Origin: Candidatus Planktophila sp.
GTDB lineage: Bacteria > Actinomycetota > Actinomycetes > Nanopelagicales > Nanopelagicaceae
NCBI GenBank assembly: GCA_030681675.1
Contig: JAUXRP010000015.1
Coordinates: 223,478-287,477 of the forward strand
DNA length: 64,000 nucleotides
Direction: 5' to 3'
Under the pieces are notes generated by a model. The model saw only the letters and a program-made list of their open reading frames with translations, did no database searches and was not told the DNA's origin. The number at the start of each line of letters is the position of its first letter. Positions within the stretch are counted from its first letter, which is position 1. This document shows positions 1 to 64,000 of the stretch, one piece after another. The position numbers and the translations under genes are program-made.

Positions 1-2
1 AT

Positions 3-869
3 AAGATCATGGATGGCGCACCAGCCAATGTCTTTGCAAAGCTTGAGTTTTACAATCCGACATCCACGGTTAAAGACCGACTTGGCATTGCTATGGTCGA
101 TGCCGCCGAAAAAAGCGGTGCATTAAAGCCTGGCGGAACAATTGTTGAAGCTACATCTGGAAATACTGGAATTGCACTAGCAATGGTCGCAGCTGCACGC
201 GGATATAAAGCGATATTAACGATGCCTGAATCAGTATCCAAAGAGCGTCGCAAGTTAATTAAGGCCTTTGGTGCAGAACTCGTTTTAACACCTGCCGCGC
301 TTGGAATGAAAGGTGCAGTTGCAGCATCTGAAGAGCTAGCCGCATCTGGTGCCGTAATGGTTCGCCAGTTTGAAAATGAAGCAGGCCCAGCGATTCACCG
401 TGCTACAACTGGTGAGGAAATTTGGCGTGACACCGATGGCACAGTTGATGTTTTAATCGCAGGTATCGGCACGGGTGGCACAATTACAGGTACAGGTCAG
501 TTGCTAAAGGAGCGCAACCCTGCAATAAAAGTATTCGGTGTCGAACCCGCAGCATCTCCGATTTTAAATGGTGGAGAACCGGGTCCTCACCCTATCCAGG
601 GCATCGGAGCTAACTTCATTCCAGAGATTTTGGATCGAACCGTATACGATGAAATTTTGGATGCGACTGCCGCCGATGCAATTAAATATGCTCGCCGCTC
701 AGGGGTCGAAGAGGGAATATTGGTTGGTATTTCTTCGGGGGCGGCGCTGTGGGCAGCATCTGTTGTTGCACACCGCCCAGAGTTTGCTGGAAAAAATATC
801 GTGGTAATTATTCCATCCTTTGGTGAGCGCTATTTATCAACGATTCTCTACGAAGATATTACAGAGTAG
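3..869 (+). CDS. cysK: Cysteine synthase (O-acetylserine sulfhydrylase), 5' end cut by window
   Basis: Makes L-cysteine from O-acetylserine and sulfide using PLP. The frame is open to the window edge and an ATG at 9 is internal: the residues before it (Lys-Ile) and the following MDGAPANV align with the usual segment about 25 residues into CysK, so the true start lies upstream. Visible features are the PLP-lysine motif STVKDR (Lys codon at 72), the substrate loop TSGNTG (about bases 153-170), the glycine-rich phosphate loop [10 protein letters not shown] and the conserved C-terminal GERYLST. It is followed after 7 bp by cysE, whose product supplies its substrate, so the two form a cysteine operon. 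The family call is secure; CysK versus a CysM-type isozyme is inferred from the motifs. Confidence 0.95.
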
Positions 870-876
870 GCATGTG

Positions 877-1383
877 ATGATTTCCAGATTAATAGAGGAC
901 CTCGATAACGCGTTGGTGAAGGATCCCGCGGCACGAAATCGTCTTGAGGTATTACTCGCATACCCTGGTCTACATGCCGTGTGGGGTTATCGCGCAGCTA
1001 ATTTTCTGTGGAGACATAACTTAAAACTTATCGCGAGGATTTTTTCGAACTGGATTCGTGCTGCAACAGGGATCGAGATTCACCCAGCCGCGACAATCGG
1101 GAGGCGATTCTTTATTGATCACGGAATGGGAGTTGTCATTGGGGCAACTGCAATTGTCGGTGATGATGTCATGATGTACCACGATGTAACGTTAGGAGCC
1201 CGAACATATGTGCTGGGTAAACGCCATCCAACAATTGAAAACAACGTTGTTATTGGTGCTGGAGCTCGAGTAATCGGAGATATCACAATTGGGCACGGTG
1301 CGCGTATAAGCGCAAATGTTGTCATTACAAAGGACATACCGGCGCAAAGTATGCTTGAAAGTAGCGAGTTTTTCGTTATTTAA
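877..1383 (+). CDS. cysE: Serine O-acetyltransferase
   Basis: Transfers acetyl from acetyl-CoA to L-serine, the first step of cysteine synthesis, feeding cysK just upstream. The 168-residue product has a short N-terminal helical domain and a left-handed beta-helix of hexapeptide repeats. The signature [11 protein letters not shown] contains the catalytic His. Length matches the short CysE/EpsC form, not the longer enterobacterial one. ATG 877 is chosen because it follows the cysK stop and has AGG a few bases before it. GTG 874 is an equally possible start one codon earlier, and an in-frame TTG at 820 lies inside cysK and is unlikely. Confidence 0.93.
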
Positions 1384-1415
1384 TCAGTTAACACAGCCGT
1401 AACCTGCATTTGGAA

Positions 1416-1421
1416 TAATAT
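1416..1421 (+). promoter_or_regulatory. -10 element of glnA, leaderless arrangement
   Basis: TAATAT sits 5 bp before the glnA ATG with no Shine-Dalgarno between them. Transcription would start at or within a base or two of the ATG. It is one of many such sites in this window. Confidence 0.55.
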
Positions 1422-1426
1422 CCTGC

Positions 1427-2731
1427 ATGTCCATAGACACAGATAAGCAGAAGGAGTTCGTTCTACGTACGATTGAAGAACGCAATATCCGTTTCGTACG
1501 TTTATGGTTCACCGACGTCTTGGGTTTTCTTAAATCTGTAGCCATAGCGCCGGCCGAACTCGAGAACGCCTTCGATGAGGGAATCGGTTTTGATGGTTCG
1601 GCGATTGAAGGCTTTGCCCGTGTCACTGAGTCCGATATGTTAGCTAAGCCTGACCCAACAACTTTTTCTGTTCTGCCATGGCGCACCGAATCCCCTGGGG
1701 CAGCGAGGATGTTTTGTGATATTACGATGCCAGATGGACGCCCATCGCCGGCCGATCCTCGCAATGTTTTGCGTCGAATTTTAGATAAAGCGGCCGAAAT
1801 GGGTTACACGTGTTACACCCATCCAGAGATTGAGTTTTTCTTATTTAAATCAATGCCAGAAGTTGGTATTGCACCGATACCAGTTGATCAAGGTGGTTAC
1901 TTCGATCATACTCCAGCCGTTGTCGGACACGACTTTAGACGTCAGGCGATCACTCTGCTCGAAGCGATGGGAATCTCCGTCGAATTTTCACATCATGAGG
2001 GTGGCCCAGGTCAGCAAGAGATTGACCTGCGCGATGCAGATGCGCTAACAACTGCCGATAACATCATGACTTTTCGACATGTCATCAAAGAGGTCGCAAT
2101 GGATCAAGGTTTCCATGCATCCTTTATGCCTAAACCCTTTACCGATCATCCGGGTAGTGGAATGCATACGCACGTCTCACTATTTAAGGGCGAAGAAAAT
2201 GCCTTTTATGATGCCAACGCTCAGTACAACTTATCTAACGTCGGCCGATCTTTTATAGCAGGTATTCTTAAACATGCACCAGAGATCACTGCAATTACTA
2301 ATCAGTGGGTGAACTCGTATAAGCGCCTCCATGGCGGGGGAGAGGCACCTGCAGTTATCAACTGGGGCCCAAGTAATCGTGGCGCACTCGTTCGTCTGCC
2401 CATGTATAAGCCAGGCAAAGAAAACTCAACGCGTATTGAATTTAGATCACCCGATACTGCATGTAATCCCTATCTTGCCTATGCCGTTATGGTGGCGGCA
2501 GGATTGAAAGGTGTTGAAGAAAACTATGTATTGAGTGATTCCAATGACCCAATCTCACTTCCTACTGATCTTAATGAGGCAATAATTCAGATGGAAAAGA
2601 GTGAATTGGTACGTGAAACTTTAGGCGAACATGTCTTTGAATATGTGCTTCGAAATAAGCGCGCCGAATGGCAGGATTACAGTCGTCAGGTGAGTGCTTA
2701 CGAACTCGATAGATATTTACCAGTACTTTAA
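1427..2731 (+). CDS. glnA: Type I glutamine synthetase (GlnA2-like)
   Basis: ATP-dependent ligation of ammonia to glutamate in the cytoplasm. The 434-residue protein shows the beta-grasp DGSAIEGF (56-63), the metal-binding PEIEFF (133-138), HHEGGPGQQEID (189-200), the SGMHTHVS nucleotide region (244-251) and the RIEFRSPD active-site segment. The C-terminal part lacks the extra segment and the NLYDLPP-type adenylylation tyrosine motif of GSI-beta enzymes. This fits a GSI-alpha or GlnA2-type enzyme that would not be controlled by GlnE. It ends 1 bp before the convergent DinB-like gene. A role in polyamine or other amine glutamylation, known for some actinobacterial GlnA paralogs, cannot be excluded. 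Confidence 0.93.
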   Translation: MSIDTDKQKEFVLRTIEERNIRFVRLWFTDVLGFLKSVAIAPAELENAFDEGIGFDGSAIEGFARVTESDMLAKPDPTTFSVLPWRTESPGAARMFCDITMPDGRPSPADPRNVLRRILDKAAEMGYTCYTHPEIEFFLFKSMPEVGIAPIPVDQGGYFDHTPAVVGHDFRRQAITLLEAMGISVEFSHHEGGPGQQEIDLRDADALTTADNIMTFRHVIKEVAMDQGFHASFMPKPFTDHPGSGMHTHVSLFKGEENAFYDANAQYNLSNVGRSFIAGILKHAPEITAITNQWVNSYKRLHGGGEAPAVINWGPSNRGALVRLPMYKPGKENSTRIEFRSPDTACNPYLAYAVMVAAGLKGVEENYVLSDSNDPISLPTDLNEAIIQMEKSELVRETLGEHVFEYVLRNKRAEWQDYSRQVSAYELDRYLPVL

Positions 2732-2732
2732 T

Positions 2733-3176
2733 TTAATTGAAAGTGGCGCGATGTTCCTCGTCGTGATTCAAAATAATTTGTAGCATTGATTCAATAGTTA
2801 TTGTGCCGAAGGTTTTATGAATAGCAGGGGCGTTACGTTCGGCTTCAGTGAGAGATTTCAAAAAAACTACCATCGATGTACGGCTTTTATGCAGAAGAGC
2901 TAATGATTCATCTAATGTAAAATCTGCATATGTAGCCGCGGTTTTCTCTCCATCTGGCTCCCACCACGCTAAGGCAGGAGGTGTCTGTCCAGTAAGTTGA
3001 GCATTCACCATCAACTCAAATCGAGCCATCCACACTTCGGTATCCACATCAGAAATATGACCAATGGTGATTGCAGGAGCCCAACCCTCTCCGTTGAATG
3101 TGCACTCCTTGGCAGATCTGGTTAAGCGATCGGTCGACTCAGTCAGGGCGATAATTTGGGATTCGTAGTCATTCAT
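2733..3176 (-). CDS. DinB-superfamily protein, likely metal dependent
   Basis: A 147-residue four-helix DinB/YfiT-like protein. Visible metal-ligand histidines are in GHISDVD (about residue 40) and in the C-terminal HDEEHR (about 138-143), the usual three-His arrangement of the fold. Family members include bacillithiol or mycothiol-linked transferases and many proteins of unknown role, so no substrate is proposed. It is convergent with glnA (1-bp gap) and divergent from leuA. The start is supported by a TAAACT element exactly 6 bp upstream of the ATG. Confidence 0.75.
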   Translation of the reverse strand: MNDYESQIIALTESTDRLTRSAKECTFNGEGWAPAITIGHISDVDTEVWMARFELMVNAQLTGQTPPALAWWEPDGEKTAATYADFTLDESLALLHKSRTSMVVFLKSLTEAERNAPAIHKTFGTITIESMLQIILNHDEEHRATFN

Positions 3177-3182
3177 ATCGTA

Positions 3183-3188
3183 AGTTTA
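3183..3188 (-). promoter_or_regulatory. -10 element of the DinB-like gene, leaderless
   Basis: On the minus strand the order is TAAACT, six bases, ATG. There is no ribosome binding site, which suggests a leaderless transcript. Confidence 0.5.
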
Positions 3189-3234
3189 ATGCGCAAGTTT
3201 GCTCAATAAAAGGTTTACGCGTTACCCTAGAGCC

Positions 3235-3279
3235 ATGTTGCGCAGTCTTCTCCTAAGCTGCCGTGGCGGGGTCAATTAA
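3235..3279 (+). CDS. leuA leader peptide, 14 residues
   Basis: A tiny open frame, MLRSLLLSCRGGVN, lies 72 bp upstream of leuA and has four leucine codons, three of them consecutive (CTT CTC CTA). Its 3' half overlaps the first arm of a strong hairpin (3261-3297). Leucine-codon leader peptides upstream of leuA are established attenuation devices in actinobacteria. Here ribosome stalling at scarce Leu-tRNA would keep the arm from pairing and let transcription or translation continue into leuA. The peptide is inferred from sequence only, but the run of leucines plus the hairpin makes chance unlikely. Confidence 0.75.
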   Translation: MLRSLLLSCRGGVN

Positions 3280-3297
3280 CCGATCTCCTCGCCGCGG
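3261..3297 (+). promoter_or_regulatory. leuA attenuator hairpin
   Basis: Bases 3261-3271 (CCGTGGCGGGG) pair with 3287-3297 (CCTCGCCGCGG) as an 11-bp GC-rich stem with two G-U pairs and a 15-nt loop. The first arm is inside the leader peptide frame and the stop codon is in the loop. Only a weak T run (TTTG) follows, so it may act as an attenuator or antisequestor rather than a strong intrinsic terminator. Confidence 0.7.
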
Positions 3298-3351
3298 GGT
3301 TTGTCGTATCGGTACATAGATGACAATCCCCGAGTACATAAGGAGCAGTAA

Positions 3352-5067
<1,716 letters not shown>

Positions 5068-5104
5068 GCTAAGTTTTCGACGTCTTGGCACTACCTTTAC
5101 CTGT

Positions 5105-5836
5105 ATGAGTTTATATAGGGATGAAGCCATTGTTCTGCGTACCCAAAAACTCGGAGAAGCCGATCGCATCATCACACTTTTAACGCGCGATCACGGAAGA
5201 ATTCGCGGGGTTGCTAAGGGCGTACGACGCACAATGTCTAAGTTTGGTGCCCGCCTTGAACCTGGAAGTCATATCGATATTCAACTCTACGTTGGAAAAA
5301 CATTTGACACCATCACGCAAGTAGAAGCGATGATGAACTACGGAGAAGCTTTGACAAATGATTATCAGCGCTGGACGGTGGCCTCAGCGATTTTGGAAGC
5401 AGCCGAACGATTTAGTCCCAATGAACACGAACCTGCAGTAAAAGAGTTCGGATTAGTTGTCGGAGCAATGAAAGTTTTGGCCGAAAATCGCTACGAACCT
5501 TTGCTCATTCTGGATGCTTTCTTGTTACGTTCATTAGATGTCGCAGGGTATGCACCATCTATGACTGCATGTTCAAATTGCGGAAAGCCTGGACCGCATC
5601 GCTACTTTTCATTGATCGGCGGCGGATCGGTCTGTGCAGATTGCAGACCTTCAGCCTGCGCAACTCCTGCAGCTGAAACTCTGCTGCACATGGATGCATT
5701 GCTTAGAAGTGATTGGGAGATTGCCTCTGCAACTGCTGGAAAGTTTCGCAGAGAGGCTAGTGGTTTAATCGCGGCATATTTACAATGGCATCTTGAGCGG
5801 GGTTTAAGGAGTTTGCCGATGGTGGAACGCGCATGA
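5105..5836 (+). CDS. recO: DNA repair protein RecO
   Basis: Recombination mediator of the RecFOR pathway, binding single-stranded DNA and loading RecA. It has an N-terminal OB fold (about 1-80, beginning [20 protein letters not shown]) and a helical C-terminal domain with a four-cysteine zinc site: C156, C159, C177 and C180. The 243-residue length is typical. ATG 5105 is chosen because the conserved family N-terminus begins there; an in-frame TTG at 5036 lies inside leuA. The stop overlaps the uppS start (ATGA), indicating translational coupling. The leuA-recO-uppS order is common in actinobacteria. Confidence 0.95.
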
Positions 5837-6537
5837 GCCTACATATTCCACATCACGTAGCGATAGTTATGGATGGAAATGGTCGTTGGGCTAAACAACG
5901 GGGATTGGCTCGCACTGCAGGTCATGAGGCAGGGGAGGCGGCACTCTTTGACGTGGTGGCCGGTGCAATTGAATACGGAGTAAAAGAGATTAGCGCATAC
6001 GCATTTTCAACTGAAAATTGGCGCAGATCACCCGAGGAAGTTAAATTTTTAATGGGTTTTAACCGTGATGTTATTCGACGTCGTCGCGATGAGATGAACG
6101 AGATGGACGTGCGAGTGCGCTGGGTCGGGCGGCCAAAGCGGCTATGGAGCAGCGTTATTAATGAACTTGAAGCGGCAGAAGAGTTAACTAAGAGGAACAA
6201 AGCTCTGACGTTAAATATGTGCGTTAATTATGGCGGCCGTTCAGAGATTGTTGATGCTGCAACAGAACTTGCTCGTGATGTAAAGCGTGGAAAAGTGATG
6301 GCTGATTCAATAACCGAAAAAACTTTTGCAAAGTATTTAGATTCACCAACCATGAGCGATGTGGATCTATTTTTGCGCTCCTCAGGCGAACAACGCACCA
6401 GTAATTTTTTGCCATGGCAATCGGTCTACGCCGAGTTAGTTTTCATGGATGTTTTGTGGCCCGATGTCACACGTAAAACTCTGTGGAAAGCTATCGAAGA
6501 GTATTCAAAACGCGAACGTAGATTCGGAAAAGCGTAG
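5833..6537 (+). CDS. uppS: Isoprenyl transferase (undecaprenyl/decaprenyl diphosphate synthase family)
   Basis: cis-Prenyltransferase that extends farnesyl or a similar diphosphate with IPP to make the lipid carrier for cell-wall synthesis. Catalytic Asp14 sits in [15 protein letters not shown] is the substrate segment, and [15 protein letters not shown] is the C-terminal IPP-binding signature. At 234 residues it has the family size. It overlaps recO by 4 bp and ends 3 bp before the convergent Fur-family gene. Chain length of the product cannot be read from sequence. Confidence 0.95.
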
Positions 6538-6540
6538 AAT

Positions 6541-6906
6541 TTAGCACTTAGGGCAGAGACCAAAAATCTCTGCAGAGTGCCCTACATCTCTATAACCATG
6601 TTCTGCCGCCAGTGACTGTGCCCATTTTTCAACTGCTCCGCCCTCAATTTCGATGGTATCTCCGCAGCCTTTACACACAATATGGTGGTGATGGGTATCT
6701 CCGCATAATCGGTAGATCGCTTCTCCATCTTCACGTCGCAAGATGTCTACGATTTTTTCATTAACAAGTGATTGAAGGGTACGATAAACAGTTGTGAGTC
6801 CAATGCTTTGACCTTCACGTTGCATGAGCTGATATACCTCTTGAGCGCTTGCAAATCCGCCTGCGTTTTCAAGAGTATGTAGAACTCGAGGATTAGATCG
6901 ACTCAA
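6541..6906 (-). CDS. zur: Fur-family metal regulator, probably Zur (FurB)
   Basis: Zinc-responsive repressor by context. It has an N-terminal winged helix with the recognition segment GLTTVYRTLQSL, then a dimer domain with HHHH and two structural-zinc CxxC pairs (CKGC and the terminal CPKC; about residues 78, 81, 118, 121). TTG 6904-6906 is preferred as start because it overlaps the upstream zip stop codon as TTGA, a coupling arrangement. GTG at 6930 would add 8 residues not typical of the family. Co-transcription with a ZIP transporter and the palindrome ahead of zip support zinc rather than iron control. Auto-regulation is expected. Confidence 0.85.
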   Translation of the reverse strand: MSRSNPRVLHTLENAGGFASAQEVYQLMQREGQSIGLTTVYRTLQSLVNEKIVDILRREDGEAIYRLCGDTHHHHIVCKGCGDTIEIEGGAVEKWAQSLAAEHGYRDVGHSAEIFGLCPKC

Positions 6907-7643
6907 CCAATATTCCCAACAATGAGCCACATAAATACCACTCCAATTACCGTTGCTAACATCGTCATCTTGGAAGGGTGACGCGAGTGAGCTTCGGGCA
7001 GAATGTGTGATGTTGCCAGATAGATAACAAAGCCTGAAAACATTGCTAAGTAGAGGGCTAATGAGGCTTCGCTAATTACAAGATATGTTCCGAGGGCGGC
7101 ACCGCTAACTCGCATGATGGCATCGAGGGCTAATAATGCAATTGCCCTCTTGGTCCAGTGCCGGCTCCTAATTAAAAGAGAGACGGTGTTGAGGCCGTCG
7201 GAAAATGCGTGGGACAAAATTGCGATAAATACGGCCAGCCCTAGCGAATTGCTAATCTTGAAAGATAGTCCCAATGCAACGCCATCCAAAAAGACATGTC
7301 CACCCATCGCCAATGCCCCGAGAGTTCCGGCGATATTTACAGAGTGATTGTGTTCATGCCCGTAATCAGACTCTGCAGGTTCGTGGGAACCAAAAATCTG
7401 CTCAGCAAAGTGAAGGGCGAGAAAACCAAGAACAAATGCAATTGCAACGACACGAACATTGCCAAAGGTGCTGGTGTTGAGTTCGAAAACTTCAGGTAAG
7501 AGATCGAAGGCGACTAGTCCAAGGAGTAATCCAGCTGAAAGACCGAGAACTAGATGGAGTCGATCTCGTGAACGTATAGCTAGGAATCCACCAGCAGCGG
7601 TAGCGATAGCCGTCAGGGCGGCCAGTCCGATTGCAATATTCAT
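6903..7643 (-). CDS. ZIP-family divalent metal transporter
   Basis: Eight-helix inner-membrane importer for Zn(II) or related ions. The 246-residue sequence is strongly hydrophobic. A His-rich cytoplasmic loop (HEHNH, about 96-100) separates the helices, and the metal-site motifs HVFLDG (His116, Asp120) and HAFSDG (His145, Asp149) replace the common HNFPEG/HEIPHE forms. It is the first gene of a two-gene unit with the Fur-family regulator, behind a perfect Zur-like palindrome, so zinc uptake under Zur control is the most likely role. Substrate specificity is inferred. Confidence 0.88.
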   Translation of the reverse strand: MNIAIGLAALTAIATAAGGFLAIRSRDRLHLVLGLSAGLLLGLVAFDLLPEVFELNTSTFGNVRVVAIAFVLGFLALHFAEQIFGSHEPAESDYGHEHNHSVNIAGTLGALAMGGHVFLDGVALGLSFKISNSLGLAVFIAILSHAFSDGLNTVSLLIRSRHWTKRAIALLALDAIMRVSGAALGTYLVISEASLALYLAMFSGFVIYLATSHILPEAHSRHPSKMTMLATVIGVVFMWLIVGNIG

Positions 7644-7649
7644 AGCCTG

Positions 7650-7655
7650 ACCCTA
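7650..7655 (-). promoter_or_regulatory. -10 element of the zip-zur operon
   Basis: On the minus strand TAGGGT is followed by six bases and the zip ATG. The Zur-like palindrome begins 7 bp upstream, placed to block RNA polymerase. Confidence 0.5.
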
Positions 7656-7662
7656 GCACAAA

Positions 7663-7683
7663 TGAAAATGATTATCATTTTCA
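7663..7683. promoter_or_regulatory. Zur/Fur-box palindrome
   Basis: A 21-bp perfect inverted repeat, two 10-base arms of TGAAAATGAT around one central base. It closely resembles the actinobacterial Zur box and lies 19 bp upstream of zip, between zip-zur and the divergent ABM gene. It overlaps the expected core promoter of zip and could affect the ABM gene too. Confidence 0.85.
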
Positions 7684-7704
7684 ATTGACCAAATCACCCA
7701 CCAC

Positions 7705-7710
7705 TAGGCT
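7705..7710 (+). promoter_or_regulatory. -10 element of the ABM gene, leaderless
   Basis: TAGGCT, then exactly six bases, then ATG 7717, with no Shine-Dalgarno. Confidence 0.5.
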
Positions 7711-7716
7711 CACACC

Positions 7717-7986
7717 ATGCATGCAATCGCCCGTTTCTCTATTCCACTTGGCCAAGCACGAGAGTTTCGCTCTGAATTGGAAGGGCTCAAAAGTGTTTTA
7801 GCCCAAGCACCTGGATTTATCGATGGAGTAATCGGCCAAAACCTTGATGACCCAACGCTCTGGCACTTATTAACTAAGTGGGAAAATGTCGGATCATATC
7901 GAAGAGCGCTTAATTCAACCCGTGCCAAGCTAGAGGCAATTCCAATTTTAGCCCGTGCAATCGATGAACCTGGCGCGTACGAGTAA
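7717..7986 (+). CDS. ABM-domain (dimeric alpha-beta barrel) small protein
   Basis: An 89-residue protein with the ferredoxin-like fold of antibiotic biosynthesis monooxygenases: an opening beta strand (HAIARFSIP), a helix ending in the typical APGFIDG, then DDPTLWHLLTKWEN with the conserved W/E turn, and a final helix. Members range from heme-degrading enzymes to proteins of unknown role, and no heme ligand can be assigned, so no reaction is proposed. It sits between the zinc locus and glyS. The start is supported by a leaderless-type promoter. Confidence 0.75.
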   Translation: MHAIARFSIPLGQAREFRSELEGLKSVLAQAPGFIDGVIGQNLDDPTLWHLLTKWENVGSYRRALNSTRAKLEAIPILARAIDEPGAYE

Positions 7987-8052
7987 ACTTTGAGCTACGC
8001 AAAGTAACGCTCGTTGCTTTTCGCCGACATCCAGCCGGACGGAGCAGAATTC

Positions 8053-9432
8053 ATGGCAACGGATCGCTTAGAAAATATCGTAGCCCTCGCAAAACGTAGA
8101 GGCTTTGTCTATCCATCATCTGAAATTTATGGCGGACTTCGAGCATCATGGGATTATGGCCCTTTAGGTGTTGAGCTAAAAAATAATGTTAAGCGTCAGT
8201 GGTGGAAAGCCATGGTTACTGGGCGAGCAGATGTAGTTGGAATTGATTCATGCATAATTTTAGCTAAAGAAGTGTGGGAAGCGTCTGGTCACATTGCAAC
8301 CTTTAGCGATCCTCTGACCGAATGCACCGCATGCCATAAACGTTATCGCGCAGATCATTTAATGGAGGCCTTTGAGGCCAAGCATAAAAAAGAGGCCAGC
8401 TCGTTGGCGGAGATTAACTGTCCAGCATGTGGCAATAAAGGCCAGTTCACTGAGCCAAAACAATTCAGCGGAATGTTAAAAACCTACCTTGGACCAGTTG
8501 AAGATGAATCAGGGCTGGCTTACTTGCGTCCAGAAACTGCGCAAGGTATTTTTATTAACTTTGATCAGGTAATGACAACATCGCGCAAGAAACCACCATT
8601 TGGAATTGGCCAGATTGGTAAATCATTCCGCAATGAAATTACTCCAGGAAACTTTATTTTTCGTACTCGTGAATTTGAGCAGATGGAGATGGAGTTTTTT
8701 GTGGTGCCAGGTACCGATGAGGATTGGCATCAATACTGGATCGATACCCGTTTGGCCTGGTATGTAGATCTTGGAATTAATCCGGAGCGCTTACGCATCT
8801 ATGATCACCCACAAGAAAAACTTTCGCACTACTCAAAGCGCACTTCTGATATTGAATACAAATTTGAATTCACAGGTACCGAATGGGGCGAGCTTGAGGG
8901 TATCGCTAACCGCACGGACTTTGATTTAAAGGCGCATTCTGCTGCCTCAGGCAAAGAGCTCTCATATTTTGATCAAGAAAAGGGTGAACGTTGGACACCA
9001 TTTGTCATCGAACCCGCAGCCGGCGTAGATCGCTGCACGCTTACCTTCTTGATGGATGCCTTCACTGAAGATGAGGCACCAAATAGCAAAGGTGAGATGG
9101 AAAAGCGAGCCGTTTTAAAGCTCGACTATCGTTTAGCGCCAATCAAAGTCGCAGTTTTACCGCTTTCTCGTAACGCCGATTTATCACCTAAAGCCCGTGA
9201 TTTGGCGGCCGCGTTGCGCAAGAACTGGAACATCGACTTTGATGATGCCGGTGCAATCGGTCGTCGCTACCGCCGACAAGATGAAATCGGAACGCCGTAC
9301 TGCATTACCATCGACTTTGAAAGTTTAGAAGATAATGCAGTCACAATTCGCGAACGCGACACGATGGCACAAGAGCGTATCGGCATAGACCATGTCGAGG
9401 CTTGGCTTGCAGCACGTTTACTAGGTTGCTAA
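8053..9432 (+). CDS. glyS: Glycyl-tRNA synthetase, homodimeric class II
   Basis: Charges tRNA-Gly. The 459-residue single-chain (alpha2) form starts [23 protein letters not shown], has the family [14 protein letters not shown] segment, a four-cysteine insert (CTACH and CPACGN) that probably binds zinc, motif 2 (GKSFRNEI), motif 3 ([14 protein letters not shown]) and a C-terminal anticodon-binding domain. ATG 8053 is chosen because GGAG precedes it and the conserved N-terminus starts there; an in-frame TTG at 8014 would add 13 atypical residues. Its end overlaps the dusB start. Confidence 0.97.
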
Positions 9433-10568
9433 AACCACTTCTACTGCCTCTGGCAAGCGGAGATCATTACATTGATCCACCGGTTGTTCTTGCACCTATG
9501 GCTGGAATAACAAATGCACCATTTCGTACACTCTGTCGTGAACAAGGTGCCGGGTTATTTGTTTCTGAAATGGTTACGGCACGCGCGCTAGTAGAGCGTC
9601 GCCCTGAAACTTTGCGAATGATTGTGCCAGGTAAAGGTGAGTGGCCCCGTTCTGTTCAGTTATACAGCGTTGATCCAACGACGATGCGAGCGGCGGTAAC
9701 AATAATAGGTAAAGAGAACCTTGCCGATCACATCGATATGAACTTTGGATGCCCTGTTCCAAAAGTTACGCGCAAAGGTGGCGGCGCAGCACTTCCATAT
9801 AAAAGAAGACTATTTTCACATATAGTTCAAGCCGCAGTTGAGGCGGCTAAGCCATTTGGAATCCCAGTTACGGTAAAAATGCGTATCGGAATCGATAGCG
9901 ATCACCATACTTATTTAGAGGCGGCGCAATCGGCGGCAGATTTAGGTGTGGCTTGGGTCGCACTTCATGCACGGACCGCCGCTCAAATGTATGAGGGTAA
10001 ATCTGATTGGTCGGCGATAACTCGCCTCGTAGAGCACTTAAAGCCAAGTGGAACACCAGTTTTAGGCAATGGCGATATCTGGTCCGGCCGAGATGCCGTG
10101 CATATGGTGGCCGAAACAGGATGTGCTGGCGTAGTAGTTGGGCGAGGATGCTTAGGACGACCATGGTTATTTGCCGATTTAGTATCGGCTTTGCAAGGCA
10201 GCGATAAAGAGATGACGCCCACACTTCATCAAGTTCGAGAAGTAATGTTTCGCCATGCAAATTTAATTGTTGAGTATTTAGAGTCGCAGGATCGAGGAAT
10301 GCGCGACATGCGTAAACATATGGCTTGGTACTTAAAGGGCTTTCGAGTTCCACGCGAAATTCGTCACGATTTAGGGATGGTAAGTTCATTAGAGGAAATG
10401 CGTGGCTTGCTCGATCAATTAGAAGATCAGCCATATCCAACTGAAGTTGGAGATAAGCCACGGGGGCGAACAACCCATTCTCGCCCACCAACATTGCCAG
10501 ATGGATGGCTCAATGATCCCGATGAGCTAGTTCATGTCGAACTCGAAGATGCGTTTTCAGGGGGATAG
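9426..10568 (+). CDS. dusB: tRNA-dihydrouridine synthase
   Basis: FMN-dependent reduction of uridines in tRNA. A TIM barrel with FMN motif [14 protein letters not shown] near the N-terminus, catalytic Cys in [27 protein letters not shown] and [11 protein letters not shown], then a helical C-terminal domain. The start is uncertain because no ATG precedes the conserved region. TTG 9426 overlaps the glyS stop and gives MLKPLLLP, like the family N-terminus; TTG 9402 would add 8 residues. The dus-dgt-dnaG order after glyS is an actinobacterial arrangement. DusB versus another Dus subfamily is inferred. Confidence 0.92.
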
Positions 10569-11222
10569 ATGTTTTTATTTCGCTGGATCGGCCGCTTATT
10601 GACTCTGATAATTATCATCGCTCTAATCGCACCTGGCTACGCCGTTAATAAAGTCTGGCGAGCTGCACACAATCCAATTGTCCGAAGCGCCGATGTCATC
10701 GTTGTTTTAGGGGCTGCACAGTTGAATGGAAGACCTGGGGATGCTTTAGAGGCACGTTTAATTGAAGCTAAGCGAATCTTTGATTTAGGTCTTGCACCAA
10801 GAATAATTACCGTTGGTGCGGGTGCCCCAGGAGATCGCACGACTGAGGCGGCATCAGGTAAAGCATGGCTACGAACACATGGAGTTCCATCATCGAAAAT
10901 TATTGCGATTGAAGTGGGACGTGACACTTTAGTGAGTACTAAGGCCTACGCAGCGCAAATGAAAAAAGAAATGGTTAGCGATGTCATTATCGTGACCGAT
11001 CCATTTCACTGCCAACGCGCAATGACAATGGCAAATGATCAAGGGATAGTTAGTACTTGCTCGCCGGTGCAGACCGGTCCTAATACGATTTCAAACTCAG
11101 GATACAAGTATTTACTTCGTGAAGCTGGGGCATATTTGGTATATATAACCTTTGGGCGTCGAGGCATACAAGTGAGTGATCATTTACCGGGCGTAGATAT
11201 CCTCACTAAGGTTAAGCCGTGA
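10569..11222 (+). CDS. YdcF/SanA-type DUF218 membrane-anchored protein
   Basis: A 217-residue protein with one N-terminal membrane helix (about 8-26) and an extracytoplasmic DUF218 domain: ADVIVVLGAAQLNGRPGDALEARL and the later VTDPFHCQRA are typical. Family members such as SanA affect envelope permeability, but the reaction is not established. It begins directly after the dusB stop (TAG then ATG) and its stop overlaps the dgt GTG, so it is part of a dusB-ydcF-dgt unit. Confidence 0.85.
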   Translation: MFLFRWIGRLLTLIIIIALIAPGYAVNKVWRAAHNPIVRSADVIVVLGAAQLNGRPGDALEARLIEAKRIFDLGLAPRIITVGAGAPGDRTTEAASGKAWLRTHGVPSSKIIAIEVGRDTLVSTKAYAAQMKKEMVSDVIIVTDPFHCQRAMTMANDQGIVSTCSPVQTGPNTISNSGYKYLLREAGAYLVYITFGRRGIQVSDHLPGVDILTKVKP

Positions 11223-12436
11223 CGTATAGAGAAGAGGATAAGGAACGCTTTTTAAATGAACCGGCAAAACGTCCAGGACGCACTGAGTTCATGCGAGATC
11301 GCGCGCGCGTTATTCACTCGGCTTCGCTACGAAGATTAGCGGCCAAGACCCAAGTTGCAGTGCCTTGGGAAAATGATTTTCAACGTACACGCCTATCTCA
11401 TTCACTAGAGTGCGCACAGATTGGACGCGAATTAGGTGAGTCACTTGGGGCCGATCCGGATTTACAGGACACTGCTTGTTTATCCCATGATTTAGGACAT
11501 CCACCTTTCGGCCACAATGGGGAAGAAGCTCTCGCGCACATATCTAAAGAGTTCGGTGGATTCGAGGGAAATGCACAGAGCTTTAGATTATTAGTCCGCC
11601 TCGAGGCAAAGACCGTTGATGGAGATGGTAAAAGTATTGGTTTAAATCTAACTCGAGCCTCACTAGATGGTGCCACAAAATACCCATGGCCACGTTCGCA
11701 CAACCCGCGAAAATTCGGTGTCTATGAAGATGATATTGAAGTCTTTAACTGGATGCGCACTGGCGCACCGGTAGGTAAGAAGTGTATTGAAGCTCAGATT
11801 ATGGATTGGTCGGATGATTGCGCTTATTCTGTCCATGATTTAGAGGATGCGATCTTTGTCGACCAAATTTCGGTCAAAAACTTTGAAGGAGATTTGGCGC
11901 AAATTTACGACGTGATGATAAAAGATTACGGAAGTGATGCAACCGAGCAAGAGGCCGCCGATGCACATAAACGTCTAGCGGCACTTTCTGCCTGGCCACA
12001 TTACTACGATGGAACTCTTCGCTCTTTAGCAAGGTTAAAGGACTCCACTTCACAGTTAATTGGTCGATTCGTACTTGCCGCCGAAGTTGAAACACGTAGA
12101 GTTTATGGTGATGGCCCCCTCTCGCGATACTCAGCTAATCTTGAAATCCCACGTGATCAAGTTGTGGAGGTTGATTTCCTCAAAGCTATAGCTGGGCATT
12201 ACTTAATTAACGCCGCGCATTCACAAGATCGATATGCAAAACAACAAATCATCATCGCGCAATTAGTGGAGATGCTTACAGAATGTGCTCCGCGCGAACT
12301 TGATTCGATTTTCATAAAAGCATGGAATGAGGCCGCTGATGAAACCTCACGCATGCGTGTAATAATCGACCAAGTCGCCGCCTTAACCGACCCTGGGGCG
12401 TATGTCTTACATGCACGCCTATTGGCAAATTGCTAA
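11219..12436 (+). CDS. dgt: dGTPase-like HD-domain triphosphohydrolase
   Basis: Hydrolyses dNTPs to deoxynucleoside and triphosphate. The HD metal site is complete: His61 (RLSHSLE), His90-Asp91 (SHDLGHPPFGHNGEE) and a distal Asp in DWSDDCAYSVHDLED. The N-terminal RTEFMRDRARVIHSASLRRLA is the family signature. At 405 residues it has the size of the actinobacterial dGTPase-like form. Start GTG 11219 overlaps the previous stop (GTGA). Its stop codon TAA is also the first part of the dnaG -10 element. Confidence 0.94.
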   Translation: MTYREEDKERFLNEPAKRPGRTEFMRDRARVIHSASLRRLAAKTQVAVPWENDFQRTRLSHSLECAQIGRELGESLGADPDLQDTACLSHDLGHPPFGHNGEEALAHISKEFGGFEGNAQSFRLLVRLEAKTVDGDGKSIGLNLTRASLDGATKYPWPRSHNPRKFGVYEDDIEVFNWMRTGAPVGKKCIEAQIMDWSDDCAYSVHDLEDAIFVDQISVKNFEGDLAQIYDVMIKDYGSDATEQEAADAHKRLAALSAWPHYYDGTLRSLARLKDSTSQLIGRFVLAAEVETRRVYGDGPLSRYSANLEIPRDQVVEVDFLKAIAGHYLINAAHSQDRYAKQQIIIAQLVEMLTECAPRELDSIFIKAWNEAADETSRMRVIIDQVAALTDPGAYVLHARLLANC

Positions 12437-12439
12437 AGT
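12434..12439 (+). promoter_or_regulatory. -10 element of dnaG, leaderless
   Basis: TAAAGT (containing the dgt stop codon), six bases, ATG 12446. There is no Shine-Dalgarno. Confidence 0.5.
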
Positions 12440-12445
12440 GAGCTT

Positions 12446-14284
12446 ATGAGCGGGCGTATTCGAGACGAAGATGTTGCATATATCCGAGATCGCGCACCCA
12501 TAGATGAGATTGTTGGAGATTATGTTCAGTTAAAAAGCGCCGGCGGCGGACAGAAGAAAGGTCTGTGCCCTTTTCATGACGAGAAATCACCCTCTTTTCA
12601 TGTAACCCCAAGTAAGGGATATTTTCACTGCTTTGGTTGCCAGAGCGGTGGTGATGTCATCGCCTTCTTAATGAAAATAGATCACTTAACATTTACGGAG
12701 ACAATTGAACGCTTGGCCGATCGTTTGGGTTACACGCTTCGATATGAAGAAGGAAGCGGCCATTCTCCAACTTATTCAGCCGGAGCTCGCTCACGCTTGA
12801 TCGCCGTTAATACCGAGGCCGCTAAGTTTTACCAAACACAACTCAATAGCCCTAACGCCCAACACGGTCGCGACTTATTAACCAAGCGCGGCTTCGATAA
12901 AGCCGCCTGCATACAGTTCGGTGTTGGTTTTGCCCCAGATGAATGGGATGCGCTCACTAAGCATTTGCGAGCAATGGACTACACAACTGACGAGTTAGAG
13001 GTCGCTGGATTATCAAAGATGGGTCAACGCGGCCCCATTGATAGATTTCGAAATCGCTTAACGTGGCCGATACGTGATATTTCAGGTGATGTTGTTGGAT
13101 TCGGTGCACGCAAATTAGCAAGTGATACCGAAGACCAAGGGCCTAAATATTTAAATACTCCAGAGACGCCTGTCTATAAAAAAAGTCAGGTTTTGTATGG
13201 TTTAGATGTTGCTAAAAAAGAGATTGCAAAGAAGCGCCAAGCCGTCATAGTGGAGGGCTACACCGATGTTATGGCTGCCCATCTTGCTGGGATAACCACG
13301 GCAGTTGCGACGTGCGGGACAGCATTTGGCGCCGACCATATAAGAATTTTACGTAGATTGTTAATGGATGATGATTCATTTAGAGGCGAAGTTATCTTTA
13401 CCTTTGATGGTGATACAGCTGGGCAAAAAGCGGCGCTTCGTGCTTTTACCGAAGATCAGAAGTTTGTCACTCAAACTTTTGTTGCTATCGAACCCGATGG
13501 TTTAGATCCGTGTGATCTACGCCAGCAAAAAGGTGATTTAGCACTAAGGGATTTAATTGCCAGGCGCGTCCCATTATTTGAGTTTGCGATTCGCAGCGAA
13601 CTAGCACATCACAAGTTAGATTCAGCGGAAGGCCGCATCAATGCACTCAACGCCGCTGCGCCTTTAGTGGCTCAAATCCGCGATAAATCTCTTCGTCCCG
13701 AATACACACGTTTGCTGGCCGGATGGTTAGGTGTGGAAGTCGAAATAGTTTCAGCTGCGGTTTCTCAAGGAGTAAAATTACCTCTTCGCGCTGAAGCCGC
13801 ATCTGGGAATTCTCATGAAGATAATAATTGGCGGCCAGATGCTAATGATGCTCGATTAATTTTAGAGCGCGAGGTTCTCAAAGCCCGTTTGCAAGAGCCC
13901 CAGCTTTTCACCGAGAGCCTTTGGAGCGATATTGAGCAAGATGCTTTTACTCACCCGGCATACCGCGAGATGAGAAAAACAATCGATAAGAAACCAACTC
14001 TTTCAATGGATTCAATCTCCGATGAAAAAATTAAAACGCTTTTCACTGAATTAACAGTTGAGCCGATTCGCGCCGATGGCAAACCAACGGCCATGTATGT
14101 TGCAAGTATTATTGCTCGCTTACGTGAAGTTGCGATCTCTCGATCTATCGCTGAACTAAAATCGAGCCTCCAACGGCTTAATCCAGTTGAGAATGAAATC
14201 GAATATAGCGCAGCATTTGGCGCTCTAGTTGCCCTTGAGAGTAAACGCCGTTCGTTGCATGATTTAGCCCTTGGAAGCCTTTAA
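12446..14284 (+). CDS. dnaG: DNA primase
   Basis: Synthesises RNA primers at the replication fork. Domains in order are a CHC2 zinc ribbon (C41, H44, C62, C65 in CPFH and HCFGC), a catalytic core with TOPRIM (VIVEGYTDVMAAH near 268 and FTFDGDTAGQKAAL near 336), and a C-terminal helicase-interaction domain. The 612-residue length is standard. It lies downstream of dgt as in many actinobacteria and may also be transcribed from its own leaderless promoter. tRNA-Asn follows 60 bp later. Confidence 0.97.
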   Translation: MSGRIRDEDVAYIRDRAPIDEIVGDYVQLKSAGGGQKKGLCPFHDEKSPSFHVTPSKGYFHCFGCQSGGDVIAFLMKIDHLTFTETIERLADRLGYTLRYEEGSGHSPTYSAGARSRLIAVNTEAAKFYQTQLNSPNAQHGRDLLTKRGFDKAACIQFGVGFAPDEWDALTKHLRAMDYTTDELEVAGLSKMGQRGPIDRFRNRLTWPIRDISGDVVGFGARKLASDTEDQGPKYLNTPETPVYKKSQVLYGLDVAKKEIAKKRQAVIVEGYTDVMAAHLAGITTAVATCGTAFGADHIRILRRLLMDDDSFRGEVIFTFDGDTAGQKAALRAFTEDQKFVTQTFVAIEPDGLDPCDLRQQKGDLALRDLIARRVPLFEFAIRSELAHHKLDSAEGRINALNAAAPLVAQIRDKSLRPEYTRLLAGWLGVEVEIVSAAVSQGVKLPLRAEAASGNSHEDNNWRPDANDARLILEREVLKARLQEPQLFTESLWSDIEQDAFTHPAYREMRKTIDKKPTLSMDSISDEKIKTLFTELTVEPIRADGKPTAMYVASIIARLREVAISRSIAELKSSLQRLNPVENEIEYSAAFGALVALESKRRSLHDLALGSL

Positions 14285-14344
14285 TTACTCTCAATTTTCG
14301 AAGAACGCCCCCCGTGCGCTAGAGTTTGCGCTCGTACTCATTGA

Positions 14345-14416
14345 TCCCTGATAGCTCAATGGCAGAGCAGCCGGCTGTTAACCGGCAGGTTCTTGGTTCG
14401 AATCCAAGTCAGGGAG
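14345..14416 (+). tRNA. tRNA-Asn (GTT)
   Basis: A complete 72-nt cloverleaf. The acceptor arm TCCCTGA pairs with TCAGGGA, with D arm GCTC/GAGC, anticodon stem GCCGG/CCGGC around loop CTGTTAA (anticodon GTT), T arm CTTGG/CCAAG with TTCGAAT loop, and discriminator G. No CCA is encoded. Confidence 0.97.
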
Positions 14417-14461
14417 CGCAATTTATCGCGGGACCGTCCCCTTGCCCTTACTATTTCCTCC

Positions 14462-15343
14462 ATGAATCTTAGATTCTTTAGGGCGGCTGCGGCTTCATGG
14501 CAATCTCAATTATGGCCTACTCGAATAATACGTTTCTGGCTTGGATTTACCTGGTTATTTGCCGCGTGGAATAAGGCCACAGATCCTGGCTTTTTAAAGG
14601 CTGGCTCCACGACTTTCATAGGCACTCAACTCACTGGCTATTCAACTCAATCACCCATTGGATTTGTACTTGAAAGGCTCATTGAAAACTCAGTTCAGGT
14701 CGGCATTTTCGTGATGATATCCGAGTTCGCAATTGGATTGGCGACGATTTTTTGGGTAGTTCCAACCATGGCCGCTTTTGGAGGCTTTTCAATGTCAGTT
14801 GGATTGTGGCTAGCCAGTAGTTTCTATGTGGATCCGTATTTTTTGGCTAGTGATACCGCATATGCAGTTCTCTGGTTGTCCTACTTACTTCTCATTAAAA
14901 ATAATCGAAAGGGTTTTGCTATGTCGCTTGAGCGTAGAGGCGTTATGCGCGTTGGAATCATCGGAACTCTAGCTATTGCTTTTGCTGGTGTTGGAAAGTT
15001 CTTTACTCCAAATTCCAATCAAGATAACGCCTCGGCGGCAACTAAGGTAAGAATTGTGAAACTGACTGCACTTAAAGTAGGGGCCACCAAAAACTTCGCG
15101 TTGGCAAATGGCGCACCCGCAATTCTATTTAGAACCAAGACCGGTGTCTTTGCATACTCTGCCATATGTACACACCAAGGTTGCACTGTTTCCTACTTTC
15201 CTTCGAGTAAAACACTCAAGTGTCCATGTCATGGCTCTAAATTTGACCCCTTTAAATCTGCCAATGTAATTGCTGGTCCTGCTACTTCTAAGCTGCCCTC
15301 TGTTAAAGTGGTAATCGAAGGAGCCTGGGTAGTACTCGTTTAA
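14462..15343 (+). CDS. DoxX-like membrane domain fused to a Rieske [2Fe-2S] domain
   Basis: A 293-residue fusion. The N-terminal half has four or five membrane helices (about 24-150) with the DoxX/DoxD pattern WLFAAWNKATDPGF, the small-subunit fold of thiosulfate:quinone oxidoreductases. A further helix (about 163-180) is followed by a Rieske domain with every ligand present: C236 and H238 in CTHQGC, C254 and H257 in CPCHGS, plus the disulfide pair C241/C256. The product is probably a membrane electron-transfer protein facing outward; its donor is unknown. ATG 14462 avoids extending into tRNA-Asn. No quinone or cytochrome partner gene is adjacent. Confidence 0.85.
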   Translation: MNLRFFRAAAASWQSQLWPTRIIRFWLGFTWLFAAWNKATDPGFLKAGSTTFIGTQLTGYSTQSPIGFVLERLIENSVQVGIFVMISEFAIGLATIFWVVPTMAAFGGFSMSVGLWLASSFYVDPYFLASDTAYAVLWLSYLLLIKNNRKGFAMSLERRGVMRVGIIGTLAIAFAGVGKFFTPNSNQDNASAATKVRIVKLTALKVGATKNFALANGAPAILFRTKTGVFAYSAICTHQGCTVSYFPSSKTLKCPCHGSKFDPFKSANVIAGPATSKLPSVKVVIEGAWVVLV

Positions 15344-15427
15344 TTTTTTACCCTAAGTCTCAGTAAACTTTAAAGCGCTTCTCACAATCTCTTTATACAA
15401 TCGGTGGCAAAGAAATGAGGATAAATC

Positions 15428-16534
15428 ATGAAGTCAAGTATGGCCAAACTAGGGGTTGGTTTCTTATTAGGTGCAACCGTAGTTGGCGGGGTTGCAACGG
15501 CGGCTACAAGTGAGCCACTTGGAACCAAGGCCTGTGTCGATAAAAGGACTCAAGTTTTGTATTTATCAAGCAATGGAACTTGCCCCGCATCTCGCACTCT
15601 AGTTACTTTAGGTGGGTCGACCATTGATGTTAAGTCAATTGCAGCTCTTGTAACTCCATCGGTTGTATCAATAAAAGTCACATCGATTAATGGTTCAGGC
15701 ACGGGCTCTGGCTCTATTTATCAGAGCAACTCAACAACTTCTTACATTATTACCAATAGTCATGTGATAGAAAATGCGGCAACGACTGGAACAATCTTAG
15801 TTGAACTTTCAAATGGAGATACATCTCCGGCAACAATTGTAGGTCGCGATTCAACATACGATATAGCCGTCCTAAAAGTAGACAAAGGAAATCTTCCCAT
15901 TATTAGCATTGGTGATTCCTCTAAAATTAGTGTGGGTGAGGCGGTCGTTGCCATCGGTTCTCCACTTGGGTTAGCTAGCACCGTTACCAGCGGAATCGTT
16001 TCAGCGCTCAATCGCCCTGTAACAGCAGGAACTTTAGGCGCTGAGTCTTACGTTAATGCGATTCAAACCGATGCCGCGATTAATCCAGGTAACTCAGGTG
16101 GCGCACTTCTTGACTCTTCGGGTCGAATCATTGGAGTTAACTCCGCGATTGCATCTCTATCGAACGATGGTACTGCCGGAAATATTGGACTCGGATTTTC
16201 TATACCCATTAACGAGGCCAAACGTGTTGTTGATGAGTTAATCCAGACAGGTAAATCAACGAGACCGGTTTTGGGAATCTTTTTTGATGCAACCTTCACA
16301 GGCACTGGTGCAAGAATTCTAAGATTGAGTCCTGGGGAGGGCGCTGAAAAGGCGGGCATTCCAGCAGGTTCGGTAATTAGGTCGATTGATGGTGTAAAGA
16401 TCGCCGATCCCGTTGGAGCTATCGTTCGAATACGTTCATATGCACCTGGAACTACCGTCACCGTCGTTGTTGATTTACCGACTGGGGGAGCGAAGAGCTT
16501 CAAAGTTCTTCTCGGCTCAGCTCCATCAAACTAA
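15428..16534 (+). CDS. HtrA-like S1C serine protease with PDZ domain
   Basis: A secreted or membrane-anchored envelope protease/chaperone. There is an N-terminal hydrophobic segment (about 8-26), then a short Cys-containing stretch (C36...C52), a trypsin-like domain with the full triad His112 (TNSHV), Asp145 (STYDIAVLK) and Ser223 (NPGNSGG), and a single PDZ domain (about 280-360). At 368 residues it resembles actinobacterial PepD/HtrA proteins. A GAGG Shine-Dalgarno lies 7 bp before the ATG. It stands alone between the Rieske fusion and an ACT gene. Confidence 0.93.
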   Translation: MKSSMAKLGVGFLLGATVVGGVATAATSEPLGTKACVDKRTQVLYLSSNGTCPASRTLVTLGGSTIDVKSIAALVTPSVVSIKVTSINGSGTGSGSIYQSNSTTSYIITNSHVIENAATTGTILVELSNGDTSPATIVGRDSTYDIAVLKVDKGNLPIISIGDSSKISVGEAVVAIGSPLGLASTVTSGIVSALNRPVTAGTLGAESYVNAIQTDAAINPGNSGGALLDSSGRIIGVNSAIASLSNDGTAGNIGLGFSIPINEAKRVVDELIQTGKSTRPVLGIFFDATFTGTGARILRLSPGEGAEKAGIPAGSVIRSIDGVKIADPVGAIVRIRSYAPGTTVTVVVDLPTGGAKSFKVLLGSAPSN

Positions 16535-16587
16535 GGTGGAAACTCCAGTTGTAAGAAATCTGTAACGTAGACGAAATAGGGTCAGGA

Positions 16588-16593
16588 TAGTAT
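16588..16593 (+). promoter_or_regulatory. -10 element of the ACT gene, leaderless
   Basis: TAGTAT, six bases, ATG 16600, without a ribosome binding site. Confidence 0.5.
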
Positions 16594-16599
16594 CTATCC

Positions 16600-16839
16600 A
16601 TGGCTCTATTTCGTCTTAACGTAGCTCTTCCGGATCGCCCTGGATCTTTAGGTCTACTTGCATCTGCCATTGGTGCTGCAGGTGGAGATATAAGAGAGCT
16701 CGTTGTTCTTAAGTCCGAAGGGGGACGTGGCTTTGATGATATTACTGTTGCTGTTCCTGGCAGTGATCCAACTGACTTAATTGAGCTACTTAACTCAATC
16801 GGTGGCGTTGAAGTTATCTCTATTAACCCCGTTGAATAA
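16600..16839 (+). CDS. ACT-domain small protein
   Basis: A 79-residue stand-alone ACT domain. The opening FRLNVALPDRPGSLGLLASAI is the typical beta strand plus PGsL turn, followed by a GGDI helix-strand and a final strand. ACT domains bind amino acids or other small ligands. With no enzyme attached it may be a sensor or a subunit, and its partner is not visible here. It overlaps the 3' end of galK on the other strand by 17 bp. Confidence 0.8.
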   Translation: MALFRLNVALPDRPGSLGLLASAIGAAGGDIRELVVLKSEGGRGFDDITVAVPGSDPTDLIELLNSIGGVEVISINPVE

Positions 16840-17965
16840 TCTCTGCACCTTGGCTTGGAAGTGAAGTAAAAAAACGTGGGGCTTTAAATTTCTTACTGGC
16901 AAAGCCGCTCTCAACGGCTTGAATCGTTGCTTGGGTTTTTTTTGCTTCAATCAATGCGATTGCACTCCCACCAAAACCCCCGCCTACCATTCGAGCACCA
17001 AGTGCACCGGCAGACAGAGATGCATCAACGGCTGTGTTAAGTTCTGGACAAGAAACTGCATAATCATCGCGTAAAGATGCGTGCGATGCATTGAGAAGTT
17101 CTCCGAGTCGCTTAAAATTCTTGGCCTCCAGAGCGAAAACTGCATCTAAAACACGCGCAATTTCAGTTACTGCATGACGTGCCCGGATGAATTCAACCTC
17201 AGTCAGTACATCTTTGGCTTCTTCAAGTTTTTCTAAAGTTAATTCACGCATAGACCTAATGGATAGTTTGGTAACAACTCGCTCACATGATGCGCGACGC
17301 TCTGCATACCCACCATCGGTTAAGGAGTGGTGGGCTTGAGTATCGATAATAAGAAGTTCAAGTCCGTGCGATGCGACATCGAATGCAACGTTTCGCGATG
17401 TTAAGTCGCGGCAATCTAACAAGAGCGCTGAACCACTTTTGGCCATTAAGGAGACGGATTGATCCATAATTCCGCATGGAACGCCTACATATTCATTCTC
17501 GCCCCTTTGGGTCAGTCTTGCTAAAGATTCTAAATCAAAGCCGCACGAAAATAAATCGTTGAGGGCAGTTGCAACGCTGCACTCCAGTGCCGCTGAAGAA
17601 GATAGACCGGCACCGAGAGGCACATGTCCATCGATCATGACATCGACCCCATGTCTTATCTCCATCGCCCACATAACGCTTAAAACATAACGTTCCCACG
17701 AGCCTTTACGTTCAGGTTGAATCTCATCAACTTTAATAGTGATGGTTGAATTTCTACGTTGGACAGATGCAATCCGCACTAAGTTATCTGAGCGTTTACC
17801 GATAGCTGCGTACGTTCGATCTGCAATCGCAAAGGGAAGGACATAGCCATCGCTGTAATCAATATGTTCGCCAATTAAATTAACTCGGCCTGGCGCTGCC
17901 GCAATAACCTCCGGTGCCTTACCGAAAGTACGAACAAACTCCCTTTCAATTTTTGAATTCGACAT
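16823..17965 (-). CDS. galK: Galactokinase
   Basis: Phosphorylates galactose to galactose-1-phosphate (Leloir pathway). GHMP kinase motifs are GRVNLIGEHIDYSDG (26-40), the ATP loop PLGAGLSSSAALE and the C-terminal GGGFGGSAIALI. The 380-residue size fits. ATG 17965 is chosen because the conserved N-terminus starts there; the frame extends upstream into galE without other support. It is the last gene of galT-galE-galK, 1 bp after the galE stop. Confidence 0.95.
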   Translation of the reverse strand: MSNSKIEREFVRTFGKAPEVIAAAPGRVNLIGEHIDYSDGYVLPFAIADRTYAAIGKRSDNLVRIASVQRRNSTITIKVDEIQPERKGSWERYVLSVMWAMEIRHGVDVMIDGHVPLGAGLSSSAALECSVATALNDLFSCGFDLESLARLTQRGENEYVGVPCGIMDQSVSLMAKSGSALLLDCRDLTSRNVAFDVASHGLELLIIDTQAHHSLTDGGYAERRASCERVVTKLSIRSMRELTLEKLEEAKDVLTEVEFIRARHAVTEIARVLDAVFALEAKNFKRLGELLNASHASLRDDYAVSCPELNTAVDASLSAGALGARMVGGGFGGSAIALIEAKKTQATIQAVESGFASKKFKAPRFFTSLPSQGAEIIQRG

Positions 17966-17966
17966 A

Positions 17967-18920
17967 CTAGTCAAATGAAGCCAAAGTGTCAGAAACCATC
18001 TCATTAATTCCCCTCGATGGGCTCCACCCAAGAATTTTTCTAGCCTTACTAATATCTGCAATTAAAACCGCTGGATCTCCGGCACGCCGAGGTGAATCAA
18101 TAGTTGGTATCTCTTGCCCCTTGGCTTTTGCTGCCGCAGCGATAACCTGTCGAACTGAATATCCATCACCACTTCCTAGATTATAAATCTCGTGTACGCC
18201 ATTTTCGAGGGAGTTGAGCGCTTTAATATGGGCATCGATTAAGTCAATTACATGAACGTAATCACGAATGCAGGTGCCATCTGGTGTAGGCCAATCGCCT
18301 CCAAAGATTCTTACCGGATTATCACTTGAACTTCGAAGTACATTTGGAATCAAGTGAGTTTCAGGATTATGGCGCTCTGCTAACCATCCTCTATCACATT
18401 TGAGCGCGCCTGCGACATTAAAATAACGAAGCGAAACCGCGGCGATGTTGTGTTGTTCTGCCTCAGTATGGATCATGTGATCGATCTCTAATTTAGTTGC
18501 ACCGTAGGGATTAGTTGGTGAAGTCTGCGCACTTTCCTTTATTGGAATTACTGCAGGTTCTCCATATGTTGCCGCCGAAGATGAAAATACTATTTTCTTA
18601 ACGCCCGCCGTGTGCATTCCATCAAGTAGATTTCGTGTTCCACCGACATTTACACTTTGATACAAATCAGGTTTCTCTACAGACTCGCCAACGAGCGACT
18701 TACCAGCAAAGTGAATTACGGCATCTACACCCATCAGCGCCTCGGCAATCTCGTTTTCATGCAAGAGTGATCCCTGAACAAAGCGCACGCCTGAAGGTAC
18801 GGAGTCGGCATGGCCCGTGCTGCAATCATCCAAGACGCTGATTTCAAATCCTTGGTGGCGCATAATTTCAACGGCCGTCGAACCAATATAGCCAGCTCCT
18901 CCAGTTACAAGTACGCGCAT
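17967..18920 (-). CDS. galE: UDP-glucose 4-epimerase
   Basis: Interconverts UDP-galactose and UDP-glucose with tightly bound NAD. It is an extended short-chain dehydrogenase: NAD motif VTGGAGYIGS at the N-terminus, HFAGKSLVGES, catalytic SSSAATYG and YGATKLE (Tyr and Lys), RYFNVAGA, and the PDGTCIRDYVHV sugar-nucleotide segment. 317 residues. It lies between galT (2-bp gap) and galK, so it completes the Leloir set. Confidence 0.95.
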   Translation of the reverse strand: MRVLVTGGAGYIGSTAVEIMRHQGFEISVLDDCSTGHADSVPSGVRFVQGSLLHENEIAEALMGVDAVIHFAGKSLVGESVEKPDLYQSVNVGGTRNLLDGMHTAGVKKIVFSSSAATYGEPAVIPIKESAQTSPTNPYGATKLEIDHMIHTEAEQHNIAAVSLRYFNVAGALKCDRGWLAERHNPETHLIPNVLRSSSDNPVRIFGGDWPTPDGTCIRDYVHVIDLIDAHIKALNSLENGVHEIYNLGSGDGYSVRQVIAAAAKAKGQEIPTIDSPRRAGDPAVLIADISKARKILGWSPSRGINEMVSDTLASFD

Positions 18921-18922
18921 AA

Positions 18923-20035
18923 TTAGAGCTCCACTTCGCGAAGCTGAGTTGCAGATTTTTCGGGACGCAGGTCCATAATAAATGCTCCCATCGCAGACTC
19001 TGAACCGGCCAGATATTTAAGTTTTCCCGGTGCCCGATGCACACTTGTTATCTGCCAATGTAGGCGCAAGACATCGCGCCCAATGTGTACAGGAGCTTGA
19101 TGCCACGCTGCTATGTAGGCCATCTCGATTCCAAATACGCCATCGAGTCGCTTCATGATTTCTATCGCTAATTCAGGAAAGGCGGTTCGGTCCTCTTGCG
19201 TTAGACCGGTCAAGTCGGCCACTGGATTGAGAGGCGCCACATGAATTTCGAATGGGTAGCGTGCTGCATACGGAACAAATGCAATCCAGCGATCGTTCTG
19301 AGCAACAATGCGTTCTTTCTCTCGAATTTCGCGGGCTATAACTTCGTCAAATAAGATTTTGCCGGTTGAATTCTTATACGCAACTGCAGCGGCCAACATT
19401 TTTTCAACTCGGGGTGGAAGATAAGAGTATGCATAAATCTGCCCATGCGGGTGGGAGAGAGTGACACCAATCTCTTCGCCTCGGTTTTCAAAAGGTGCGA
19501 TATGTGCAATATAGGGTACTTGTGATAGCTCTTCGTTTCGATCAATCCATGCTTCGAGTAAGACCCGTACTCGTGCAGGCGTCAAATCTTTAAATGATTT
19601 TCCATGATCTGCCGTGAAACAAATTACTTCACATTTGCCAGCAGCTGTTCCTGTATCGGTATCGGGTCCTACTAGATCAGGCAATGCCCAATCGCCAAAG
19701 GGTGGTCGAAGCGAAGGAGAGCGGTTATCAAAGACGACAACTTCAAAATCTTGTTCCGGTACTTCAGTTAAAAGCTCGCCAGTTGATGGACACAGTGGGC
19801 AGAGTTCTTTGGGGGGTAAAAAGATTCGCCCTTGACGGTGAGCAGCCATTGCAATCCACTCATTAACTAAAGCGTCAAGTCGAAGTTCACCAATAGCGGG
19901 CTGTTCTTCGACGGGGCGTCGATCAACTGCTACACGTGATTGACCTGCGGTGTCGTAGTAGCGAATTGTTCGGCCATCGGCCATCTCTCGGTTATTGCGC
20001 GTGATGCCTGCAGTGAGTCTTTTACTCTGTGCCAT
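18923..20035 (-). CDS. galT: Galactose-1-phosphate uridylyltransferase
   Basis: Exchanges UMP between UDP-glucose and galactose-1-phosphate. A HIT-superfamily protein with N-terminal metal-site cysteines (CPLCPS), the nucleophilic-His motif SHPHGQIYAYSYLP and a second-domain HxH region (FEIHVAPLNP; WHQAPVH). At 370 residues it is normal. It is the first gene of the gal operon, and its ATG is only 20 bp from the divergent alpha-galactosidase start, so the two genes share a control region. Confidence 0.95.
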   Translation of the reverse strand: MAQSKRLTAGITRNNREMADGRTIRYYDTAGQSRVAVDRRPVEEQPAIGELRLDALVNEWIAMAAHRQGRIFLPPKELCPLCPSTGELLTEVPEQDFEVVVFDNRSPSLRPPFGDWALPDLVGPDTDTGTAAGKCEVICFTADHGKSFKDLTPARVRVLLEAWIDRNEELSQVPYIAHIAPFENRGEEIGVTLSHPHGQIYAYSYLPPRVEKMLAAAVAYKNSTGKILFDEVIAREIREKERIVAQNDRWIAFVPYAARYPFEIHVAPLNPVADLTGLTQEDRTAFPELAIEIMKRLDGVFGIEMAYIAAWHQAPVHIGRDVLRLHWQITSVHRAPGKLKYLAGSESAMGAFIMDLRPEKSATQLREVEL

Positions 20036-20043
20036 AGTGTCGT

Positions 20044-20050
20044 TACTCTA
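20044..20050. promoter_or_regulatory. Shared symmetric -10 for galT and alpha-galactosidase
   Basis: TACTCTA reads TACTCT on the plus strand, six bases before the GTG at 20056. On the minus strand it reads TAGAGT, nine bases before the galT ATG. With only 20 bp between the two starts, both genes would be transcribed from overlapping -10 elements as nearly leaderless mRNAs. Confidence 0.5.
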
Positions 20051-20055
20051 CCTGT

Positions 20056-22158
20056 GTGACTAAGCAATCGGCACTTCTGAGCGCAGATACCAGTTCGTTG
20101 CTTCTTGAAGTGCGAGATGGCGCATTAGTTATTGCCCATTGGGGTCACTCTCTCATTGGCAATATATCCGATATCGGAGTTGCCCAGAAGCATTCAATTG
20201 CCAATAGCTCGTGGGATCAATCGCCGAATTCAGGGATTATGCGTGAGAGCGCACGCGGATTCCTAGGTCGGCCAACACTCAGTGGTCATCGAAGCGGGAG
20301 CGCATGGTCAACCAAGTTTGAGGTCACGGATTTCCACCATATTGACAATCATTGCTCAGTAACCTTTCGCGATTTTTTCGCTGAACTTGAAGTTATTATT
20401 ATCTTCGATTTAGATATATTCGGTGTTTTGACCCAAAGTGCGACAGTAAAAAATATCGGTGAAAACGATTACTGCCTTAATGAATATATTCATTGGCTTC
20501 CATTGCCGCAAGAGGCAGATCAAAGTTTAGATTTTGCTGGTCGATGGTCAAATGAACGTCAACCCCAACGTCGCGATATCTCTATTGGCACGTGGATACG
20601 CGAATCGCGAGAAGGTAGAAGCGGTCACAATTTTTCAATTGCCGAAATCGCCTTAACTAAGCAAACTAACTTCAACAATGGCTCAGCTTGGGCAACAAGC
20701 ATTGCTTGGAGTGGGAATTCTCAATACTTAATCGAACGCGGATTCGATGGGCAGCAATCTATTGGTGCCGGCGAACTTTTGCTGCCCGGCGAAGTTGTTT
20801 TAGCGTCTGGACAAACATATAAAGCACCGTCCATAGTTTCAGTATTTTCAGATGCTGGCCTGGATGGAATTAGTGCCGCTTTCCACTCGCACATTCGTGC
20901 TCGGACTATGCACCCTAAACGTCCTCGCCCACTCACTCTCAATATGTGGGAAGCCCTCTATTTTAATCATGAAGAGAAGGCTATAAGAGAGTTAGTTGAT
21001 GTGGCCGCTCAAATCGGAGTTGAACGTGTTGTTTTAGATGATGGGTGGTTTCATTCTCGACGTAACGATCGAGCCGGTTTAGGCGATTGGGTTATTGATT
21101 CGCAAGTTTGGCCCAACGGATTAAACCCGATAATTGAATACATAAACTCGAAGGGAGTTGAATTTGGTTTGTGGTTTGAAGGTGAAATGGTCAATCAAGA
21201 CTCTGATTTGTATCGTGCTCACCCGGATTGGATTTTGCATGAAGGCGATCGCATTCCACCTTTATGGCGCCACCAACTTGTTTTAGATTTAGCTCATGAG
21301 GGTGCTTATAACCATGTACTAGAACAAACATCGCAGATTTTAAAAAATCATAATATCGAATATATTAAATGGGATCACAATCGAGTTTTAGTTGATGCTG
21401 GGCACGTAGGTCATGCTGGTGTGCGAACTCAAACTCAAGCAATTTACCGCTTATTTGCTGAGTTAAAATCGCGCCATCCAGGATTAGAAATAGAGTCTTG
21501 TGCATCCGGAGGAGCACGCATTGATTTAGGTGTTATAGATTTAGTTGATCGCTTTTGGACAAGTGATAATAATGATGCGCTCGAACGTCAAACAATTCAA
21601 CGATGGACTGCTCAGGTTATTCCCCCTGAAATGCTAGGAACACATATTGGTCCCACACATGGCCATCAAACTGGTCGAACTCTCGAATTATCAATGCGGG
21701 CGACGACTGCACTTTTTGGCCATGCTGGAATTGAATGGAACATTACTGAGGCCACGGATGAAGAACTCCAACATCTAGCGACGTGGGCGACCTATTACAA
21801 AACTAAACGAGGACTCTTACATAGTGGTCGAATGGTTCGTGTCGATTATCCAGATGTCCACGGTAATTTGTATGGTGTAATCGCACGCGATCAATCCCAA
21901 GGGATTTTTGCATTTGTTCAGTTAACGCCAACGGTTGCCATTCACCCTTCGCCATTGAAATTTCCCGGATTAAATCAGAGCGCTACATATTCAATCAAGG
22001 CGGTTTATCCGGCAGGAAAGCCTCGCTTTATGCTCATCTCTCCGCCGCTTTGGATGGAGGGTATAAAACTTTCAGGATCTGCATTGGCACACATTGGCGT
22101 CAGTGCACCTATTCTTGCTCCGGCAAATGCATTTCTCATAGAGATTACAGAGATTTAA
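20056..22158 (+). CDS. Alpha-galactosidase, GH36
   Basis: Releases alpha-linked galactose from oligosaccharides such as melibiose and raffinose. The 700-residue chain has an N-terminal beta-sandwich, a TIM barrel with the nucleophile Asp440 in IKWDHN and the acid/base Asp504 in WTSDNND, and a C-terminal beta domain. GTG 20056 is the start. No signal peptide is present, so it acts in the cytoplasm on imported sugars. It is divergent from galTEK, which would process the galactose it frees, and overlaps the convergent glpK by 4 bp. No transporter is adjacent. Confidence 0.93.
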
Positions 22159-23642
22159 TCGCTCCAATTAAGCGTGCGTTCGACGGCTTTTTTCCACTGA
22201 GAATAACCAATTTCACGCGTTTCAAAAGTGCTAGTTGGAGACCAACGACGAGATTCTTGCCATTGTCGGCGAACTTCATCCTTTGATTCCCAAAAACCTA
22301 CTGCTAAACCAGCGGCATATGCAGCTCCAAGCGCAGTTGTCTCTGAAATTAATGGTTTAGAAATCTCTACGCCCATAATATCGGCCTGCATCTGCATGCA
22401 GAGAGAGTTTGCTGTTATTCCACCGTCTACTCGCATCGTACTCATAGGCGTGCCACTGTCGGCAACCATCGCATCCATGACATCACGAGTCTGATAACAG
22501 ATGGCCTCGAGAGCAGCACGTGCAAGGTGTGCCCTTGTTGCCGCACGTGTGAGACCCACAATGACTCCGCGAGCATCGCTGCGCCAGTACGGAGCAAATA
22601 ATCCTGAGAAAGCGGGGACGAAATAAACCCCTGCAGTGTCGGCAACGGAGGAGGCTAAAGTCTCAGTCTCTGCTGCATTAGATATAACGCCTAATTGATC
22701 TCTAAGCCACTGGATGGCAGATCCGGTAACTGCAACCGATCCTTCAAGAGCATAACGTGCCGGCTCATCGCCAAATTTAAAACAAACCGTGGTTAATAAT
22801 CCATTTTTGGATCGCACAACTTCAGTACCAGTATTGAGCAATGCAAAGTTGCCTGTGCCATAGGTAGTCTTTGATTCACCGCGCTCGAAACAAACTTGGC
22901 CAACCATTGCCGCCTGCTGATCACCTAAAATTCCAGCGATTGGGATTGCTGTACCAAAGGCTCCGTGGGGATCGGTGAACCCATACGTCTCCGATGAAGA
23001 TTTAATAACTGGTAGTGACTTTCGTGTAACGCCAAAAATTGAAAGTAGCTCATCATCCCAGTCCAGAGTTTCAAGGTTCATGAGCAAAGTACGGCTTGCA
23101 TTCGTGACATCAGTAGCGTGAACACCACCGTGCACTCCTCCGGTTAAGTTCCAGAGTAGCCAGGAATCTATAGTTCCAAAGCGAGCGCTGGCACCGCGAG
23201 CTTCCGGAACATTTTCTAACAGCCAGTTCATTTTACTTCCAGCAAAATATGGCGCAATAGTTAAGCCCGTCTTGAAAACGATGAGTTTTCGCTCACCCTC
23301 ACTCAGGGACTCTAAAAAATTAGTAGTTCGTGTGTCCTGCCACACGATGGCATTGGATAAGGGCCGCCCAGTGTCGGCATCCCAAACGACCGTTGTTTCA
23401 CGCTGATTTGTGATTCCTATCGCCACTAAATCCGAGCCCAAAACATCGGCCTGTCTCAATGCGGCAGATATTACTTCCTGGGTACGCTCCCAAATTTCGG
23501 CGGCATTATGCTCGACCCAGCCGGCTTGGGGAAGAATTTGACGATGCTCCACTTGGTGCTGTCCGACAACTTTTCCAGAATGGTCAAAGATCATAAATCG
23601 TGTACTACTTGTGCCTTGATCCAAACTGCCGATGTATCTCAC
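22155..23642 (-). CDS. glpK: Glycerol kinase
   Basis: Phosphorylates glycerol to glycerol-3-phosphate. A FGGY-family kinase of 495 residues: N-terminal [15 protein letters not shown] phosphate loop, [22 protein letters not shown], the second-domain [11 protein letters not shown] and the C-terminal [12 protein letters not shown]. Start is GTG 23642; no better codon is present. It is divergent from glpD (69 bp), which uses its product. No glpF facilitator is seen nearby. Confidence 0.95.
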
Positions 23643-23711
23643 AATAAGGCAAACCCGTCTCTATTCGGTTAGGCTTAACTCTACAAAGGCTGCAATGGAG
23701 ATGCAACGCAT

Positions 23712-25385
23712 ATGTTTTTATTTGATTTAAACCCAATACAACGCGAAAACGCCATCGCTGCATTAGGCAGCGAGAGATTTGATGTTTTGGTAATCGGCGG
23801 GGGAGTAAATGGCGTTGGTGCTGCTCTAGATGCCGCCTCTCGAGGATTGAAAGTTGCATTAATCGAGTCCCAAGATATTGCCGCAGGAACATCCAGCCGC
23901 TCGAGTAAATTAATTCATGGTGGCCTTCGCTATCTCGAGCAGTATGACTTCAAATTAGTTCGAGAGGCGCTACATGAGCGAGAACTTCTCGTCTCGACAC
24001 TCTGCCCACATTTAGTAAAACCCGTTGGCTTTCTTTTTCCGCTCACCGAAAAGTTTAAAGAACGCACCTACGTTGGGGCAGGATTAGCGCTATACGACGC
24101 GCTCCGTGGATTTGCACGCACTTTGCCATGGCACAAACACTTGAGCCAGAAACAGATTAATGAGATCGCACCTTCGTTACGGCCAGATATTATTTTGGGA
24201 GCAATAAAATACTTTGATGCACAAGTAGATGATGCCCGCCACACACTCAGTGTTGCTCGCACTGCAGCGCGCCATGGAGCAATTATTGCAACTCGCATGA
24301 GCGCCGAATCACTCATTCGAGAAGGAAAGCAGATTATTGGCGTAAATGCTAAGGATCTAGTGAGTGGGAAAAGCATTGCAATTAAAGCAACAGTGACGGT
24401 TATGTGCGCTGGAATTTGGAGCGACTCGCTTCACGAAAAATTTGATTTAAAAGCTGGATATAACGTCACAATGAGCAAAGGTGTCCATATCGTTTTACCT
24501 GGTTCGGCGATTAAATCCGACGCCGGTATTATTCTTAAAACCCCAGTTTCAGTTCTCTTCATTATTCCTTGGGGTGATAAATGGATTGTTGGAACAACCG
24601 ACACTCCGTATACAGGAGATCGCGCTGAGCCTTTCGCTAATCGTGAAGATGTCCAATACATCGTGGATCAAGCCAATCGCGTTCTTACTCCACAAATTAA
24701 ATTTGACGAGATAATTGGAGTTTATGCTGGACTTCGACCGTTAGTAGCAAATAACAAGGGTTCTGTTACCACTAAACTCTCGCGTGAACATACGGTAGAT
24801 AGACCTGCACCAGGCTTCGTCAGTATTGCTGGAGGAAAATACACCACATATCGCATTATGAGTAAGGATGTAATTGACCTTGCAGCAATTGAGCTTCGCA
24901 AACTGATCCCAGAGTCGGTTACAGATAAACTTCCACTCGTTGGCGCTGATGGTTACTTTGCTTTAGTGCAACAAGTTGATCGCCTTGCTGAAGAAAGCGG
25001 TTTATTGGCTGAATCGATTATTCATCTTCTCAACCGTTATGGTTCAATGATTAGCGAAGTTTTAGAGTTAATTAGGGGAAATCCAGCCTTAGGCAAGAGA
25101 CTCTCACCCGAATTGCCTTATATAAGAGCTGAGATTTACTACGCAGCTAGCCACGAGGGAGCTCAAAGTATTGACGATGTGATTTCTCGTCGTACTCGTA
25201 TCGCCTTCGAAGCCCACAATCATGGATTAAACCTTGCCGAGGCTATCTCTGAAATAATTGCTCCGGTTTTGGGTTGGTCTACAAAAGAGCGCAAGAGTTC
25301 AGTTGCAGCCTACGAATCACTCGTTGAGCGCGAGCTAACTGCGATGGATGAAATCTTAAAAGTTAACGAAAAAGTTAATTCTTAA
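23712..25385 (+). CDS. glpD: Glycerol-3-phosphate dehydrogenase, FAD-dependent
   Basis: A membrane-associated flavoenzyme that oxidises glycerol-3-phosphate to DHAP and reduces quinone. Motifs are the FAD loop VIGGGVNGVGAALDAASRG (about 26-44), GTSSRSSKLIHGGLRYLE and the C-terminal GGKYTTYR segment. At 557 residues it is the homodimeric aerobic type. GGAG lies 11 bp before the ATG. It is paired head to head with glpK. Its 3' end overlaps the convergent lysozyme gene by 11 bp. Confidence 0.95.
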   Translation: MFLFDLNPIQRENAIAALGSERFDVLVIGGGVNGVGAALDAASRGLKVALIESQDIAAGTSSRSSKLIHGGLRYLEQYDFKLVREALHERELLVSTLCPHLVKPVGFLFPLTEKFKERTYVGAGLALYDALRGFARTLPWHKHLSQKQINEIAPSLRPDIILGAIKYFDAQVDDARHTLSVARTAARHGAIIATRMSAESLIREGKQIIGVNAKDLVSGKSIAIKATVTVMCAGIWSDSLHEKFDLKAGYNVTMSKGVHIVLPGSAIKSDAGIILKTPVSVLFIIPWGDKWIVGTTDTPYTGDRAEPFANREDVQYIVDQANRVLTPQIKFDEIIGVYAGLRPLVANNKGSVTTKLSREHTVDRPAPGFVSIAGGKYTTYRIMSKDVIDLAAIELRKLIPESVTDKLPLVGADGYFALVQQVDRLAEESGLLAESIIHLLNRYGSMISEVLELIRGNPALGKRLSPELPYIRAEIYYAASHEGAQSIDDVISRRTRIAFEAHNHGLNLAEAISEIIAPVLGWSTKERKSSVAAYESLVERELTAMDEILKVNEKVNS

Positions 25386-26994
25386 TCTGGTTTCTGCATC
25401 CATCAACTGAAGGCTTAGGAGTTGGTTTCACAGTTGGAGTTGGAGTAATTGTCGGTATCGCTCCTTGTTCAAGAGTGAAAGTTACTGGTAGCCAACTTTG
25501 TGCATGTGTTTTAGATACATCATTAAAGAGAATATTTCCTACATATGTGCCTGCAGCCAGACCCTTAACCGAGAGTGTCCAAAGCCCGCTAGTGGCACGC
25601 ACAAGGTTTTGTTTTGGTCTCTCAAGGGGTGCAATCAGTGGATCAAAGACTAACTTTACGCCTCCTGTCACAACTGGAGTTAAATCTGGGCGCACAACGC
25701 TGACATTGAAGCTCACCGGTTTATTAGTGGTTGTAGCCGACTGTCCTAATAGAGTTATGAAAGTTGGCTCATACATGGGCATTAAATCAACTTGCGTTGG
25801 CGTCCAACTACCTTGAATGAGATCCAAGAATGCCTGCGCAGTACCTCTAAATACATTTAGATCAAGACGTGACCCGGGTACTCCATATTTAGGTGCAATG
25901 CCACATGATGAGTACTGCCACATGGTCCACTGCGAATCACAGTTTGCACTTGTCCATGAATGTACGTAACAACCATTGGATTTAAGTCCCGGTTGGTTCA
26001 CGGGATTTGCTGGATCAATTGCATAGTGGGCTAACCACAATGGATACTGTGCGAGTTCAACACTTCGAATCATGGAACCCTCAAGGAAATTGGCGTATGA
26101 GTACATGATTGGGGTTTTTCCAGTCTTCTCTTTAAGAAGAGCTAGAAAGGTAGTCGCCCAGAGAGTTACGGCGCTACGTGAGGCGTATTTTTGGCAAGCC
26201 CCAGTAGAAGATAGTCGAACACACTTATTTTCAAGATCTAAGGCGTACGGTAAATCGCGCTCGGTATATCCGCCGATAGATGCTAAACGCCAGATAACCT
26301 TTTGCGCTTGTGCGGTGGCATCTCGAATAATCGCATCGGCATCTTCAACATCGGGCAGAGTTGTGTAGTGATAAAAACCTGTGTAAATTCCGGCAGCTTG
26401 CGCAGCGCTATGGTCCATCACCAAATACTTTAAAGCAAGGGCATCGGCTTCATCTCGCGTATCTGAGGCCTTAATCATGACAAATCGAATACCAGCGCTA
26501 TACATCTTCTCGAAGTCAATAGCTTTGTCTTCAGGATGTTGCCAACGGCTAATATCTGCGCCATGAATACGCCCACCAGGACCAAACTGACCAATCACAA
26601 GTGCGGGGTCACTCTCTGAAAATACGTCCATCTGTTTAATAATGATGGTGCGCATCGGTGAGTAGATACTATTTCCGCGCGCAATCGCACTGGCTCGGTA
26701 AGATACTTTTGATTCAAGTGCAGTTGCAAGTGCCACAATCTTCCAAGTTCCAGCTTTGGTGGTCTTAGTACTAAATCGAGTGTTCTCCCACACTCCAGTA
26801 TTTTTTATTTGAATCGTTACTGCAGTGCCCGCTCTTGCAGGTTTTATAGTTCCATAAAAAGTTAAAAGCGCCTCACTAGTCGATGGTGTTTGTCGCACCG
26901 TAAGTGAGAGTTGAGCCGTTGACGCCTGTGTGCTTGGAATCCCAATAGTTACTATGCCAAGGGCGATCGCAGTTATAGCTGCTCGAATTTTCAT
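25375..26994 (-). CDS. Secreted GH25 lysozyme (muramidase)
   Basis: Peptidoglycan hydrolase acting outside the membrane. A signal peptide (about 1-24, ending TQAS) is followed by an Ig-like segment (28-120). The GH25 domain (about 142-400) starts HGADISRW with Asp147, then carries DLEN with Asp253 and Glu255, and ends with WQYSS and LDLNVFRG. A second beta-rich segment and a Pro/Thr-rich tail ending in a Cys-containing stretch follow. The two non-catalytic beta domains probably bind the wall. It overlaps the upstream small gene by 4 bp (ATGA), so it is the last gene of the response-regulator unit. Confidence 0.9.
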   Translation of the reverse strand: MKIRAAITAIALGIVTIGIPSTQASTAQLSLTVRQTPSTSEALLTFYGTIKPARAGTAVTIQIKNTGVWENTRFSTKTTKAGTWKIVALATALESKVSYRASAIARGNSIYSPMRTIIIKQMDVFSESDPALVIGQFGPGGRIHGADISRWQHPEDKAIDFEKMYSAGIRFVMIKASDTRDEADALALKYLVMDHSAAQAAGIYTGFYHYTTLPDVEDADAIIRDATAQAQKVIWRLASIGGYTERDLPYALDLENKCVRLSSTGACQKYASRSAVTLWATTFLALLKEKTGKTPIMYSYANFLEGSMIRSVELAQYPLWLAHYAIDPANPVNQPGLKSNGCYVHSWTSANCDSQWTMWQYSSCGIAPKYGVPGSRLDLNVFRGTAQAFLDLIQGSWTPTQVDLMPMYEPTFITLLGQSATTTNKPVSFNVSVVRPDLTPVVTGGVKLVFDPLIAPLERPKQNLVRATSGLWTLSVKGLAAGTYVGNILFNDVSKTHAQSWLPVTFTLEQGAIPTITPTPTVKPTPKPSVDGCRNQIKN

Positions 26995-27248
26995 TTCTCT
27001 ATAATTGTAACGTCAAGAGAATAAAGAGAATGTATGGTGAGGGATAGTAATTGCTGTGCTCTAATTCTTGCCTCAGAGTACTCGTGGGCCCCACCTAGTT
27101 TTCGACTATCAGAAAAGTCCAGAGTGAGAATCTTTCCATCAAAATCGGCTAGCCGAGCATCGAAAAAAGCCAGCCAGGCAACACGATCTTGAAGCAAAAG
27201 CGCATCGAGAACCTCGTTCCAACGCCCTCGCATCTCTTCTAGCTCCAT
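26991..27248 (-). CDS. Small protein resembling the C-terminal part of DnaX
   Basis: An 85-residue cytoplasmic protein. The pattern RGRWNEVLDALLLQDRVAWL, then GKILTLDFSD, resembles the domain of DNA polymerase III gamma/tau that follows the ATPase, but there is no ATPase. The resemblance is by eye and weak, so no function is assigned. ATG 27248 is chosen, with a TAAGGT element 8 bp upstream; an in-frame ATG at 27326 would overlap the response regulator by 38 bp. The stop overlaps the lysozyme start (ATGA), implying co-translation. Confidence 0.55.
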   Translation of the reverse strand: MELEEMRGRWNEVLDALLLQDRVAWLAFFDARLADFDGKILTLDFSDSRKLGGAHEYSEARIRAQQLLSLTIHSLYSLDVTIIEK

Positions 27249-27288
27249 AGTGGGCGACCTTACCCGCCATTTCTGTGAGCCTTCGGTG

Positions 27289-27957
27289 TTAGTGGTGAGG
27301 CGCGCCCAACCACTTGTAATACTCATTAACTAACTGAACACGCATGTTTTTATTGTGATCTTGCTGAATATTGAACTCCTGAGCCACACGGGAGATGATC
27401 TGCTCAACCGATTTGTCACTGACATATCTAACTCGACCAATGTGGGCATTTGTTAAACCATCGGCCACCAATCGAAGCGTTTGAACTTGCACATCAGTGA
27501 GTTGTGCGAGCAAGCCGTGCAGAGAGTTTTCTTTTATGGAAACACTTCCATTTATCCAAGAAACTTCATGGCTTTCATCGGCCGAAACCTTGGAGTCGGC
27601 AATTGCTGCACATAAAACTAAGAGATCCGTGGCCGATTTCTTGAGGATTACCTTTGTGCCGACAGGTATATCAATGTGGCGATCACCTAGAAGGCGAACA
27701 TCTGAGCAACTCTCTAAAATAACAATCCCCACTTTGGGTTTTGATTTACGAATATTCACGGCAATTTGAATTGCAGAGATTCCGGCGATATGCATATCTA
27801 ACAGAACTACATCGGGCTGGAGCCTATTGAGGAGATTGAGTGCCACGCTTTCACTTCTTGCTTCACCGATGATATCCATCTCGTGCAATCTGAGAGCAGG
27901 AACTAAGGTAGAAAGTTCGAACCCATCATCAATAACAACAAGCACGCGCTCATTCAT
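27289..27957 (-). CDS. Orphan response regulator, receiver plus LuxR-type HTH
   Basis: A 222-residue two-component regulator. The receiver has the acidic pair Asp10-Asp11, the phospho-acceptor Asp54 (VLLDMHI) and Lys106/107. The C-terminal domain (about 147-210) has a GerE/LuxR helix-turn-helix (LTDVQVQTLRLVADGLTNAHI). The recognition helix is diverged from the usual form (DKSVEQIISRVAQEF). No histidine kinase gene is nearby. It precedes the small protein and the lysozyme gene and could control them. The ATG is preceded at 6 bp by TACCCT. Confidence 0.85.
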   Translation of the reverse strand: MNERVLVVIDDGFELSTLVPALRLHEMDIIGEARSESVALNLLNRLQPDVVLLDMHIAGISAIQIAVNIRKSKPKVGIVILESCSDVRLLGDRHIDIPVGTKVILKKSATDLLVLCAAIADSKVSADESHEVSWINGSVSIKENSLHGLLAQLTDVQVQTLRLVADGLTNAHIGRVRYVSDKSVEQIISRVAQEFNIQQDHNKNMRVQLVNEYYKWLGAPHH

Positions 27958-27963
27958 TTAAAC

Positions 27964-27969
27964 AGGGTA
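27964..27969 (-). promoter_or_regulatory. -10 element of the response-regulator gene, leaderless
   Basis: On the minus strand TACCCT is followed by six bases and the ATG at 27957. Confidence 0.45.
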
Positions 27970-28004
27970 ACAAGAAAGAAAACTCTTACCTCGACTTAGA
28001 GATG

Positions 28005-28859
28005 CTAATTAAGTATTTGAGAGATGGCACCAGATATCTCTTTCACAATCATTTCTGCCGAAATAGGGCCACCCCTAGATGCATTCATCGCCGATTGTGC
28101 ATGTATGAGCGCACCCGTTGCAGCAACTTCGGCTAAACGATTTGTATCATTTAGTATTTCAATTGTGTTTGTTGCGACCAAAGCTCCAATAATGCCAGCG
28201 AGCACATCACCAGTTCCGGCGGTTGCTAACCATGGAGTAGCAACGGGAAGTTCGATACAAATTTGATCGTTAGCTACAAAAGTTATTGCTCCTTTTAAGA
28301 GAACCGTTACCCCTAAAGTTTTTGCAGCTCCCTGTACCCACTTCTTGGGATCACCCTCAATTGCCTCCAATGACACAGGGACACCGCGCGCTGTTAGTAA
28401 GGCCGAAAGTTCGGCGCTATGCGGAGTAATTAGCGTTGGTTGTTCCAATGATCCTGCCAAAAAGAGTGCTCCAGCATCAAGAACAGTAGGAACTGATTGA
28501 GATTTTGCAAGTGTGAACCAACGATGGCGAAGCCAGGTAGACACATCTGAATATTTTTTAGACGGTATCCCGGAGCCAATTAACCATGCTGCAACTTTGC
28601 CGGGTTGTACAACCACCGATGGAGTTGCATGTAGGACGAGATGTGCCAGACCAGATGAGCTATGAAATCGAACCATGCCAACTCCGCTTGCAGCAGCGGC
28701 CGACGTTGATAGTACCGCCGCACCTGGATACTGAGCTGAGCCAGTAATAACTCCAAGAGTTCCACGTGAATACTTATGATCTAAATCCGTCGGAATAACA
28801 ATGCAACGCTTTGCATCACGCGCACTCCATTTTTTGTTTACTAGTAACTTTTGGTTCAT
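28005..28859 (-). CDS. nnrD: ADP-dependent NAD(P)HX dehydratase (stand-alone)
   Basis: Repairs hydrated NADH/NADPH. The 284-residue protein has the ribokinase-like fold with RGTLGVITGSAQYPGAAVLS near the N-terminus, LITPHSAELSALL, VLLKGA and the terminal ATP-site TAGTGDVLAGIIGA. It lacks the N-terminal epimerase (NnrE/YjeF_N) domain often fused to it, and no separate epimerase is visible here. ATG 28859 is preferred over a TTG two codons upstream. It lies alone between the response regulator and the divergent sulfur operon. Confidence 0.88.
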   Translation of the reverse strand: MNQKLLVNKKWSARDAKRCIVIPTDLDHKYSRGTLGVITGSAQYPGAAVLSTSAAAASGVGMVRFHSSSGLAHLVLHATPSVVVQPGKVAAWLIGSGIPSKKYSDVSTWLRHRWFTLAKSQSVPTVLDAGALFLAGSLEQPTLITPHSAELSALLTARGVPVSLEAIEGDPKKWVQGAAKTLGVTVLLKGAITFVANDQICIELPVATPWLATAGTGDVLAGIIGALVATNTIEILNDTNRLAEVAATGALIHAQSAMNASRGGPISAEMIVKEISGAISQILN

Positions 28860-29021
28860 GCTCAACTATCCCACAAATTGACTATTGAGAGATAGCCCTT
28901 CGAAAATCAATAAAAATCCATTGATATTGAGCGCAAAAGTAGCAGGCGACCTAAATCACTAATTTTTCTCAATGTCTCTTTTTACCCAAGAGTATATTGG
29001 GCCATGACGGAGAGGAAATAA

Positions 29022-30293
29022 ATGAAAAAATTACTCGTCTTAGGTGCAGGCGCCGCTGGCACGATGGTCGTGAATAAACTTAGAAAAAAGCTTCCTAATG
29101 ATGCATGGGAAATAACAGTAGTCGATCAAGAGACTGAACATATTTATCAGCCAGGGTTATTGTTAATGCCCTTTGGAACGTATGAACCTGAGCAGTTAAT
29201 TAAAAAACGCCAAAGTTTCTTTCCTAAGGGTGTTAACTTTATTCAAGCCGAGATTGAAAAAGTTGATCCAACACTCAATAAAACCTTCTTGAAAGATGGA
29301 CGTGAAATTGGGTATGACTACTTAGTAATTGCATCTGGTACGACTCCACGCCCGGATCAGACTCTTGGCATGAGTGATCCTGCCATTTGGTATAAGAGCG
29401 TTTTTGATTTCTATACATTGGCAGGCTCAACTGCGCTGCGTGACGCACTTAAGAATTTTAACGGTGGCCGCTTAGTTGTTCATATCACTGAGATGCCGAT
29501 TAAGTGTCCAGTTGCTCCGCTAGAATTTACATTCCTCGCCAATGCATACTTTGAAAAGCGCGGAATCCGCGACAAGGTTGAGATTGTTTTTGTGACTCCT
29601 CTAGAAGGTGCATTCACGAAACCCGTTGCTTCTAAGCAGCTTGGGATGATGCTCAATGATCGTAAAATATCATTGGAGTCAGATTTTGTAATCGAGCATA
29701 TTGATGTTGAAGCCAAGACGATGGTCTCAATGGATGAACGCGAGATTGCCTTTGATTTACTCGTAACTGTTCCGCTTAATATGGGTGCTGATTTTATTGA
29801 ACGCTCTGGATTGGGCGATGAACTCAACTATGTTCCAGTTAATAAGCGTAATTTCCTTTCAGATGCATATCCCAATATCTTTGTTTTAGGTGATGCCTCC
29901 AATATTCCCGCATCTAAAGCTGGATCGGTAGCGCACTTTGCTGTCGACTTATTCTCAGAAAACTTTGTTGACTATGTCAATGGCCGCCCGATGAATCATA
30001 ACTTCGATGGCCATGCCAACTGCTTTATAGAATCGGGAAACGGTAAAGGCTTATTAATTGACTTTAATTACGAGGTGGAACCCTTAACTGGAAAATTCCC
30101 AATCCCAGTGATTGGTCCATTAGCATTGCTGAAGGAGAGTCGCCTCAATCACATCGGGAAGTTAGCCTTCCGATGGATCTATTGGAACATTTTGCTCAAA
30201 GGTCGTTATCTACCAATTCCGGCACTGATGTCAATGGCTGGAAAAGTCCAAGTAACCAAAAATGAAAAGGAGAGATTAAATGCCAACAATTGA
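29022..30293 (+). CDS. sqr: Sulfide:quinone oxidoreductase family flavoprotein
   Basis: Likely oxidises sulfide to bound polysulfide and passes electrons to quinone. The 423-residue protein has the N-terminal FAD loop LLVLGAGAAGTMVV, the second flavin motif FVLGDASNIPASKAG, and just two candidate redox cysteines: C162 (KCPVAPLEF) and C334 (ANCFIES), matching the essential pair of SQR. The amphipathic C-terminus (about 378-410) fits membrane attachment. AGAGG lies 6 bp before the ATG. It overlaps the dsrC/tusE-like gene by 14 bp, so sulfane sulfur made here could go directly to that carrier. The subtype is not assigned. Confidence 0.85.
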   Translation: MKKLLVLGAGAAGTMVVNKLRKKLPNDAWEITVVDQETEHIYQPGLLLMPFGTYEPEQLIKKRQSFFPKGVNFIQAEIEKVDPTLNKTFLKDGREIGYDYLVIASGTTPRPDQTLGMSDPAIWYKSVFDFYTLAGSTALRDALKNFNGGRLVVHITEMPIKCPVAPLEFTFLANAYFEKRGIRDKVEIVFVTPLEGAFTKPVASKQLGMMLNDRKISLESDFVIEHIDVEAKTMVSMDEREIAFDLLVTVPLNMGADFIERSGLGDELNYVPVNKRNFLSDAYPNIFVLGDASNIPASKAGSVAHFAVDLFSENFVDYVNGRPMNHNFDGHANCFIESGNGKGLLIDFNYEVEPLTGKFPIPVIGPLALLKESRLNHIGKLAFRWIYWNILLKGRYLPIPALMSMAGKVQVTKNEKERLNANN

Positions 30294-30594
30294 AATTGCA
30301 GGCAAGCAAGTCACCGTCAACGATGAGGGTTTCATGACCGTCTATGACGAATGGAACGATGAAATTGCAAAAGTACTTGCTGCACAAGTAGAAATCGAAT
30401 TAACTCCCCGCCATTGGGAGGTCATCCATTTTCTGCGAGATGACTTTAAAAAAGAGGGTGAATCATCCACATCTCGCCATACCCAAACTGTCGGTGGTTT
30501 TCCGATTAAAGAACAGTTTGAATTATTTCCAAAGAAACCTGCCAAGAAAATGTCTTACATAGCTGGACTTCCAAAGCCTAAGGGCTGCGTCTAA
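30280..30594 (+). CDS. DsrC/TusE-family sulfur carrier protein
   Basis: A 104-residue sulfur-relay protein. It shows the family helix region LTPRHWEVIHFLRDDF and the flexible C-terminal arm IAGLPKPKGCV with the conserved penultimate Cys103 (CysA). The second arm cysteine of sulfite-reductase-type DsrC (CysB, eleven residues earlier) is replaced by Ser92, as in TusE-type proteins with a single cysteine. No dsrAB is visible. Sitting between sqr and a DsrE-like gene suggests it carries persulfide from sulfide oxidation, or toward tRNA thiolation; the choice is open. Confidence 0.88.
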   Translation: MPTIEIAGKQVTVNDEGFMTVYDEWNDEIAKVLAAQVEIELTPRHWEVIHFLRDDFKKEGESSTSRHTQTVGGFPIKEQFELFPKKPAKKMSYIAGLPKPKGCV

Positions 30595-30605
30595 AGGAGA
30601 ATGAA

Positions 30606-31127
30606 ATGACTACACCTGCAATTGTTCCAAATTTTGGCGGGGAAGAAACTGACCGCAAATTAGCAATTATCTGTTCAAAGGGAAATCTTGATATGGCATA
30701 CCCAGGTTTGATTTTGGGCAATGCCGCCTTAGGCGAAGGTATTGAAACACATATCTTCTTTACTTTCTGGGGCTTTGACATGATTATTAAATCCCGTATG
30801 AACGATCTGCAATTCTCACCCGCTGGTAACACTGCAATGCATTTGCCAGGCACCAATCTACATATCCCTCAAGCTGTTATGCCGGCACCAGGTATGACTG
30901 CGATGGCAACCAAGATGTTGAAAAAACAGTTAGAAGATTTACATATCCCCGATGTCCCCGATTTCTTAGATCAAATTGTGGCATCCGGAGGGCATTTGTG
31001 GGCATGCCGTTTATCTGCCGATATGAACAAAGTGAGTGAACTTGATTTGCGCGATGACGTCGAAGGCATTATTAGTGCCTCAGATTTCATAGAGATATCA
31101 GCGAACGCTCAACTACTCTTTATTTAA
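30606..31127 (+). CDS. DsrE/DsrE2-family sulfurtransferase-like protein
   Basis: A 173-residue protein of the DsrE/F/H superfamily, larger DsrE2 type: KLAIICSKGNLDMAYPGLILGNAA near the N-terminus with Cys23 in the position typical of the active cysteine, and a second conserved-looking cysteine, C134, in HLWACRLSADM. The hydrophobic FFTFWGFDMI segment is usual for the fold. It begins 11 bp after the DsrC-like gene, with GGAG before the ATG. It probably relays sulfane sulfur with that protein. There is no clear TM helix, so peripheral membrane association is only possible. Confidence 0.82.
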   Translation: MTTPAIVPNFGGEETDRKLAIICSKGNLDMAYPGLILGNAALGEGIETHIFFTFWGFDMIIKSRMNDLQFSPAGNTAMHLPGTNLHIPQAVMPAPGMTAMATKMLKKQLEDLHIPDVPDFLDQIVASGGHLWACRLSADMNKVSELDLRDDVEGIISASDFIEISANAQLLFI

Positions 31128-31190
31128 GGCACAAACTACGCTCAGATTTGCTGTGTTGTAAATCACATTTCTGGATATTATGATTTCCCC

Positions 31191-31823
31191 ATGCAACCGG
31201 GGGCCGTTAAAAGCACAATAAAGATAATTCTCGCTGCTCTCGTGAAGGGCTTTGTTGTAGGTGTAGTCGCCCGGGCATGGATGAGATGGATTTCAACAGA
31301 TCCTGAGTTCTCATGGAGTGGATCGATTTTTATAGTAATGGCTTTTATGATTTTTATGGTCAATCAATCTTTGGTGAGATTACTTCGTCAACGGTTTAAG
31401 GGCAGGCGTAGCGTGCTCCTCATTCGCACAAGTGGTGTTATTTTCTCACTACCCATCTTTACTGCCGCTGGCGGAATGATGTTTCCCGCTGTGGCATTGG
31501 CATCAGTGGCTACATGGAACACTGCACTTGGCAAACGCACAAGGGGAGTACTACTCCTACTAGCTCTAGTTATTCCGGTAATAATTTCAAGAGATATAAT
31601 CTCCGATTTCGGATGGAGTTTTGCCACAATAGGCCGAATCCTACTTTTTGTATCTATTTATTCCGTCGTTATCTCCTCAACTAAACCTACTTTGTCACCA
31701 TATCGAAATGAAGCATCAGAAGTGGTGAAATTGAGCAAACGCAAGAAGATTCTCTTAGTCGTGGCGATACTAGCAATCGGCGGGATTTTCTTTATCTTTA
31801 CGGTTGGCCTATCTGGAAGTTAA
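31191..31823 (+). CDS. Membrane protein of unknown function, paralog of the gene at 34627
   Basis: A 210-residue integral membrane protein with about five helices. It opens with a helix running into the conserved ARAWMRWISTDPEFSWSG and ends in a positively charged loop plus a last helix. I do not recognise the family. It is clearly homologous to the inverted gene at 34627-35253 along its whole length, including WMRWIST and the SDFGW..GR motif. A TATTAT element lies 9 bp before the ATG. Nothing in the sequence gives a substrate or reaction. Confidence 0.8.
   Translation: MQPGAVKSTIKIILAALVKGFVVGVVARAWMRWISTDPEFSWSGSIFIVMAFMIFMVNQSLVRLLRQRFKGRRSVLLIRTSGVIFSLPIFTAAGGMMFPAVALASVATWNTALGKRTRGVLLLLALVIPVIISRDIISDFGWSFATIGRILLFVSIYSVVISSTKPTLSPYRNEASEVVKLSKRKKILLVVAILAIGGIFFIFTVGLSGS
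31278..31297 (+). repeat. Inverted repeat, left copy (coding)
   Basis: Twenty bases identical to the reverse complement of 35153-35172. They encode WMRWIST in the two paralogous membrane proteins. The exact match inside a less conserved surrounding suggests strong constraint or gene conversion. Confidence 0.8.
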
Positions 31824-31872
31824 GGCTAACTCTCATTGTTTTGAAAGTTTCGAAATTTTTAAACTTTACGAG

Positions 31873-31878
31873 TAACAT
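31873..31878 (+). promoter_or_regulatory. -10 element, leaderless
   Basis: TAACAT, six bases, ATG 31885, without a Shine-Dalgarno. Confidence 0.45.
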
Positions 31879-31884
31879 GTAAAT

Positions 31885-32952
31885 ATGAAGCGCCGCATGG
31901 CTATTCTGCTAGTACTTTTGTTTGTGATTGACTCTGTTGCAACCTCGGCGGTGGCAAAACCAATCCCCGGAGCGGTATGTCTTAAAGCTGGAGCAACTTC
32001 AAAATCAGCCGGAGTGATTTATACCTGCATAAAATCTGGAAAGAAACTCATGTGGAGTAAGGGTAAAAAAATTGTAAAGCCGACTCCGTCACTTTCAAGT
32101 GAACCGAACCCTCAGCCGAATCAAACACGAACAACAGTAGTTTTTCCTCCTGAGAGTTCAGCTTCGGCAATCACGCAACCACCTATAAGTATGGTGGGCA
32201 TTAACGATCAACATGCACAGTTTAGTGGCGGCATGGATCCTAACTACGTAACTTTAGGACCAAAGACTGGTACACATCCCGAGATGGGTACCTACGATTC
32301 AAAAAACGGGGTCAATATTGAGATCGGATATGGGCTTCCTATTTTGGCACCAATTGATGCACGCTTTATAGGTTTCAATAATCGTAATGCCGATTACCGA
32401 GCCGCCGATGCTTTAGGTCCATTACGTCAACCATTTGATGATCTTGCTTTGTGCTTTGAGTCTACCCATCCCGACTGGCCGGGATTAATATTCTGTTTCT
32501 ACCATCTGAAGAATTCACCACTTCTACTGGGAATTGATAAGTCTCCATTGTGCTCAAATGCAAAGGAGTGGCCAGGTCCTTTACGCGCGCAAGGGTGGCA
32601 ATTTTTCACAAATAATGACGATAACAAGATTGGCGATGCAGTCTCGGCTAGTTGCCAAGCACTGTTAGGTCGCACGGTAAAACGTGGCGAAGTCATTGCT
32701 TATTCGGGGAGAGTGGACACCCATTCGCAGGCGCCGATTACTATGAAAGTTCCACATAATAGTATCAATCCAACAATAAAAAACGGAGACAAGAATCTAC
32801 ATTGGGTTCAGGGGGATGTCTTCTTCTATTGGAAGTGCTTTTCAAAAGATGCAGTATTTGAAAAAGGAGTTCTTGCCTATCCTTGGGAGTGTGGCGGATA
32901 CCAAGCACCAAGTGAGCAACGAGCGATTAGCTACAAGTACTCGAAACCATAA
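31885..32952 (+). CDS. Secreted protein with degenerate M23-like domain
   Basis: A 355-residue exported protein. It has a signal peptide (about 1-24, ending AVAK) and a short disulfide-type module (GAVCLKAGATS...YTCIKSGKKLMWSKG), then a Pro/Thr/Ser linker (about 65-105). The C-terminal domain (120-355) has phrases typical of LytM/M23 folds: YGLPILAPIDARF, FCFYHLK, KRGEVIAYSG. The zinc-ligand HxxxD and HxH motifs are absent, so it is probably not an active peptidase and may bind wall or regulate a hydrolase. Six or more cysteines suggest disulfides. Confidence 0.6.
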   Translation: MKRRMAILLVLLFVIDSVATSAVAKPIPGAVCLKAGATSKSAGVIYTCIKSGKKLMWSKGKKIVKPTPSLSSEPNPQPNQTRTTVVFPPESSASAITQPPISMVGINDQHAQFSGGMDPNYVTLGPKTGTHPEMGTYDSKNGVNIEIGYGLPILAPIDARFIGFNNRNADYRAADALGPLRQPFDDLALCFESTHPDWPGLIFCFYHLKNSPLLLGIDKSPLCSNAKEWPGPLRAQGWQFFTNNDDNKIGDAVSASCQALLGRTVKRGEVIAYSGRVDTHSQAPITMKVPHNSINPTIKNGDKNLHWVQGDVFFYWKCFSKDAVFEKGVLAYPWECGGYQAPSEQRAISYKYSKP

Positions 32953-32967
32953 TTCATTGAAGTATCA

Positions 32968-32995
32968 TTGCTTTTCGTTTTTATCCTAGTGATAA
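32968..32995 (+). promoter_or_regulatory. Promoter of class I aldolase
   Basis: TTGCTT (32968-32973), a 16-bp spacer and GATAAT (32990-32995) resemble a standard -35/-10 pair. They lie about 75 bp upstream of the aldolase ATG, which has its own GTGAGGA ribosome site. Confidence 0.45.
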
Positions 32996-33070
32996 TTCTG
33001 CTCCTCCTCATATTTTTAATTGGAAAAACAGCATCTAGGGGATTGTATTTCTCTTGAAAGTGAGGAAAAT

Positions 33071-33970
33071 ATGAATGTGAATCAATTACAGGTAATGCGC
33101 TTAGGTCACGGTTTCATTGCAGCCTTGGATCAAAGTGGCGGGAGTACTCCTAAGGCGTTAAAACTTTATGGTATTGAGGAGAGTTCCTACTCAAACGAAG
33201 CGGAAATGTTTGACCTCGTTCATGCGATGCGCTCCCGAATTATCAAAAGCCCAGTTTTTACCAGTGATCGAATTCTTGGTGTCATTCTCTTTGAAATGAC
33301 CATGAATAGAGAAATCGATGGAATGGGGGCTGCCGAATTCCTATGGAATCGGAAAGGAATCGTTCCCTTTCTCAAAATTGATAGTGGACTTCTTGAAGTG
33401 GTGAATGGCGTTCAGTTAATGAAACCAATCCCACAATTAAGTCAAAGGCTCAAACATGCTAAATCCCATCAGGTCTTTGGGACGAAGATGCGCTCAGTAA
33501 TCAAATTGGCACATAGGCAAGGTATTGAATCCTGCTTAAAACAACAGTTTGAAATTGCTGCCGAGGTTCTTGATGAATATCTAATACCAATCATCGAGCC
33601 AGAGGTAGATATCTGGAGCCCGGAAAAAGCTGAAGCAGAAACCATTCTTAAGGATTCTTTGATATCTGAACTAGATTCACTTACTGGGGAACAAAGTGTG
33701 ATGCTTAAGTTAACGCTTCCTAGCATAAATGGCTTTTACTCGGATTTGGTATCGCACCCACGCGTTCTAAGAGTCGTAGCCCTTTCTGGAGGGTATTCGC
33801 GCTTGAAAGCAAACGAGCTATTAGCCCACAATCATGGCCTGGTGGCCAGTTTTTCTCGGGCTTTGACTGAGGGTTTAAACATTCACCAAAGTGAAAGTGA
33901 ATTCGACTCAGTTCTCGATGAATCTATTCAAAGCATATTTGACGCCTCAACAATTAAAGTTAATGCATGA
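33071..33970 (+). CDS. Fructose-bisphosphate aldolase class I
   Basis: Cleaves fructose-1,6-bisphosphate by Schiff-base chemistry. The 299-residue protein has the class I active-site set: Asp20 (AALDQSGG), Lys102 (FLKID), Glu176 (IIEPEVD) and the Schiff-base Lys213 (LKLTLPS). The C-terminus is ALTEGLNIHQSE...LDESIQSIFDAS. The ATG is preceded by GAGG; an upstream in-frame TTG at 33020 is not needed. A decayed 3' piece of a second aldolase gene lies at 39283-39383. It stands as a single gene. Confidence 0.92.
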   Translation: MNVNQLQVMRLGHGFIAALDQSGGSTPKALKLYGIEESSYSNEAEMFDLVHAMRSRIIKSPVFTSDRILGVILFEMTMNREIDGMGAAEFLWNRKGIVPFLKIDSGLLEVVNGVQLMKPIPQLSQRLKHAKSHQVFGTKMRSVIKLAHRQGIESCLKQQFEIAAEVLDEYLIPIIEPEVDIWSPEKAEAETILKDSLISELDSLTGEQSVMLKLTLPSINGFYSDLVSHPRVLRVVALSGGYSRLKANELLAHNHGLVASFSRALTEGLNIHQSESEFDSVLDESIQSIFDASTIKVNA

Positions 33971-34146
33971 TTTCTCTAGGTTCTGCGGAAGGTGAGTAGA
34001 CAATAGGGGAGTTTCTTTTTCATGCAGACTGCAATGCAAGAAGTGGCACTCGTTCATTTATACTTTCGCAATCAGCATTTCATATGACCGAAAATCGGCC
34101 ACACCAAAAATGAACATTAGTCGAAACACAAAAATACCGATTGATA

Positions 34147-34581
34147 CTACTTCTCTGTTCTGTATCTTTTCTTCATGTCGGTAAGTGATCGCTTTATCAC
34201 CAGTCCGAGTATCTTAAGATTAATATCTTCTATGCCTTTTATAGCCAAGCAAGACTTGCCGGAGAACTTGTGCTTGCCAAGGTTTTCGAGATCTTTTTTA
34301 TATTCTTCCCAACCCATTAAGTTATATAGAGTAAATCCAGTTGAGGAAATTGCAAAACCGGTCATCATATATTCATGCTCCCCTCCCTTACTGTCAAAAT
34401 AATGATATTTTCCAAAACCGAAGAGCTTATTCCACATTACACATGGTGAGCCAGTAACTTTGGCATAGAAATCAACTAGTGCCAATGCTTCTTTTCGCAG
34501 TTGCGAATCCTGGGCAAAGTTTTCCTCCAAATAAATTTCAGGAGTAATTGCAGTTGGTTGCGTCTTGTTAGTGTACGTCAC
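34147..34581 (-). CDS. DUF1801 domain protein
   Basis: A 144-residue cytoplasmic protein with the DUF1801/YdhG-like pattern: MWNKLFGFGKYHYFDSKGGE, TGFAISSTGFTLYNLMG, LGKHKFSGKSCLAIKGIEDIN and a closing amphipathic helix. No reaction is established for the family. The start is GTG, with TAGAAT 7 bp upstream (leaderless type). The gene is AT-rich compared with core genes here, as is much of the 31-41 kb region. Confidence 0.7.
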   Translation of the reverse strand: MTYTNKTQPTAITPEIYLEENFAQDSQLRKEALALVDFYAKVTGSPCVMWNKLFGFGKYHYFDSKGGEHEYMMTGFAISSTGFTLYNLMGWEEYKKDLENLGKHKFSGKSCLAIKGIEDINLKILGLVIKRSLTDMKKRYRTEK

Positions 34582-34588
34582 AGTATTA

Positions 34589-34594
34589 ATTCTA
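34589..34594 (-). promoter_or_regulatory. -10 element of the DUF1801 gene, leaderless
   Basis: On the minus strand TAGAAT, seven bases, GTG at 34581. Confidence 0.4.
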
Positions 34595-34626
34595 TCCTTG
34601 AATCAGTTTTAAATATTATTTGTATG

Positions 34627-35253
34627 TCAAAAGTCAATAGATATTCCAATAGCTGTGAGAAAGAGAAACGCTACCAAAACAATGGAAAAGAAGGTCAGAG
34701 TTTTTTTGAGGCGACTATTTGGCAACATGCTTGAATCAGAGCCAATATAAGGGGTGACCGTAGGTTTCATGAGAAGAATTACTACGGAATAGATAAGAAT
34801 GACGAGCAAGGATCTTCCGAAAGTCGGAATATTCCAACCAAAATCAGAACCAATTCCCTTGATTCCAATTACGGGTATTACTAAGCTAATTATTAGGAGA
34901 GCAATACGTATTTTTCTATCTATCTTTTTTTGCCAAAGTGCAATTGACGCCAAAATGACGGTCGGAAACATTCCTGCACCTGCTCCGGTAAAGAGTGGAA
35001 TGGTAAGGAATAATCCACCACCTCTAATTACTGAAGTTAATCGTCTAGTTTTAATTCTCCTTCTTAAGACATAGACTGTGGCTTGCGCAGAAGAAAAAAT
35101 TGTAAAAGCGAGAATTATGAATATTGTCCCGCTCCACGTAAAATCTGGTTCAGTTGAAATCCATCTCATCCAGAGGCGTGCAGTAACTCCTAAAACTAAG
35201 CCGCCGAAAACTGCAACGAGAATTATCTTCCAACCTCTTTGAGTCGCAATCAT
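34627..35253 (-). CDS. Membrane protein of unknown function, paralog of the gene at 31191
   Basis: A 208-residue protein with about five membrane helices and the same ARLWMRWISTEPDFTWSG opening motif, SDFGWNIPTFGR segment and basic loop before the last helix as the gene at 31191, in opposite orientation about 3 kb away. Its ATG is 12 bp after the 3' end of tRNA-Met on the same strand. TACAGT lies 5 bp before the ATG, so it could be read through from the tRNA or started by itself. Function unknown. Confidence 0.8.
   Translation of the reverse strand: MIATQRGWKIILVAVFGGLVLGVTARLWMRWISTEPDFTWSGTIFIILAFTIFSSAQATVYVLRRRIKTRRLTSVIRGGGLFLTIPLFTGAGAGMFPTVILASIALWQKKIDRKIRIALLIISLVIPVIGIKGIGSDFGWNIPTFGRSLLVILIYSVVILLMKPTVTPYIGSDSSMLPNSRLKKTLTFFSIVLVAFLFLTAIGISIDF
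35153..35172 (-). repeat. Inverted repeat, right copy (coding)
   Basis: Reverse complement of 31278-31297 over 20 bases; it encodes WMRWIST in the second membrane paralog. Confidence 0.8.
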
Positions 35254-35265
35254 GGTTAACTGTAG

Positions 35266-35339
35266 TGGGGCGAGTCGGGCTCGAACCGACGACGACAGAA
35301 TTATGAGTTCTGGGCTCTAACCAACTGAGCTACCGCCCC
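35266..35339 (-). tRNA. tRNA-Met (CAT)
   Basis: A 74-nt cloverleaf. The acceptor arm GGGGCGG pairs with TCGCCCC (one G-U), with D arm GCTC/GAGC, anticodon stem CAGAA/TTCTG around CTCATAA (anticodon CAT), T arm GTCGG/CCGAC, and discriminator A. The paired first base argues against initiator tRNA. Elongator Met is preferred over Ile2 (lysidine-modified CAT), which cannot be excluded by eye. A diverged copy of its 5' part plus upstream flank is found at 40821-40846. Confidence 0.93.
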
Positions 35340-35514
35340 GTGCGGGGAGAGTTTATTGCATATGTAGGGTGATTAGCCAAATGGAACTAAATGGCACAGT
35401 CGTGAAGTGTTCAAGACGTTGTTCCTATTCTGCATCTCGCCTTAACAAAAGTTCCTCTGGGAGAATTTCATCGAATAACTTCACTTCAAAATTTTCGGTT
35501 TCTTTGACATTTTT

Positions 35515-35928
35515 TCATGACTTAGATGTCTTTTTTGCAATGTGCCACACATTATGGTCGTCAATCCGCTCATACGTGAATTCATCGACTAGAGCATTAA
35601 TAAGAGCAAGTCCTCTTCCGCTCTCGGCGAGAACATCTGGCATCTCGACATCGACTATTTCTATATCGCCGGGTTGTCCAGTGTCACGCAGACTTGCTTC
35701 TATCTTGTCGCTTGAAATGTGCACCGAAAGCGAACATGAGACGCCACTTCCATCACCTGCGTGGCGGAAGATATTCGAAGCCAATTCAATGAGGGCAGTC
35801 TCAAATCTCATTTGATCTTGGATGTCAACTTCAGGAGAATTAACCCAAATGGCTTGCAGAAGGTTGTGAACCGCATCCAAAGTATCTGGAGGAGTATCGA
35901 TTAAGAGTGTGTGCGATTTTACATTCAT
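35515..35928 (-). CDS. RsbW-like anti-sigma / serine-protein kinase (HATPase)
   Basis: A 137-residue GHKL-type ATPase of the RsbW/SpoIIAB class: N-box ALIELASNIFRHAG (Glu and Asn for Mg-ATP), G1 LRDTGQP and G2 ESGRGLALINALVDE. Such proteins phosphorylate an STAS partner and, when free, bind a sigma factor or other target. Here the STAS gene is immediately upstream with a 4-bp overlap, so the pair is a partner-switching module. No sigma factor or PP2C phosphatase gene is adjacent. The neighbour is a glycosyltransferase, suggesting that this pair controls polysaccharide output. Confidence 0.88.
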   Translation of the reverse strand: MNVKSHTLLIDTPPDTLDAVHNLLQAIWVNSPEVDIQDQMRFETALIELASNIFRHAGDGSGVSCSLSVHISSDKIEASLRDTGQPGDIEIVDVEMPDVLAESGRGLALINALVDEFTYERIDDHNVWHIAKKTSKS

Positions 35929-36260
35929 TCGATCACATACGCGCTTTCTACATTTGTGTATGGAGTCAGGACGCGATCCAAATTAGTAAGTTGCAATACC
36001 AATTTGACCTGCTCCGTGGGAGATGCGATTCGTAAATCTCCATTCGCTTGGCGCGCAGCTTTAAGGCAGCCGATTAGAGCACCCAAACCAGAAGAATCTA
36101 AGAATTCGACATTGGTTAGATCTACGACTATGCGATTTTGACCCTTGGCCAAAATTACATCAACTTCTTCTCGCAGACGGTGGGCATGAACCATGTTCAA
36201 CTTCCCAACAGGAGTTACTACGACTACTCCATCTGAAATAGCCTTATGTGTTATTTCCAT
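35925..36260 (-). CDS. STAS-domain anti-anti-sigma factor
   Basis: A 111-residue SpoIIAA/RsbV-like protein: MEITHKAISDGVVVVTPVGKL, the helix-loop VDLTNVEFLDSSGLGALIG with the phosphorylatable Ser in DSSG, then KLVLQLTNLDRVLTPY. The start ATG 36260 lies 17 bp inside the glycosyltransferase 3' end. GGAAGG precedes it, so translation is coupled to the transferase. Its stop overlaps the RsbW-like gene (ATGA). When unphosphorylated it should capture the kinase. Confidence 0.9.
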   Translation of the reverse strand: MEITHKAISDGVVVVTPVGKLNMVHAHRLREEVDVILAKGQNRIVVDLTNVEFLDSSGLGALIGCLKAARQANGDLRIASPTEQVKLVLQLTNLDRVLTPYTNVESAYVIE

Positions 36261-38205
36261 GACTACCTTCCTTTTGCGAATCGGAACCTCTGTACAAAAT
36301 GGCCGGGAATAGGACCCTGAGTAACGATAAGTCGAATAGTACCCATATGACGTTAATGACAGTAGCCAGGAGTGGTGCTCGACCTGTGGCATATCGTGCA
36401 GTACCTACGAATAGAGAAATCACGAATGCTGCAATAAATACAAGTTGCGGGTAGATAAGTTTCCAGTTTGGTGAGTTTTCGTTCCGAGTTTTTGGAGTAA
36501 CCACGAAGGTCATGGGTCTTTTGAAGTAAACATTCGCGAACGCGGAAGTAGTTGCTTTTATCCACACTGGGAATAACGCATAGCTGTACTGCTGCCCTCT
36601 CCACGTTGAAATGCCACGGCTGGCGAAGAGAAAAATCAGTTGGTTGGCAATCATGAACGGGATAAATCGTAAAAAGAATTCCACCGGATCTGTGCGAACT
36701 GGCAGTATGCCGAAACATAGAAAAATGATTGGGGCGGCAAAGTAGAAAAGAGCCGCAAATCCACTGAAGTAGCTCCACATCGTAGAAAAATACATAAGTC
36801 TTTGAGGCACCGACATACCCTTTTGAAAAATTGGATTTTCTTTCAGGAAAACTTGCATAGTTCCCTGCGCCCATCGGAGTCTTTGCGTAAGCATCGAACT
36901 CATGTCTTCGGGAGCTAATCCAATCGCCAGAGTCTCATGGTGATACACGCTCTTCCACTTCATTCCATGAAGGCGCATGCTAGTCGCCATATCTTCGGTA
37001 ATGGAGATTGTGGCAATTGGCATAATTGGAATCGCTTCGTGTGATCTGTCAACATCTAATGACTTGAGTAGCTCCATGACGGTACTTAGAGCAGCGAGTG
37101 GGCTCAAAGCTTCTGCTGGCAGTCCATCGAGAGTATTTTCTAAGTCATCGATCCACTCTGCGGCCCAGTTTGCATCGCTACTTTGTTCAATTCCAATTAT
37201 GTCTAAGTCGCGCTTGATCTGGTCTAAGTCGGCGAAGACCAGTGCATGAGAAATATATTCAACTCGATCACGCAGAATAAAAGTTGCCTCTCCAAGAGTT
37301 TTTCCATTGCTGATATTTTCTTGCGCTTCAACTACGGCTCCGAGAATTTGATCTAGCGCCTGGCGAAGTTGTTCATCAGATCGAGTTAGTTTTTTCTTCG
37401 CTGCCTTTATTATTTTCCCCGAATCGTTGAGAGACCTCTGTATGGCAGCTTCCAACTCGATGACATACCTTTTGACTCCAAGTTGCATGAGAGCTTCTCG
37501 CCGCAGAACGGCATTTGAGCCGCAGAAGTAGGCAGCACCCCAACCATCTTTACCTTGTTGAATAGGACCATAAAAAAGAGGCGCCTGACTGCCCAGAGGA
37601 TCTGAGATTGAAACATTGCCGAAAGTTTGTGGAGTTTGGACTAGTGCTACACGATCATCAAGAAAGTAGCCCAAAGTGTGATTGAGGATTTCAGGTGCTG
37701 GAACTTGATCGGCGTCCAAGATAAGAATGAATTCACCACTTGTTTGCATCAACGCATTATTTACATTGCCAGCTTTTGCATGCCGCGGGCGATTTTTCCA
37801 TTCGGCGCCGCGAGAGACATAGCCAATGCCTAGGGCCTGCGTTTGATGGAGCAACTCCTCACGTGCACCGTCATCCAAGATCCAAGTTTTATGCGGATAT
37901 CGAATTTTTTGAGCTGCGATGGCGGTATTCATGACCATTTCGATCGGCTCGTTGTATGTGGTAATGAATACATCGACAGTAAGGTCGATGGGTGCCGCTG
38001 GCGGCGCAGGTCTCGTTTTTGCACGCCATACAGTCATACTGAAAAATAGTGAATCAATGATGCTGTATGTCTCACAGATGACGAGCGGAACCGCAATCCA
38101 CCAAGCGCTCATATTCAGAGAAAATAGCCATCTCCATGTGACGTATGTGGTTCCAAGGAGTGCCGACGCGACAATGGAGATTCGGAGCGCCAACATTCGA
38201 TTCAT
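36244..38205 (-). CDS. Cellulose-synthase-like GT2 glycosyltransferase with extra helical domain
   Basis: A processive membrane glycosyltransferase of 653 residues. Two N-terminal helices (about 8-60) precede the GT-A domain: ILDDGA (109-114), DADQVP (164-169), FCGSNAVLRREAL (227-239), then SITED (401-405) and QRLRWAQGT (441-449). Several membrane helices follow (about 470-560, 585-600, 615-640). In BcsA the FCGS and TED motifs are separated by only about 15 residues. Here about 150 mostly charged, helical residues (about 245-395) lie between them. No C-terminal PilZ domain is visible, so c-di-GMP control is not expected. It is operonic with STAS and RsbW-like genes and divergent from galU, which makes UDP-glucose. 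The polymer is unknown. Confidence 0.88.
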   Translation of the reverse strand: MNRMLALRISIVASALLGTTYVTWRWLFSLNMSAWWIAVPLVICETYSIIDSLFFSMTVWRAKTRPAPPAAPIDLTVDVFITTYNEPIEMVMNTAIAAQKIRYPHKTWILDDGAREELLHQTQALGIGYVSRGAEWKNRPRHAKAGNVNNALMQTSGEFILILDADQVPAPEILNHTLGYFLDDRVALVQTPQTFGNVSISDPLGSQAPLFYGPIQQGKDGWGAAYFCGSNAVLRREALMQLGVKRYVIELEAAIQRSLNDSGKIIKAAKKKLTRSDEQLRQALDQILGAVVEAQENISNGKTLGEATFILRDRVEYISHALVFADLDQIKRDLDIIGIEQSSDANWAAEWIDDLENTLDGLPAEALSPLAALSTVMELLKSLDVDRSHEAIPIMPIATISITEDMATSMRLHGMKWKSVYHHETLAIGLAPEDMSSMLTQRLRWAQGTMQVFLKENPIFQKGMSVPQRLMYFSTMWSYFSGFAALFYFAAPIIFLCFGILPVRTDPVEFFLRFIPFMIANQLIFLFASRGISTWRGQQYSYALFPVWIKATTSAFANVYFKRPMTFVVTPKTRNENSPNWKLIYPQLVFIAAFVISLFVGTARYATGRAPLLATVINVIWVLFDLSLLRVLFPAILYRGSDSQKEGSHGNNT

Positions 38206-38336
38206 ATTTAGGTCCTTTTTTAACTCGACCGGCGATTAGAGAATGAACGCGACTTTTCGAAAATGGCGGAAAAAGATTTGTCACAATTATAGATGGGCTC
38301 AGCAATAAATATCTAGTAAATGACCGAAAGTGCCCA

Positions 38337-38342
38337 TAGGCT
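38337..38342 (+). promoter_or_regulatory. -10 element of galU, leaderless
   Basis: TAGGCT, exactly six bases, ATG 38349, without a Shine-Dalgarno. Confidence 0.5.
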
Positions 38343-38348
38343 TGTGCA

Positions 38349-39140
38349 ATGCATATACGGAAAGCGGTCATTCCAGCAGCCGGTCGTGGAACTCGACTGG
38401 AGCGCATCACTTTAGTAAATGCGAAGGAGCTCATTCCCCTCGTAGATCGTCCCGCAATTGATTGGATTGTTAAAGAAGCGACGTCGGCCGGTATCGAAGA
38501 ACTATGTATTGTCACGAGCGCTAACAAACTTGCCGCGCTGTATGCCCACACCGAAGATCTTCCGATTCAGGTCACGTATTTAATTCAATCAAAACCCAAG
38601 GGCTTAGGTCATGCTGTGCAAGTTGCGCGTGATTGGTGTGAGGATGACGCCTTTGCGCTCTTACTTCCAGATGATCTTGTGATGGGCGATCCAATATTGA
38701 CTCGATTGGTTCAACACGTTGCAAGCACAGGCAAGTCCACTTTGGCTCTTACTGAAGTACCCCAGGAAAAGGCACATTTATATGGAGTGGCAGCGGGTAT
38801 GAACGAAGGCGGTGTTGTCCAAATTTCAGATCTCGTTGAAAAACCACCGAGCGGAACGGAACCTTCAAATCTCTCTGTCACCGGTCGGTACGTACTTACT
38901 CCAGAGCTATGGCCGTTTTTGGAGAAAGTTCAGCCAGGAGCAGGCGGAGAAATCCAGTTGACTGATGCTCTACGTGGATTGGCTCATCAAGGCAAACTCT
39001 CAGGCCTAATTACTCAAGGAATGCGTCATGACTTAGGGTCTGCCGAATCATGGCTGAAAGCAAACATCGCATATGGCGCAGAGGTTTACGGAAAAGATTG
39101 GTTGGACGATTTTCACGCGTTGATAAATAAAAGCTCTTAA
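38349..39140 (+). CDS. galU: UTP-glucose-1-phosphate uridylyltransferase
   Basis: Makes UDP-glucose from UTP and glucose-1-phosphate. It has the nucleotidyltransferase loop PAAGRGTRLERIT, the metal/sugar-site Lys in NAKELIPLVDRPAIDW, LLPDDLVMG and GEIQLTDALR near the C-terminus. At 263 residues it is slightly shorter than most GalU. It is divergent from the GT2 transferase (143 bp), so it could supply its donor, and it would also serve the Leloir genes elsewhere in the window. The 3' end abuts a pseudogene scar. Confidence 0.9.
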   Translation: MHIRKAVIPAAGRGTRLERITLVNAKELIPLVDRPAIDWIVKEATSAGIEELCIVTSANKLAALYAHTEDLPIQVTYLIQSKPKGLGHAVQVARDWCEDDAFALLLPDDLVMGDPILTRLVQHVASTGKSTLALTEVPQEKAHLYGVAAGMNEGGVVQISDLVEKPPSGTEPSNLSVTGRYVLTPELWPFLEKVQPGAGGEIQLTDALRGLAHQGKLSGLITQGMRHDLGSAESWLKANIAYGAEVYGKDWLDDFHALINKSS

Positions 39141-39158
39141 GCTCCGCGAGTTAACTTT

Positions 39159-39285
39159 TAAGAGGATTCGATTTTCCAATCCGAACCGGCCTCAGAATCT
39201 TTGATAGTGACCTTTAACTCCATAAGGCGATTTCTAATGGCATCGGCCTCTTACCTTCGCCCACCAGTGCGAGCGGCTTGGCGGG
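39159..39285 (-). pseudogene. 3' remnant of an S51-like/CysRS-tail gene
   Basis: The sequence is closely similar to the 3' end of the intact gene at 40874-42040, including a long identical run around GACCTTTAACTCCATAAGGC and a few bases beyond the stop. Only about 42 codons remain. An in-frame TAA replaces a Trp codon about 28 codons from the end, so it is dead. Homology stops at about 39285, where it joins the aldolase remnant. Confidence 0.8.
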
Positions 39286-39383
39286 TTTTGACAGAGGGCT
39301 TAAACATAAATCAGAGCGAGAAGGAGTTTAATCAATTACTAGATAGTTCTATTCAGAGCAACTTTGAGGCCTCTGTTAAGTAG
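39283..39383 (+). pseudogene. 3' remnant of a class I aldolase gene
   Basis: Encodes RVLTEGLNINQSEKEFNQLL followed by SIQSNFEAS, matching the last about 33 residues of the intact aldolase at 33071-33970. It is clearly diverged from that gene, so it came from a different copy. No upstream part is present. It is fused head to head with the S51/CysRS-tail remnant, with a few shared bases (CGG) at the junction. Confidence 0.8.
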
Positions 39384-39469
39384 TTATATAGTTGGTAATG
39401 TGACCTTGCAGGTCCATGGTTTTAAGAGTACTTTGGCATAAATAGGGAAAGCATTGACAGGGAAGCGCT

Positions 39470-40498
39470 ATGGTAGCAATGGCGAGAAAGTGTCGAACAA
39501 TCTTCATCACCCTTGTGCTCATTATCTCGATGGGACCCTCAATGAGCGTGAGTGCATCGGCTGCTGAAGCGTATCGCTCTGGTCATCCACCGCAGATTAT
39601 ATCCGCGGTTTTTGATGAACAGAGAAGACTCAAAGTGCAGTACAAAGCCGATGATGGCCTTACCTATGGCGGAAAGGTTTATTTAGATAATAACCCATTG
39701 AACGCTCCAGCCCCCATCAAAGACACTTATTATGGGGATTTTATGCACTGTAATAAAAAATCTAACTGTTTAATCCGATGGACATTACCGGTCGCTCCAG
39801 ATGCCGAATCATATACTTTCATTTCTGAGTCACTAGATCCAGTTCGATTTCCTGACGGAACATATTATGTACAGGTTGAGACTTATAATGAAGATCCATA
39901 TCCAAGCACACGAATGTGGGAGAATTCGGCCGTCTCAGTCGTGCAACTGACTACCTTGACAAGCTCTGCCTCTTTTAATCTCGAGAAGCTTGCATCCATG
40001 AAGTTACCTGTTGATAATGGCTCAGTACCTTGTCTCATACTTCGCAGCCGTATAACTCTTGGCAATCGTTTAGTTGCCGGTATAAATATGGAAGTCGAAA
40101 AGTTGAAAACAGAATTTAAGAAAGAAAAAATCCCTTCTATAAAACTAAAAGCCAAAATAGCATGGTATTCGGAATGGATGAGTGAAGTATCGGATATGCG
40201 AGAGACGGATAAAACGAATGCTAATTTAGCCTGTGGTACGGCTCCATCATTGGTGGCATTTGATGGAACTTTTATCCCGATACCTATACCACCTTCAAAT
40301 GGTAAGTCGGCTTGCACAAAAATTCGAACTAATTTAAATTATCTCAATCAGGAGCTAAAGAAAGTCGTTAATAACATATCTGTGACCAGCAGAGGCCAAG
40401 CGGTCCGTATAAAGCAATTAGAGGTCCGTTTTAATCAATTATCCGCAAGCTTGGGGAAATCTTGGCCGAGCGCACTGAAGGATTGCAACCCGATTTAA
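39470..40498 (+). CDS. Secreted protein of unknown function
   Basis: A 342-residue exported protein that I do not recognise. It has a signal peptide (about 1-30, hydrophobic core FITLVLIISMG, likely cut after the SASAAEA region), a beta-rich segment (about 40-170) resembling Ig-like extracellular folds, and a Lys-rich helical or coiled-coil segment (about 205-245). A Pro-rich linker (IPIPIPPS) and a final Lys/Asn-rich helical part with a C-terminal Cys follow. GGGAAG precedes the ATG; a second ATG is 3 codons in. It sits between pseudogene scars and may be recently acquired. Confidence 0.6.
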   Translation: MVAMARKCRTIFITLVLIISMGPSMSVSASAAEAYRSGHPPQIISAVFDEQRRLKVQYKADDGLTYGGKVYLDNNPLNAPAPIKDTYYGDFMHCNKKSNCLIRWTLPVAPDAESYTFISESLDPVRFPDGTYYVQVETYNEDPYPSTRMWENSAVSVVQLTTLTSSASFNLEKLASMKLPVDNGSVPCLILRSRITLGNRLVAGINMEVEKLKTEFKKEKIPSIKLKAKIAWYSEWMSEVSDMRETDKTNANLACGTAPSLVAFDGTFIPIPIPPSNGKSACTKIRTNLNYLNQELKKVVNNISVTSRGQAVRIKQLEVRFNQLSASLGKSWPSALKDCNPI

Positions 40499-40631
40499 AG
40501 TTCAAAATTATTCGACAATAAGAGTAGGTACAAAAAGATAGATACCTAGTCCATTCAAATCCCACTTACCATTGAATTCTAATGGTTTGAGGAATTCTTG
40601 AAATAATCCGAGGTATCTCCAATCATTTGAG
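40499..40631. other. Intergenic sequence, no supported gene
   Basis: The region between the secreted protein and the SRPBCC remnant. A 60-codon frame on the minus strand (40508-40690) runs across the remnant in another frame and has no family resemblance or start signal. I see no RNA structure here. Confidence 0.5.
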
Positions 40632-40826
40632 TTACAATCCAATTTTTTGCCCGAGTCCTGCATCGACTGTAGTATCCATATGACCGCCACCCATTATCCA
40701 CGATGACTTGCTCATGTGTGACGAAAGACGGGTGTGATCATCTAAGAAGGCAAATACCTCGCCCACTTCAGCAGCGATTAATATTTCCTTTTTATAATGT
40801 CGTTTATAAGTTCTATTGTTACTGAG
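40632..40826 (-). pseudogene. Truncated SRPBCC/polyketide-cyclase-like gene
   Basis: Sixty-five codons open on the minus strand read ...KKEILIAAEVGEVFAFLDD, HTRLSSHMSKSSWIMGGG, then HMDTTVDAG and an early stop. This is the N-terminal pattern of a SRPBCC family known for FAFLDDHxRLSxHM and MMGGGxM. Real members continue for about 100 more residues, and there is no ATG/GTG/TTG upstream before the frame closes in the tRNA-like fragment. It is truncated at both ends. Confidence 0.65.
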
Positions 40827-40846
40827 CTACCGCCACTACAGGGGAG
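40821..40846 (-). pseudogene. 5' fragment of tRNA-Met with its upstream flank
   Basis: ACTGAGCTACCGCC (plus strand) followed after 6 bases by GGGGAG matches 35324-35349 with the same spacing. It covers the 5' acceptor strand, D-stem start and promoter-proximal flank of tRNA-Met, in the same orientation. The rest of the tRNA is missing. Confidence 0.65.
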
Positions 40847-40873
40847 TACTTTATAAGGTTCGTGAATTAACTT

Positions 40874-42040
40874 CTAAAAGGATTCGATTTTCCAGTCCGA
40901 GCCAACCTCTGAATCCTTGATTGTGACCTTTAACTCCATAAGGCGATTTCTAATGGCATCGGCGTCATCCCACCGCCCAGCAGTGCGCGCGGCCTGTCGA
41001 GCTTGCAGAAGTGCTTCGATATATGGACCTACTACGGACATAATGTCAACGCGTGGACTTGCGGCAATATTGCCAAGGCGGGTGATTAAAGAGTGCACTG
41101 CAACTCGAGTCTGGATGTCGCGATCTAACTCATCTAAATCCAGAAGTGCCTCAACTGCGGCATTGACTTCACCAGATTCTAGGAGCGCTTCAACTTGACG
41201 GGGATTGACCTTAAATAATTGTGCTGGAGTCTTTTGAACAATAGAACTTCCGGTGTGAGCGATTATCTCTTCAAAAGTAGCTGATTCACCGCTGTTTACA
41301 ATCCATGATTCACCGTGATGGCGGATTGTCATTTGACCAAGACCAAAAACGCTGGCAACACGTGTATCTAAATCAAAACTGACTCCAGTATGACCATCGA
41401 CACCGATGATAAAAGTTTCTGAAGGCAAAATACTTTCTAACACTCTCAAACGTTTTTCTCCGATATAACAAAAACGAGTGTCGTGATTTGCGCCTTCGGA
41501 ATTATCAAAATGTGGGACAACTGCCGCTGACATTCCAGTGTGATGTTCAAGAAGATTCAGTCCATCAAGCCAATGGGGGTCCTGCCCAACTTTGTACATC
41601 TCATAGACCGGAATTGTGTGAGATCCAACAGTTAAAGCGGCGGCAGAGGCAAAAACTAAAGTTCCACGAGTTAGCACTTCATTAAAATGCGGAGTCAGCC
41701 CTAGCTCTCGCCAAACTTTCAATGCATAACTAGGGCTACCAGGGCCGGCAAAGAGCCAGTCAGAATCACGAACTGCGTTGACTGCTTTAGCTAATTCTGC
41801 GCTACTTATATGAGTGTTTCGTAAAGAGATTACGCCAACTGGGTGACCAACTGAGATTTCAAAGTACTCACTTAACTTGGAGGTTAAAACTTCGGCATTT
41901 TCTTGAAAGCCAAATGGAGTATCAAGAACGTTTAAAACTGAATTTTTAGAGGTCTTCAAATCCGAAATCATGCGCTGATGAGGTGTGACCATCGTTGGGC
42001 TGGTTTCCCCAGAGCCCATAACTACAATTGCACGCGCCAT
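40874..42040 (-). CDS. S51-peptidase-like domain fused to a CysRS-type C-terminal tail
   Basis: A 388-residue protein. The N-terminal about 260 residues have the type 1 glutamine-amidotransferase / peptidase S51 layout (VVMGSGETSPTM, DTPFGFQENAE, FAGPGSPSYALKVW, then the elbow FASAAALTVG, in which the nucleophile may be Ser). The C-terminal part (about 285-388) is helical and ends ARTAGRWDDADAIRNRLMEL, then TIKDSEVGSDW, which matches the C-terminal tail of cysteinyl-tRNA synthetases. Function unknown; a hydrolase acting with tRNA or cysteine metabolism is speculation. Its 3' end is duplicated as a remnant at 39159. Confidence 0.75.
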   Translation of the reverse strand: MARAIVVMGSGETSPTMVTPHQRMISDLKTSKNSVLNVLDTPFGFQENAEVLTSKLSEYFEISVGHPVGVISLRNTHISSAELAKAVNAVRDSDWLFAGPGSPSYALKVWRELGLTPHFNEVLTRGTLVFASAAALTVGSHTIPVYEMYKVGQDPHWLDGLNLLEHHTGMSAAVVPHFDNSEGANHDTRFCYIGEKRLRVLESILPSETFIIGVDGHTGVSFDLDTRVASVFGLGQMTIRHHGESWIVNSGESATFEEIIAHTGSSIVQKTPAQLFKVNPRQVEALLESGEVNAAVEALLDLDELDRDIQTRVAVHSLITRLGNIAASPRVDIMSVVGPYIEALLQARQAARTAGRWDDADAIRNRLMELKVTIKDSEVGSDWKIESF

Positions 42041-42088
42041 ATCTCCATCATGGCACTAAAAAGAGCGATCTTCATCTTGATATGCCAC

Positions 42089-42094
42089 TAAACT
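42089..42094 (+). promoter_or_regulatory. -10 element of the M23 gene, leaderless
   Basis: TAAACT, seven bases, ATG 42102, without a Shine-Dalgarno. Confidence 0.4.
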
Positions 42095-42101
42095 CGACCC
42101 T

Positions 42102-42704
42102 ATGACAAGGTTCTTAAGACGGTTTTCTATTCTCACTTTCTTGGGCGGCCTCGTAATATCTCAAACAGTGAACGCCGTAGCTGCTCCAATCTATGTTTTC
42201 CCCGTCGCTGGTTGCGCGGTTAACTACGCGCGCGCCCACCATGATTACGCCGCCACAGATATTTTGGCAAAGGCAGGGTGCAAGTTTGTCGCTCCGATTA
42301 ATGGTGTTATTGATGAGGTAAATCGAGTCGATCGGTGGAGTGGCAAGTCGAATCTAGGTATAGATCGTGGCGGACTATATGTTTCTATCATTGGCGAAGA
42401 TGGCGTGCGTTACTACGGCTCTCATCTGCGTTCCATACATGCCAGCATTGAGCCAGGGGTAGTAGTGGTTGCAGGCCGTCGGCTGGGGAGTATCGGGGCG
42501 ACCGGTAGCGCTCGCGGAACTTCGCCGCACTTACACTTTGGAATCTCGTGGCCGACTGCCGCTGATACATGGTGGGTGCGTCGTGGAGAGGTTATGCCCT
42601 GGAAATATTTAGATGCCTGGAAAAAAGGCAGAGATTTATCGCCTGTAAAAGAGGTTGACTCTAGAAAATTAAAAGTTGGTGAGATTCCACCGGTTCCGAA
42701 GTAG
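42102..42704 (+). CDS. Secreted M23-family metallopeptidase
   Basis: A 200-residue exported LytM-type endopeptidase-like protein with a signal peptide (about 1-28, ending AVAA). Zinc ligands are His47 and Asp53 (HHDYAATD), His108 (YGSHL) and the HxH pair His143/His145 (HLHF), so the site appears complete. It likely cuts peptidoglycan cross-links. Unlike the similar-sized secreted protein at 31885, its metal motifs are intact. It is followed by a strong bidirectional terminator before the convergent cspA. Confidence 0.88.
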   Translation: MTRFLRRFSILTFLGGLVISQTVNAVAAPIYVFPVAGCAVNYARAHHDYAATDILAKAGCKFVAPINGVIDEVNRVDRWSGKSNLGIDRGGLYVSIIGEDGVRYYGSHLRSIHASIEPGVVVVAGRRLGSIGATGSARGTSPHLHFGISWPTAADTWWVRRGEVMPWKYLDAWKKGRDLSPVKEVDSRKLKVGEIPPVPK

Positions 42705-42708
42705 AAAA

Positions 42709-42742
42709 AAATAACCCTCACTGTCACCAGTGAGGGTTATTT
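42709..42742. terminator. Bidirectional intrinsic terminator
   Basis: A 15-bp perfect stem with 4-nt loop (AATAACCCTCACTG / CAGTGAGGGTTATT), flanked by an A run on the left and Ts on the right. It serves the M23 gene on the plus strand and cspA on the minus strand. Confidence 0.92.
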
Positions 42743-42757
42743 ATAAAGCGGTGTTAA

Positions 42758-42961
42758 TTAGGCAGGGTTTACTGCATCGGCCTGAGGACCCTTTGGACCC
42801 TGTACGACCTCAAATGAAACTGCCTGACCCTCTTCAAGAGACTTGTAACCGTTTCCTTGAATTGCTGAGTAGTGAACGAATACATCTTGTCCGCCACCAT
42901 CAACTGCAATGAAACCAAAACCCTTTTCAGAGTTGAACCACTTAACTGTGCCTGTTGCCAT
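42758..42961 (-). CDS. cspA: Cold-shock protein
   Basis: A 67-residue OB-fold RNA chaperone: [12 protein letters not shown] carries RNP1 and DVFVHYSAI carries RNP2. It ends in the terminator region shared with the M23 gene. GAAGGAAAAG lies just before the ATG. The 261-bp gap to the next gene leaves room for a long 5' leader of the kind that gives cold control, but I could not define it. Confidence 0.95.
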
Positions 42962-43161
42962 GTTTTTACTTTTCCTTCGATATGTGGGTGTTCGAGAGAT
43001 CCTCGACCACGGTCTTCCTCTTGCGCCAGCGATACCGAATATGTATTACATGAAACGGGTACTGATTAAGCGTCGGACTGAGACCAACTGTAGCGCCTAT
43101 AGGCTCGGATACCTAAAGTGGGAGTGGACAGTTTGAGTCGTGCGGGTGTCTAATTAAGGTA

Positions 43162-43213
43162 CTAGCAGGAGCATAAGGCGGCCGGGGAAGGTCGCAATCG
43201 GCGTCCTTGCTAG
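43162..43213 (+). promoter_or_regulatory. 5'-leader hairpin next to the DUF3145 start
   Basis: CTAGCAGGA (43162-43170) pairs with TCCTTGCTAG (43204-43213) with one bulged base, enclosing a GC-rich loop. The second arm touches the GGAG ribosome site (43213-43216), so folding could affect translation. A TTGAGT...TAAGGT promoter-like pair (43133-43160) lies just upstream. Confidence 0.45.
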
Positions 43214-43222
43214 GAGTTTTTA

Positions 43223-43732
43223 ATGCAACGATTAACTCGCACCTCGAAGGCTTTAGCCGTCAGGGGTCAACTAACCATTCACAGCGCACCTTCAGCGCTG
43301 CGCAGCCATATTGATTGGGCATTGGCAGAGCTGCTTGGTAGCACCCTCGCCCCTCACTGGACACCGCAAATACTCAAAGCCGGAACTTTCAAATCAGTTA
43401 TCGCATGGCGAGATCGTGAAGGTGTCGCGGCGGCGATTGCAAGTGCGCTTCGAAGTTGGCACTACATTTACTTTGAAGTTATTGAGGACACTAACGATGG
43501 GGGAGAGCTCTTTCGATTTACTCCTGATCTAGGAATTCATCGAGCATTGACCGACTTAACTGGCGCTGTTGTCATGAGTGAAAATCAAATTAATTCAGTT
43601 TTAGCCAATAGTTTTGATGAAGAGTCAATTCGTGCTGGATTAGCTTTAATTATTGGAAATGACTGGGAAATTGAACTTGAACGCTTTCGTGGGGTCAATC
43701 ACCAGGAGCTTTCCCACCTTCGCGCAATTTAA
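43223..43732 (+). CDS. DUF3145 family protein
   Basis: A 169-residue actinobacterial protein of unknown biochemical role. Family features are RGQLTIHSAPSALRSHIDWAL at the start, HWTPQILKAGTFKSVIAWRD, WHYIYFEVIEDTNDGGE and the closing LERFRGV. In Streptomyces-type genomes this gene lies next to the fatty-acid synthesis cluster, and here that cluster is 2.2 kb away, which suggests a link to lipid synthesis. GGAG is 6 bp before the ATG. Confidence 0.85.
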   Translation: MQRLTRTSKALAVRGQLTIHSAPSALRSHIDWALAELLGSTLAPHWTPQILKAGTFKSVIAWRDREGVAAAIASALRSWHYIYFEVIEDTNDGGELFRFTPDLGIHRALTDLTGAVVMSENQINSVLANSFDEESIRAGLALIIGNDWEIELERFRGVNHQELSHLRAI

Positions 43733-43737
43733 GCGAA

Positions 43738-43743
43738 TATAGT
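43738..43743 (+). promoter_or_regulatory. -10 element of the SIMPL gene, leaderless
   Basis: TATAGT, six bases, ATG 43750. Confidence 0.5.
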
Positions 43744-43749
43744 TGCAGC

Positions 43750-44511
43750 ATGAGCCAACTACATGAATCTCCCATCATCACCGTTGAACGTCGCAAAGCG
43801 GTAACAATTATTATCTCAGCAGTCATCGTTGCATTAGCTCTCGGTGTTGGTTTAACCAAAGTTGGTTCGGGTTTTGCATCACGAAGTAGCGATGGAATAA
43901 CCGTTACAGGTTCGGCAAAGACTAGTGCCACTGCAGATAATGCCGTGTGGACGCTTTCAGTAAGTCTTTCATCACCAGCAGTAAGTACGGCCGTTAGAAA
44001 AGTCGATGCCGATGTTGCTGCCTTATCTAAGTATTTGACTAAAGGTGGAATTCCCGCCGACGCATTAACTCTGGGTGCGGTATCAACCTATGCCAACGAA
44101 GAGTATGTCAATGGAAATTCAACTGGAAGGATCCTTTCATATCGCGCAAATCGCGATGTCACGGTACGTACTAAAGATGTTTCATTAGTATCAAAGCTAA
44201 GTCAGGGAATCGGCGCGCTCCTTGAAACCGGAATCAACGTTAATAACTACGGACCTCAGTACTACATCTCTAACTTGCCGGATCTTCGCCCAGCATTGAT
44301 GAGCGATGCTATGAAGGATGCCAAAGTACGTGCGCTAGCGTTGACTAAGGCCGTTGGCAGTGATCTTGGCTCACTCGTCAATGTCAAGGCCGGACCAATT
44401 CAAATCACAACACCTGATTCAACTATGACTGCAGATTATGGTGCTTACGACACGAGCACAATTGAGAAAACAGTTACTGCAACGGTTTCGGTAACATTTA
44501 AAACTAACTAA
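43750..44511 (+). CDS. SIMPL (DUF541) domain membrane-anchored protein
   Basis: A 253-residue protein with one membrane helix (about 17-38) and an extracytoplasmic SIMPL domain: GITVTGSAKTSATADNAVWTL, YRANRDVTVRTKDV, LSQGIGALLETGI and ALMSDAMKDAKVRAL are typical. Some family members act in oxidative or envelope stress, but the mechanism is not established. It lies 1 bp upstream of an ABC exporter and may be part of that unit. Confidence 0.82.
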   Translation: MSQLHESPIITVERRKAVTIIISAVIVALALGVGLTKVGSGFASRSSDGITVTGSAKTSATADNAVWTLSVSLSSPAVSTAVRKVDADVAALSKYLTKGGIPADALTLGAVSTYANEEYVNGNSTGRILSYRANRDVTVRTKDVSLVSKLSQGIGALLETGINVNNYGPQYYISNLPDLRPALMSDAMKDAKVRALALTKAVGSDLGSLVNVKAGPIQITTPDSTMTADYGAYDTSTIEKTVTATVSVTFKTN

Positions 44512-44512
44512 T

Positions 44513-45220
44513 ATGATATCGGCGATTTCGATAACAGATTTAACTGTTATTCGTGGTCGTACGAGAATTTTGAGTGAGTTCAATTTAGAGGTCGAATCTG
44601 GAGCGATTCTTGGCCTACTTGGACCAAGCGGCAGTGGCAAGACAACTATTATGCGCAGTGTTGCAGGCCTGCAAAGGTTAACGGGCGGTTCAATTAAAGT
44701 TCTTGGAAACCCGGCTGGGGATAAATCTCTACGAAGTCGAATCAGTTACTCGACACAGGATGCAAGCATCTATCGAGACTTAACATGCAGTGAAAACGTC
44801 GATTATTTTGCCGCGCTTCAAGGGCGTGCGAGCTCTTCTACGGATGAGATTCTCGAGCTAGTTGATTTAAGTAGAAATCGTAAACAAATTGCCGCAACAT
44901 TGTCGGGTGGAGAAAGAGCGCGTCTTGCTTTAGCAACTGCGTTAGTGGGAAGACCAGAGATTTTGATTTTGGATGAGCCAACGGTGGGATTAGACCCATT
45001 GTTGCGCCGAGATTTATGGAGTTTATTTCATCGTTTTACCGATGAGGGCAAAACTTTGTTGGTGAGTAGTCACATGATGGAAGAGGCCGATCATTGTGAT
45101 GAGCTGGTTCTTTTACGTGATGGCGCGATTTTAGCCAAAGGGACGCCTCGCGAACTTCGCACCCAAACGGGAGTAGAAAATATGGATGCCGTCTTTATCT
45201 CATTGGTGGAAAAGCCATGA
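44513..45220 (+). CDS. ABC transporter ATP-binding protein
   Basis: A 235-residue nucleotide-binding subunit: Walker A GPSGSGKTT, Q-loop STQDASIYRDL, signature LSGGERARLALA, Walker B ILILDEPTVGLDP and the switch His in SSHMMEEA. The ABC-2 type (DrrA/NatA-like) is shown by the MMEEADHCDELVLLRDG C-terminus. The permease gene follows with a 4-bp overlap. Substrate unknown; drug or lipid export are the usual roles. Confidence 0.93.
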   Translation: MISAISITDLTVIRGRTRILSEFNLEVESGAILGLLGPSGSGKTTIMRSVAGLQRLTGGSIKVLGNPAGDKSLRSRISYSTQDASIYRDLTCSENVDYFAALQGRASSSTDEILELVDLSRNRKQIAATLSGGERARLALATALVGRPEILILDEPTVGLDPLLRRDLWSLFHRFTDEGKTLLVSSHMMEEADHCDELVLLRDGAILAKGTPRELRTQTGVENMDAVFISLVEKP

Positions 45221-45945
45221 ACCCAGTACGCACTTTTGCTTCAGCCAAGCGCATCCTTTTGCAGTTAAAACATGATCCACGCAGTATGGCACTCATCATT
45301 GTGGCACCATGCCTACTTATGACCATTCTTAAATTCGTGTACTGGTCACAACCGCAGGTTTTTCAAAACGTTGCAGGCTCTTTGCTTGGAGTATTCCCAA
45401 TGCTAGTTATGTTTTTAATTACCTCAGTTGCAACTTTGCGTGAGCGTACATCGGGCACTCTCGAACGCGTTCTTATCTCACCTGTAACAAAATTTGAATT
45501 TATATTTGGCTATGCAGTCGCCTTTGGAATTGCGAGTGCCGTTCAGGCCGTCATCGTTTCTACTTACGCCATTGGACCACTTGGATTAAACGTTATCGGA
45601 TCGCAGGCGGGATTAATCTGTGTTGCCATTCTCGATGCATTACTCGGCCTGGCTCTGGGACTTTTTGTTAGCTCCTTTGCTAAAACTGAGTTCCAGGCAA
45701 TTCAATTCTTACCAATTGTTCTCCTGCCACAATTACTACTCAGCGGCCTGCTTGCACCCAGGGAAACTATGCCACGAATTTTAGAAGAGATTTCGAACTT
45801 CCTGCCATTGTCATATGCTGTAGATGCTACAAAGAAGGTTTTGATTGGTCAGGGTTCAATCACTAGCGACTTTTTGATAATTTCACTCTTCTTGGTATTT
45901 CTGCTCGGAGCAGGTTCATTAACTCTTCGCCGTACAACTAAGTAA
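45217..45945 (+). CDS. ABC-2 type transporter permease
   Basis: A 242-residue membrane subunit with six predicted helices. The ABC-2 features are RERTSGTLERVLISPVTKFEFIFGY after the second helix, LPQLLLSGLLAPRETMP and FLPLSYAVDATKKVL before the last helix. It starts inside the ATPase stop (ATGA) and forms a two-gene exporter with it. It ends 1 bp before the convergent accD. Confidence 0.9.
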   Translation: MNPVRTFASAKRILLQLKHDPRSMALIIVAPCLLMTILKFVYWSQPQVFQNVAGSLLGVFPMLVMFLITSVATLRERTSGTLERVLISPVTKFEFIFGYAVAFGIASAVQAVIVSTYAIGPLGLNVIGSQAGLICVAILDALLGLALGLFVSSFAKTEFQAIQFLPIVLLPQLLLSGLLAPRETMPRILEEISNFLPLSYAVDATKKVLIGQGSITSDFLIISLFLVFLLGAGSLTLRRTTK

Positions 45946-45946
45946 T

Positions 45947-47338
45947 TTACAGCGGAATATTGCCGTGGCTTCCACGGCGATGCGGAGCATCGGCAATTGT
46001 CTTTGCAAGTGCGCTTCTCGTTAATCGCGGTTCGACCATTTCATCAACGGCGCCGATTTCAATTGCACGAATTACTCCACCCGAAACTTTTTCATGTTCG
46101 GCCGCTAACTCTAACTCCATGGATTCACGTTGTTCGGCAGGTAAGTCTGCAAGAATTCGCCTGTGCAGAACACGAACTGCAGCAACTGCGCCCATGACAG
46201 AGACTTCAGCGTGTGGCCAAGCAAAGACTCGCGTTGCACCTAAAGCCTTTGAGTTCATTGCAACATAAGCGCCACCATATGCTCGCCGAGTGATCAACGT
46301 AACTCGAGGCACAACGGATTCGCCAAATGCATGCAACAACTTTGCGCCACGTCGGACAGCACCTTCCCACTCTTGGCCAGCCCCAGGTAAAAATCCCTGA
46401 ACATCTGCGATAACGATTAATGGAATTCCAAATGCATCACATGTTCGAACAAAACGTGCCGCTTTTTCACCTGCGGCAGCATCTAAAACTCCGGCGATGT
46501 GGGCTGGATTATTTGCAAGTACACCTACAGTTGCTCCGCCCAATCGCCCGATTATTGTCGTCATATTCGGCGCCCACATGGATAGAAGTTCGATGTGTTC
46601 GGTTTCGGTATCTAAAATGGCATTGATCAAAGGGCGAATTTCGTAAGTTCGAATCTTAGAATCTGGTACAAAAACCGATAGATCTATATCTTCAACATCT
46701 GGCTTCATAAAACCCTGGTTAGCAAAGAGTGCAGTTAAGTCGCGAATATCTTCAAAAGCTGCTTCTTCACTACTTGCAATGATGTGGGCAAGACCGCTGT
46801 TCTTCTTATGGGCTTCAGGTCCACCGAGCAATGCCATATCGATATCTTCACCTGTAACGCTTTTTACTACATCGGGACCGGTTACAAATATGCGACCCTC
46901 TGGAGCAAGGACTACGACGTCGGTCAGAGCTGGCCCATATGCACCTCCACCTGCAGTTGGTCCAAGTACAAGAGAAAGTTGAGGAATTCGGCCACTCGCA
47001 GAAATCATCGATTGGAAAACCTCACCGAATGCATCAAGAGATGCAACTCCATCACTTAAGCGTGCTCCACCGGAGTGCCAAATACCAATGACTGGAACTT
47101 GCGCGCCCATTGCCGCTTTATATGCAGTGACAATAACTTTTGAGCCATCAATACCGAGAGCTCCACTTTTAATTGTGGCATCGGATGCGAAAATTACGAC
47201 CTTATTTCCTTTAATGAAGGAAGTTACCGCAATCATTCCACATGCAGTACGTGGAATCAGAAATTCAAATTTTCCATCATCGACTAAACGTGCAATACGT
47301 ATCTCTGGATCTCGAGGATCAACTTCCGTCAGTGACAT
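45947..47338 (-). CDS. accD: Acyl-CoA carboxylase carboxyltransferase subunit (AccD6-like)
   Basis: Transfers carboxyl from biotin to acetyl- or propionyl-CoA to make malonyl- or methylmalonyl-CoA. A crotonase-fold dimer protein of 463 residues: IWHSGGARLSDG, LGPTAGGGAYGPALTD, SMWAPNMTTIIGRLGGATVG, DVQGFLPGAGQEW and RAYGGAYVAMNSK (acyl-CoA site). It is the last gene of the fab operon, directly after fabF, like accD6 in mycobacteria, so acetyl-CoA is the favoured substrate. The biotin-carrying alpha subunit is not in the window. Confidence 0.9.
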   Translation of the reverse strand: MSLTEVDPRDPEIRIARLVDDGKFEFLIPRTACGMIAVTSFIKGNKVVIFASDATIKSGALGIDGSKVIVTAYKAAMGAQVPVIGIWHSGGARLSDGVASLDAFGEVFQSMISASGRIPQLSLVLGPTAGGGAYGPALTDVVVLAPEGRIFVTGPDVVKSVTGEDIDMALLGGPEAHKKNSGLAHIIASSEEAAFEDIRDLTALFANQGFMKPDVEDIDLSVFVPDSKIRTYEIRPLINAILDTETEHIELLSMWAPNMTTIIGRLGGATVGVLANNPAHIAGVLDAAAGEKAARFVRTCDAFGIPLIVIADVQGFLPGAGQEWEGAVRRGAKLLHAFGESVVPRVTLITRRAYGGAYVAMNSKALGATRVFAWPHAEVSVMGAVAAVRVLHRRILADLPAEQRESMELELAAEHEKVSGGVIRAIEIGAVDEMVEPRLTRSALAKTIADAPHRRGSHGNIPL

Positions 47339-48574
47339 CTATATGCTCTTAAATACCAATACCACGTTATGTCCACCGAAACCAAATGAATCATTGAGTG
47401 CGGCGATGTCACCGGCTGGCAATGCGCGGGGCTTATCGCGCACGACATCAATAGTGACTGCTGGATCTAAATCATCGATGTTAATAGTTGGGGGAGCCAG
47501 GCGATCTTGCAAACTTTTAACAATAAAGACAGATTCAATTGCGCCAGCGCCACCGAGTAGATGGCCCGTCATCGATTTTGTAGCTGATACCGCAACGTGA
47601 TCGGCATCATCGCCAAGGGCTGCGCGCAGCGCGTTGGCCTCGGCAACATCTCCTGCAGGGGTAGAAGTTGCATGTGCATTTAAGTGAACGATGTCTTTCG
47701 TGGAAAGACCGGCATCACGCAGCGCAAATTTAATCGCACGTTGTACTCCAGCACCATCTGGATCAGGAGCTGCGATGTGATATCCATCTGAGGTTAAACC
47801 TTGACCTACTATTTCACAGTAAATTCTCGCACCGCGAGCGCGCGCATGTTCGTACTCTTCAAGAACTAATACTCCGCCACCCTCACCTAAAACGAAGCCA
47901 TCTCGATTTAGATCATAGGGCCGTGATGCACGGGCAGGATCATCGTTTCGTGTCGAGAGAGCCTTCATCGCGGCAAAACCTGACATCGGCATTACGTGAA
48001 TTGCAGCTTCAACGCCTCCGCTAACGACTATGTCGGCGCGATCATGTCGAATCATCTCAAGCGCATAACCAATTGCCTCGGCTCCTGATGCACAAGCACT
48101 CACCGGTGTATGAACGCCAGCCTTTGCTTGTAGTTCAAGACCGACATTTGCCGCAGGTCCATTTGGCATTAACATCGGAACGGTATGCGGGCTCACTAGA
48201 CGTGCACCTTTTTCGCGCAAGATGTCATATTGGTCGAGCATTGTTGTTACGCCACCAATTCCCGATGCAATGACAACACCTAAACGCTCTTTATCCATCT
48301 CGGGAGAGCCAGCATCGTTCCATGCCTCACGGGATGCAATAATGGCAAACTGCTCAGATCTATCCAAGCGGCGCATTTCAACGCGCTCCATCTGCTCACT
48401 TGGTTCAACTGCAACACGAGCGGCAAAGCGAACTGGAATAGTTTGTGCCCACTCTTCAGTGAGTAATCGAACACCGCTAGTGCCTGCTAAGAGCGCCGAC
48501 CATGTCGTTGCTACATCACCGCCTAGAGGCGTAGTCGCACCGAGTCCGGTAACGACAACCCGACGGGCAGACAT
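47339..48574 (-). CDS. fabF: Beta-ketoacyl-ACP synthase II
   Basis: Condenses malonyl-ACP with a growing acyl chain. A thiolase fold of 411 residues with nucleophile Cys161 (SACASGAEA), catalytic histidines in NAHATSTPAGD and KSMTGHLLGGAG, and the family opening RRVVVTGLGATTPLG. It lies between acpP (18-bp gap) and accD (no gap), in the typical order fabD-fabH-acpP-fabF. Confidence 0.96.
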   Translation of the reverse strand: MSARRVVVTGLGATTPLGGDVATTWSALLAGTSGVRLLTEEWAQTIPVRFAARVAVEPSEQMERVEMRRLDRSEQFAIIASREAWNDAGSPEMDKERLGVVIASGIGGVTTMLDQYDILREKGARLVSPHTVPMLMPNGPAANVGLELQAKAGVHTPVSACASGAEAIGYALEMIRHDRADIVVSGGVEAAIHVMPMSGFAAMKALSTRNDDPARASRPYDLNRDGFVLGEGGGVLVLEEYEHARARGARIYCEIVGQGLTSDGYHIAAPDPDGAGVQRAIKFALRDAGLSTKDIVHLNAHATSTPAGDVAEANALRAALGDDADHVAVSATKSMTGHLLGGAGAIESVFIVKSLQDRLAPPTINIDDLDPAVTIDVVRDKPRALPAGDIAALNDSFGFGGHNVVLVFKSI

Positions 48575-48592
48575 AGGAAAGTTTTCTACTTG

Positions 48593-48841
48593 CTACTTAG
48601 CTGCGTTGACAATGAAGTTAACGGCATCGCCAACAGTGACGAGATCTGTTACAGCTTCATCTGGAATCTTCACACCAAAACGCTCTTCTGCGGCAACGAC
48701 AACTTCAACCATGCTCAGTGAGTCAACTTCTAAATCCTCCGTGAAGTTCTTGTCCAATTCAATTGATGCAGCAGGAATGCCAGCTACTTCTTCAACGATC
48801 TCTTTTAATCCTGAAAGTACATCTGCTTGTGCAAGTGCCAT
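48593..48841 (-). CDS. acpP: Acyl carrier protein
   Basis: An 82-residue four-helix carrier. Ser41 in DSLSMVEVV is the phosphopantetheine site, and the acidic helix II is typical. GGA(T)GGAAG lies before the ATG, and the 109-bp gap to fabH gives it its own leader, consistent with the higher expression needed for ACP. Confidence 0.96.
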   Translation of the reverse strand: MALAQADVLSGLKEIVEEVAGIPAASIELDKNFTEDLEVDSLSMVEVVVAAEERFGVKIPDEAVTDLVTVGDAVNFIVNAAK

Positions 48842-48950
48842 TTTATTTCTTCCATCCGTTAGCTGGTTTAAGTACTGATACTAATAGGTCGTTATTCTCT
48901 ATGAAAAAAACGATACTTACGAGTAATAGCGCCCTTGAGTGGCGGAAATC

Positions 48951-49970
48951 TCAAGGTTTTGGGGGCAATTGCACTACTTGAGCGGCAAATACTAGGCCTG
49001 CGCCATAGCCGATAAGTAGTGCTAATTCGCCGTGAAGTTGCGGATGTTTTTCTAGAAGTACTTCCATGGCAAGGGGAATCGAGGCGGCAGAAGTATTTCC
49101 ATTTACCCGAATATCATCTGCGATCACAACATGTGATGGGATTTTTATCTCCTTGGCCATGGATTCGATGATGCGCATATTTGCCTGATGAGGGATGAAA
49201 GCGCCAAGTTCATCGGGACGCACACCGGCGGCTTCTAACGCTTTTATTCCTACTTTACTTACGGTAAATACCGCCCATCGATAAACTGCTTGACCTTGCT
49301 GTGAAATATTTGGCCAACCAATTTCAGAAACGCCTTTATCAGGTGAATATCTAAACTCTGTATAAGCAGGGCTCAACAAAATTGCATCTCGCGAATCGGC
49401 ATCTGAGCCCCACGCTACTGGACCTATACGTGCCTCGTCACTGCGTCCAATAACCACTGCGCCAGCGCCATCTCCAAAGATAAATGCCGTTGCTCGATCA
49501 TTTGGGTCGGTAAAATCTGAGAGCTTTTCAACTCCAACGACTAATACATTTTTTGCAGTACCTGTACGAACAAGGTCACTTGCCATTGCAACTCCGTAGC
49601 AAAAACCGGCGCAAGCAGCACTGAGATCAAAAGCCGCGGCTTTTGGGTTACCTAAAAGATTTATCAAATCTGTTGCCGCGCTAGGTGCTTGGAATGGATA
49701 TGTGATTGTGGCGAGAATCAAAGTATCAATATCAGCAATCGTTAAATTTGCACGCTTAAGTGCCATTTCGCAGGCAGCTTGTGCCATTGTAATTATTGTT
49801 TCATCAGGACCAGCAAAGCGGCGGGATTGAATTCCGGTGCGTTGTTGAATCCACTCATCGCTGGAATCTATGCGATCCACGATTTCACTATTCGGTACAA
49901 GTCGTTTAGGGCGATACGAACCCACTGAGAGAATTTGACTGTTACCCATCGCGGGAAGTTTTAAATTCAT
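48951..49970 (-). CDS. fabH: Beta-ketoacyl-ACP synthase III
   Basis: Starts fatty-acid chains from acyl-CoA and malonyl-ACP. The triad is Cys120 (DLSAACAGF), His in FIPHQANMRI and Asn in VNGNTSAASIPLA. 339 residues. The start overlaps the fabD stop (ATGA). Primer preference (acetyl or branched) cannot be told by eye. Confidence 0.96.
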   Translation of the reverse strand: MNLKLPAMGNSQILSVGSYRPKRLVPNSEIVDRIDSSDEWIQQRTGIQSRRFAGPDETIITMAQAACEMALKRANLTIADIDTLILATITYPFQAPSAATDLINLLGNPKAAAFDLSAACAGFCYGVAMASDLVRTGTAKNVLVVGVEKLSDFTDPNDRATAFIFGDGAGAVVIGRSDEARIGPVAWGSDADSRDAILLSPAYTEFRYSPDKGVSEIGWPNISQQGQAVYRWAVFTVSKVGIKALEAAGVRPDELGAFIPHQANMRIIESMAKEIKIPSHVVIADDIRVNGNTSAASIPLAMEVLLEKHPQLHGELALLIGYGAGLVFAAQVVQLPPKP

Positions 49971-50875
49971 ATGTGCCTTCCTGCAAATTCTCGAGCAGCG
50001 TCAATATCGAGCGCACTCTTTAAGGCGAAGCTTTCAATTTCAGGAAATGCGCGTTTAAATAAGCCAACCAGAGTTCCAGCCGGCGGCAGTTCAATGACAC
50101 CCGTAACTCCCATTGTTTTTAGACTCTGCATGCAAAGATCCCATCGAACTGGATTAGTAATCTGATTTACTATTCGAGCCACGATTTCACTTCCAGTTCT
50201 TACTACTACACCATCTTTATTTGAGATAAATGGTATTAATGGTTGGCGGGTGGTTACTGTGGCCGCTAAATCGCTCAGCGGTGCAACTGCTGAGTGCATG
50301 TATGGGGTATGAAAAGCGCCAGCGACTGAAAGTGCGCGCACTCGCGCCCCAAGCGGGGGATTTTCGCCAAGTACGGCCAGAGCAGTCAGATCCCCAGCGG
50401 CGACTATCTGTCCAGCGCCATTCTCATTTGCAGCAACTAATCCCAACGCCGCAATTGCGGCGACAACTTCATTTCGCTCTCCACCAAGTACTGCCGACAT
50501 TCCAGTAGGTATGAGTGCCGCGGCCTTTGCCATTTCCACACCTCGGGCTCTGACCAGCATGAGTGCATCACTAGCACTTATGGCACCGCTTATCGCGGCG
50601 GCAGTAAGTTCTCCAACAGAGTGACCAGATGTGACCGCTACATTTTCTAAAGCCAACGCATGTACGGCCAATAAAGAATTTGCAACAATTAGAGGTTGGG
50701 CATTCGTCGTATCTTTAATCTCATCGGCATTAGCAGATGTGCCTAGGTGCTCGAGATTTAAATCAATCTCCTTTGACCAGACACTCAATAAATTTTTCGA
50801 GCTCGATTCTGCAATCCAGGAGTTGAGCATTCCGGGAGTTTGAGAGCCCTGACCGGGTGCGATGAGTGCCAACAT
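49967..50875 (-). CDS. fabD: Malonyl-CoA:ACP transacylase
   Basis: Loads malonyl groups on ACP. APGQGSQTPGML opens the protein, Ser86 in GHSVGELTAA is the nucleophile and AFHTPYMHSA carries the catalytic His. 302 residues. It is the first gene of the fab operon; TAATAT lies 9 bp before the ATG. glgX ends 32 bp upstream on the same strand. No fasR-type regulator gene is beside it. Confidence 0.95.
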   Translation of the reverse strand: MLALIAPGQGSQTPGMLNSWIAESSSKNLLSVWSKEIDLNLEHLGTSANADEIKDTTNAQPLIVANSLLAVHALALENVAVTSGHSVGELTAAAISGAISASDALMLVRARGVEMAKAAALIPTGMSAVLGGERNEVVAAIAALGLVAANENGAGQIVAAGDLTALAVLGENPPLGARVRALSVAGAFHTPYMHSAVAPLSDLAATVTTRQPLIPFISNKDGVVVRTGSEIVARIVNQITNPVRWDLCMQSLKTMGVTGVIELPPAGTLVGLFKRAFPEIESFALKSALDIDAAREFAGRHI

Positions 50876-50907
50876 GATTTCTAAATATTACCCATAAATC
50901 ACGTTTA

Positions 50908-53100
50908 CTACCTAGTACGCGAAACCAGCCAGACTTGGGCACTGTGCTTTGGAACTGAAATCTTCGCATTTGGCGCAGCGATGACAGGCTCATACGTTGC
51001 AACTTTCTTGCTTGCATCAAAAATGCATCGAAAAGTTTCACCCCATTGTGCATCAGGTAAAGTAAAAAGAGTTTCATTCTTTGACGAGTTCATTAATAGC
51101 AATAGGCCTCGCGTTGGATCGGCTTCAACAAATACGGTAATGCTTCGCTTCTCCTCATCGGCCCAGTGGTCATTGCTCATTTCTCGGCCATCCAAAGAAA
51201 ACCAAGCAATATCTTTACGGCGCGTTCCTTGATCGACCATCCCAGTAAAGAACTCAGAGGCAACATCTGCCAAATACGTTTGACGAATCTGGGCAAGTGA
51301 CTGCACTGTTGCCAAAATATCTTCGGCCTGGCTATTTAACTCCCACGGTAGCGCCCAGCCACCATTGAAATCTGCGGCACTATCCTGAAGCATTTCGATC
51401 GGAAGAGAATAGGCATTATTAGAACCTGCTTGAGTACGGCTGACCTCATCGCCCATATTGAGCATCGGAACACCTGACGAGAGCATCAAAGTCGCTAAAA
51501 GTGATTTCTTTATTCGATGCCTGGTTTCTTGGATAGTTGGGTCATCACTTTCACCCTCTCTTCCTACATTCCAGGATCTATTGGAGCCAGTTCCATCGGC
51601 ATTATTCTCGCCATTTGCTAAATTATTTTTCTCGTTATATGTCACCAAGTCATGGAGCGTGAAGCCATCGTGAGCGGTGATGAAGTTAATAGAAGATGTC
51701 GGACCTCGATAATAAAAAATTGAGCTGGAACCGCTAATACTATTGGCAATATCGGAAACTCCATCACCGAAGCCGCGTTCAAGGTCACCGAGCCAGAACT
51801 GACGTGCTGAGTCGCGATAGACATCGTTCCACTCCCGCCACGGATGCGGAAAATCACCCAATGAATAACGCGTGACATCCCATGGCTCTGCAATCATTTT
51901 AAAATTACGAAGGACAGAGTCCGATCCGATTGCAGATAACAAAGATGAGTTAAAGGCGCTCTTATTTGGATAGAGCGCAGTAGTTAAATCAAAACGGAAT
52001 CCATCGACACCGATTACTTCAATCCACCAACGAAGGGAATCTATTATGTGGCGCACCGAGTGAGGGTTATTTGCGGCAAATGTATTGCCACAACCCGTAA
52101 CATCGACATAATTACCGTGGCTGTCGTGACGGTAGTAAGCCTTATTATCTATTCCCTTGTAAGACAGCGTTGGTCCACCAACGCCACCTTCGGCAGTATG
52201 GTTGTAAACAACATCTAAAATAACTTCGATTCCCGCTTCGTGTAATTGATCAACTGCCCATTGCAGTTCACTAATTGGATCAACGCTAGATGCGTACGCC
52301 GCATGGGGTGCGCTAAATGCAATTGAGTTATATCCCCAGTAATTTATTCGACCTCGATGAAATATTGCTGGCTCTGTTAGCGATGCGGCAATTGGCAAAA
52401 GTTCAAGTGCGGTAATTCCAATTGATTTTAAATGTGCAATCGTGCTGGGATGTCCCAACGCTTTATACGTGCCACGTTCATTCTCAGGAATATCTGGATT
52501 CTTGGCCGTTAATCCCTTTACGTGAGCTTCGTAAATAATTGTTTTAGCCCATGGCACTAGGGGGCGAACTATCTCGCGAATTCGATGATCAGTAACGACC
52601 GAGTACGGAACAAAACCGGCGCTATCACGGCCATCGCGCACGCTTAAATCGCCACCGCCCGTGCCATTGTGTGCGACATGTCCATAGATTTCAGGTGCAT
52701 AGGTCAGACCGCCATCTAAGAGATGGGTATAGGGATCAATTAATAGTTTTGCAGCGTTAAAGCGAACACCGTTTTCAGGATGCCAAGGCCCATACATTCG
52801 ATATCCATAGCACTGCCCAGGACGGACTCCGGCTAAATACCCATGCCAGATTGGCCCATTTCGATGCGACATCGCAAAGCGTGTCTCAACACAGTTGCCG
52901 TTAATCTCATTGAATAAACAGAGCTCCACGGCATCGGCGGCGTTGGACCAGATAGCAAAATTAGTTCCACCATCGGTAACAGTGGCGCCAAGGGTTCGAG
53001 GATCTGCTGGAAGCACGGGGCAATACTGCCCTAATTGGTTGGATCTATTGGAGATTGAAAGTGTTGGTAATTGAATGGGTTGGCCAATCCAGTTACTCAT
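50908..53100 (-). CDS. glgX: Glycogen debranching enzyme GlgX-type
   Basis: Cleaves alpha-1,6 branches of (phosphorylase-trimmed) glycogen. The 730-residue protein has an N-terminal CBM48 (GATVTDGGTNFAIWS...), then a GH13 barrel with nucleophile Asp in GVDGFRFDLTTAL, acid/base Glu in KMIAEPWD and Asp in TAHDGFTLHD, and a beta C-terminal domain. ATG 53100 is chosen because the family N-terminus starts there; the frame continues another 107 codons across etfB without support. TreX/isoamylase activity is the alternative. Its start is 16 bp from the divergent etfB. Confidence 0.93.
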   Translation of the reverse strand: MSNWIGQPIQLPTLSISNRSNQLGQYCPVLPADPRTLGATVTDGGTNFAIWSNAADAVELCLFNEINGNCVETRFAMSHRNGPIWHGYLAGVRPGQCYGYRMYGPWHPENGVRFNAAKLLIDPYTHLLDGGLTYAPEIYGHVAHNGTGGGDLSVRDGRDSAGFVPYSVVTDHRIREIVRPLVPWAKTIIYEAHVKGLTAKNPDIPENERGTYKALGHPSTIAHLKSIGITALELLPIAASLTEPAIFHRGRINYWGYNSIAFSAPHAAYASSVDPISELQWAVDQLHEAGIEVILDVVYNHTAEGGVGGPTLSYKGIDNKAYYRHDSHGNYVDVTGCGNTFAANNPHSVRHIIDSLRWWIEVIGVDGFRFDLTTALYPNKSAFNSSLLSAIGSDSVLRNFKMIAEPWDVTRYSLGDFPHPWREWNDVYRDSARQFWLGDLERGFGDGVSDIANSISGSSSIFYYRGPTSSINFITAHDGFTLHDLVTYNEKNNLANGENNADGTGSNRSWNVGREGESDDPTIQETRHRIKKSLLATLMLSSGVPMLNMGDEVSRTQAGSNNAYSLPIEMLQDSAADFNGGWALPWELNSQAEDILATVQSLAQIRQTYLADVASEFFTGMVDQGTRRKDIAWFSLDGREMSNDHWADEEKRSITVFVEADPTRGLLLLMNSSKNETLFTLPDAQWGETFRCIFDASKKVATYEPVIAAPNAKISVPKHSAQVWLVSRTR

Positions 53101-53103
53101 CAG

Positions 53104-53110
53104 TAACATA
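53104..53110. promoter_or_regulatory. Shared symmetric -10 for glgX and etfB
   Basis: TAACATA reads TAACAT on the plus strand, 7 bp before the etfB ATG. On the minus strand it reads TATGTT, 4 bp before the glgX ATG. With only 16 bp between the two starts, promoters must overlap; the minus spacing is short, so that side is less certain. Confidence 0.4.
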
Positions 53111-53116
53111 TCCGCC

Positions 53117-53902
53117 ATGAAGATTGCTGTCTGCATTAAGCAAGTCCCAGATTCATGGGCAGAGAAGAAGATGGTTGATGGATTACTAGATCGAGTACAT
53201 GTAGATGCAGTCCTCAATGATCTCGATGAGTACGCCATTGAAGAGGCGTTGCGTATCGCCGAAGCACATGGCGGTAACGATGAGGGCGGACCACATACCG
53301 TAACTGTGATTTCAATGGGTCCAGAGCGTGCAAGCGAATCAATTCGAAAGGCGCTCTCAATGGGGGCAAATGGTGCGATCTTAATTAGCGATTCCGCGCT
53401 TGCAGGAGCCGACGCGCTCATGACGTCGAAAGTTTTGTCTACCGCTATTTCACAGGGCGAGTTTGATCTTATTATCTGCGGAACAGAATCAACGGATGCG
53501 CGAATGAGTGTTGTACCAGCAATGATTGCCGAACGCCTTGGATGTGCTCAGCTTACTTTTGCCTCAGCGGTAACAGTCGACCCTTCGGTAAAAAGAGTGA
53601 CCATTACTCGCGTCACTGAAACTGGAGTTGAAGAGATGTACGGGGAGTTTCCAGTTGTTGTATCGGTAGTTGAAAAGATTAATGAACCACGTTACCCATC
53701 ATTTAAAGGCATCATGGCCGCAAAGAAAAAAACAATTGAAACGGTAAACATTGCAAGCCTTGGGATTTCAATTGAAAACCAATGGTCCGTCGTCGTTGAT
53801 GCATCACTTAGACCGGTTCGCGCCGCGGGTGTCATAATTACCGATGATGGTACCGCTGGAGATCAAATTGTTGCCTTTCTAGTAGAAAAAAAGCTGATAT
53901 GA
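53117..53902 (+). CDS. etfB: Electron transfer flavoprotein beta subunit
   Basis: Carries electrons from acyl-CoA and other dehydrogenases to ETF:quinone oxidoreductase, with AMP bound in this subunit. The 261-residue protein opens MKIAVCIKQVPDSWAEKKM and has LNDLDEYAIEEALRIAE, ICGTESTDARMSVVPAMIAERLG and the recognition loop EVVEKINEPRYPSFKGIMAAKKK-like segment. ATG 53117 is the family start. It overlaps etfA (ATGA). Confidence 0.95.
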   Translation: MKIAVCIKQVPDSWAEKKMVDGLLDRVHVDAVLNDLDEYAIEEALRIAEAHGGNDEGGPHTVTVISMGPERASESIRKALSMGANGAILISDSALAGADALMTSKVLSTAISQGEFDLIICGTESTDARMSVVPAMIAERLGCAQLTFASAVTVDPSVKRVTITRVTETGVEEMYGEFPVVVSVVEKINEPRYPSFKGIMAAKKKTIETVNIASLGISIENQWSVVVDASLRPVRAAGVIITDDGTAGDQIVAFLVEKKLI

Positions 53903-54852
53903 GCGATGTATTAATTCTCGCCGACTTTATCGGTGCAAAATTGAGTAGGACCACAGCCGAGCTTGCTACCGCCGCTGCACGAATTGCAGAGGTTACTGCA
54001 GTAGTACTTGCACCCGTTGGTAAAGGTTCTTCTTATTCAGCCGCAGTTTCTCACGGTCCAATTGCTAAAGTTTTGGTCGTGGAATCAGATAGTTTCGAAA
54101 CTCATGGGGTAGCAGCTTCGGCCGATGTTCTGAATCAAATAATTACAATGAAAGCCCCACGTGCAGTGTTAATTGCATCGCATGCATTTGGAAAAGAAGT
54201 CGCAGGTCGAGTAGCAGTAAAAAGTAACTCTGGAATAATTACCGATGCCGTCGACATTAGCGCCGAATTAATTGCCACCCAGCTGGTTTTTGGTGGCTCT
54301 ACTACAGTGCACTCCAAAATCTCTCACGGAGTACCAATTATTACTGTGCGCCCAAACTCCATCACTCCAGATATGCAAGAGGTTCATCCAATAATTGAAA
54401 CTCTCATAATGGAAATTGGGGATAATGCTAAAAAGAGTGTTGTTACTTCGGTGCAGCCACCCGAAGAAGGCGGACGTCCAGAGTTGACTGAAGCCGACAT
54501 CGTAGTTTCGGGTGGGCGTGGAACAAATGGAGATTTCTCCGCAGTAGAGGCATTTGCCGATTCACTAGGCGCGGCAGTTGGTGCATCACGTGCGGCGACA
54601 GATGCCGGTTGGTATCCACATTCTCACCAAGTTGGTCAGACTGGTAAGACGGTAAGTCCACAGTTATATGTCGCCTGCGGTATTTCCGGTGCGATTCAAC
54701 ATAGAGCTGGCATGCAAACTAGTAAAGCGATCCTTGTTATCAATAAAGATCCTGAGGCACCGATTTTCGAAATCGCCGATTTTGGCGTAGTTGGTGATCT
54801 CTTTTCGGTCTTACCAAAGGCCACGGAGGGCATTAACGCACGTAAAGCCTAG
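53899..54852 (+). CDS. etfA: Electron transfer flavoprotein alpha subunit
   Basis: FAD-binding partner of EtfB. The 317-residue protein has an N-terminal domain ([23 protein letters not shown]) and a C-terminal FAD domain with [47 protein letters not shown] and [20 protein letters not shown]. It is coupled to etfB by a 4-bp overlap. Its TAG stop is part of the -10 element of the next gene. Confidence 0.96.
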
Positions 54853-54855
54853 AAT
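54850..54855 (+). promoter_or_regulatory. -10 element of the cysteine desulfurase gene, leaderless
   Basis: TAGAAT (including the etfA stop codon), seven bases, ATG 54863. Confidence 0.4.
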
Positions 54856-54862
54856 TAGCCAC

Positions 54863-56004
54863 ATGCCATCGATTTACCTTGACCATGCAGCGACAACGCC
54901 AATTGATGCGCGCGCCCTTGCCGCCATGTCAGATCAGGCTGCGGCACTGGGTAATCCTTCAAGTCTGCACACGCATGGTCGCGCAACGAGAAAAACTTTA
55001 GAGGATGCGCGCGAAATTTTAGCTAAAGAGATTGGATGCCTGCCCAGCGAAATCATATTTACGGCATCAGGGACTGAGGCAAACAACATTGCTCTGAAAG
55101 GTCTGTATTGGGCTGGGCGAGTTAACGGGCGAAATATTGTTGTAATTTCAAGCATTGAGCATCATGCGATTTTAGATCCGGCTCATTGGCTGGCAACTCA
55201 CGAGGCGGCCGAAGTAATTGAGATTCCAGTCAATCACAACGGAACCATTGATTTAGAGTTTCTCTCGAATCTAGTCGATAAACGCGGTAACGAGATTGCC
55301 GTTATTTCTGTGATGCATTCTAATAACGAGACTGGCGTGCTCCAACCCATTTCGGATGTTGTTTCAATTGCCGGTGAAATTCCAGTCCATAGTGATGCCG
55401 TGCAGAGTTTTAAAAAAGTTCCACTCTCATTTTCTCAACTAGGTCTGACTGCAATGAGTTTGAGTGCGCACAAAATCAGTGGACCGCTAGGAATCGGTGC
55501 GCTAATTTTAAAACGCACTGTTGAAATTCCTTCGCTATTACACGGTGGCGGACAAGAGCGAGAGATTCGAAGCGGTACGTTCAACGCCCCTGGAATTGTG
55601 GGTTTTTCCACTGCGGCGGTTAGTGCCATTTACAACGCCTCTGTAGTCAGCGCACTAAGAGATCTCTTTATCTTGGCCGTTCAACGCTTATTTCCAGATG
55701 CAATCATTAATGGTCTTGCATCAGAGCGCTTACCAGGAATTGTGAACGTAACTTTTCCTGGGACTCAAAGCGATACGCTGCTTTTACTTATGGATGGAGA
55801 ACACATCTCCTGTTCCACTGGATCGGCATGTAGCGCTGGGGTGCATGAGGCCAGTCATGTTCTGCTTGCAATGGGACACAATGAAGCGTCAGCGCAGTCA
55901 TCGCTTCGCTTTTCATTTGGTGCAACGAGTACCGAACAGGACTGTGACTTTGTTGTGTCAGTACTTCCCGATGTAATTGCTCGGGGAAGGGCGGCACACT
56001 CACT

Positions 56005-56008
<4 letters not shown>
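54863..56008 (+). CDS. Cysteine desulfurase (IscS/NifS class)
   Basis: A PLP enzyme that takes sulfur from cysteine as enzyme persulfide. The 381-residue protein starts [11 protein letters not shown], has IEHHAIL, PLP-Lys204 (SAHKISG) and the active-site loop Cys323 (STGSACSAG). It is directly followed by mnmA with a 4-bp overlap, so its main role is probably sulfur supply for tRNA 2-thiouridine. No iscU, iscR or sufU gene is beside it. The in-frame upstream codons to 54791 lie inside etfA and are not used. Confidence 0.94.
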
Positions 56009-59099
<3,091 letters not shown>

Positions 59100-59105
59100 T
59101 AGGAT
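59100..59105 (+). promoter_or_regulatory. -10 element of the small membrane protein/nadD unit
   Basis: TAGGAT directly after the ligA stop, seven bases, ATG 59113. Confidence 0.4.
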
Positions 59106-59112
59106 TTGTGCC

Positions 59113-59235
59113 ATGATTAACCTCGCCGCAGAAAATCTTCGAGAATTACCAATGCCAGCTATTGCTTATGGTGTTGTAACTTTCGCAATACTCTCGATAT
59201 TTCTATATTTAGCGTTGCGCTTAGACCGGGATTAA
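59113..59235 (+). CDS. Small single-pass membrane protein, 40 residues
   Basis: A short frame with N-terminal polar part (MINLAAENLRELPMPA), one membrane helix (IAYGVVTFAILSIFLYLAL) and a charged RLDRD end. A protein of this size and shape, ending in a similar RxDRD, commonly precedes nadD in actinobacteria. Its stop is 1 bp before the nadD TTG, so translation of nadD is probably coupled to it. Function unknown. Confidence 0.7.
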   Translation: MINLAAENLRELPMPAIAYGVVTFAILSIFLYLALRLDRD

Positions 59236-59236
59236 T

Positions 59237-59785
59237 TTGTCCCGAGTAGGAATTTATGGCGGGACTTTCGATCCGATTCACAATGGTCATTTGAAGGTTA
59301 TTTCCCAACTTATTGAGAAGAAAATCATTGATCAATTGATCCTTGTTCCCGCCGGCCAACCATTGCTGAGAGAGCACAGCCCTATTGCATCTGGCTCGGA
59401 TCGACGAAAAATGTGCGAACTTGCAGTTTCAACACTTCCCACAAGCATTTCACAGCACATAGAAGTCAATCCCATTGAGATTCTGCGCGACGGTCCTAGT
59501 TATGCAATAGATACAGTTGAAGCGATCCGTAACGCGCATCCTGAAGATGAGATTTTTCTGATCATGGGTTCGGATGCATATTCAAAGATTGATCAGTGGC
59601 ATCGGGCCGATGAGCTTCATAAACTAACGTCGATTATCTGTATAAATCGGCCGGGTTTTGCTCAACACGGCATTGATATAGAAGCACTTGATGTCTCTGC
59701 CTCCGAAGTTCGCACAGGTTTGAGCGCAGATGTACCGGAAATCGTTGCCGCATTTATAAGCGAGAATAAGCTCTATGACAATTAG
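59237..59785 (+). CDS. nadD: Nicotinate-nucleotide adenylyltransferase
   Basis: Forms deamido-NAD from NaMN and ATP. The nucleotidyltransferase signature GIYGGTFDPIHNGHL is near the N-terminus, with GSDAYSKIDQW and a C-terminal SASEVRTG (ISSTxIR-like). 182 residues. The start is TTG 59237, required by the conserved N-terminus and placed right after the small gene's stop. It overlaps rsfS by 11 bp. Confidence 0.93.
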   Translation: MSRVGIYGGTFDPIHNGHLKVISQLIEKKIIDQLILVPAGQPLLREHSPIASGSDRRKMCELAVSTLPTSISQHIEVNPIEILRDGPSYAIDTVEAIRNAHPEDEIFLIMGSDAYSKIDQWHRADELHKLTSIICINRPGFAQHGIDIEALDVSASEVRTGLSADVPEIVAAFISENKLYDN

Positions 59786-60152
59786 CGCACGCACCCTCGA
59801 AATCACTCAAGTAGCTGCTGCTGCAATAGTTGAGAAAATCGGTACGGATCTCATCGCGATTGACTTATCTGATCAGTTAGTCCTCAGTGAAGTTTTCTTA
59901 ATTGCTACGGGACAAAATGTTGCTCAGGTCGATTCAATCGCCGACGAAGTTGAACGCCAGTTAATCGCAATCGGAGAAAAGCCTGCGCGTCGCGAAAAAG
60001 GTGCTGAGTGGATTCTCCTCGACTACTCAGATTTAGTTGTGCATATTCAGAGCACCGAACTTCGAAAATATTACATGCTCGATCGACTGTGGAATGATTG
60101 CCCAATAATTGAGTTAGATGCCGTGAAAGCCAGCGTAGTAAATGGCCGGTAA
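59775..60152 (+). CDS. rsfS: Ribosomal silencing factor RsfS
   Basis: Binds ribosomal protein uL14 and blocks subunit joining in starvation. The 125-residue protein has the Oligomerisation-domain family pattern: AIDLSDQLVLSEVFLIATGQN, ARREKGAEWILLDYSDLVVHI and YMLDRLW. It is between nadD and a histidine phosphatase gene, with overlaps on both sides, the usual actinobacterial order. Confidence 0.95.
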   Translation: MTISARTLEITQVAAAAIVEKIGTDLIAIDLSDQLVLSEVFLIATGQNVAQVDSIADEVERQLIAIGEKPARREKGAEWILLDYSDLVVHIQSTELRKYYMLDRLWNDCPIIELDAVKASVVNGR

Positions 60153-60792
60153 TCGCGTAGTTTTGTGGCGTCACGGACAGACCGATTGGAATATGGTCAA
60201 TCGCTTCCAAGGTCACTCCGATATTCCACTCAATGATGTTGGTCGCTATCAAGTCAAACATGCCGCTGAAATTTTGGCCGGCATGAATCCCACTGCAATT
60301 ATTTCGAGTGATTTAGGACGTGCGCGCGATACTGCTCAGGCGTTAGCAGATTTAGTCGGTCTTAGCGTCAGAACCGATGAAAACTTACGCGAAACAAATG
60401 GCGGCATGTGGGAGGGGAAAACAGGTGCGGAAAATCGCGCCGAAGATTTTCAAAACTTTATTCGTTGGATAGATGGCGATGATAATCCTGCTGGAACAAC
60501 TGGTGAAAAGCGCAGTGAAGTCGCCGATCGTGCCGTTGGAGTAATAAATAGAGAGCTCGAAGGAAAGAGCAATCAACTTTTAATTGTCGCCACTCATGGT
60601 GGTACTGCGCGCTGTGTTTTAGGTCAGCTTTTACAACTTCCACTTACGCACTGGGGTGTGATCGGTGGACTTTCAAATGCTTCATGGTCAATCCTTGAAC
60701 GCAATCCGCGTCAATGGAATTTAATGGAGCATAACGCCGGTTCAATTCCAGAGCCTGTCTATGGCGAAGAAAGCGGCGCGACTGCCCCGTAA
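60142..60792 (+). CDS. Histidine-phosphatase family protein (phosphoglycerate mutase-like)
   Basis: A 216-residue phosphatase with LWRHGQTDWN (catalytic His11), RARDTAQALADLV, LRETNGGMWEG and the second catalytic ATHGGTARC. In actinobacteria the gene after rsfS is often a broad phosphatase such as glucosyl-3-phosphoglycerate phosphatase (GpgP); that is possible here but not shown. It overlaps rsfS by 11 bp. Confidence 0.88.
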   Translation: MAGNRVVLWRHGQTDWNMVNRFQGHSDIPLNDVGRYQVKHAAEILAGMNPTAIISSDLGRARDTAQALADLVGLSVRTDENLRETNGGMWEGKTGAENRAEDFQNFIRWIDGDDNPAGTTGEKRSEVADRAVGVINRELEGKSNQLLIVATHGGTARCVLGQLLQLPLTHWGVIGGLSNASWSILERNPRQWNLMEHNAGSIPEPVYGEESGATAP

Positions 60793-60827
60793 TTCATGCG
60801 GTAAGGTTTGCATCTTCTCAATAAGTT

Positions 60828-60903
60828 GGGGCTGTGGCGCAGCTGGTAGCGCACCTGCATGGCATGCAGGGGGTCAGGGGTTCAAATCCCCTCAGCTCCA
60901 CCA
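60828..60903 (+). tRNA. tRNA-Ala (GGC)
   Basis: A 73-nt cloverleaf plus encoded CCA (60901-60903). The acceptor arm GGGGCTG pairs with CAGCTCC, with D arm GCGC/GCGC, anticodon stem CCTGC/GCAGG around ATGGCAT (anticodon GGC), T arm AGGGG/CCCCT, and discriminator A. It is unusual in this window in encoding CCA. Confidence 0.97.
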
Positions 60904-61017
60904 TGTGATGTCTCGAGGGCGAATTCATCTAAGTGTTGCAACGAGTAATTGAGTCCAAAGGTGTAGTTTTACAAACCCACCGAAGTTGCTGGATCCGAGA
61001 TGTAGATTGCAGGTTTA

Positions 61018-61467
61018 ATGATGCTTGAAAAACTGCCAATTGCAACAATTCTAAAATTATCTATTCTTGTTTTCTTCTTTTTTCTTATTGTGCTGCAAAC
61101 CTTGTCATTCCCAGGGCAATTTCGATATATGGCCGAAGTTAACCCGACAGATGCGCCACTTCGATGGCCCTTGACGGTTTTGTTTTTCTTATGGTTTCTG
61201 GCACTTGAATTTGTGCTCGTGTGTATTTGGAAACTCGTGTCAAAGGCAGAGAATGGAACATTCTTTACTTCTGAGACGGTTCCGATTTTGACCATAATAA
61301 TTCGAATAATTGCCATAGTTTGGGTTTCATTTTTTGCCTGGTTAATTGTAATTTTTGTAAATGCTGATGACCCTGGTTTTCCTCTTGTAAATTTAGTCTT
61401 CTTCGTATTTATAACTTTGGCTGGTCTTAGTGTCGTTGAATTTCGCAAAATTATGAGAGTCTGGTGA
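61018..61467 (+). CDS. DUF2975-type membrane protein
   Basis: A 149-residue protein with four membrane helices (about 10-30, 48-70, 85-110, 120-140). The central segment ENGTFFTSETVPILTIIIRI matches the DUF2975 pattern (NPF/..LR-like). Family members often pair with a small Cro/C1 regulator, but none is seen here. ATG 61018 or 61021 may be used. Function unknown. Confidence 0.65.
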   Translation: MMLEKLPIATILKLSILVFFFFLIVLQTLSFPGQFRYMAEVNPTDAPLRWPLTVLFFLWFLALEFVLVCIWKLVSKAENGTFFTSETVPILTIIIRIIAIVWVSFFAWLIVIFVNADDPGFPLVNLVFFVFITLAGLSVVEFRKIMRVW

Positions 61468-61561
61468 ACCATTGGGCATGAAATTCACTATCGCAATGGC
61501 AATTATTGTCTAAGTACCTAAGTAGGCTCTTTCTAAGAGTACTAAATCAACCTTTCTCATT

Positions 61562-61789
61562 TCAATCAAAGCTTTTGTTGCAGGAATTGTACTCGGCACA
61601 ACTATTACAACCACCTATCGTGCACGCACCCTTTATATCTGTTGGTTTGATTTCGCCATTATTAATTAACAGATCCACGCAGAGATCAACAATCCCTTCA
61701 TCAAAACCGGTTAATACTCTTATCTCTTTGCGAGTTGAAGCGCCCATTGAAAGGGCATCACGGACGCGATCTAATGCCTTCATGCTCAT
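61562..61789 (-). CDS. feoC: FeoC-like small winged-helix protein
   Basis: A 75-residue protein with an N-terminal winged helix (RVRDALSMGASTRKEIRVL) and a C-terminal cysteine cluster (CTIGGCNSCAEYNSC) of four or more cysteines fit for an Fe-S cluster, as in FeoC. It overlaps feoB (ATGA) as the last gene of feoABC. It may sense iron or oxygen and adjust FeoB stability. Confidence 0.82.
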   Translation of the reverse strand: MSMKALDRVRDALSMGASTRKEIRVLTGFDEGIVDLCVDLLINNGEIKPTDIKGACTIGGCNSCAEYNSCNKSFD

Positions 61790-63669
61790 ACAAAAAACCT
61801 ACCGATTTGGAAGATTGCAACTGCCAGAATCCAAGCAATAGCAAGTTGAAGTCCCACTCCAATTAGCGCCCACTTTGTACCAAACTCTTTTTTCTGCGCA
61901 CCAATTGTCGCAACACAAGGGGTGTATGCCGTGAGAAAGACTAGGAACGCCCAAATTGCAGGGAAAGTTGCACCACCACTAGATTTTTCGAAATCCCGCA
62001 TGAGCAATTTACCCAATGATTCGCGCTGAGTTTCATCACTTCCCGCATCTACGGCATAGTTCTGTGCCCAAGAAGAGATTACAACTTCTTTTGCAACAAA
62101 TCCTGTAACGAGCGCACCCGTGGTGTGCCAATCACCAAAACCAGCTGGTGCAAATATCGGTGAGATAGCTTTAGAGAGTGAACCATAAGCGCTCCTTTCC
62201 ACTGGAACTTCTCCAAATGAGTAGCCACTCGAGAATGGAATAGCCATCAGCGCCCAAACTGCAATAACTGTAATGATGACTATGCCACCTGCTTCTCGCA
62301 AGAATCCCTTCACTCGCAACCATGCATCTGAGACAATGAGCATTGACGTTGGAAGCTTGTAAGGTGGAAGTTCAATTAAAAGAGGTTCGCGAGGAGCATC
62401 TGTTGCAAATAAACTCTTAAATATAAAACTAAAACCGATGACAAGTGAGATTGAGATGAGGTACATCGCAAAGATTACGCTGCCAGCTTTGTTACTGAAG
62501 AAGATAGTTCCTACGAATACATAGACTGCAAGACGAGCCGAACAAGCTGTAAACGGCACAGCTAAACCTGCAATAAGGCGGTGCCGAGCATCACTTAATG
62601 CTCGAGTCGCACTAACTGCTGGCACATTGCAACCAAAGCCAACCAACATAGGCAAAATTGCACGCCCTGGTAAGCCAGCAAAGCGCATGATGCGATCAGC
62701 AACAACTGCTGCTCGAGCCATATATCCAGAGTCTTCCAAAAAGCTCAAGAAGAAAAACATCACTGACATTACCGGCAGGAAAGTAAGTAAGAGACCGACG
62801 CCAGCCAAGATGCCATTAACAACCAAGCCATTAATAATCGCATTGCTGCCTAATTGAGCGGAAACAAATGAGCCAAACTTCTGGTTTATTGCAATATCTA
62901 GCCAATCCTGCATCGGTGCAGCAAATGTTGTTGTGCCTTGAAAGACAAGCCATAAAATCGTCAGAAGTGCAAGTGGTCCAAGGATGGGCGATATAAAGAT
63001 GCGGTCAAATTTATCTGACAGAGATTTTTTGGCAACGTGCTTAGTAGTTACTGCTTGAGTAATTGAGTGAACCCAATCAACACGCTCTTCAATGGAGTTA
63101 AAGGAAATCAATACTGGGTTCTGTGAAAGACCTAAGTTCGCGGTAATTGCACTCTTTAGTTCTTCAATGCCTTCATTTTTGCGAGGATTAACTTTTACGA
63201 CTGGCAATCCTAGTTCAGCGCTTAACTTTTGCGTGGAGACATCAATGCCTCGTCGTTGGGCTACGTCATTCATTGAAAGAGCAACGAGAACTTTTTCTCC
63301 CTGTTCAATAAGTTCCGAAAGCAAGAAGAGGCAACGAGCCATACTTGCGCAGTCAATGATAAATAAAACGAGATCTGGCTTACCATTTTTAAGAATATCG
63401 ACGGCAAGAACTTCATCTGGTGAAACTGGATGAATCGAAGCGATGCCTGGTAAATCTAACAGGGTAAGGTCGTCTCCATTGATAGAAACTTCCGCGCTTC
63501 CCACCTCAACAGTCGTCGCTGGCCAATTTCCCATTTTGCGATGAACGCCGGAGATTCGTGTAAAGAGAGTTGACTTGCCGACGTTTGAGCGACCAACTAC
63601 CGCAACTACTGGATTCTTGCGATCTTCAAGAACTGAGCCATGAACTACGTTCTTGCACTCAGAGCACAA
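61786..63669 (-). CDS. feoB: Ferrous iron transport protein B
   Basis: A GTPase-coupled Fe(II) importer of 627 residues. The N-terminal G domain has G1 GRSNVGKST, TTVEVG, G3 DLPG and a G4-like SMND where Asn is normally first (NxxD). The membrane part carries the Gate motifs GCNVPAVSATRAL and TACSARLAVY. The protein begins with an extra CxxC (residues 2 and 5). TTG 63669 is the only start codon before the G domain and immediately follows the feoA stop, so translation is coupled to feoA. Confidence 0.93.
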   Translation of the reverse strand: MCSECKNVVHGSVLEDRKNPVVAVVGRSNVGKSTLFTRISGVHRKMGNWPATTVEVGSAEVSINGDDLTLLDLPGIASIHPVSPDEVLAVDILKNGKPDLVLFIIDCASMARCLFLLSELIEQGEKVLVALSMNDVAQRRGIDVSTQKLSAELGLPVVKVNPRKNEGIEELKSAITANLGLSQNPVLISFNSIEERVDWVHSITQAVTTKHVAKKSLSDKFDRIFISPILGPLALLTILWLVFQGTTTFAAPMQDWLDIAINQKFGSFVSAQLGSNAIINGLVVNGILAGVGLLLTFLPVMSVMFFFLSFLEDSGYMARAAVVADRIMRFAGLPGRAILPMLVGFGCNVPAVSATRALSDARHRLIAGLAVPFTACSARLAVYVFVGTIFFSNKAGSVIFAMYLISISLVIGFSFIFKSLFATDAPREPLLIELPPYKLPTSMLIVSDAWLRVKGFLREAGGIVIITVIAVWALMAIPFSSGYSFGEVPVERSAYGSLSKAISPIFAPAGFGDWHTTGALVTGFVAKEVVISSWAQNYAVDAGSDETQRESLGKLLMRDFEKSSGGATFPAIWAFLVFLTAYTPCVATIGAQKKEFGTKWALIGVGLQLAIAWILAVAIFQIGRFFV

Positions 63670-63891
63670 TTAGGCTTCCTCACGAACTTCAACGAGTTCA
63701 GCCAAACTCTTATGAAGGACAACGCGATGGTCTTCGACCCGAAACAGGATTCCTCCGCCAGTCGTTTTGCGAAGTTTCTGGATATGGACTCCTTTTCGGA
63801 TTCCCAAGGAGATTAAGCGAGTGCTCATGATATTGAGAGTGAGTCCGCTGACTATCGCCGACCTTTCGCTCTCGAGCTCAGATGCCTTCAC
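63670..63891 (-). CDS. feoA: Ferrous iron transport protein A
   Basis: A 73-residue SH3-like protein that supports FeoB: MKASELESERSAIV at the start, RLISLGIRKGVHIQ, GGGILFRVEDHRVVLHKSLAELVEV. GTG 63891 gives the usual family length and has TAGCCT 7 bp upstream. Longer frames from ATG 63957 or GTG 63975 would add residues not found in FeoA. First gene of feoABC; upstream sequence runs to the window edge. Confidence 0.85.
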   Translation of the reverse strand: MKASELESERSAIVSGLTLNIMSTRLISLGIRKGVHIQKLRKTTGGGILFRVEDHRVVLHKSLAELVEVREEA

Positions 63892-63898
63892 ACTGCAT

Positions 63899-63904
63899 AG
63901 GCTA
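63899..63904 (-). promoter_or_regulatory. -10 element of feoABC, leaderless
   Basis: On the minus strand TAGCCT, seven bases, GTG 63891. No clear Fur or DtxR palindrome surrounds it. Confidence 0.4.
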
Positions 63905-64000
63905 ATAGGTAGATTCCTAGATCGGTTCGCCAGGACTAAAGAGATATTGCTCACCATGAGCGTTGCGTATGTCACACCCCTAACTAAATCCTCACTGCGA

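Follow-up and report, generated by a model that had tools for sequence, protein, structure and literature searches.

Which protein does an Rsb-type partner switch control when its genes overlap with that of a polysaccharide synthase, and no sigma factor gene belongs to the set? This question is raised by a locus of Candidatus Planktophila sp., which was analysed within a stretch of 64,000 nucleotides, termed “the window”.

Organization of the locus

The locus comprises three overlapping genes and a divergent neighbour. Their coordinates in the window and the evidence for each feature are as follows:

36244-38205, minus strand: BcsA-like GT2 polysaccharide synthase, 653 aa (ORF, Pfam, PDB sequence matches, AF2 model, Foldseek)
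37018-37476, minus strand: synthase insert, residues ~244-396 (gap between the two BcsA-matching stretches; model; conservation)
36991-36999, minus strand: TED motif codons, synthase residues 403-405, directly 3' of the insert (translation; invariant in 163/163 copies)
35925-36260, minus strand: STAS protein of the anti-anti-factor type, 111 aa (Pfam STAS; TIGR00377 above cut-off)
36087-36098, minus strand: DSSG motif of the STAS protein with the predicted phospho-serine Ser56 (sequence; conservation)
35515-35928, minus strand: RsbW/SpoIIAB-like GHKL serine kinase, 137 aa (Pfam HATPase_c_2 above cut-off; structure model)
38349-39140, plus strand: GalU-like nucleotidyltransferase, divergent neighbour (Pfam NTP_transferase; best NCBIfam model GalU, below its cut-off)

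The ORF coordinates agree with the initial annotation, which had placed the three genes on one strand with overlaps of 17 bp (synthase/STAS) and 4 bp (STAS/RsbW-like). Its description also holds for the DSSG motif of the STAS protein, for the transferase without a visible PilZ domain (the Pfam scan returns Cellulose_synt/Glycos_transf_2 but not PilZ), and for the missing neighbours: there is no PP2C match between window positions 30001 and 42000, and four sigma queries find no match across the whole 64 kb. A longer STAS ORF with an ATG at 36392 is also possible, but this start is unlikely, because the relatives begin near the shorter one. The GalU-like neighbour is a possible supplier of UDP-glucose. 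By eye, such a neighbour is also present in the relative locus L042.

The two small proteins constitute an Rsb-type module, namely an RsbW/SpoIIAB-type GHKL serine kinase together with a STAS protein bearing a phospho-acceptor serine. The STAS protein passes the TIGR00377 cut-off and scores as an anti-sigma antagonist, and the structure model of the kinase matches SpoIIAB, RsbW and UsfX. PHROGs yield no match for either protein.

Conservation of the gene set in actinobacteria

The gene order recurs far more often than by chance. Related synthases in this arrangement are 51-94% identical to that of the window, and synthases of this kind are found in Cryobacterium, Curtobacterium, Arthrobacter, Nocardioides, Williamsia and Planktophila, among other genera. 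Among 163 non-redundant insert-bearing synthase copies (the window and 162 relative loci), an RsbW gene adjoins the synthase in 158 and a STAS gene in 134. A SpoIIE-type PP2C gene, often with a GAF domain, lies on the synthase strand within 2.2 kb in 122 copies (in L242 and L245, a nearby one on the opposite strand is not counted), and all three regulators are present in 121. The profiles for STAS, RsbW and PP2C derive from matches within the first 80 loci and therefore may miss distant members. The linkage of synthase, STAS and RsbW genes, for which the initial annotation had proposed a search in related genomes, is thus kept across many genera, and the tie between a partner-switching pair and a polysaccharide synthase stands.

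The residues expected of such a switch are conserved. In the STAS proteins, Asp55 and Ser56 are found in 134/134 and Ser57 in 133/134; in the RsbW proteins, Glu48 and Asn52 of the N-box are invariant (158/158) and the Gly-Arg-Gly of the G2 box is kept in 157/158, and the PP2C aspartates are present in 121-122 of the 122. The G1-box Asp is missing in 30 of the 158 RsbW proteins, and the kinase activity of these 30 is doubtful for this reason; STAS and PP2C are intact there. Two insert-bearing synthases (L084 and L294) have no module nearby. In Curtobacterium, RsbW is the one regulator retained: in all 26 non-redundant loci it alone accompanies the synthase, with no STAS gene nearby. The three Curtobacterium genomes inspected encode a second STAS-RsbW pair at another site, and hence the local absence does not prove that STAS is dispensable.

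The synthase and its insert

The synthase contains the motifs DDG, DAD, FCGSN, TED and QRLRW, and the 12 motif residues checked are invariant in all 163 copies. Thus, the GT2 core D,D,TED,QxxRW of the cellulose synthase BcsA (TIGR03030) is present throughout, and the AF2 model matches BcsA by Foldseek. The C-terminal PilZ domain of BcsA is absent from the synthase in the Pfam scan, and the score against the NCBIfam CelA model does not reach the cut-off (333 versus 699 bits).

Sequence matches to BcsA in the PDB fall in two separate stretches, residues 6-243 and 397-629. Between the FCGS and TED motifs, these synthases carry an insert of ~150 aa without counterpart in BcsA, a feature absent from the initial annotation. 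In the model, the insert forms long helices (residues 236-271, 275-299 and 304-337), followed by a conserved stretch of low confidence (pLDDT<50 at 337-367 and 390-400), and it runs straight into the predicted TED finger helix, the catalytic one. The conserved insert residues E365, S368, P369, A372, R387, E390, A391 and P396 lie in this low-confidence C-terminal part, placed in the model as a docking motif might be.

In a class-wide sample, the insert tracks the module. PP2C, STAS and RsbW genes are all present in 19/19 fetched insert-bearing loci, whereas STAS or RsbW genes occur in 0/19 insert-free BcsA-like loci, the absence in these controls having been checked with a general Pfam model for RsbW only. 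Two genomes (G326 and G388) each carry one insert-bearing and one insert-free synthase. Among the Pfam HATPase_c_2 matches listed for the control genomes, strongest first, none lies less than 5 kb from the insert-free genes.

The target of the switch

Given the known roles of such regulators, the module might be an ordinary transcriptional partner switch located in the synthase operon by chance, with RsbW binding a sigma factor encoded elsewhere. The kinase model is indeed closest to anti-sigma factors, the STAS protein scores as an antagonist of such factors, and RpoD of the window's genome just passes the NCBIfam actinobacterial “SigB” model NF005920 (467 bits, cut-off 464), which we take to represent a principal-like sigma group rather than Bacillus SigB. 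Yet, the five sigma-70 genes of this genome are RpoD and four of the ECF type, with no SigB/SigF-type sigma factor among them, and sigma genes are found in merely 7 of the 162 relative loci, anywhere in the stretch examined and at no shared position. A transcriptional switch would also leave unexplained why the module tracks the insert, and we regard it as very unlikely. The RsbW-like protein accounts for the one HATPase_c_2 match above cut-off in the genome. The conserved adjacency to an unusual synthase, together with the near-absence of sigma genes, therefore makes it likely that the switch acts on the synthase.

The module could alternatively control another part of the pathway, such as export, acyl transfer, hydrolysis or UDP-glucose supply. 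Genes like the GH26 gene of L084 or an unnamed N-terminal half in L095 accompany 91 of 162 insert loci versus 1 of 19 controls, and OpgC-like domains 68 of 162 versus 0 of 19. However, many loci, and also the 64 kb of the window, show no such genes, while RsbW stays beside the synthase in nearly all copies, and the trait that tracks the module in the class-wide sample is the insert; a target of this kind appears improbable to a high degree. A stronger contender, still rather unlikely in our estimate, leaves the synthase as the target but exchanges the roles: unphosphorylated STAS would bind the helical insert and turn the synthase on, and RsbW would be the kinase that ends activation. According to the accessible part of one report, SiaC binds and activates SiaD at a long helical stalk, and phosphorylation blocks this effect (PMC8457831); the insert is likewise modelled as long helices. 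As far as the available part of a review describes it, unphosphorylated SypA of Vibrio fischeri is the active output in polysaccharide-dependent biofilm formation (PMC8256260). The Curtobacterium loci, which retain RsbW without a local STAS gene, show the opposite of the pattern expected if STAS and the synthase were close partners, although the second pair elsewhere in those genomes tempers this argument.

Partial distance correlations do not identify RsbW specifically. Across 121 loci, they favour the insert in the case of RsbW (0.29 and 0.28), but similarly in that of PP2C (0.33 and 0.30) and partly in that of STAS (0.31 and 0.13). Direct-coupling analysis of 132 paired STAS-RsbW loci (effective number 84) gives no clear outlier even for this expected pair and is thus too weak at this depth.

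The lineage of the window deviates from its relatives in one respect. Its genome encodes no SpoIIE PP2C, and neither a profile search nor blastn against L042 reveals a PP2C remnant past the end of the RsbW gene. Since L042, the nearest syntenic relative, has the gene, as do 122 of the 163 copies, the gap is probably due to local loss rather than design. One PP2C_2 protein is encoded elsewhere in the genome, and the phosphatase step is therefore not necessarily lost. The pair might instead be decaying and no longer work: besides the missing PP2C, a relative of the same genus (L166) retains mere fragments of synthase and PP2C, and the synthase is found in 2 of 61 genomes surveyed in this genus, of which many are incomplete. 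But the three window ORFs are open with their motif residues in place, and in a 94% identical copy (L012/L041) all three genes are matched over nearly full profiles, which renders decay improbable.

Proposed mechanism

We favour, with a probability of about 0.45, an Rsb-type partner switch in which the client is the polysaccharide synthase in place of a sigma factor, and to which RsbW is predicted to bind, likely via the insert. We infer both the protein that touches the synthase and the inhibitory direction of its effect. RsbW would keep the enzyme idle, and unphosphorylated STAS would draw RsbW away from it. In the full form of most relatives, the SpoIIE-type PP2C, which frequently has a GAF domain, would remove the phosphate from STAS upon a presumed signal; STAS would then sequester RsbW, leaving the synthase free to make its putative polymer. 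Once the signal is over, RsbW would phosphorylate the DSSG serine of STAS and bind the synthase again. For the window's lineage, this scheme would require that a different enzyme, for example the PP2C_2 protein, dephosphorylate STAS.

Put more broadly, and somewhat short of even odds, many actinobacteria may possess a sigma-free switch, where RsbW, docked on a dedicated insert next to the catalytic finger helix, serves as an “anti-synthase”, STAS serves as an “anti-anti-synthase”, and a PP2C that frequently contains a GAF domain is the sensor, without PilZ/c-di-GMP input. The initial annotation had suggested control by phosphorylation instead of c-di-GMP; the lack of PilZ in the synthase supports this in part, but the genome does encode one GGDEF protein.

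Comparison with known systems

Among the literature matches listed, no title or abstract opening describes this layout, the subscription literature lying mostly outside the scope of the search. If true, the mechanism would turn polymer synthesis on and off at the post-translational level and, besides PilZ/c-di-GMP, provide a second way to gate BcsA-type synthases in several actinobacterial genera. According to the part of the 2021 review available, SypA and HmpV are STAS proteins that control polysaccharide-linked behaviour, and their target was not known at that time (PMC8256260). In the locus described here, the candidate target of the STAS switch is the product of an overlapping gene, and its hallmark is an insert present or absent with the module in the sample tested; the idea that partner switching acts directly on a synthase therefore becomes testable.

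The synthase shares its catalytic core, motifs and fold with BcsA; it differs by the lack of PilZ, by ~150 inserted residues ahead of the TED finger helix and by the unreached CelA cut-off. The Rsb and SpoIIA switches (RsbU-RsbV-RsbW-SigB and SpoIIE-SpoIIAA-SpoIIAB-SigF) have the regulator families and conserved residues in common with the present module. Their client, however, is a sigma factor, of which there is none in this set and the place of which is taken by a glycosyltransferase, and they include a PP2C, which the window's copy lacks, although most relatives have one. SypA/SypE of V. fischeri and HmpU/V/W of Nostoc likewise combine a STAS protein with serine kinase/phosphatase functions to govern polysaccharide-linked behaviour (PMC8256260; PMC10120452). 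They belong to other phyla, and the available parts of these descriptions, on which the distinction rests rather than on a comparison of loci, name no insert-bearing synthase as client; SypE is described there as a single dual kinase/phosphatase, unlike the module here.

The closest precedent is SiaABCD of Pseudomonas aeruginosa, which consists of the PP2C SiaA, the kinase SiaB, the STAS-like SiaC and the diguanylate cyclase SiaD, and where SiaC activates an enzyme. SiaC belongs to the DUF1987 proteins and is phosphorylated on Thr68, whereas the protein described here is a Pfam STAS protein with a DSSG motif, and we do not claim membership in the SiaABCD family. The client of SiaABCD makes c-di-GMP; the proposed client of the actinobacterial module is the GT2 polymer synthase itself.

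Gene organization of the synthase locus

The synthase, STAS and RsbW genes share one strand of the window and adjoin a GalU-like gene:

36244–38205 (-), synthase; Pfam Cellulose_synt and Glycos_transf_2, both above cut-off
35925–36260 (-), STAS protein; Pfam STAS above cut-off
35515–35928 (-), RsbW-like protein; Pfam HATPase_c_2 above cut-off
from 38349, GalU-like gene, divergent from the synthase

The positions, common strand and overlaps of 17 bp (synthase/STAS) and 4 bp (STAS/RsbW) proposed in the initial annotation were confirmed, and a Pfam scan, which yielded no PilZ match in the synthase, agrees with its claim that the transferase lacks a visible domain of this type. The corresponding genome comprises 1.83 Mb (98% complete), and the nearest synthase in a scan of GTDB species genomes is a 94% identical protein from Candidatus Planktophila. 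Elsewhere in the window, a Pyr_redox_2 gene, which we take to be sulfide:quinone-oxidoreductase-like, is followed by DsrC- and DsrE-type genes, yielding a sulfur-relay-like trio (29022–31127, +). A duplicated family of proteins of about 209 aa each (31191–31823, +; 34627–35253, -; 48% mutual identity) found no match in Pfam.

The synthase and its insert

A search against solved structures matched the synthase to BcsA in two stretches, residues 6–243 and 397–629, and the approximately 150 residues in between, termed the insert, are without counterpart in BcsA structures. The AlphaFold2 model (mean pLDDT 81, 85 sequences) shows a BcsA/CesA fold and predicts long insert helices at residues 236–271, 275–299 and 304–337, after which a low-confidence stretch leads into the TED-adjacent helix 405–414. 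The pLDDT drops below 50 at residues 337–367 and 390–400, with block means of 36–62 across residues 341–400. This poorly modelled last part of the insert harbours E365, S368, P369, A372, R387, E390, A391 and P396, each conserved in at least 96%, and is a possible docking segment. Twelve motif residues of the synthase were checked, among them the aspartate pairs, TED and QxxRW, and show no variation across 163/163 copies.

Linkage of the insert to the partner-switching module

Profiles for synthase, STAS, RsbW and PP2C were built from matches in a first sample of 80 of the 178 relatives found in the GTDB scan, and then run on these loci. Further samples covered the class, the order of genome G336 and the family of genome G085, where insert-bearing synthases occur in 22/394, 22/396 and 69/341 genomes, respectively. 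Together with two more loci from the genome of locus L084, the pool holds 179 synthase copies including the window's, or 163 after dropping copies more than 98% identical; the broken copies L166 and L207 and a second copy in G1037 were left out of these counts.

In profile searches RsbW adjoins 158/163 and STAS 134/163 of the non-redundant synthases, and the grouping noted in the initial annotation is thus conserved in related genomes. Its statement that no PP2C gene lies beside the set holds for the window's locus but not for most relatives, since 122/163 copies have a same-strand PP2C gene no more than 2.2 kb away, and all three module genes occur together at 121/163. Of the adjoining genes, 133/134 STAS and 157/158 RsbW genes are located downstream (exception: L073), and in most loci outside Curtobacterium a SpoIIE-type PP2C is found directly before the synthase or directly after RsbW; two such proteins tested match GAF and SpoIIE in Pfam. 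Among the five synthases without RsbW, L137 runs into a contig end, L110 and L204 possess STAS with no RsbW seen in less than 2 kb of downstream sequence, and L084 and L294 carry the insert with no module found beside them. At other sites, the L084 genome encodes one complete module as well as a further set of synthase, STAS and RsbW. Several synthase modules also occur in one genome at L232 (G806:C6), one of them with the synthase tail alone matched between PP2C and STAS. At L207 (G650:C22) a second synthase copy is split into two frames, and module genes were not matched within 1.5 kb on either side.

PP2C, STAS and RsbW are present at 19/19 insert-bearing loci of the class sample (19 of 22; the window itself, the relative at 94% identity and one locus truncated by a contig end were omitted), compared to STAS or RsbW at 0/19 insert-free BcsA-like control loci, searched mostly about 5 kb to each side and in a few cases less at contig ends. 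In one control, the GAF portion of the PP2C profile is weakly matched at a distance of 3.5 kb. Among the higher-scoring Pfam HATPase_c_2 matches listed for the 17 control genomes and G395, none lies less than 5 kb from an insert-free gene, the nearest on the same contig being 7.5 kb away (G207). G326 and G388 each hold both kinds of synthase, with the module only at the insert-bearing one. The loci are related and hence not independent, and therefore no p-value is given.

Natural variants of the module

In Curtobacterium, synthase and RsbW occur without STAS or PP2C nearby in 26/26 non-redundant loci (28 before redundancy removal), and the three such genomes examined encode one STAS-RsbW pair, as well as PP2Cs, elsewhere. 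Accordingly, RsbW is the partner that stays with the synthase, and the Curtobacterium STAS may act in trans. The second STAS-RsbW pairs at L229–L231 score in the profile range of synthase-linked ones; at L230 and L231 they follow a gene that we label MFS-transporter-like.

The G1-box Asp is missing in 30/158 RsbW proteins (29 substitutions, one gap), and all 17 of these with a genus assignment belong to Arthrobacter or Paenarthrobacter, including L228 from the L084 genome. The adjacent PP2C lacks the GAF part in 25/29 such cases, compared to 31/122 overall (profile), and retains its catalytic residues. Kinase activity of these RsbW proteins is doubtful, even though the phosphatase and acceptor serine beside them appear intact in sequence.

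Within the Planktophila group, the window lacks a PP2C gene beside its set. L041 (94% identity) shows no PP2C in the 0.7 kb past RsbW, while L042 (80%) carries one with a 4-bp overlap and is syntenic with the window, sharing GalU-, M23- and SIMPL-like genes. L166 (G395:C53), from the same genus, comprises only a broken synthase and PP2C pieces with neither STAS nor RsbW matched, and this locus is decaying. Since the syntenic L042 has a PP2C, the window does not and L166 keeps pieces, its loss from the lineage of the window is probable; another site of the genome encodes a PP2C_2 protein that could be a substitute phosphatase.

Sigma factors and neighbouring genes

As the initial annotation had noted for the surroundings of the operon, sigma-like genes are absent, and a search with four of the genome's sigma proteins found none in the entire 64 kb. 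The same queries found one in 7 of 162 relative loci, many of the 162 spanning at most 8 kb; in three of the seven, the gene is that of RpoD, at a distance of some kb. Five sigma-70 proteins are encoded in the genome, namely RpoD, one ECF of SigH type and three other ECF-like factors. Among up to 25 models listed per sigma, the SigB/SigF/SigG model appears for RpoD alone, where it falls far short of its cut-off (129 of 234 bits). RpoD also lies just above the cut-off of the NCBIfam actinobacterial “SigB” model NF005920 (467 of 464 bits), which presumably describes a principal-like group and not Bacillus SigB. The window's RsbW gene is the sole HATPase_c_2 match above cut-off in its genome.

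An L084 protein named GH26 by Pfam has matches in 22/162 insert loci versus 1/19 controls, and the N-terminal half of an L095 protein, which Pfam does not name and which looks GH26-like by eye, in 80/162 versus 0/19; either occurs in 91/162 insert loci. OpgC-type acyltransferase domains are found in 68/162 versus 0/19. None of the three was found in the window. The protein L095:8036–10873 and similar ones beside the synthase combine the GH26-like-looking part with a C-terminal OpgC domain, possibly as a polymer-modifying fusion. From BcsA and GalU, we would guess that the polymer is a beta-glucan.

Proposed control of the synthase and known partner switches

We propose that the switch directly controls the synthase, which would explain why the synthase has an insert, why the genes are linked and why no sigma client is apparent. 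In an Rsb-like version, RsbW would inhibit the synthase, and we favour this version because RsbW is the gene staying most often with the synthase. A SiaC-like alternative, where STAS activates the synthase, appears less likely. Co-variation and distance tests favoured neither RsbW inhibition nor STAS activation. A literature search, whose coverage largely excludes subscription journals, found no description of the synthase-STAS-RsbW module. The literature drawn on includes PMC7647112. SiaC-SiaD sets a precedent for a partner switch with an enzyme client (PMC8457831), and SypA (PMC8256260) and HmpV (PMC10120452) are polysaccharide-linked precedents with unknown targets.
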